Below the pieces are notes generated by a model. That model was given only the letters and a program-made list of their open reading frames with translations, was not told the DNA's origin and searched no databases. From a virus, in the IMG/VR virus record IMGVR_UViG_3300037493_002718, positions 1-22,257 of that record: a DNA stretch of 22,257 bases; one strand, 5' to 3'. The translations under genes and the position numbers were made by a program. Each line of letters begins with the position of its first letter. The first letter of the stretch is position 1. Below, one piece after another: positions 1 through 22,257 of this stretch.

Positions 1-203
1 TCCTTGCGCTTGTCCTCGTCCATGGCGCGCAGGGCGACGATCTTGCGGATCGCCTTGCTGTCAAAGCCGTTGCCCTTTGCCTCCATGTACAACTGCTTGA
101 TGTCCTCGACGACCGCCTTCTTGTCATCCTCAAGGCGCTCGATGCGCTCGACGATGGTGCGAAGTTGATCGGCGGCGACACTGTTGTGGCCTGCCTCAGT
201 CAT
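1..203 (-). CDS. GapR-like DNA-binding protein (DUF2312/UPF0335), C-terminus outside window
   Basis: The visible 67 codons match the DUF2312 family, whose studied member is GapR of Caulobacter, a nucleoid protein that binds overtwisted AT-rich DNA and helps topoisomerases during replication. What I see is an N-terminal coiled-coil stretch (QLRTIVERIERLEDDKKAV, residues 13-31) followed by the family signature EAKGNGFDSKAIRKIV at about 44-59. Family members are about 80-90 residues, so roughly 20 residues lie beyond the left edge. The start codon overlaps the stop of the DUF2815 gene by one base (TAATG), which implies translational coupling. A role in organising or replicating phage DNA, or in competing with host GapR, is inference from the family and from the replication-gene neighbours. 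Confidence 0.88.
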   Translation of the reverse strand, partial: MTEAGHNSVAADQLRTIVERIERLEDDKKAVVEDIKQLYMEAKGNGFDSKAIRKIVALRAMDEDKRK

Positions 204-769
204 TAGAGTAGATCGTCAATGGTCTGCGCCAAATCGGCGAAGGCACTGTCTGTTGCGACGGAGGATCCGCCGAAGTTCTCGCCGTCGGCGTGGAACATCA
301 CGCCCTGCAACACGCAGTTGATACGCCGACCCCACTGATTGTCTTGTGCGTACAGGTCTATCAGCGCGTGCACATAACAGCCGGAGTAGATCAGGCTCTC
401 GATGTCGCGCGAGCTCTCCAGCTTGACGTTGGCCTTGTTGTAGATAGTGGGCCTGCTCTTTGAGTTGCGCGCCGAGAGGTAGTGCATACCCTCAAAGCCG
501 GCATACGTCTCGCCGGACTTCTTGTTGCGGTAGGGCGCCTCGACGTAGGACATCTTCTTGTCTTCCGTCAGCAACTTGATGACGTCGGCGCTCTTGTCCT
601 TCCACTGCTCCTTGGCAGCGGCGGCGATGGCCTCCTTGATGGCCTTAGCCTGCTCGGACTTCGGCACGATGATGAACTTGGCCTGATACGCCGGTTCGCC
701 ATCACCATAGGCTTCCGGTTCGCCGAGCGACGGGAACGCGATACGAACATTCTTCAAACGGATTTGCAT
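203..769 (-). CDS. DUF2815 family protein, likely phage ssDNA-binding protein
   Basis: This 188-residue protein matches the DUF2815 family, commonly found beside DUF2800 and phage replication genes and thought to act as a single-stranded DNA-binding protein. Family-like segments are the opening RLKNVRIAFPSLGEPEAY, the PYRNKKSGETYAGFEGMHYL stretch near residues 79-98 and an acidic C-terminus (FADLAQTIDDLL), as is usual for ssDNA-binding proteins that recruit partners through their tails. A GGAG ribosome binding site sits nine bases before the ATG. It lies directly downstream of the DUF2800 gene and is coupled to the GapR-like gene, which fits a replication/recombination cluster. The biochemical role is inferred from family and context. 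Confidence 0.85.
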   Translation of the reverse strand: MQIRLKNVRIAFPSLGEPEAYGDGEPAYQAKFIIVPKSEQAKAIKEAIAAAAKEQWKDKSADVIKLLTEDKKMSYVEAPYRNKKSGETYAGFEGMHYLSARNSKSRPTIYNKANVKLESSRDIESLIYSGCYVHALIDLYAQDNQWGRRINCVLQGVMFHADGENFGGSSVATDSAFADLAQTIDDLL

Positions 770-794
770 TTCGTAGTTCTCCAGTTAGCAGCTT

Positions 795-1967
795 CTAGTC
801 TGCAGTTAATCTGGCGAGGACATCCTCGTCAGAGTTCGAGACGGCCAGTGCTGGCCGCCTATCAGTGGCGGGTGCCACCGATGGCTTGCCGTCGCCGCGA
901 GAAGTCAGTGCGCTGATCTTCTCCCAGCGTCCGGGGTTAGTCTTCAAGAGCTTCTCGGCCTTGGTGGGCGAGATCAGCTTGAAATCATACATCTCTTCTT
1001 TCTTAAAGCGGAAGGACTTAAACAGCTTCTCCACTTCCGCCTCATCGGACCATGCGCGGTTGCCGCGCCGGCCCTCGACCAGCTTGAACCCGGCCACCGG
1101 CTGCCCCGCCAGCAGGCGGCGCTCCACCTCGGCGCGGATCGCCTTGCACCAGTGCTCGACCAGCTCGACGCGCGTCATGGCTTGCGAGAGGTCGTCCTCC
1201 TCGGCCACGGCCAGATCCGCGAAGTCGCTCGGGCTGGCAATGCCGCCCACGGTGTCGCTGATCTCAGCCCGCAGGGCCGGGCACGTCGCCTTGGCCTTGC
1301 AGAAGCGGCACTGCTTCTCGCCCGGCTCCCTGCGCGGGTTGCTGTGGTCGAGCGCCTCGATGGCCGCAAGGCGGGCGTTCTCGCGGAACGCCTCCAGCTT
1401 GGCGGCCGGGATCGACCACTCGCTGACGTGGTTCAGGCGCGGCTGATGCACGACCATGACGATCTCTTGGAAGTCGCCCAAGACGCTGTAGTCGTGCAGG
1501 GCGCCCAGCGCGTAGAGCTGGAGCTGCTCGTTCTCCGTGGCGTCCACCTTCACGCCCATGCCGTACTTCAGGTCGATCACGGTGAGGCGATCGGGGTGGA
1601 TGACGATGGCGTCGGACGTGCCAGTGCTGTCCGGCACGCCGATCGCCTCGCTGAAGTTCACGCGGCGCTCGACCAGAAGCTGGCCGCCCTGCGCGTACTC
1701 CCGCACCAGCTTGCAGTAGTCGTTGACGTGATGCGCCATCTCAGCCGTGACGATGAAGTCGAAGCCGTCGACGGTGATCGTGTCGCCGATCACGGCCTCG
1801 GCGTTGGCGTCCAGCTCGAGACACTTCGACGCCAGCTCGTGCGCCGCCGTGCCCTCGGCGGCGTACTTGCTGGACGTGTCGGGCATACCGCTCTCGGCGG
1901 CGATGCTGCCGGGGCAGCGCATCCAGCGATGCGCCCCCGACGGCGACAGGACGGAGTGCTGCGTCAT
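795..1967 (-). CDS. DUF2800 protein, Cas4/RecB-like PD-(D/E)XK nuclease fold
   Basis: The 390-residue product has the layout of DUF2800 proteins, relatives of Cas4 and RecB-type nucleases. A histidine in GTAAHELA (H43) precedes the core, followed by D119 in GTSDAIVI, the IDLKYG motif (D132, K134) and the QLQLYALGAL helix after it. A cysteine near the N-terminus (C18) together with C220, C223 and C229 (CRFCKAKATC) could hold an iron-sulphur cluster as in Cas4/AddB. Such proteins usually pair with DUF2815 next to a phage polymerase, suggesting end processing or recombination of phage DNA. The ATG overlaps the preceding gene's stop by four bases (ATGA). Catalytic activity is inferred. Confidence 0.87.
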   Translation of the reverse strand: MTQHSVLSPSGAHRWMRCPGSIAAESGMPDTSSKYAAEGTAAHELASKCLELDANAEAVIGDTITVDGFDFIVTAEMAHHVNDYCKLVREYAQGGQLLVERRVNFSEAIGVPDSTGTSDAIVIHPDRLTVIDLKYGMGVKVDATENEQLQLYALGALHDYSVLGDFQEIVMVVHQPRLNHVSEWSIPAAKLEAFRENARLAAIEALDHSNPRREPGEKQCRFCKAKATCPALRAEISDTVGGIASPSDFADLAVAEEDDLSQAMTRVELVEHWCKAIRAEVERRLLAGQPVAGFKLVEGRRGNRAWSDEAEVEKLFKSFRFKKEEMYDFKLISPTKAEKLLKTNPGRWEKISALTSRGDGKPSVAPATDRRPALAVSNSDEDVLARLTAD

Positions 1968-2245
1968 GCGCGGCTATCCTCTAACGCAGCGTCGATTGCG
2001 GCCCGCCAGCCTTTCAAAAAATCATTACAGTCGCTGGAGAGGAAGTTTGTGTGGTTCTCTCCCGCAGTCAGCATCTCCCTCGTAGGCACACGCATCGCCT
2101 CGATGGCTGCGCGGGCTTTCGCAGTGTAATTTTCCCAAACCCAAAACGTAATCGGCGGAATACTTTCGCAGGTTACGCAAACGTCTGGATCAGCGCCCGC
2201 CGCGCGACAAAGCGCCCTTGCTACACGCTCAATCATCTCGGTCAT
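1964..2245 (-). CDS. Small conserved phage protein (IERVARAL...AAIEAMR family)
   Basis: This 93-residue protein belongs to a common but uncharacterised phage/alphaproteobacterial type that starts with MIERVARAL, has a central ARAAIEAMRVPT motif and ends with W(R/Q)AAIDAALE. It has CVTC near residues 23-26 that might bind metal, but nothing else predicts activity. A paralogue with the same three blocks lies at 7037-7303. The start is supported by a GGAGGGG ribosome binding site made from the last codons of the upstream gene (stop at 2247), and the end overlaps the DUF2800 start. Function unknown. Confidence 0.75.
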   Translation of the reverse strand: MTEMIERVARALCRAAGADPDVCVTCESIPPITFWVWENYTAKARAAIEAMRVPTREMLTAGENHTNFLSSDCNDFLKGWRAAIDAALEDSRA

Positions 2246-2246
2246 T

Positions 2247-2663
2247 TTACCCCTCCATCGCGGCGTTGACGGCGTCCATCAGGCTCGGGAAGTGCGAAGG
2301 GTCGAGCTGCGATGCGCGCGTGACGCTGTACTTGGCGAGCAGCTCCTTCACCGCATCGCGGCCGCACTTGCTGACCATCTCCAGAACGCGCGGCGCCACT
2401 TCGGTGTTGTAGTCGTAGACGCGCGCAGAGCCCGTCTCCTTGGCCCAGCCATTGTCCACCTCGCGGGGTGCTTCTCCGGCCACCGCCGGTTCAGGCTCGG
2501 GCGCCGGAGCGGGCGCTGGCGGCGCAGGTTCCTCGACTGCGGCAGCTTCGATCTTCAGCACGTCGAACGTGGCGGGCAGACCCTTGAGCTGCGACGCCAG
2601 TGCGGCCAGCTTGCCGCTCAGTTCATTGATAGTCGCGGCGGTTACTTCTACGCGGTAAGTCAT
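2247..2663 (-). CDS. Phage protein with Pro/Ala-rich linker and conserved C-terminal domain
   Basis: The 138-residue product has three parts: an N-terminal helical segment (residues 1-35, INELSGKLAALASQLKGLP), an acidic Pro/Ala/Glu linker (about 43-65), and a C-terminal domain (about 80-138) with YDYNTEVAPRVLEMVSKCGR and a small HTH/SAP-like look. Similar C-terminal domains occur in uncharacterised phage proteins near ssDNA-binding and recombination genes. No catalytic motif is visible. The ATG is preceded by the conserved GGGACAACC leader element found before seven other genes here. It overlaps the upstream coiled-coil gene by four bases. Function not recognised. Confidence 0.75.
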   Translation of the reverse strand: MTYRVEVTAATINELSGKLAALASQLKGLPATFDVLKIEAAAVEEPAPPAPAPAPEPEPAVAGEAPREVDNGWAKETGSARVYDYNTEVAPRVLEMVSKCGRDAVKELLAKYSVTRASQLDPSHFPSLMDAVNAAMEG

Positions 2664-2917
2664 TTCGGTTGTCCCTCTCCAAGCTGCCTCATCAGGGCGG
2701 ATATGTCGTCCTCGCGATCGACAAGATCGTCCTCAAGATTGGCGATCTGACGCTTCAGGTCGTCGATGGTGTCTTGCTGGTCGGCCAGTCTCTCATCCAG
2801 CGCGATGGCGTCTTCGAGGCGCTCGGCCAGAACGATGCACAGCTCGTGCTCGCTGTCCTTGCCCTCCTCGATCAGATAGCCATCAGACATGGCGCGGTAG
2901 TATGTGCGGTCTTTCAT
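2660..2917 (-). CDS. Small acidic coiled-coil protein
   Basis: Starting at MKDRTYYRAM, this gives an 85-residue acidic protein. The second half (about residues 40-80) has heptad-like spacing of hydrophobic residues (DTIDDLKRQIANLEDDLVD) and should form a coiled coil. I chose this ATG rather than the longer upstream reading because it begins one base after the stop of the preceding gene (TAGCATG), while the upstream extension would overlap a better supported gene. Its end overlaps the next start by four bases. No function can be assigned; proteins of this shape often oligomerise or bind partners. Confidence 0.68.
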   Translation of the reverse strand: MKDRTYYRAMSDGYLIEEGKDSEHELCIVLAERLEDAIALDERLADQQDTIDDLKRQIANLEDDLVDREDDISALMRQLGEGQPK

Positions 2918-2918
2918 G

Positions 2919-3071
2919 CTAAAAGTTCCACGCTTTGGCGTTGTACTGCTTGGCGACGGCGCGGGCTTCGCGCTTGCCGGGTACGAGCCAGACAGTGCCG
3001 CCAATGGGGCGGTTGCTGTCGGTGATGCGCAGCTCGTATCCGTTCGTGGCCTTGGTGATATGTGCAAACAT
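2919..3071 (-). CDS. Small conserved phage protein (VPGKREARAVAKQYNAKAWNF)
   Basis: This 50-residue protein has the ending GKREARAVAKQYNAKAWNF, a pattern I associate with widespread but uncharacterised small phage proteins. It looks like a compact beta-beta-alpha domain (YELRITDS, GTVWLVPG, then the basic helix). The ATG at 3071 is preferred over an upstream TTG because it has the AAGGGACAACC leader element directly before it. It appears to be the first gene of a sub-operon starting at the promoter candidate at 3099-3127. Function unknown. Confidence 0.75.
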   Translation of the reverse strand: MFAHITKATNGYELRITDSNRPIGGTVWLVPGKREARAVAKQYNAKAWNF

Positions 3072-3098
3072 TGGTTGTCCCTTAGTTAGTGTCCGCTC

Positions 3099-3127
3099 TA
3101 GATACGCCTGCAATTATTCCATTGCAA
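3099..3127 (-). promoter_or_regulatory. Candidate sigma70-type promoter downstream of the helicase gene
   Basis: On the minus strand there is TTGCAA (3122-3127), a 17-bp spacer, then TATCTA (3099-3104), a good sigma70-like pair. It overlaps a perfect inverted repeat, TGCAAT-N6-ATTGCA (3109-3126), so a repressor bound there could block it. It sits in the short gap between the primase-helicase stop and the 2919-3071 gene and would drive the leftmost genes (coiled-coil, DUF2800, DUF2815, GapR-like). Confidence 0.5.
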
Positions 3128-3130
3128 GCC

Positions 3131-5215
3131 TTATTTGCAGAAAGTTACGCGCCCGTGGTCGATACTCAGCGGCGCGTCTGCGCCCTTGGTTAAGCCCTTG
3201 AAAGCGCGGCTGATGTTCTGCCGGCGCGTGTCGCGCTTGCCATCTTCCGGCTGCGGCATGCCCTCGACGCAGAGATCCACGAACTTGTCCAGCGACATGG
3301 TCGTGACGCGGCTATCGACCAGCTCGATCGTATCCAGAATGTGCGCCTCGACGCGGCCGACCTTCTTGGCGCCCTTGCGGTCCTTGTCGCTCACGCCGGG
3401 TGAGGGCGCGTCGGTCTCGATCACGATGCAGGACGTGATGACGTCGCCGTCACCGTCGATGCCCACGTCGACGATGTCGAGCTTGAAGCCCCAGCGCAGG
3501 TTATCGTCGCCGTCCTTCATCTTGCTGGTGCGCATCTGGCGCACGGGGCTCTCCTCCTCGCGGCTGATCTCGATCTCGACGTCGGCGGCGGCCTTGATGC
3601 CGGACCATCCGCGCGCGCCCTTGGAGGCGTCCTTGCCGGCGTGGTGGATCAGGAGGCACATCGCGCCCGTCGCCTCGCGCAGCCCGCGCGCGTTCTTCAG
3701 CGCCAGACCCATGTCCTCGCCCGCGTTCTCATTCGCGCCGGGCGTCACCTGCGCGAAGGTGTCGACGATCAGAAGCGAGGCGCCGCCCGCGGCGACGATC
3801 GACGCCACCACTTCGGAGATGTCGTCGGCCTCGAGGAAATTGGGCGCGGCCGTGATGACGCCGATGTCCAGATCGCGCATCGCGATGTTGTGATGCTGGC
3901 AGTAGGCCTTGATGCGCTTGCCGTAGCCCCCGCCGCCCTCCGCGGCGATGACGATCACGCGGCCCTTGCGCACGCGCCTGCCGCGCCAGTCCACGCCTCG
4001 GGCGATCGAGCCGGCCATGTCCAGCGCGGCGAAGCTCTTGCCGGAGCCGGAGGCGCCGAACAGGACGCCCATGTCGGCGTCGGGCAGCACGCCCTTGATC
4101 AGCCAGCCAATGGGATCGCGCTGGGCGAGGCTATCGGCGCTGTAGACCCGGAACCGCCCCTCGAAGCCCTCGGGCGTGCAGACCCCCTCGGAGGGCGGCA
4201 GGTCGGCGATCTGTTCAGCGGTATCGGCGGCGACGGCCTTCAGATCCTCGGCCGAGGCCGCCAGCGTAGGGCGCGGCAGGGCGACGCCCGCCTCCTTGGC
4301 CATCTTGAGCACCGACGCCATCGTGATCTGCCTGCGGCCGGGGCCCATGCGGCGCGTGAAGCTGTCCCACTGGGCGCGCAGGGCCTCCTCGGAGGGGTAC
4401 TTGCCGCCGTTCTCAGACCAGTCGTTCCACAGGTCGAAGCCGGTGTCGTCGCCCTCGCACTCATGGTGCAGGGCCATGCCGACGCGGATCCAGTCATCCC
4501 GGCCCATGTCGGGGTCGAGCCCGGCCAGCAGGGTCTGCATCTGCTCGACGCTCAGACCGATCTGGGGCTCGAGCCCGGCGAAGGGATCGTCGTTGTCGAC
4601 GGCCTGCGCCGGGGTGCTGCGGCCGAAGCGCGCCTCGCACAGGCTGCGCACGGTGTCATCGGCCTCGGCGATCGTGTCCTCAAGACCGCACAGGTCGATG
4701 TGCGGCAGCATGTTGCCGGTGAAGGTTACGAAGCCGTTGGAGCTGAAGGTCTCGAAGCCGAAGCGCCCCGGCTCGGCGGCGCTCTTGTGGTTGCCCAGCG
4801 CGCCGCGCACGAAGGCGCGCACGCCGATGCCGCTGGGGCTGAACTCGCTGTAGGTGCGGCCGACGATCGCCATGATCTCGGGCGCCATGTCGCGCAGGCC
4901 CTCGGTGCCGATGCACTTGTCGAAGTCGAGCGCGGTGATGTTCCAGTCGGCGAGCATGGCGAGGCCCACGCCGTCGAAGCCGCGCCGGGCGGCGGCGGCC
5001 GTTGCGGCGGCGAACGATGTCAGCTTCGAGCGATCCGTGGCGCTGCCCTGCTGGCCGTGCCGGCGGCCGCCGTCGGTGTAGTAGGGCACCTTGAGCTGCT
5101 TGCCCGTGCCGGGCTGCGTCTCATAGCGCCAGATCAGCCAGCCCGTCAGCTTACGCAGCTCGCTGGGCGCCAGCAACTCGCGGTGATGCGGCGCAATCGC
5201 GCTCACATTCGGCAT
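3131..5215 (-). CDS. Bifunctional primase/RepA-like replicative helicase
   Basis: This ~694-residue protein should prime and unwind phage DNA. The N-terminal third resembles prim-pol-type primases: LDFDKC (D97, D99), SPSGIGVRAFVRG and FETFSSNGFVTFTG. Next comes a PriCT-2-like segment (about 230-285, DPDMGRDDWIRVGMALHHE...WNDWS...W). The C-terminal half is a RecA-fold RepA/AAA_25 ATPase with Walker A GASGSGKS (387-394), Walker B LLIVDT (481-486) and the IHHAGKD motif (523-529) typical of RepA-like helicases. I prefer the ATG at 5215 (MPNVSAIA) because GGGGAGGGA lies just upstream; an ATG seven codons earlier (5236) has a poor site. Separate domain proteins are fused here into one chain, as in many phages. 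Confidence 0.9.
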   Translation of the reverse strand: MPNVSAIAPHHRELLAPSELRKLTGWLIWRYETQPGTGKQLKVPYYTDGGRRHGQQGSATDRSKLTSFAAATAAAARRGFDGVGLAMLADWNITALDFDKCIGTEGLRDMAPEIMAIVGRTYSEFSPSGIGVRAFVRGALGNHKSAAEPGRFGFETFSSNGFVTFTGNMLPHIDLCGLEDTIAEADDTVRSLCEARFGRSTPAQAVDNDDPFAGLEPQIGLSVEQMQTLLAGLDPDMGRDDWIRVGMALHHECEGDDTGFDLWNDWSENGGKYPSEEALRAQWDSFTRRMGPGRRQITMASVLKMAKEAGVALPRPTLAASAEDLKAVAADTAEQIADLPPSEGVCTPEGFEGRFRVYSADSLAQRDPIGWLIKGVLPDADMGVLFGASGSGKSFAALDMAGSIARGVDWRGRRVRKGRVIVIAAEGGGGYGKRIKAYCQHHNIAMRDLDIGVITAAPNFLEADDISEVVASIVAAGGASLLIVDTFAQVTPGANENAGEDMGLALKNARGLREATGAMCLLIHHAGKDASKGARGWSGIKAAADVEIEISREEESPVRQMRTSKMKDGDDNLRWGFKLDIVDVGIDGDGDVITSCIVIETDAPSPGVSDKDRKGAKKVGRVEAHILDTIELVDSRVTTMSLDKFVDLCVEGMPQPEDGKRDTRRQNISRAFKGLTKGADAPLSIDHGRVTFCK

Positions 5216-5255
5216 GTGTCCCTCCCCGTCTGCCATGTCCCGTGGCCCTAATGTT

Positions 5256-5459
5256 TTACGAGATCAGCTTCGCGAGCTTCGGATTGAGCAGCTTCGAGAC
5301 CGGGATCTTAAAGCGGTCCCTTAGCTGCAGGGCGCGCTCCGGCGGCACCCAGCCCTGTTTCTTCCAAGCGTACACAACCTGATGCGTGACCTGCAGCAGC
5401 TTGGCCAGCGCGAGTGCGCCGCCTGCGGCCTCAATGGCGCGGTCGATACCTGATGACAC
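5256..5459 (-). CDS. YdaS/Cro-like helix-turn-helix regulator
   Basis: From a GTG at 5459 this is a 67-residue protein, the normal size for YdaS/Cro-type regulators. The helix-turn-helix spans about residues 17-38 (ALAKLLQVTHQVVYAWKKQG), followed by WVPPERALQLRDRF, characteristic of the family. I chose the GTG because ACGGAG lies six bases upstream; a longer reading from a TTG at 5519 lacks such a site. No YdaT-like or toxin partner is adjacent. It is immediately upstream of the primase-helicase gene and downstream of an exact 10-bp-phased repeat array, so autoregulation and control of replication genes is a reasonable inference. Confidence 0.82.
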   Translation of the reverse strand: MSSGIDRAIEAAGGALALAKLLQVTHQVVYAWKKQGWVPPERALQLRDRFKIPVSKLLNPKLAKLIS

Positions 5460-5525
5460 GAGATGCTCCGTGATTTGTGCTCGGCGCGAACCATACGCAC
5501 CGCCCGGTGTGATTTGCAAGCGAAT
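5460..5525 (-). promoter_or_regulatory. Candidate promoter/operator of the HTH gene
   Basis: On the minus strand TTGCAA (5514-5519) is followed after 18 bp by TATGGT. The spacer contains the perfect palindrome CACCG-CC-CGGTG, which would place an operator between the -35 and -10 elements. This is a weak prediction resting on sequence pattern only. Confidence 0.3.
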
Positions 5526-5548
5526 ACTAGCGCCTACTTTAGCAGGCA

Positions 5549-5610
5549 GAAGACGCGGGTCGTCTGCGGACGTCTTCGGTCATCTAGCGGCGTCTACTGG
5601 CGTCTACGCA
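5549..5610. repeat. 10-bp phased repeat array (CGTCTN...), operator or iteron-like
   Basis: Five copies of the hexamer C(G/A)TCT(G/T/A) begin exactly at 5561, 5571, 5581, 5591 and 5601, a strict 10-bp period (about one helical turn). A reverse-oriented copy, GAAGACG (5549-5555), forms an inverted repeat with CGTCTTC at 5571-5577. The array lies just upstream of the YdaS/Cro-like gene and overlaps the last codons of the neighbouring membrane-protein gene. Spacing on one DNA face suggests cooperative protein binding. Confidence 0.7.
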
Positions 5611-6001
5611 CTTTTTTATTGGGGGCGCGCTTCTTCTTGTTCTTGCTGCCCTTGGGCTTGTTCTTGCTGCCCTTGGGCCTGCCGCCCTTGTTCTTAGGCG
5701 CAGGGGGTGTCTCGAGTGTGACGCGGACGTCTACCGGCAGCGGCGCGGGCGGCGCGGGCGGCGCGGGTTTCGGATTGTCGTAGTCCTGATACGCCTTGAG
5801 ATACTTAGTCCGCAGCGCGGGATCGTCCCACACGCCAGCTTCAACCATGGCCCGTTTGCGCGACGGCGAAACGTAAACAACCTTTTTCGGTGTATCCCTA
5901 GTGGCCGACTTGCGGTGCCGGTATATGTCTATGCACACGCCGATGACTAAGCCGACGAAGGCGAGGCCGATCATCAGCGCGATTGCCTGAGTGTTTTCCA
6001 T
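5594..6001 (-). CDS. Membrane-anchored protein with scaffold-like module and AT-hook-like tail
   Basis: The ~135-residue product has four visible parts: a transmembrane helix (about 5-26), a module at 40-75 closely matching the C-terminal end of the scaffold-like protein at 20212-21192 (shared AGVWDDP, LRT, YLKAYQ; 26 of 36 residues identical), a Pro/Ala-rich linker (77-103), and a very basic tail with GGRPKGSKNK, an AT-hook-like motif, partly repeated as PKGSKNK. The tail's repeat is a perfect 21-bp tandem duplication in the DNA. I prefer the ATG at 6001 because AGAGG lies nine bases upstream; it abuts the alternative ATG at 6010. A tether between membrane, procapsid and DNA is conceivable but is inference only. 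No known family recognised. Confidence 0.75.
   Translation of the reverse strand: MENTQAIALMIGLAFVGLVIGVCIDIYRHRKSATRDTPKKVVYVSPSRKRAMVEAGVWDDPALRTKYLKAYQDYDNPKPAPPAPPAPLPVDVRVTLETPPAPKNKGGRPKGSKNKPKGSKNKKKRAPNKKVRRRQ
5636..5677. repeat. Perfect 21-bp tandem duplication encoding PKGSKNK twice
   Basis: The same 21 bases occur at 5636-5656 and 5657-5677 without a mismatch. They duplicate the lysine-rich PKGSKNK heptapeptide of the AT-hook-like tail in frame. Exact identity at nucleotide level points to a recent duplication. Confidence 0.9.
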
Positions 6002-6006
6002 GTCGC

Positions 6007-6210
6007 TCATCCTCTTTGCGTTTTTTCCATGTTTTTATCTAATCGCCGCATTTGTTCTTTAAACGGAAACTTACCGCCCTTGCTGTTATTGCCGGATATT
6101 ACCTGCACCAGCTTCCCGTCTGCGGTGAACAGCTTGATGTGCTTGCTGCCGTTCTCAATCCGCAGCCCCCGGCTCACTGCATAGTCTAGTAGTTCTCGGT
6201 ATTTGTTCAT
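6007..6210 (-). CDS. Small basic protein, possibly HicA-like fold
   Basis: This 67-residue basic protein contains GSKHIKLFTADGKLVQVI (about residues 22-39) followed by GGKFPFKEQMRRL. The glycine-x-x-histidine strand is reminiscent of HicA-like dsRNA-binding folds, where a similar histidine is catalytic, but no HicB antitoxin is adjacent and the match is weak. CAGGAG lies about eight bases before the ATG; a GTG one codon earlier is also possible. Its stop overlaps an alternative ATG of the next gene. Function uncertain. Confidence 0.65.
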   Translation of the reverse strand: MNKYRELLDYAVSRGLRIENGSKHIKLFTADGKLVQVISGNNSKGGKFPFKEQMRRLDKNMEKTQRG

Positions 6211-6253
6211 CACTTCATCTCCTGCGCGGCGTCGATCATGTCAGTCATTCTTT

Positions 6254-6385
6254 CTACCGTATCCGGCGCTGGCGGAAATCCGCCCAAGTCATTCCAAGGT
6301 TGTGCAGCATTTCGCAGCGCCCAATAACAGCGCCAGCCAGCAATCCGGCTATGAAGGCAAAACACAGATAAATGAACAGCGGCAT
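6254..6385 (-). CDS. Small single-pass membrane protein
   Basis: A 43-residue reading frame with CGGAG seven bases before the ATG. Residues 3-21 (LFIYLCFAFIAGLLAGAVI) form one hydrophobic helix with GxxxG-like small residues, followed by a short charged C-terminal end. It lies between two small genes in the same direction. It could be a membrane peptide of unknown purpose; a holin role is unlikely on length and location alone. Confidence 0.6.
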   Translation of the reverse strand: MPLFIYLCFAFIAGLLAGAVIGRCEMLHNLGMTWADFRQRRIR

Positions 6386-6397
6386 GATATGCTCCGA

Positions 6398-6574
6398 TCA
6401 GGTGACGGGTTGTTTTGGAAGGCCGACGCAGCCGTTCGGCGTCGGATCGCCCGGCTTCCATCCCTTGTCGCGGGCGCAGCCGTAACTCTTGGGGCAACCC
6501 TCAGTCGGGCAAAGCATCCGCTCGCCCTCCTGTTCGTGCTTGCAGCGCCAAGGTAGTCCATCGGTGTTGGTCAT
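6398..6574 (-). CDS. Small cysteine-rich protein, probable zinc binder
   Basis: A 58-residue protein beginning MTNTDGLPWRCKHEQEGER. Cysteines fall at about residues 11, 22, 27, 33 and 49 (C-x10-C-x4-C-x5-C), which suggests a structural metal site. TGGAGCGATT before the ATG gives an acceptable ribosome binding site; a longer upstream reading has no support. It lies between two other small unknown genes. Function not recognised. Confidence 0.6.
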   Translation of the reverse strand: MTNTDGLPWRCKHEQEGERMLCPTEGCPKSYGCARDKGWKPGDPTPNGCVGLPKQPVT

Positions 6575-6585
6575 AATCGCTCCAT

Positions 6586-6777
6586 TTAACCGCGAATGAT
6601 TTTCAGAAGGTCGGTGCTGGCGCGCTCGCACCGTTCCAGGGCGTCAGGGCCAAAGAACTCGATCTTGATCGCAGCGCGGCGCTTGGTCGGTTCTGGATTG
6701 CCGCTGCTCTCGGTCATAAAAAGTCCGTCGATGCGCCGGAAGCGCCGTGCGGCAAGCAATGTTCTGATCCATCCCAT
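6586..6777 (-). CDS. Hypothetical protein with basic N-terminus
   Basis: A 63-residue frame with AGGGAG upstream of the ATG at 6777. The first 20 residues are rich in arginine and hydrophobic residues; an internal ATG (MTESSGNPEP, start 6717) would give a 43-residue product without them. The remainder (RRAAIKIEFFGPDALERCER) looks like a small alpha/beta domain. No family recognised. Confidence 0.5.
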   Translation of the reverse strand: MGWIRTLLAARRFRRIDGLFMTESSGNPEPTKRRAAIKIEFFGPDALERCERASTDLLKIIRG

Positions 6778-6787
6778 GTGCGGCTCC

Positions 6788-7024
6788 CTACTTGACTCTG
6801 ATAGGATCAGAAGGTTTCGGTGGCATCAGGTCATTGACGCCCACCGCTGACGGCTTGCCGACCTCGCGGCCATACCACTTCTCGCGCTTGGCGATGATGA
6901 CCTCGTAGGTCGCCAGACAGTCGCAGAGATATTCTGCCAGCATGAAGTCGGGTGTGTTGCTGCCGTTCTCCATGCTGTGCCGGTTGATGAGTTCTTCCAG
7001 TGCGGATTGAAATGATACGGCCAT
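6788..7024 (-). CDS. Conserved small phage protein (SNTPDFMLAEYL motif)
   Basis: This 78-residue protein carries ALEELINRHSMENGSNTPDF and LAEYLCDCLATYE, a pattern I recognise from small proteins common in many tailed phages (EExINxxSxExxSNTPDFILAxYL), followed by REKWYG. No activity is known. ACGGAGCATCGAC precedes the ATG. It sits among early-region small genes, and its end is ten bases before the next start. Confidence 0.78.
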   Translation of the reverse strand: MAVSFQSALEELINRHSMENGSNTPDFMLAEYLCDCLATYEVIIAKREKWYGREVGKPSAVGVNDLMPPKPSDPIRVK

Positions 7025-7036
7025 GTCGATGCTCCG

Positions 7037-7303
7037 TTATTGTCCGTCAGGTTTCGCAGAACATTCCAGCGCGGCGTCGATCATCAACTGCCAAATCTTG
7101 GTCGGCACATCATTGCTCCATTCCCACGGAAAGCCGTGGTTATGTGAGTGCGCCATCTCGATGTTGTAGTCGCTTTTGTACATAGCCTCCGTAGGCTCCC
7201 GCATGGCGGCAATGGCGGCGCGGGCTAGTTCGTCGGGTTTGTAATCGCCGTGCTGTAGCATTGTGTCATTGATGGCCTTCGCCACACGTTCAACCATGTC
7301 CAC
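7037..7303 (-). CDS. Small conserved phage protein, paralogue of 1964-2245
   Basis: An 88-residue protein sharing with the 1964-2245 product the N-terminal (M/I)VERVAKAI block, the ARAAIAAMREPTEAM block and the W(Q/R)xxIDAALE ending. The middle sections differ (here YNIEMAHSHNHGFPWEW). The GTG at 7303 has AAGGGG seven bases upstream; an ATG two codons later (7297) is the alternative. It overlaps the end of the LexA-like gene. Function unknown. Confidence 0.72.
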   Translation of the reverse strand: MDMVERVAKAINDTMLQHGDYKPDELARAAIAAMREPTEAMYKSDYNIEMAHSHNHGFPWEWSNDVPTKIWQLMIDAALECSAKPDGQ

Positions 7304-7667
7304 GGCGTTTCCCCTTCTTGATGTCTGGCAGGGTCATGGCCTTCACGTCCACGTCCCAGCCCAGTTTCTTGAGATGCCCGCGCAGGTCTAAGTTCTGCAG
7401 GTAGAGCGCGCGGGCGATGCTCTCCCAATTCGGCGTGCTCTCCAGCGGAAACAGCACGGCGATCGTGCGCGCCTTGCCGGGCGCGAAGTCGATGTAGCCG
7501 CGCTCGCGCAGGGCGTAGAGGTAGCGCGACACGGACGCCTTGGACTTGTAGCCCAGCGCCTCCTGCATCTCGGCGTAGGATGGCGAGATGCCCTTGCGCG
7601 TGATGAACGTGTTCAGAAAGTCCAGCATGCGCTTCTGTGAGGCCGTCAGGCCGCCCGCGTTAGACAT
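7290..7667 (-). CDS. LexA-type winged-helix DNA-binding protein lacking the S24 protease domain
   Basis: Residues about 8-65 match the LexA N-terminal DNA-binding domain: SQKRMLDFLNTFITRKGISP, SYAEMQEALGYKSKASVSRY and LRERGYIDFAPGKARTIAV. After this there is only a ~50-residue tail with a helix and a basic end (KKGKRRGHG). LexA repressors are about 200 residues with a self-cleaving Ser/Lys domain; that domain is absent, so this protein should not respond to RecA by cleavage. It could regulate phage promoters or compete at host SOS boxes, by inference. Its start overlaps the DUF6378 gene by eight bases. Confidence 0.85.
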   Translation of the reverse strand: MSNAGGLTASQKRMLDFLNTFITRKGISPSYAEMQEALGYKSKASVSRYLYALRERGYIDFAPGKARTIAVLFPLESTPNWESIARALYLQNLDLRGHLKKLGWDVDVKAMTLPDIKKGKRRGHG

Positions 7668-7926
7668 CGGCCTGCGCCTCGCACAGGACGGCGGCGTAGC
7701 CGGCGATGTCGACGGCCGAGTCGTCGTGATCGGGCGTCACCAGAAGCCGCGCAACCTTGAGCTGGATCAGGCAGAGGGCAACCTGCACGGGCGTGACGGG
7801 TACGCCCAGCACGACCGACCAGAGCTGCGCCGTGCGCTCCATGTTGGCGCGCGCCTCGCCGTAGACCCGGCCGCGCTCGGCGAGCGTGCGAGCGGCATCC
7901 AGCAGCATGTCGGATCCCTTGCTCAT
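7660..7926 (-). CDS. DUF6378 family phage protein
   Basis: An 88-residue protein with RGRVYGEARANMERTAQLW, the central LGVPVTPVQVALCLIQLK, and ARLLVTPDHDDSAVDIAGYA, the full pattern of DUF6378 phage proteins. The conserved acidic/histidine residues (DHDDSAVD) and all-helical look resemble MazG-like pyrophosphohydrolases, but that link is my inference. The ATG at 7926 overlaps the preceding stop (ATGA); longer readings would run into the upstream gene. Confidence 0.8.
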   Translation of the reverse strand: MSKGSDMLLDAARTLAERGRVYGEARANMERTAQLWSVVLGVPVTPVQVALCLIQLKVARLLVTPDHDDSAVDIAGYAAVLCEAQADV

Positions 7927-8108
7927 TTCACTATCCTGATGTGCTTGGTGCATGCCTCGCCGGCGCCGCGGAAGGGCCAGCCGGGGCTGCTCTTGGGGAA
8001 AGGTTTGGGGTAGCGCTGCGACCACATCACCTCGACGTACTCGGCCTCGCTGTGGTCGGCGCGCAGCTCTCGCAGCACCTGCACGGCGTCTCTCTCACTG
8101 TGTCTCAT
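7923..8108 (-). CDS. Hypothetical small protein
   Basis: A 61-residue protein beginning MRHSERDAVQVLRELRADHS. The first half is a charged helix and the second is rich in aromatic, proline and lysine residues (YPKPFPKSSPGWPFRG). ATGA overlaps at both ends make it part of a coupled chain with the DUF6378 gene and the 8105-8398 gene. No family recognised. Confidence 0.62.
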   Translation of the reverse strand: MRHSERDAVQVLRELRADHSEAEYVEVMWSQRYPKPFPKSSPGWPFRGAGEACTKHIRIVK

Positions 8109-8398
8109 GGTTTTAGCTCCACGCTGCCCAATACCGCCGTGACGAGGCGCTGACCCCAGATCCGGTTCATGCTGGCGCGGCTCATGCCGCAACTGGCGTT
8201 GTGCCGGATCAGCTCGACGGAGCGCGGATGCGCGCGCAGGTAGACGCCGGCCATCATCGTGTCGTGATCGGGGGTCGCTTCGGCCTCCTCCCTGCCGCGT
8301 TTAGGCGGGTTCTGCGGGCGCATTGCGCGCCTGATGCCCTCCTCGAGATCGCGCAGCAGGCGGGCGCGCTCGAGGTCGTTGTTATCGGGTATTTGCAT
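8105..8398 (-). CDS. Hypothetical protein downstream of GcrA-like gene
   Basis: A 97-residue protein. Residues 7-30 form a charged helix (DLERARLLRDLEEGIRRAM), and the C-terminal half has HNASCGMSRASMNRIWGQRL, which could be a small helix-turn-helix. It overlaps the end of the GcrA-like gene by 17 bases and the next gene by four. Not recognised. Confidence 0.62.
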   Translation of the reverse strand: MQIPDNNDLERARLLRDLEEGIRRAMRPQNPPKRGREEAEATPDHDTMMAGVYLRAHPRSVELIRHNASCGMSRASMNRIWGQRLVTAVLGSVELKP

Positions 8399-8918
8399 TG
8401 TTACGGCCTCTCATCGGGGGGTGGTATGCGATCGCGACGTGCTTCTCGCAGTAGGGGCGGCCAGTTACCTTCTGGTCGCCGCAGAAGTAGTACTCGCCGC
8501 CCAGTGCGTTGTTCAGCGGCCAGCGGCAGTGGTGGCGCCGCAGCTCCATCATGCGCAGCAGGCCGGGCGTCTTGGGGTCGATCGCGTCGTACTCCGTCGC
8601 CTTGATCTCGCGCGGCGGCACCGGGACCGTCGGCAGGGCGGCGGCGCCAAAGCCGTAGCTGGCGCGGTGCTGGCGCGCCAGCACGCGCTTGACCTTGGCG
8701 ACGGCGGGGTCGTCCTTGGGCGTCTCGGGCTTCAAGGGCTTGTATGGTGCGTCCAGCTTGTCGGCGAGCTTGAGGCGGTGGATCTTGCCCAGCACGGCAT
8801 TGCGCGTGACGTTCTTGCCGAGAGCCTTGGCGATCTGCGCGGAGCTCTTGCCCTGCGCCAGCAGCGCCAGCAACGCCTTGACGCGCGCGGGTGGCCAGAT
8901 GTCGGTGCGCGGCTTCAT
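8382..8918 (-). CDS. gcrA: GcrA-like cell-cycle regulator
   Basis: This 178-residue protein has the two ends of GcrA. The N-terminal helix-turn-helix reads WPPARVKALLALLAQGKSSA then KALGKNVTRNAVLGKIHRL (about residues 8-50). The C-terminal sigma-interacting part has HHCRWPL, YYFCGDQKVTGRPYCEKH and AIAY, with C131, C146, C157 and H160 placed for a zinc site. In alphaproteobacteria GcrA binds sigma70 and GANTC sites methylated by CcrM to activate cell-cycle promoters; some phages of this group carry copies. The ATG at 8918 overlaps the previous stop (ATGA). Redirecting host RNA polymerase to phage or host promoters is the likely role, by inference. Confidence 0.9.
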   Translation of the reverse strand: MKPRTDIWPPARVKALLALLAQGKSSAQIAKALGKNVTRNAVLGKIHRLKLADKLDAPYKPLKPETPKDDPAVAKVKRVLARQHRASYGFGAAALPTVPVPPREIKATEYDAIDPKTPGLLRMMELRRHHCRWPLNNALGGEYYFCGDQKVTGRPYCEKHVAIAYHPPMRGRNNANTR

Positions 8919-9091
8919 AGCACCGGCCCCAGCCACGCGGCGGCGACCAGTGCGGCGAAGCCCAGCACCCCAAACAGCAGGGCCAGCAGGGCCGTGCCGG
9001 CCACGGCGGCGACGGCCATCCCGAGGCGCGGGGGGCGCTTGGCTGGCGGGACGTAGGCGGTGTTTGGCAGTCCGTAATTGCGCGGGCTCAT
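8915..9091 (-). CDS. Small membrane protein
   Basis: A 58-residue protein with a basic, proline-rich N-terminus (VPPAKRPPRLG) and a long hydrophobic segment of about 30 residues, enough for one long or two short membrane passes (AVAAVAGTALLALLFG, then FAALVAAAWLG). The ATG at 9091 overlaps the stop of the 26-residue gene before it and its stop overlaps the GcrA-like start, so it is coupled on both sides. No function recognised. Confidence 0.65.
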   Translation of the reverse strand: MSPRNYGLPNTAYVPPAKRPPRLGMAVAAVAGTALLALLFGVLGFAALVAAAWLGPVL

Positions 9092-9168
9092 CGTGCGGCC
9101 ACCAGCCAGAATATGATGGCGACGGACAGGATGACGATAACCGCGCGGGCGAGCATCTCGTATCTCAC
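9088..9168 (-). CDS. 26-residue transmembrane micropeptide
   Basis: A GTG at 9168 overlaps the stop of the upstream gene (GTGA), has CAGGAG ten bases upstream, and opens a frame of 26 residues ending in an ATGA overlap with the next start. Residues 9-25 (AVIVILSVAIIFWLVAA) are a complete membrane helix. Perfect fit into the coupled gene chain argues it is real, although so short a frame could be chance; an internal ATG at 9156 is an alternative start. Confidence 0.5.
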   Translation of the reverse strand: MRYEMLARAVIVILSVAIIFWLVAAR

Positions 9169-9431
9169 AGGTTGAACTCCTGATTGTTGGCGACGACGTG
9201 GTCGCGGTGGCGCTCAAGGCGGTCCATGGTGTCCGGGTCGTATGCCGCGATCTCGGCCAGCAGGCCCTTGAGGTAGCCGAGCTGGTAGGCCATGGCGCCG
9301 GGCTCAGTGCTGGGCCACGCTTGCGTCAGGATTTCGCTGATCAGGCCGGCGGCGCGATCGTATGGGCGCAGGCTGGCGTTGTCGTTGCTTACGGCGGCCT
9401 CGCTCATGATGCGGTAGATGTCTAGGCTCAT
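9165..9431 (-). CDS. Hypothetical protein, helical
   Basis: An 88-residue protein with no recognised domain. The sequence looks mostly helical (RAAGLISEILTQAW, AYQLGYLKGLLAEIAA, DTMDRLERHRDHVVAN). GGGACAACC lies just before the ATG at 9431, marking it as one of the eight genes with the shared leader motif. Its stop overlaps the micropeptide's GTG start. Confidence 0.65.
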   Translation of the reverse strand: MSLDIYRIMSEAAVSNDNASLRPYDRAAGLISEILTQAWPSTEPGAMAYQLGYLKGLLAEIAAYDPDTMDRLERHRDHVVANNQEFNL

Positions 9432-9456
9432 TGTCGGTTGTCCCTTCGTGCGTTGG

Positions 9457-9852
9457 TCAGTTGCGCGTAGTGTTGGGCGAAAACATGATTTCCGCGTCGC
9501 CCTTAAAGACCCGCTCCTTGATCAAATAAATAAAACGCGTTTCCAGAATGTCGCGCCCGATCGCGTAACACTTCGCGCAAATGGGCGAGAGAATGTTCAG
9601 CTCCGTTTTGGTGCGATCATCGCTTCCGTGAAATAAAGCCACACCCACCAAGGCAGCGTCAGACTTAATGCTGCCGCCGCAAGGGCCGCAGTCCTTCACG
9701 CAATTACCTTGCGCGGCGCTGCGCATGATTTCGAGCATGGCGTCCTGCGTTTCTGGGCGATCCTCAAGAAACGAGATTAACGGCATGCCGTCTTCCGTGC
9801 GGTAATGGAACTCGACGGCGTAGGCGCCGTGGTACTTTTCGTTGTCAGTCAT
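9457..9852 (-). CDS. Hypothetical protein with paired cysteine motifs
   Basis: A 131-residue protein with CVKDCGPCGG (about residues 51-60) and ICAKC (about 91-95), which together could bind zinc. The flanks show beta strands (GAYAVEFHYRTEDG) and a C-terminal ETRFIYLIKERVF segment. It begins with the shared GGGACAACC leader element. Codon use is visibly less GC-rich in its middle than in the neighbours, which could mean a later acquisition. Not recognised. Confidence 0.68.
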   Translation of the reverse strand: MTDNEKYHGAYAVEFHYRTEDGMPLISFLEDRPETQDAMLEIMRSAAQGNCVKDCGPCGGSIKSDAALVGVALFHGSDDRTKTELNILSPICAKCYAIGRDILETRFIYLIKERVFKGDAEIMFSPNTTRN

Positions 9853-9925
9853 CGTTGGTTGTCCCTTTTAGCGTGTCGCTGATTTGTTTCTTACGCTCGC
9901 AGCTCACTGGCTGCAAGCCCCCTGT

Positions 9926-10084
9926 TCAGGCCTCCGCCTCGTTGAGCAAGTCCTGCGCCTCGTGCGGGTCGAAGCCCATGCGGACAAGCATCCGTAAGGC
10001 ATCCTGCCAATCGAGGTTGCCGTTGGCGTAGCGGTCGCAAATGTCTTGCTGGTGCTGGATGAAGTAGTCGGATGATGCGCTCAT
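9926..10084 (-). CDS. Small helical protein, UBA-like C-terminus
   Basis: A 52-residue frame with ACGGAG nine bases before the ATG. The C-terminal part, LRMLVRMGFDPHEAQDLLNE, has the MGF-x-x-xEA-x-x-L pattern of three-helix UBA-like domains, though this may be convergence. A hairpin with a 9-bp stem (GCTTGCAGC/GCTGCGAGC) lies just past its stop at about 9900-9925. Similar small proteins with DxxDALRxLxxxG are common in phages, with unknown function. Confidence 0.65.
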   Translation of the reverse strand: MSASSDYFIQHQQDICDRYANGNLDWQDALRMLVRMGFDPHEAQDLLNEAEA

Positions 10085-10100
10085 ATCAAAACTCCGTTTG

Positions 10101-10156
10101 CTTTGGTTTGATCGCCCCCGGCCCGATGCCGGGGGCTGCTGCTGAGATTAGGCGGA
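10101..10156. repeat. 56-bp direct repeat, copy A, with 9-bp-stem hairpin
   Basis: This 56-bp segment is repeated at 10333-10388 with a single difference, in the hairpin loop. It carries the last codons and stop of the 10148-10321 gene and a hairpin with arms 10114-10122 and 10128-10136 (GCCCCCGGC/GCCGGGGGC, 5-nt loop). On the transcript the hairpin follows the stop codon without a U run, so it may stabilise or process mRNA rather than terminate. Confidence 0.9.
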
Positions 10157-10321
10157 GATGAGGCCCTGATCGATGAGGTGCTGGGCGGTGCGGCCGAAGA
10201 AGCCCTGAAGCTGGTAGGCCAGCCCGGTGTCGTGCAGGTGCTGCCACGCCTCGAGGATCTGCTCCTCGCTGCCGGCCTCGATGAAGCCCTCGGCCAGTCC
10301 TACTGCGGTGTAATTGTCCAT
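10148..10321 (-). CDS. Small conserved phage protein (LQGFFGRTAQHLIDQGL)
   Basis: A 57-residue frame. The ending YQLQGFFGRTAQHLIDQGLI matches the WxLQGxYGRTAxxLIxxG pattern of a small phage protein family (DUF7417-like) found in many tailed phages, whose role is unknown. The start carries the shared leader element with one change (GGGACAGCC). The gene lies between two 56-bp direct repeats and ends inside copy A, so it could have been gained or lost by recombination between them. Confidence 0.75.
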   Translation of the reverse strand: MDNYTAVGLAEGFIEAGSEEQILEAWQHLHDTGLAYQLQGFFGRTAQHLIDQGLISA

Positions 10322-10332
10322 GGTGGCTGTCC

Positions 10333-10388
10333 CTTTGGTTTGATCGCCCCCGGCCCGTTGCCGGGGGCTGCTGCTGAGATTAGGCGGA
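10333..10388. repeat. 56-bp direct repeat, copy B, with 9-bp-stem hairpin
   Basis: Matches 10101-10156 at 55 of 56 positions. It contains the last codons and stop of the beta-clamp-like gene and a hairpin with arms 10346-10354 and 10360-10368. Both copies begin in the leader of the next gene downstream and end at the TCC-GCC-TAA terminus of the gene upstream. Confidence 0.9.
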
Positions 10389-11045
10389 CTTGGGGGCGGA
10401 GGTGGACGTCACCCACTGCGGAGCGGCCCATGGCTCGTCCGTGCCACGGATCGGCATGATCACGCCGAGGGCGTCGCGGTGGCCGGTCCACGTCACGACG
10501 GATGGGTTGCCGGGCACCGGGTGGTGGACGTAGGGCGTCTTGCCCAGCTCCAGATCCTGCCCAGCGCGCTGCAGGCGGGCCAGCAGGGCGGGGTCAAACT
10601 GATTGACCTCGTTGCCGCTCTTGATCAGGCGGTCGGGCGTGAGGGGCTCCCACTGCGCGCTCGGCACGACGCGGCGCCAGTCGGGAAAGGTGCCGTCGAC
10701 CGGCGCGAACGACACGGCGCTGGCGCCGGCCTGCCGCAGGAGCAGCTCGCCGCCGATCGGCGAGAGCTCGAGCGTGGCGATCTCGCCCAGCTTGCGGCCG
10801 AGCTTGATCGCCTTGATCACGCCGTGCGGGATGATCCACGTCCCGGTCAGGGTGTTGTCCTCACCCTTGGGCGCCTCGCGGTGGGCGGCGAAGAGGATGT
10901 GCCCGTCGGTGGCGACGTAGGTGGCGCTGGAGGGGCTGATCTCGACGCAGACGCCGGCGAGGTAGTAGCGGGTCTCGGTGGGCGTGACGGCGTGCAGGGT
11001 GGCCTTGAGGGCCTTCAGGTCGATGGTGGCGGTGGTAACGGTCAT
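10380..11045 (-). CDS. DNA polymerase III beta-clamp-like protein, shortened
   Basis: This 221-residue protein resembles the beta sliding clamp. ATDGHILFAA (45-54) matches the ATDGHRLA motif, GTFPDWRRVVP (118-128) matches the GxFPDYxRVIP linker, and GVIMPIR (194-200) matches the C-terminal VMPMR end. Bacterial clamps are about 370 residues with three domains; this has room for two, so ring formation would need a trimer or another arrangement. The ATG at 11045 follows the shared GGGACAACC leader element; a longer upstream reading overlaps the neighbouring gene. A role as processivity factor for a phage polymerase, or as a decoy for host clamp partners, is inference. Confidence 0.82.
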   Translation of the reverse strand: MTVTTATIDLKALKATLHAVTPTETRYYLAGVCVEISPSSATYVATDGHILFAAHREAPKGEDNTLTGTWIIPHGVIKAIKLGRKLGEIATLELSPIGGELLLRQAGASAVSFAPVDGTFPDWRRVVPSAQWEPLTPDRLIKSGNEVNQFDPALLARLQRAGQDLELGKTPYVHHPVPGNPSVVTWTGHRDALGVIMPIRGTDEPWAAPQWVTSTSAPKSA

Positions 11046-11082
11046 GGTGGTTGTCCCTTTGCTGTTGGTGGTTGTTGCGGTG

Positions 11083-11568
11083 TTAATTGAACCAGCGCGC
11101 GACGAGGGTGCGCGGCAGGTTACGGCGTGCGGCGGCGCGGATCTTGTCGCTGGTCTCACAGCAGCAATCTTCGCGATAGAACGCCCAGAGAGCGCTTGAA
11201 AGTACGGCGCACACGGCGTGGCGATATTCCATGGGCCAGTATGACCCCACGCAGTAATCCAAGCGCTGGCCGTCCCACGACAGGCGCCCGGAGAACGCCC
11301 GAAACGCCTCGATCAGTTGCGCCTCGCTGACGCTCGAGCGGCGCACTGCGGCAAGCAGGGCGCGCGCGTCTTCGCGGGCCCGGCTGGTCGCGTTTCTGTC
11401 GTTGGCGTAAGCCTTTCGGCCGTCTTTGTCGTCCCACGAGCGAATGTAGTCGCGCGGGTCCATGCGAGGGCGCTGGTTCACAAAGTCCTCGAGCGCGTCG
11501 AGAATAACGTCTCGGGCGGCTCGAGGGGTTTGCGCGGTCTGGTTTGTGACGTTTGTGGCGGTGGTCAT
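11083..11568 (-). CDS. Hypothetical phage protein
   Basis: A 161-residue protein starting at the ATG after a copy of the shared leader element. Visible features are a threonine/asparagine-rich N-terminus, a charged middle (YIRSWDDKDGRKAYANDR) and a cysteine cluster near the end (EDCCCETSD). Helical predictions dominate (VILDALEDFV, AREDARALLAAVRR, AQLIEAFRAFSGRL). The segment just before the beta-clamp-like gene suggests a shared early operon. Not recognised. Confidence 0.65.
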   Translation of the reverse strand: MTTATNVTNQTAQTPRAARDVILDALEDFVNQRPRMDPRDYIRSWDDKDGRKAYANDRNATSRAREDARALLAAVRRSSVSEAQLIEAFRAFSGRLSWDGQRLDYCVGSYWPMEYRHAVCAVLSSALWAFYREDCCCETSDKIRAAARRNLPRTLVARWFN

Positions 11569-11597
11569 GTCGGTTGTCCCTTTGCTGGTGGTGGTAA

Positions 11598-11762
11598 TTA
11601 GCTGTTGAGCCATTCTTCGTAAGTCTTCACGGCCCAGCCGAGGCTTTTGGCGGCTGCGACGTAGATCTGATACTCGCTGTCGTTGTCCCCGCGCAGCTTG
11701 GTCTGGGTGTTGTAGAGCTGGCGCTGGAGGGCGTTCAGGCCCGAGGTTTCGCTGGTGATCAT
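11598..11762 (-). CDS. Small hypothetical protein
   Basis: A 54-residue frame with the shared leader element before its ATG. It begins MITSETSGLNALQRQLYN and ends with AAAKSLGWAVKTYEEWLNS, probably two helices with a short turn. Its first codons resemble those of the next gene upstream (MITNS). No family recognised. Confidence 0.62.
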   Translation of the reverse strand: MITSETSGLNALQRQLYNTQTKLRGDNDSEYQIYVAAAKSLGWAVKTYEEWLNS

Positions 11763-11765
11763 GGT

Positions 11766-11775
11766 GGTTGTCCCT
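11766..11775 (-). promoter_or_regulatory. Shared translation-leader element AGGGACAACC (one of eight)
   Basis: Just upstream of the start codon of the 11598-11762 gene the minus strand reads AGGGACAACC. The same ten bases occur before starts at 2663 (2667-2676), 3071 (3073-3082), 9431 (9436-9445), 9852 (9857-9866), 11045 (11049-11058) and 11568 (11572-11581), and with one change before 10321 (10325-10334). It extends beyond a normal ribosome binding site, so it may also bind a regulator or mark recombination seams. Confidence 0.75.
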
Positions 11776-11795
11776 TTGTTGCGGTTGAGGTGGGG

Positions 11796-11987
11796 TTAGG
11801 CGTCGAGGCGGGCGATGCCGCGATGGGGCACGAAGGAGTAGTCGACGCCCTTGGCGCTGCGCAGGGTGTAGGCGTCGGGGGCGTAGTCGCCGGGCGTCGG
11901 CACCTTTGCGATGACGGTCAGGTTGGACATGAAGCCGACCTTGACGATCTGGCCGACTTCCCAGTTCTGGCTGCTGTTGGTGATCAT
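11796..11987 (-). CDS. Small hypothetical beta-rich protein
   Basis: A 63-residue protein with alternating hydrophobic strands (WEVGQIVKVGF, LTVIAKVPT, YTLRSAKGVDYSFVPHRGIARL), suggesting a small SH3- or OB-like barrel. ACGGAG lies seven bases before the ATG. It would be the first gene after the promoter candidate at 12043-12095. Not recognised. Confidence 0.65.
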   Translation of the reverse strand: MITNSSQNWEVGQIVKVGFMSNLTVIAKVPTPGDYAPDAYTLRSAKGVDYSFVPHRGIARLDA

Positions 11988-12042
11988 GTCGTGTCTCCGT
12001 TTGGGTTCAAATCAGTGAACTCAAGGTATTCCTGCAAGCGGA

Positions 12043-12095
12043 CGGTTGCAATAGCCTTTATGCAAAAAACTGCATATTGGCCAAATTATTTTACA
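12043..12095 (-). promoter_or_regulatory. Leftward promoter/operator, copy 1
   Basis: This 98-bp gap before the 11796-11987 gene shares three blocks with the region before the first leftward gene (13208-13249): CGGTTGCAATAGC (12043-12055, identical 13 bp), an ATGCA-N6-TGCAT palindrome (12060-12075) and TATTTTACA (12087-12095, overlapping the end of the gene upstream). Read on the minus strand the shared block gives GCTATTGC, resembling the GCTA-type -10 of alphaproteobacterial housekeeping promoters. One regulator probably controls both. Confidence 0.6.
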
Positions 12096-12280
12096 GCCCC
12101 CTGATCCTGCTGCTCTTCCGTCCAGCGCCGGGCGAGATCCTTGGCGTTCTCGACCTTGGCCGCCTCGCCGATATAGGAGCCGTCAGGGGCCCGGACGACC
12201 CAGCGGGGTGTATCCTCGCCGGCGTGCTCGCGGTTGACGCTGGCGGCCCGCGCTGGGGCTGTGGCGGGCGATCTAGTCAT
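12086..12280 (-). CDS. Small hypothetical protein
   Basis: A 64-residue protein whose centre (RWVVRAPDGSYIGEAAKVEN) resembles short beta-hairpin domains in phage proteins; the end is acidic and polar (EEQQDQGAVK). It overlaps the cysteine-rich gene before it by eight bases. Its last codons form part of the promoter region downstream. Not recognised. Confidence 0.6.
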   Translation of the reverse strand: MTRSPATAPARAASVNREHAGEDTPRWVVRAPDGSYIGEAAKVENAKDLARRWTEEQQDQGAVK

Positions 12281-12449
12281 TGCGGGCCACCGGGTTGCCG
12301 CAGGTGTTGTGCTGGCCCTGACGGCAGGGCAGGCGGCCGTGATCGCAGCGGCTGCAGTTGTGGTAGGCGAACATGCCCCTGCGGCTGTAGTCGGCCTCCC
12401 GCGGGTCGAGGGGCTGGGCGGCCGGCTGGGGGGCTGGCGTGGTGGTCAT
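12273..12449 (-). CDS. Small putative zinc-binding protein
   Basis: A 58-residue protein with NCSRCDHGRLPCRQGQHNTC (residues 31-50), four cysteines spaced CxxC-x7-C-x7-C and suited to a zinc site. The ATG at 12449 is preferred because AAGGAG sits just upstream, inside the final codons of the previous gene; a longer reading would run through that gene. Similar small cysteine proteins are frequent in phages but have no known role. Confidence 0.65.
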   Translation of the reverse strand: MTTTPAPQPAAQPLDPREADYSRRGMFAYHNCSRCDHGRLPCRQGQHNTCGNPVARND

Positions 12450-12451
12450 GG

Positions 12452-12661
12452 TCAGATCTCCTTGGCGGCGCGAAGAACGCGGCTGAACTCTTTCACGTCC
12501 AGCTTGTCGATGTTGCACCGATTGTTGGGCAGGCGGTGGCCGTTGGACACAGCCCACAGACTTGAGAGGGCTACGCGCACGGCTCTGGCGGCGCGGTTCT
12601 CTGTCAACGGCTCACTAAAGGTGACATCTATTACGAGGCGATGCTTGCGTTTTTTTGCCAT
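12452..12661 (-). CDS. Small basic hypothetical protein
   Basis: A 69-residue protein opening with a run of lysine and arginine (MAKKRKHRLVIDVTF), followed by a beta strand and helices. The ribosome binding site AAGGAG is formed by the last codons of the gene before it, and its own end (KEI-stop) supplies the same element for the next gene. Not recognised. Confidence 0.65.
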   Translation of the reverse strand: MAKKRKHRLVIDVTFSEPLTENRAARAVRVALSSLWAVSNGHRLPNNRCNIDKLDVKEFSRVLRAAKEI

Positions 12662-12664
12662 GGC

Positions 12665-12943
12665 TCAGATCTCCTTCGGGGCGGCGATGATCTTGAGCTT
12701 GAAGACGCCCGGCACGAGGGTCTCATAGCCGCGCGGGCCGCGCGTGTAGACGTAGCCGGGGTTGCCGTGGAAGCGGCTGGGCTTGAAGCTCTCGATCACA
12801 TACTCGCTGCCGTTCCACGCCTTGGCGCGGTGGGGCAGGCTGACCTCGACGCCGTCGGCGTCGACGAGCTGGTAGGTGTAGGCGCCGACGGGGGTGCCTT
12901 GGACGCGGCGCTCGTCGCTGTGGTTCTCGAAGGTGAAGGACAT
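12665..12943 (-). CDS. Hypothetical beta-rich protein
   Basis: A 92-residue protein with several aromatic-rich strands (FTFENHSDERRV, AYTYQLVDADGVEV, SEYVIESFKPSRF, GYVYTRGPRGYETL). The start is backed by AAGGAGG within the final codons of the first leftward gene. It ends APKEI-stop, giving the next gene its ribosome binding site. Not recognised. Confidence 0.68.
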   Translation of the reverse strand: MSFTFENHSDERRVQGTPVGAYTYQLVDADGVEVSLPHRAKAWNGSEYVIESFKPSRFHGNPGYVYTRGPRGYETLVPGVFKLKIIAAPKEI

Positions 12944-12947
12944 GGTC

Positions 12948-13151
12948 TTAGGCCTCCTTCTTGGCGGCGGCGCGATCGGCGCGGGCGCGCTCGAACATCA
13001 CGGTGCAGGCGTCATTGACTTGGTCGAGGTACTTGGCCTCGGCGGCCGGGTTGTGGCCGTGCATGGCCACGGCGGCGGCGTGTGCGTCCTTGGCGATGTA
13101 GCGCAGCTCGTCGGTGGTCTTCAGGCGGTATTGGCTCAACTGGGTGGTCAT
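12948..13151 (-). CDS. First gene of the leftward arm, hypothetical
   Basis: A 67-residue charged helical protein (ELRYIAKDAHAAAVAMHGHN, YLDQVNDACTVMFERARADR). ACGGAG lies seven bases before the ATG. It is the first gene transcribed leftward from the control region, a position where phages often put host-takeover or regulatory proteins, but nothing in the sequence tells its function. Confidence 0.65.
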   Translation of the reverse strand: MTTQLSQYRLKTTDELRYIAKDAHAAAVAMHGHNPAAEAKYLDQVNDACTVMFERARADRAAAKKEA

Positions 13152-13207
13152 GTGAGGCTCCGTGGGGTGGTTCGTTTCAACACAGACACCCTAGCCGCGC
13201 AACCAAA

Positions 13208-13249
13208 CGGTTGCAATAGCTATTTGCACTTTTCTGCAAGTATTTTACA
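13208..13249 (-). promoter_or_regulatory. Leftward promoter/operator, copy 2, before the first early gene
   Basis: It shares CGGTTGCAATAGC (13208-13220), a TTGCA-N6-TGCAA palindrome (13224-13239) and TATTTTACA (13241-13249) with copy 1 at 12043-12095. On the minus strand TTGCAGA, 12 bp, GCTATTGC resembles the alphaproteobacterial TTGAC...GCTA promoter form, with the palindrome lying between the two elements, where a bound protein would block polymerase. Confidence 0.6.
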
Positions 13250-13361
13250 AGCCGTTGAAAATACAGGGCTTTTTGGCCCCAGATCGCCGCGGTTAATTGG
13301 CCGAATTAGGCGGGTCGGGAGGACGATGTGCGCATAATCCGGCAAATCAGGGGGTCTGCGG

Positions 13362-13440
13362 GTGGGGTCCGAGCCCACTTCTGGCGGGGATATCGCCAGT
13401 CGCGCCGTGCGGTGGGCGAGGTCTGGGGAGGGACCAGACC
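13362..13440. other. Three consecutive hairpins with 7-nt loops
   Basis: Perfect arms are GTGGG/CCCAC (13362-13378), CTGGCG/CGCCAG (13381-13399) and GGTCTGG/CCAGACC (13420-13440), each with a 7-nt loop. If transcribed they would form a compact structured RNA. No tRNA acceptor stem, anticodon arm or consensus T-loop can be fitted. Confidence 0.5.
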
Positions 13441-13511
13441 GGGGCTACTAGCACCGGCGCATCGTGTCTCACCACGACGCCGCAGGACGAGTGACATAGC
13501 ACGGCGCGCGC

Positions 13512-13540
13512 TAATGTGGACAGCCACATTGCCCACATTA
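13512..13540. repeat. TAATGTGG inverted repeats, likely operator
   Basis: TAATGTGG at 13512-13519 faces CCACATT at 13524-13530 (4-nt spacer) and CCACATTA at 13533-13540. Three half-sites in 29 bp suggest a protein binding site. Confidence 0.6.
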
Positions 13541-13544
13541 TCAG

Positions 13545-13855
13545 GTTGCAGTTTCTTGCAAGGTGGGTGGCGAGGTGGTGCGAATAGTGCAAGCGATTGG
13601 TGGCCAACATTTGCAACAGATGCAACATGATGCAACGTGTTGCATGTTGCGCGGCAGGCGCTGGTGCAACACGTCAATGCAACACGGGGGGAGATACTTA
13701 CTCCGTAAGTATCCCCATCGTGTTGCGTGTTGCAACGAGCCGTGGTGCTGTTGCGTTGCGCCGCTGGCGCTGCGCTGCTGCGTTGTACTCGAACCGTGTA
13801 ATTTCCTTCCAATCGCAACAGATGATGCACCGTGTTGCAGATGTTGCGTGTTGCG
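13545..13855. repeat. Array of 17 GTTGCA/GTTGCG sites
   Basis: I count ten GTTGCA/TGCAAC sites (13545, 13612, 13621, 13631, 13639, 13665, 13678, 13729, 13731, 13834) and seven GTTGCG/CGCAAC (13646, 13722, 13750, 13755, 13814, 13843, 13850), many preceded by T or followed by A as TGTTGC/GCAACA, in both orientations. A random sequence this long would hold less than one. The same GTTGCA core is in both leftward promoters. An iteron-like origin, a segregation site or a regulator-binding cluster would all fit. Confidence 0.8.
13665..13734. repeat. 70-bp imperfect inverted repeat (cruciform)
   Basis: The centre has perfect 9-bp arms GATACTTAC (13693-13701) and GTAAGTATC (13705-13713) with a 3-nt loop, then a bulge and a G/C run. 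Outer arms are built of TGCAACACG on the left and CGTGTTGCA on the right. It sits in the middle of the GTTGCR array. Confidence 0.7.
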
Positions 13856-13871
13856 CGGTGTGATGCTGCGC

Positions 13872-13900
13872 TTGACGCGGGGCGAGGTACTAAGTAAAAG
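13872..13900 (+). promoter_or_regulatory. Candidate rightward promoter for the AP2-domain gene
   Basis: TTGACG (13872-13877), 17 bp, TAAAAG (13895-13900). The -35 matches the alphaproteobacterial TTGACG consensus; the -10 is weaker. It lies just past the GTTGCR array and would read into the AP2 gene and the packaging genes. Confidence 0.45.
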
Positions 13901-13910
13901 TTTGGGGGGT

Positions 13911-13937
13911 GGGGCGCTCGTTTGCATCGAGCGCCCC
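13911..13937 (+). promoter_or_regulatory. Perfect leader hairpin before the AP2-domain gene
   Basis: Arms GGGGCGCTCG (13911-13920) and CGAGCGCCCC (13928-13937) pair perfectly around a 7-nt TTTGCAT loop, 29 bases before the ATG. No T run follows, so an intrinsic terminator is unlikely; an mRNA-stabilising or protein-binding leader element is more likely. Confidence 0.65.
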
Positions 13938-13966
13938 GACATAGAACCGAACGGAGAAACGATCCC

Positions 13967-14737
13967 ATGCCAAGACATCAGCATACCGTAGCGTCGCGTT
14001 CAGCGCGATACGAAGATGACGTAAAACAGTGGCGCGCGGAACGCGTCGCCGCTCACGAACAGTTGCGGGCGAGATTTGAGCGTCAGGCGGGGGAGTTGAA
14101 GGACTATCTTGCGAGCTTGCCTCCTAGTACCGAAGCAGAGAAAGAGGCGCGGCGCGCCCAACAGCAGGCCAAGCAGAACAAAAGCCGGCCCGAAAGGTCG
14201 AAAATACGCGAAGAGTGCGCCGCGCAAGACCGGGAGGCGGAGCCGCATCGCGGCGTTCGTTTTGACCCAAGGATTGGAAAGTTTGTGGCGCGTTTCTACG
14301 ATAGGCGCACCCGCCGTGATCTTTGGTTAGGCGCTTTTCCCACGGCGGTTGAGGCAGGCGCGGCCTATCAGGCGCACTTCGCAAAAGCTCCGAAAAAGCC
14401 TGAGACTAACGCCGAGGTGTACCGGCGTTGGAAAGATACGGCTCGGCATGTTGCGGGGGAAGTCGCCGAGGGCGAAGTATGCGCTATGCCTGATGGCCAG
14501 CTATTTGAGCTGGCGGAAGTTTTTCACAACACCACCACTGGCGATGTGTGGTGGACGGAGTATCACTTTGCGTCCTCGTGCCGGGAGTGCGGGAAGACGT
14601 ATTTTTTCAGCACAAGTCCTAATCCTTCAGGGTTTACGCGAAACTGTCCCGATCACAGGCGCGCGGGGCGAGGCAGGCGCGCCGATGCGGCTAGTAAAAA
14701 ACTGCATGAGCCGGAAGACGGCAGCGATCTGATTTGA
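13967..14737 (+). CDS. AP2-domain DNA-binding protein with zinc-ribbon-like C-terminus
   Basis: From the ATG at 13967 (GGAG ten bases upstream) this is 256 residues. A charged, helical N-terminal half (KEARRAQQQAKQNKSRPERS) precedes an AP2 domain at about 93-140: HRGVRFDPRIGKFVARFYD, then RDLWLGAFPTAVEAGAAYQA, matching the YRGV...W-x-A-x-I...LG-x-F-x-T-x-EEAAxAYD pattern. Toward the end SCRECGKTYFFS and RNCPDHRR give CxxC and CPDH, a possible zinc ribbon. AP2 domains in phages are often tied to HNH homing endonucleases, but no HNH motif is visible, so a DNA-binding regulator is more likely. It is a candidate to bind the repeat array just upstream. Confidence 0.82.
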   Translation: MPRHQHTVASRSARYEDDVKQWRAERVAAHEQLRARFERQAGELKDYLASLPPSTEAEKEARRAQQQAKQNKSRPERSKIREECAAQDREAEPHRGVRFDPRIGKFVARFYDRRTRRDLWLGAFPTAVEAGAAYQAHFAKAPKKPETNAEVYRRWKDTARHVAGEVAEGEVCAMPDGQLFELAEVFHNTTTGDVWWTEYHFASSCRECGKTYFFSTSPNPSGFTRNCPDHRRAGRGRRADAASKKLHEPEDGSDLI

Positions 14738-14802
14738 GCATTGCTTGAAGGCTGATGCTGCTGGTGCTATGTGCTGTTCCGCAGAGCGATGCGGGACAGC
14801 AT

Positions 14803-15318
14803 ATGCCAGACAAGCCAGATAAGCCGAGCCTAGTGAAGCGCAGGTCGCCGGTGTCGCCAGACCCCGAGCAGATCGACAGGGTGCTGGCGCGCATCTCCAT
14901 GGGCGAGATGCTCGCGCCGATACTCTCAGAGCCGGGGATGCCGCACTACACGGCGTGGTACGACTGGTGCCGCGCAGACGCCGAACTAGGTGTCGCGTAC
15001 GCGCGCGCCCGGGCGACCGGCTGGGACCGCATCGCCCTCACGGCTCGGGAGACGGCGCGCGGCCGGGGTGAGAGCACGCAGGACGTGCAGCGCGACAAGC
15101 TCATCATCGAGACGGACCTGAAGCTGCTGGCCAAGTGGGATCCCAAGCGGTACGGCGACAAGGTGCTGATGTCGGGCGACGCCGACAACCCGATCGTCGT
15201 CCAGACGGAGGGCAGCGAGCTGGCCAATGAGCTGCTGGGCCTGCTGCGCGGCCGGCGCAAGGCGCTCCAGATCGAGGGCAAGACCAGCAGCCCGGCGCCC
15301 GCCAAGGGCAAGCCTTGA
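14803..15318 (+). CDS. terS: Terminase small subunit
   Basis: This ~171-residue protein has the layout of phage terminase small subunits: a basic N-terminus, helix-turn-helix region (about residues 25-60, RISMGEMLAPILSEPGMPHY then YDWCRADAELGVAYARAR), a helical middle (DKLIIETDLKLLAKWDPKRY) and a C-terminal tail. KLLAKWDPKRYGDKV is typical of the family. It should recognise the packaging site and recruit the large subunit. I prefer the ATG at 14803 (GGGACA upstream); an ATG at 14755 would add 16 atypical hydrophobic residues. The stop overlaps the TTG start of the large subunit gene. Confidence 0.85.
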   Translation: MPDKPDKPSLVKRRSPVSPDPEQIDRVLARISMGEMLAPILSEPGMPHYTAWYDWCRADAELGVAYARARATGWDRIALTARETARGRGESTQDVQRDKLIIETDLKLLAKWDPKRYGDKVLMSGDADNPIVVQTEGSELANELLGLLRGRRKALQIEGKTSSPAPAKGKP

Positions 15319-16817
15319 CGCTCGCCAGCTTCGACGACCTGACCGAGGCGCAGCTCTCCAGCTTGCCGCCCGACGTCTTGCGCTACCACCTGTGGCAGCA
15401 GCGTTGGCTCGACACGGCGCGCCCGAACCAGATACCGCCCGATGGCGACTGGACTGAGTGCGGCTACATGGCCGGGCGCGGCTTCGGCAAGACGCGCGTC
15501 GGCGCCGAGTGGCTGGCCGCGCAGGCGATCGAAGACCCGGACGCCCTCGATCGCGCGGTCATCGCGCCCACATATGGCGACGTCAAGTTCACCTGCTTTC
15601 AGGGCCCGGCTGGGCTGCTCAAGGTGATACCCCCGGAGCTTGTAGAAAATTACAACAGCACCGATCTGATCGTGCAGGTGCGCACGCTCTCCGGCAAGAT
15701 CGCCACGATCCGCGGCTTCACGGCCGAGAAGCCCGAGCGGCTCAGAGGCCCGCAGCACGCCGACATCTGGTGCGACGAGCTGGCGGCATGGCAGTACGCG
15801 CAGGACACATGGGACATGGCCCTGATGGGCTTGCGCCTCGGCCACCGGCCGCGGATCCTGTGGACCACGACGCCCAAGCCGATCGAGCTCGTGCGCCGCC
15901 TGACCGAGCCCAAGCCCACGCGCGTGCTGGTGCGGGGCAGCACCTACGACAACAAGGCCAACCTGCCCCAGAGCTTCTTTGACCAGCTCCAGCAGTTCGA
16001 GGGCACGGTCATCGGCCGGCAGGAGCTGGAGGGCGAGCTGATCGACCCCGAGGAGAGCGGCGTCATCAAGCGGTCATGGCTGCGCCTCTGGCCGGCGAAG
16101 AAGGCGCTCCCGGCCTTCGACTGGATCGTCATGTCGCTGGACACGGCCTTCACCGAGGCGACCACCGACAAGAAGTCCCACGACCCAGATTACAGCGCCT
16201 GCACGGTCTGGGGCGGCTTCCGGCACAAGGTGAAGATGCCCGATGGCTCGATCGACGAGCGCGCGCACGTCCTGCTGCTGGACTGCTGGCAGGAGCAGCT
16301 CGGCCTGCCGGAGCTGGTCAAGCGCGTGAAGCGCGAGCTCAACGTGGCCTATGGCGATGACCAAGACACGGCCCTGATCAAGCCGCTGATCGGCGCCTCC
16401 AAGCCCAACACCAGCGGCCGCAAGCCCGACATCGTCGTGATCGAGGACAAGGGCTCGGGCATCAGCCTGCGGCAGGTGCTCGATCGCGAGGGCGTCGCGT
16501 CCTACGCCTACAACCCCGGCCGCGCCGACAAGCTGACGCGCCTGCACATCGTGTCGCCTGTGTTTGCGCGGCGCCAAGTCTGGCTGCCCGAGAGCGACAA
16601 GTTCCCCGGCCGCGCGCGGACGTGGACCGATCCGCTGGTGCACCAGCTCTGCAGCTTCACGGGCTCCGGCAGCCTCAAGCACGACGACTTCGTCGACAGC
16701 ACGACGCAGGCGATCCGCCTCATGATGGACAAGAACATGCTGTCTGCGGTAAAAGCGCAGACAGCACTACGCGAGCCGACGCCTCCGCGCACGGTCGTGA
16801 ACCCCTACGCGGCATGA
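15315..16817 (+). CDS. terL: Terminase large subunit
   Basis: A 500-residue packaging motor. The ATPase has Walker A AGRGFGKT (53-60), Walker B IWCDE (151-155, E155 catalytic) and a coupling motif LWTTTPKP (182-189). The nuclease domain shows MSLDTAF (D276), VVIEDKGSG (E377, D378) and HDDFVDS (D457, D458, D461), the acidic triad of RNase-H-type terminase nucleases. Length and motif order fit the Terminase_6 family. The start is a TTG that overlaps the small-subunit stop (TTGA), so translation is coupled; no in-frame ATG lies closer. Confidence 0.95.
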   Translation: MTLASFDDLTEAQLSSLPPDVLRYHLWQQRWLDTARPNQIPPDGDWTECGYMAGRGFGKTRVGAEWLAAQAIEDPDALDRAVIAPTYGDVKFTCFQGPAGLLKVIPPELVENYNSTDLIVQVRTLSGKIATIRGFTAEKPERLRGPQHADIWCDELAAWQYAQDTWDMALMGLRLGHRPRILWTTTPKPIELVRRLTEPKPTRVLVRGSTYDNKANLPQSFFDQLQQFEGTVIGRQELEGELIDPEESGVIKRSWLRLWPAKKALPAFDWIVMSLDTAFTEATTDKKSHDPDYSACTVWGGFRHKVKMPDGSIDERAHVLLLDCWQEQLGLPELVKRVKRELNVAYGDDQDTALIKPLIGASKPNTSGRKPDIVVIEDKGSGISLRQVLDREGVASYAYNPGRADKLTRLHIVSPVFARRQVWLPESDKFPGRARTWTDPLVHQLCSFTGSGSLKHDDFVDSTTQAIRLMMDKNMLSAVKAQTALREPTPPRTVVNPYAA

Positions 16818-16821
16818 GGCG

Positions 16822-19389
16822 ATGATGGCTGACGACGACCTGCCCGAAGACCAGAACGAAGAGCTGCAGGGCGAGAGCGTGCCCATGCCAGCCGAAGAGG
16901 GCAATGGCGTCGAGGACACCGAGGACGGCGGCGCGATCGTCACGCTCGAGGAAGACGAGACCGAGCAGGCCAAGAGCCCGGACTTCTACAAGAACCTCGC
17001 CGAGGAGATGCCCGAGCCGGACCTCGACAAGCTCGCGACCCAGTTCCTCGAGCTGGTGGACCGCGACCGCGAGGCGCGCAAGAAGCGCGACGAGCAGTAC
17101 GAGGAGGGCCTGCGCCGCACCGGGCTGGGCAACGACGCACCGGGCGGCGCCCAGTTCCAAGGCGCCAGCAAGGTCGTGCATCCCATGATGACCGAGGCCT
17201 GCGTGGACTTTGCCGCGCGCGCCATGAAGGAGCTGATGCCGGCGAGCGGCCCGGCCAAGGACTTCATCCCCGGCGAGATCACGATCAAGAAGGCGCGCAA
17301 GGCGCACCGCAAGACGCAGTTCATGAACTGGCAGCTCACCGTGCAGGCGCCGGAGTTCCGCGCCGAGCTGGAGCAGCTTCTGACGCAGGTGCCGCTGGGC
17401 GGCGCGCAGTATCTCAAGCTGTCGTGGGATGAGAGCCGCAACCGTCCGGGCTTCCTGTTCGTCGCCATCGACGACCTGTATCTGCCCTTCGCGGCGACGA
17501 ACTTCTACAGCGCGCAGCGCCGCACGCATGTGCAGTACCTGACGCAGCTCGACTACAAGCAGCGCGTGCGCAGCGGCATGTACCGCGACGTGGACGTGGT
17601 GCCGGCCAGCGCCGAGCCGGACTTCAGCGAGGCGGGCAAGGCCAACGACAAGATCGAGGGCCGCAGCGACACGAGCTACAACGAGGACGGCCTGCGCACG
17701 GTCTACGAGATCTACGCCATCGCCAGCCTCGAGGGGCGCGATGCCGAGAGCGACATGGACGTCGAGCCCGCGCCGTACATCATCACGATCGACAAGCTCT
17801 CCCGCAAGGTTCTGAGCGTCTACCGCAACTGGGACGAGCTGGACGAGAGCAAGGAAGAGCTGCAGTGGTTCGTCGAGTTCCCGTTCGTGCCGTGGCGCGG
17901 CGCCTACCCGATCGGCCTGCCGCACATGATCGGCGGCATCAGCGCCGCGGCGACGGGCGCCCTGCGCGCCCTGCTCGACAGCGCGCACATCAGCAACTCG
18001 CAGACCATGCTCAAGCTCAAGGGCGGCACGCGCGGCGGGCAGACGCTTGAGATCCAGCCCACGCAGGTGCTTGAGATCGAGGGCGGCCTGAACGTCGACG
18101 ACGTCCGCAAGCTGGCGATGCCCCTGCCGTACAACCCGCCCAGCGCCGTGCTGCTGTCCCTGCTGGGCGTGCTGGTCGACGCGGGCAAGGGCGTCGTGCG
18201 CACGACGCTCGAGGACTTGGCCGACAGCAACAACAACACGCCCGTCGGCACGACGCTCGCCCGCATCGAGCAGGGCATGACGGTCTTCAGCGCCATCCAC
18301 GGCCGCCTGCACGATGCCATGGGCCGGATGCTGCGCATCCTGCACCGCCTGAACGGCATGTACCTCGACGACGAGAACATCGAGGCCGAGCTGGGCGAGG
18401 AGCTGGCCACGCGCGCCGACTTCGATGGCCCGATGGACGTCGTGCCCGTCAGCGACCCGAACATCTTCAGCGAGGCGCAGCGGTATGCGCAGGTGCAGGC
18501 CGTGGCGCAGCGCGCCGCGGCGCTGCCGCAGCTCTACAACCTGCGCAAGGTTGAGGAGCGCGTCCTTGAGACGCTGAAGGTTCCGAACGCCAAGGACTTG
18601 CTGGCTCCCGCCATCGAGCCCAAGGAGCAGAACGCCGTCAACGAGAACGTCAAGGCGACGATGGGCAAGCCGATCGTGGCCTTCCCGGAGCAGGACCACA
18701 TCGCCCACCTCAAGACGCACCTGAACTACATGATGAACCCGGCGCTGGGCATGAACGCCCTGATCGCGCCGGCGTATCTGCCGGTGATGATGAACCACCT
18801 CAAGGAGCACATCGCCCTGTGGTACGCGGCATCGGTGTTCGAGCTGGGCAATGAGACGGCGGGCGAGGACATCGGCGAGCTGCTGAAGCAGAACAAGACG
18901 CCCGACGACAAGCGCGCCTTCGACCGCATGCTGGCCGAGGCGTCGCAGATCGTGTCGAAGGAGGCGACGGGCGTCTTCCAAGCCCTGCCGCCCATCATCC
19001 AGCAGGCGCAGCAGATCATGCAGCAGCTCGCGCCCCAGCCGGTGGACCCGGCGGCGCAGGCGGTCATGGCCGAGATCCAGCAGCGCACGCAGGCGGCGCA
19101 GCAGAAGGCCCAGATCGAGGGCCAGAAGCTGCAGGTTCAGGCGCAGGAGAGCCAGACGCAGGCCCAGATCGACGCGCAGAAGCTGCAGCTCGACACCGCC
19201 GCCCTGCAGCAAAAGGCGCAGGAAGCCGCCGCGCGTCAGGAAGGCGAGGACAAGCGCAAGGCCGCCGAGCTGCTGGCGCGCCAGCAGATGAACACGCAGG
19301 ACAACATGACCGCGATGCAGATCGCCAACCTCGAAGCCGTCACCGGCGAGAAGGTGGCCGTCAGCACCGGCACCGGCATCAACCCGTAA
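16822..19389 (+). CDS. Portal (head-tail connector) protein
   Basis: An 855-residue portal protein that forms the dodecameric ring for DNA passage. The N-terminal ~60 residues are acidic and probably flexible. The core shows VPWRGAYPIGLPHMIGG and a stretch with ALRALLDSAHISNSQTMLK, seen in large podovirus-like portals. The last ~130 residues (from about 722) are Gln/Ala-rich coiled coil (QQAQQIMQQ, AQQKAQIEGQKLQVQAQES) and end NLEAVTGEKVAVSTG, typical of the long barrel of P22/T7-like portals. An ATG immediately after the first (16825) is an alternative. Longer than the ~530-720 residues common in the group. Confidence 0.9.
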   Translation: MMADDDLPEDQNEELQGESVPMPAEEGNGVEDTEDGGAIVTLEEDETEQAKSPDFYKNLAEEMPEPDLDKLATQFLELVDRDREARKKRDEQYEEGLRRTGLGNDAPGGAQFQGASKVVHPMMTEACVDFAARAMKELMPASGPAKDFIPGEITIKKARKAHRKTQFMNWQLTVQAPEFRAELEQLLTQVPLGGAQYLKLSWDESRNRPGFLFVAIDDLYLPFAATNFYSAQRRTHVQYLTQLDYKQRVRSGMYRDVDVVPASAEPDFSEAGKANDKIEGRSDTSYNEDGLRTVYEIYAIASLEGRDAESDMDVEPAPYIITIDKLSRKVLSVYRNWDELDESKEELQWFVEFPFVPWRGAYPIGLPHMIGGISAAATGALRALLDSAHISNSQTMLKLKGGTRGGQTLEIQPTQVLEIEGGLNVDDVRKLAMPLPYNPPSAVLLSLLGVLVDAGKGVVRTTLEDLADSNNNTPVGTTLARIEQGMTVFSAIHGRLHDAMGRMLRILHRLNGMYLDDENIEAELGEELATRADFDGPMDVVPVSDPNIFSEAQRYAQVQAVAQRAAALPQLYNLRKVEERVLETLKVPNAKDLLAPAIEPKEQNAVNENVKATMGKPIVAFPEQDHIAHLKTHLNYMMNPALGMNALIAPAYLPVMMNHLKEHIALWYAASVFELGNETAGEDIGELLKQNKTPDDKRAFDRMLAEASQIVSKEATGVFQALPPIIQQAQQIMQQLAPQPVDPAAQAVMAEIQQRTQAAQQKAQIEGQKLQVQAQESQTQAQIDAQKLQLDTAALQQKAQEAAARQEGEDKRKAAELLARQQMNTQDNMTAMQIANLEAVTGEKVAVSTGTGINP

Positions 19390-19406
19390 CAGCGAAGGAT
19401 TACGAC

Positions 19407-19547
19407 ATGGCGAAGAAGAATGACACCGTTGGCACCAAGGGCGCCACGGTCAAGTCGGGCGACATCATCAACCAGCACAAGCGCATGGCCATGGGTTTGC
19501 CCATTGAGCCGATGAGCAAGATGCCGGTCAAGAAGACGCCTGCTTGA
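19407..19547 (+). CDS. Small basic protein between portal and GroES-like genes
   Basis: A 46-residue frame beginning MAKKNDTVGTKGATVKSGDI and ending KMPVKKTPA, basic and rich in Lys, Met and Thr. GAAGGA lies upstream of the ATG. Its stop overlaps the TTG start of the next gene (TTGA), the same arrangement as at the terminase pair. Small proteins sit in this place in related phages; the role is unknown. Confidence 0.65.
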   Translation: MAKKNDTVGTKGATVKSGDIINQHKRMAMGLPIEPMSKMPVKKTPA

Positions 19548-19738
19548 ATATCGCGACACTGCTTCGGGTTATCGAGGACGCGCAGGCGACGCTTGCGAGA
19601 GATAGCCTGAAGCAGCCTGCCGGACGTGACGCGTTCGACTATGGACGCGCTGTCGGGATGTATGCCGGACTTGAGCACGCCAAGGATCTCATCGTGGGTC
19701 TGGTGGCGGAACGGGAACGGAAGGACTTTGATCTCTAA
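19544..19738 (+). CDS. Small helical protein
   Basis: A 64-residue protein (TTG start) of two or three helices (IATLLRVIEDAQATLARD, GMYAGLEHAKDLIVGLVAER) with a short insertion between. The overlapping TTGA start couples it to the gene before. It is part of the virion block but no family is recognised. Confidence 0.65.
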   Translation: MNIATLLRVIEDAQATLARDSLKQPAGRDAFDYGRAVGMYAGLEHAKDLIVGLVAERERKDFDL

Positions 19739-19764
19739 CCCCTTACTTGCAGGAAGGAGCACCC

Positions 19765-20190
19765 ATGCAAGAAATAGCAAACAAGATCTCGTTCGCGTAT
19801 GACAACGTCGACGAGGCGTTCCCGAGTTGTGATCCGGGCGTGCAGCCGTTTGGCAGCCGCGTCTTGGTTCAGATCAGGACACCCAAGAAGAAGACGGCCG
19901 GCGGCATCATGCTGGTCGGCGAGACGCGCGAGACTGAGCACTACAACACCCAAGTCGCCAAGGTTCTGACCGTCGGCAGCTTGGCCTTCAAGAACCGAAA
20001 CACCATGGAGAGCTGGCCGGAAGGCTCGTGGTGCGCGCCCGGAGACTTCGTGCGCGTGCCGCGTTACGGCGGCGATCGGTGGACGGTTAAGACGCCCGAC
20101 GGCGATGAGGCCATCGTGGTGATTTTCAACGATCTCGACCTAGTGGGCAAGGTGACTGGCGATCCGCTGGCCATCAAGGCCTTCCTATAA
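19765..20190 (+). CDS. GroES-like co-chaperonin
   Basis: A 141-residue protein with the Cpn10 layout: QPFGSRVLVQIRTPKKKTAG (strand and start of the mobile loop), GGIMLVGETRE, then AKVLTVG, a long insertion (AFKNRNTMESWPEGSWCAPG), FVRVPRYGG and AIVVIFNDLDLVGKV. Bacterial GroES is about 95 residues, so this is enlarged by extra N- and C-terminal segments and the insertion. Phage versions such as T4 gp31 work with host GroEL to fold the capsid protein. The ATG at 19765 follows AGGAAGGAG closely; a TTG six codons earlier is unlikely. Confidence 0.88.
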   Translation: MQEIANKISFAYDNVDEAFPSCDPGVQPFGSRVLVQIRTPKKKTAGGIMLVGETRETEHYNTQVAKVLTVGSLAFKNRNTMESWPEGSWCAPGDFVRVPRYGGDRWTVKTPDGDEAIVVIFNDLDLVGKVTGDPLAIKAFL

Positions 20191-20211
20191 GGCTGCAAAG
20201 GAGAGCTGGTC

Positions 20212-21192
20212 ATGGCAGACGACAAACTGATTGAGACTGACGAAGACGAACTGGTTGCCGTAGAGACGCCCCCCAAGGACGAGGGCAAACCAGAACCGAA
20301 GGCCGAAGCCGAGGCGGAAGCCGACGCCGAGGACGACGAGGAAGACGAGAGCGAGGGCGACGAGCGCCTTGCCGAGAGCCAAGACGACACAGACGAAGAC
20401 GTCTCACCCAACCGCAAGCGGCGCCTGAAGCGGCGCGAAGTGCGCAAGCGGGCCAAGGAGAACGCCGATCGCGAGCTGCGGTTCCTGCGCGAGCAGAACG
20501 CCGAGCTGGTGCGGCGCGTGTCGGCCATCGAGGGCCACGCCTTGTCGACGAACGAGCAGACGCTGGATCAGCGCATGCAGGAGGCCGTGCGCGACGCCCA
20601 GCAGGCGGAGAGCATCATGGCGCGCGCGATCGAGGCCGGAAACGGCGAAGACGCCGCCACGGCACTGCGCCTGCGCGACGAGGCCAACCGGCGTGCGTGG
20701 GAATTGTCTCAGTCAAAACAACAGGTTGAGCAGGTCCGCAAGCAGGTTGCCAACCCCGGCCCGGATCCGCGCGTGCGCAATCTGGCGCAGGAGTGGATCG
20801 CCGCCAACCCGTGGTACGACCCCAATGGGCGCGACGAGGACAGCCGCGTCACGAAGGCGATCGACGACGGTCTGGTGTCTGAGGGCTACAACCCGGCGTC
20901 GGTCGACTACTGGCACGAGCTGACGCGTCGCGTGTCTTCGCGCATCAACGGCGGAAGCGCCGCGGATGACGACGGCGGCGAGGAGGCACCGCGCGCTGCG
21001 GCGCCGGCCAAGCGCAAGGCTCCGCCCACGGGTAACAGCCGCGAGCACGCGCCTCCGTCGACGCGCAAGGAAGTTTATGTGACACAGGACCGCAAACAGG
21101 CTATGATTGATGCTGGAGTATGGGATGATCCCGTACTTCGGACGCGCTATCTGAAGGCGTATCAGGCCTACGACAAGAACTCGGCACGCTAA
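20212..21192 (+). CDS. Scaffold-like protein
   Basis: The 326-residue product is very acidic at the N-terminus (residues 1-65, many Asp/Glu), has a charged coiled-coil middle (about 70-190) with RKRRLKRREVRKRAKENADR, a globular segment (LAQEWIAANPWYDPNG at about 193-208), a flexible linker and a compact C-terminal module (286-321) with AGVWDDP and YLKAYQAYD. Its place between portal/GroES-like and structural genes, and its composition, fit a capsid scaffolding protein whose C-terminus usually binds the capsid protein. The same module recurs in the membrane protein at 5594-6001. AAAGGAGAG precedes the ATG. Confidence 0.82.
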   Translation: MADDKLIETDEDELVAVETPPKDEGKPEPKAEAEAEADAEDDEEDESEGDERLAESQDDTDEDVSPNRKRRLKRREVRKRAKENADRELRFLREQNAELVRRVSAIEGHALSTNEQTLDQRMQEAVRDAQQAESIMARAIEAGNGEDAATALRLRDEANRRAWELSQSKQQVEQVRKQVANPGPDPRVRNLAQEWIAANPWYDPNGRDEDSRVTKAIDDGLVSEGYNPASVDYWHELTRRVSSRINGGSAADDDGGEEAPRAAAPAKRKAPPTGNSREHAPPSTRKEVYVTQDRKQAMIDAGVWDDPVLRTRYLKAYQAYDKNSAR

Positions 21193-21206
21193 AAGGAGCG
21201 AACCAG

Positions 21207-21740
21207 ATGAACGTAGATGATCGCCTTAAGAAGGAACTCGGTGCCAGTCGGCGCACCCGCGAAGTCGAGGACCGCAAGGTTACTCAGGATCGCGCGGTAA
21301 GCGAAGACGACAGGCTGGAGATGTTCCGTCAGCAACTGTTTAATGATGCATTGCCGGATTTGCCCGAATTGCCCGGGTATCACACCATCTGGCTCACGAC
21401 TACGAACCCGCGTGATAGTATTCATCGCCGCATCCGTCTCGGTTACGAGCCGATCAAGCCTGAAGAAATCCCCGGACTGGAGTATGCGTCCATCAAGACT
21501 GGCGAATGGGCCGGTTTTGTGGGCGTCAACGAGATGCTCGCGTTTAAGCTGCCCATGAGCCTCTATCAGAAGTTCATGCAGGAAGCTCACCACGACGCAC
21601 CGTTGCGTGAGGAAAACAAGCTGGCCGAAACCGCAGAGATTATGCGGGAGCAGGCGGCTCGTGCCGGAGCGAAGTTGATCGAGGGCGACGGAATGACGGA
21701 CATGTATGAACCCGCGCCCGGCGCCCCAGTTTTCAACTGA
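21207..21740 (+). CDS. Conserved virion-region protein
   Basis: A 177-residue protein. The N-terminal third is charged and helical (RKVTQDRAVSEDDRLEMFRQ); the centre has LPGYHTIWLTTTNPRDSIHR and RIRLGYEPIKPEEIPGLEY, a pattern found in proteins between scaffold and capsid genes of podovirus-like phages. The end is disordered. AAAAGGAG lies upstream of the ATG. It may take part in procapsid assembly; its exact role is unknown. Confidence 0.75.
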   Translation: MNVDDRLKKELGASRRTREVEDRKVTQDRAVSEDDRLEMFRQQLFNDALPDLPELPGYHTIWLTTTNPRDSIHRRIRLGYEPIKPEEIPGLEYASIKTGEWAGFVGVNEMLAFKLPMSLYQKFMQEAHHDAPLREENKLAETAEIMREQAARAGAKLIEGDGMTDMYEPAPGAPVFN

Positions 21741-21781
21741 GGCAAAGGGATTTGAAACCCAATCCATAGAGGAAATGGCTA

Positions 21782-22257
21782 ATGTCTTCTGTCTCTCAGC
21801 CGTTTGGCCTCCGTCCGTCTTACTCGCCGAGTGGTGTGGTCCGTCCCACCGCTTTCACGATTGAGAACGGCTACGCGGCCAACATCTACCAGAACCAGCC
21901 GGTTCGCATCGCCCCCAGCACTGGCGGCGGTGAAGTCGAAGGTACTCTTGTTGCGGCCGCCGTTGGCGCCGCCTTCATCGGCACCTTTCAGGGCGTTGAG
22001 TTCACCGACAGCGACGGTCGTCGTCGCGTGTCGAACAAGTGGACTGCTTCGCAGTATGGCACCGAAGTGGTCGCCTATTCGACGCTCGACCCGAGCATCG
22101 TGTATGAGATCCAGTCGGATGCCACGCTGACGGTCGCCAGCATTGGCAAGCAGTACAATCTCACTGCCATCAGCGGCAATGCCACCACGGGCCTCTCCTC
22201 GCAGATGCTCGACACGGCTACTTCCGCTTCGAACGCGTCTGTTCGCGTCATCGGCGT
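21782..22257 (+). CDS. Virion structural protein (possible decoration/head protein), C-terminus outside window
   Basis: The 158 visible codons begin SSVSQPFGLRPSYSPSGVV and continue with beta-rich sequence (FTIENGYAANIYQNQPVRI, FIGTFQGVEFTDSDGRRRVS). Proteins opening with PFGLRP and carrying a G-x-F-x-G-V-x-x-T-D pattern are structural components of tailed-phage heads, perhaps decoration proteins. The ATG at 21782 is preceded by AGAGGAA. The gene runs off the right edge. Whether it is the major capsid or an accessory protein cannot be told from the visible part. Confidence 0.7.
   Translation, partial: MSSVSQPFGLRPSYSPSGVVRPTAFTIENGYAANIYQNQPVRIAPSTGGGEVEGTLVAAAVGAAFIGTFQGVEFTDSDGRRRVSNKWTASQYGTEVVAYSTLDPSIVYEIQSDATLTVASIGKQYNLTAISGNATTGLSSQMLDTATSASNASVRVIG

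Follow-up and report, generated by a model that had tools for sequence, protein, structure and literature searches.

Genes of the window and an early-region membrane protein

The stretch of DNA analysed here, 22,257 nt in length and hereafter called the window, derives from an uncultured phage that is related to Caulobacter phage RW. On its minus strand, at 5594–6001, lies a gene for a small protein of 135 amino acids read from an ATG at 6001, which we term the early protein because of the position of its gene among replication and regulatory genes. A start at 6010 is also available in this frame and would give 138 residues (5594–6010, with the end of the stop codon at 5594); however, the ATG at 6001 (MENTQ...) is the start common to the orthologues in four other contigs (L001, L003, L004 and L099), in agreement with the start originally proposed.

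The early protein is composed of four successive parts. The first is a predicted transmembrane helix with the core AIALMIGLAFVGLVIGVCI (5930–5986, minus strand), followed by a basic YRHRKS stretch; the helix is supported both by hydropathy, since residues 6–24 form the most hydrophobic 19-residue stretch of the protein with a Kyte-Doolittle mean of 2.8, and by AlphaFold2, which models a membrane helix over residues 2–33 with a block pLDDT of 93–97 over residues 1–30. Residues 26–40 carry a net charge of +5. The second part is the module that is the subject of this work, KVVYVSPSRKRAMVEAGVWDDPALRTKYLKAYQDYDN (5775–5884, minus strand), a predicted helix-turn-helix modelled as helices 46–55 and 61–75. 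It is followed by a Pro/Ala-rich linker (5714–5774, minus strand) and by a strongly basic tail (5594–5713, minus strand; net charge +16 over residues 95–135), which is disordered in the model. The tail contains the AT-hook-like sequence KNKGGRPKGSKNK, in which a GRP core is flanked by basic residues as in AT-hooks, and its GGRPKGSKN core is invariant across the orthologues; the tail may therefore be described as AT-hook-like, with a putative DNA-binding capacity. The transmembrane helix and the GRPKGSKNK basic tail that the original prediction had placed on either side of the module are thus both present. From its single strong hydrophobic helix and positive-inside charge pattern, the early protein is predicted to be an integral inner-membrane protein, and hydropathy and charge predict that its C-terminus, with the module and the tail, faces the cytoplasm. 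The protein matches no Pfam, PHROG or NCBIfam family beyond weak matches to the composition of its tail, its AlphaFold2 model has no solved-structure match by Foldseek, and a fold search of the PDB returned nothing significant. No report of a module-bearing membrane protein was found in a library of open-access papers with the terms tried.

Several other features of the window deserve mention. Just upstream of the early gene, a 68-aa gene (6007–6213, minus strand) appears HicA-like by eye (GSKHIKLF...VISG) and has no Pfam or NCBIfam match. Further along the same strand are genes for a protein with a LexA-type DNA-binding domain (7290–7667; PF01726, 1.1e-17), which at only 125 aa leaves no room for a full LexA protease domain; for a homologue of the alphaproteobacterial cell-cycle regulator GcrA (8382–8936; Pfam GcrA, 1.4e-27); and for a protein with similarity to the central domain of the DNA polymerase III beta clamp (10380–11159; 7.6e-08), for which one related PHROG family is named RusA-like. 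Between the divergent early and late gene blocks, seven copies of TGTTGCA/TGCAACA are packed into about 230 bp (13608–13858), with nine copies in the whole window against 2.5 expected, so that the cluster could be a replication origin or an array of operators. A protein encoded at 13922–14737, immediately upstream of the terminase genes, matches the AP2 domain weakly (4.6e-07), with a score under the curated cut-off.

The scaffold-like protein and its head-gene neighbourhood

A second copy of the module forms the extreme C-terminus (21067–21176, plus strand) of a 326-aa protein encoded at 20212–21192 on the plus strand, which has an acidic disordered N-terminus, long helices and a C-terminal helix-turn-helix. 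Directly upstream lies a GroES/Cpn10-like gene (19747–20190, plus strand; Pfam Cpn10 6.5e-07, PHROG co-chaperonin GroES 5.9e-10). Downstream, between this gene and the capsid genes, follow a conserved 177-aa gene (21207–21740, plus strand) that is 100% identical to its counterpart at the related locus L024, and the start of a gene (21782–22255, plus strand) that shares phrog_37556 with RW gp087, its counterpart upstream of the major capsid gene, and runs off the window. The annotated relatives RW, ctpbd312 and CRP-901 share the gene order portal, GroES, scaffold-like gene, two genes and capsid, so that in all three the scaffold-like gene is a head-module gene just upstream of that for the major capsid protein; the capsid gene of RW, gp086, matches Phage_capsid_4 and Mu-like gpT. 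The AlphaFold2 model of the scaffold-like protein (77 sequences) contains long helices at 66–142 and 145–180 and C-terminal helices at 292–300 and 307–324, an elongated, largely helical arrangement with a C-terminal helix-turn-helix that resembles scaffolds as a fold only. Searches of Pfam, NCBIfam, PHROG and the PDB gave no match for the family, its sequence shows no similarity to solved scaffolds, and a PDB fold search with the model gave nothing significant; several weak BFVD hits of the model are named scaffold (E 0.065–0.46). From gene order, architecture and this weak structural resemblance, we infer that the protein is a scaffold.

The GroES-like gene also stands next to the scaffold-like gene in Caulobacter phage RW, Roseobacter phage CRP-901 and ctpbd312, an adjacency that suggests a phage co-chaperonin tied to head assembly.

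The two copies of the module are homologous

Residues 40–78 of the early protein (numbered in the 138-aa frame) align with residues 283–321 of the scaffold-like protein with 26 of 39 positions identical and 33 of 39 positive (BLASTP, E 3e-17); the match of about 26 in 36 positions originally reported for residues 40–75 and 286–321 is therefore real. The local protein alignment scores 148, whereas the best of 2000 shuffles reached 65. The DNA similarity that had been claimed extends over 110 nt without gaps, 5775–5884 on the minus strand against 21067–21176 on the plus strand, with a score of 116 against a maximum of 38 in 500 shuffles; BLASTN gives 81% over 86 bp. Scores so far above those of shuffled sequences rule out chance similarity. 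As described, the two genes lie about 15 kb apart on opposite strands. Identity between the copies is 79%, 77% and 51% at the first, second and third codon positions, respectively, the pattern of protein-level constraint, and AlphaFold2 predicts the same two module helices in both protein contexts with a pLDDT of about 90.

The module resides at scaffold C-termini in related phages

Relatives of the scaffold-like protein were collected from 73 viral loci together with a scan for the AGVWDDP pattern. Besides the early gene of the window, a profile HMM of the module recovered at least 201 scaffold copies, in which some contigs were fetched more than once, and at least 126 of which are distinct. 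The module was the extreme C-terminus of the scaffold-like protein, mostly 300–340 aa long, in every related phage examined, ending within about ten residues of the stop codon in the hits inspected, and the gene sits between the GroES-like and major capsid genes wherever these are annotated. The module is held by 33 of the 34 whole viral records, once in 32 of them, and each occurrence falls in an open frame of about 306–402 residues that corresponds to the scaffold gene. When the early protein was searched by tblastn against Caulobacter phages RW, KcrB, RLK and GB2A, the only match was the module in the scaffold-like gene. The original prediction had called for such a profile search and hinged on the module being present and homologous in the scaffold genes of related phages; across at least 126 distinct versions, it is both present and conserved at their C-termini. 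A convergent or common phage motif was considered and set aside, since the AGVWDDP matches listed are scaffold C-termini apart from a few 36-residue chance ORFs. Neither among the matches listed nor in two narrower pattern scans was a further early-type copy of the module seen.

Two occurrences stand apart. The remaining whole record with the module, G008 (63 kb), carries the scaffold gene twice, near both ends (L015 and L016), with equally scoring modules, which is probably an assembly overlap or a terminal repeat. Among the bacterial and archaeal genomes scanned with the module profile, the sole match (L238, 8001–8120) lies on a contig assigned to an Acidithiobacillales bacterium assembled from a metagenome; this contig may belong to a prophage or a phage.

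The module was inserted into the early gene

Orthologues of the early protein were found in four contigs, one of which (L001) is the same contig as the scaffold locus L024. The membrane helix, a YRHRKS- or YQHRKS-VTRDT stretch and the KNKGGRPKGSKN tail are common to the four, and the module is missing from every one of them. Over most of the length that they share, the L001/L024 contig and the window align collinearly at about 88–92% identity. Within the early gene, the two sequences agree at 82% of positions on the 5' side and at 94% over 67 nt of the tail; the window has about 150 nt of extra sequence between these two parts, consisting of the scaffold-derived module and most of the Pro/Ala-rich linker. 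Since the module is missing from the four orthologues and confined to scaffold C-termini in relatives, the transfer ran from scaffold to early gene, and the scaffold position is the ancestral one. The module in the early gene is thus an in-frame insertion of scaffold-derived sequence, so far seen only in the lineage of the window, where the module-bearing protein is known from one metagenomic contig; the claim of a copied scaffold C-terminal module is borne out by this comparison. The opposite arrangement, a module ancestral to the early protein, was rejected as the simplest reading on account of the four orthologues without it. An assembly chimera is unlikely: of 102 nt compared, 24 differ between the copy and the resident module, a mostly silent change that amounts to 15 of 34 codons, and the insertion preserves the reading frame within a collinear stretch. 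Since the orthologues evidently manage without the module, it is not essential in the group.

Selection on the copy

Between the early-gene module and the resident scaffold module, dN is 0.17 and dS 0.85, a dN/dS of about 0.2. Fifteen module positions are conserved in 90% or more of scaffolds; the copy retains 14 of them and departs at the first, which lies at the edge. At the other 22 positions, it agrees with the resident scaffold in 11 cases (Fisher p 0.011). Neutral simulation with random placement of substitutions gave a mean of 13.5–15.3 amino-acid changes against the 8–9 observed (p 0.0002–0.003, values that are not a pure test of the early copy, as the constraint lies partly on the scaffold side), and more than half of the simulated sequences acquired a stop codon. 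These patterns suggest that the copy probably remains functional and is kept by selection.

The contrary reading, that illegitimate recombination dropped a scaffold fragment into a tolerant linker where it has no function, would suit an insertion seen in one lineage only, at a linker site that varies among the orthologues and is followed by low-complexity Pro/Ala-rich sequence. We consider it fairly unlikely, because the frame has stayed open despite a dS of about 0.7–0.9 when more than half of neutral simulations gave a stop codon, dN/dS is about 0.2 and the changes avoid conserved sites; if an unsampled, diverged donor passed on the module recently, however, this conservation could largely mirror the history of the donor.

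A possible membrane-anchored binding site for coat protein

What might a retained scaffold end do on a membrane protein? In P22, a C-terminal helix-turn-helix of the scaffolding protein gp8 binds coat protein, and the module would by analogy do the same; the role is argued by analogy because no sequence similarity to solved scaffolds was found. A small, predicted single-pass membrane protein with an AT-hook-like tail has, in one lineage, gained the scaffold C-terminal helix-turn-helix; it would then expose a coat-binding site like that of a scaffold on the cytoplasmic side of the inner membrane, beside a tail that may hold DNA. As an anchor, it would concentrate coat protein or nascent procapsids at the membrane, possibly close to membrane-held replicating phage DNA. 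The reading that we tentatively favour, while placing its chances somewhat short of even, is accordingly that the early protein offers coat protein or nascent procapsids a binding site that is anchored in the membrane and faces the cytoplasm, perhaps in the vicinity of phage DNA held there.

The module's partner could instead be something other than coat, such as portal, terminase, GroES/GroEL or a host factor, which the early protein would recruit to the membrane. The GroES-like gene beside the scaffold gene in RW, CRP-901, ctpbd312 and the window would suit a chaperonin partner, but the C-terminal position and the helix-turn-helix fold parallel the coat-binding end of the P22 scaffold, and we regard a non-coat partner as very improbable. 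The module could also act as a cargo tag that sends the early protein, with its DNA-binding-like tail, into the procapsid, for packaging and perhaps for delivery to the next host on ejection. The scaffold probably contacts coat through the end that the module represents, the tail is basic, and the internal proteins of T4, which enter its scaffolding core, have only a capsid targeting sequence in common (PMC3012670); however, the strongly hydrophobic N-terminal helix should put the early protein in the membrane, and the orthologues have no tag, so that this alternative appears quite unlikely.

The age and donor of the copy bear on a further alternative to a membrane anchor. The copy is about equally distant from several scaffolds (dS 0.66–0.89); with regard to recent copying from the phage's own scaffold gene, it is no nearer to the resident module than to other scaffolds. 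Between the window and L001, by comparison, dS is 0.15–0.44 in five genes or gene parts. The higher copy-to-scaffold dS suggests that the copy predates the split of the window and L001 or that the donor was a different scaffold lineage. In trees built on 111 nt, the copy takes no firm place, and a clade with the resident scaffold is not rejected (p-AU 0.27). A donor in another phage would fit an assembly brake or decoy, in which the early, membrane-held module competes with scaffold for coat protein; this could delay capsid assembly until late in infection or interfere with a co-infecting phage whose scaffold donated the module. The copy is not clearly grouped with the resident scaffold and may therefore come from another phage, it keeps the conserved residues without the long helices of the scaffold, as would suit a dominant-negative competitor, and its gene sits among replication and regulatory genes. 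Yet scaffold and coat are normally produced in large excess over a small membrane protein, a stoichiometry unfavourable to a competitor, and the tree (p-AU 0.27–0.38) does not settle the donor. On balance, a brake or decoy is unlikely.

Returning to the membrane-anchor reading, its broader form holds that, in a tailed phage that does not belong to the T4 group, procapsids are nucleated or anchored at the inner membrane through a coat-binding domain copied from a scaffold onto a DNA-holding membrane protein. We consider this doubtful as a whole; if true, head assembly and phage DNA would be brought together at one site. As a rule, scaffold proteins are soluble and serve capsid building alone, and the movement of a scaffold end by recombination into a membrane protein of a collinear relative amounts to a natural domain-transplant experiment. 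It provides a putative binding module of about 37 residues and a sharp with/without comparison between close relatives, together with a direct means of asking whether the assembly of heads can be coupled to membrane or DNA. The analysis also brings out a scaffold-like family that is widespread yet unannotated; its members, recognisable by a diagnostic AGVWDDP C-terminus, are of use when head genes of uncultured phages are annotated.

Comparison with known systems

Homologues occur in Caulobacter phages RW (gp089), KcrB, RLK and GB2A, whose scaffold-like proteins end in the same C-terminal module and whose genes keep the same GroES–scaffold–capsid order. A structural parallel is the P22 scaffolding protein gp8, in which residues 271–300 of 303 form a helix-turn-helix that binds the coat N-arm (PMC9965877). 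Like the scaffold-like protein, gp8 has about 300 residues and a helix-turn-helix at its extreme C-terminus with basic and aromatic residues in the second helix; it differs in that no sequence similarity is detected and that the window has a second copy of the module inside an unrelated membrane protein. Pa193 gp24 offers a further parallel to the C-terminal scaffold helix-turn-helix (PMC11042391).

Other systems resemble the early protein in single aspects. The integral membrane protein p16.7 of phi29 recruits phage DNA and interacts with ssDNA and the terminal protein (PMC4974454); it is a precedent for phage DNA held at the membrane, and with its DNA-binding capacity it may illustrate what the early protein was like before it gained the module. 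In the early protein itself, by contrast, the scaffold module is accompanied by no more than a short, basic, AT-hook-like tail. The T4 internal proteins (PMC3012670) likewise carry a short head-assembly peptide on otherwise unrelated proteins, but they are head cargo, whereas the early protein has a predicted membrane helix. P4 Sid (PMC7552001, PMC3185693) is similarly a second protein engaging a phage capsid beside the normal scaffold; unlike the early protein, it is a satellite-encoded external scaffold that sets capsid size.

In its proposed role, the early protein is comparable to the membrane scaffolding protein of T4, through which head assembly is connected to the inner membrane. The T4 protein is gp40, and we know of no report that it has a copy of the scaffold's coat-binding domain. 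The membrane scaffolding protein is required for initiation of T4 head assembly, for which it is the precedent of membrane assistance, and is reported to interact with the connector (portal); against the anchor reading, a 2011 review of phage assembly described membrane association of proheads as undemonstrated outside T4 (PMC3185693). The likeness between the two proteins is one of proposed role: that of T4 is linked to the connector, whereas the early protein carries a copy of the scaffold's putative coat-binding module.
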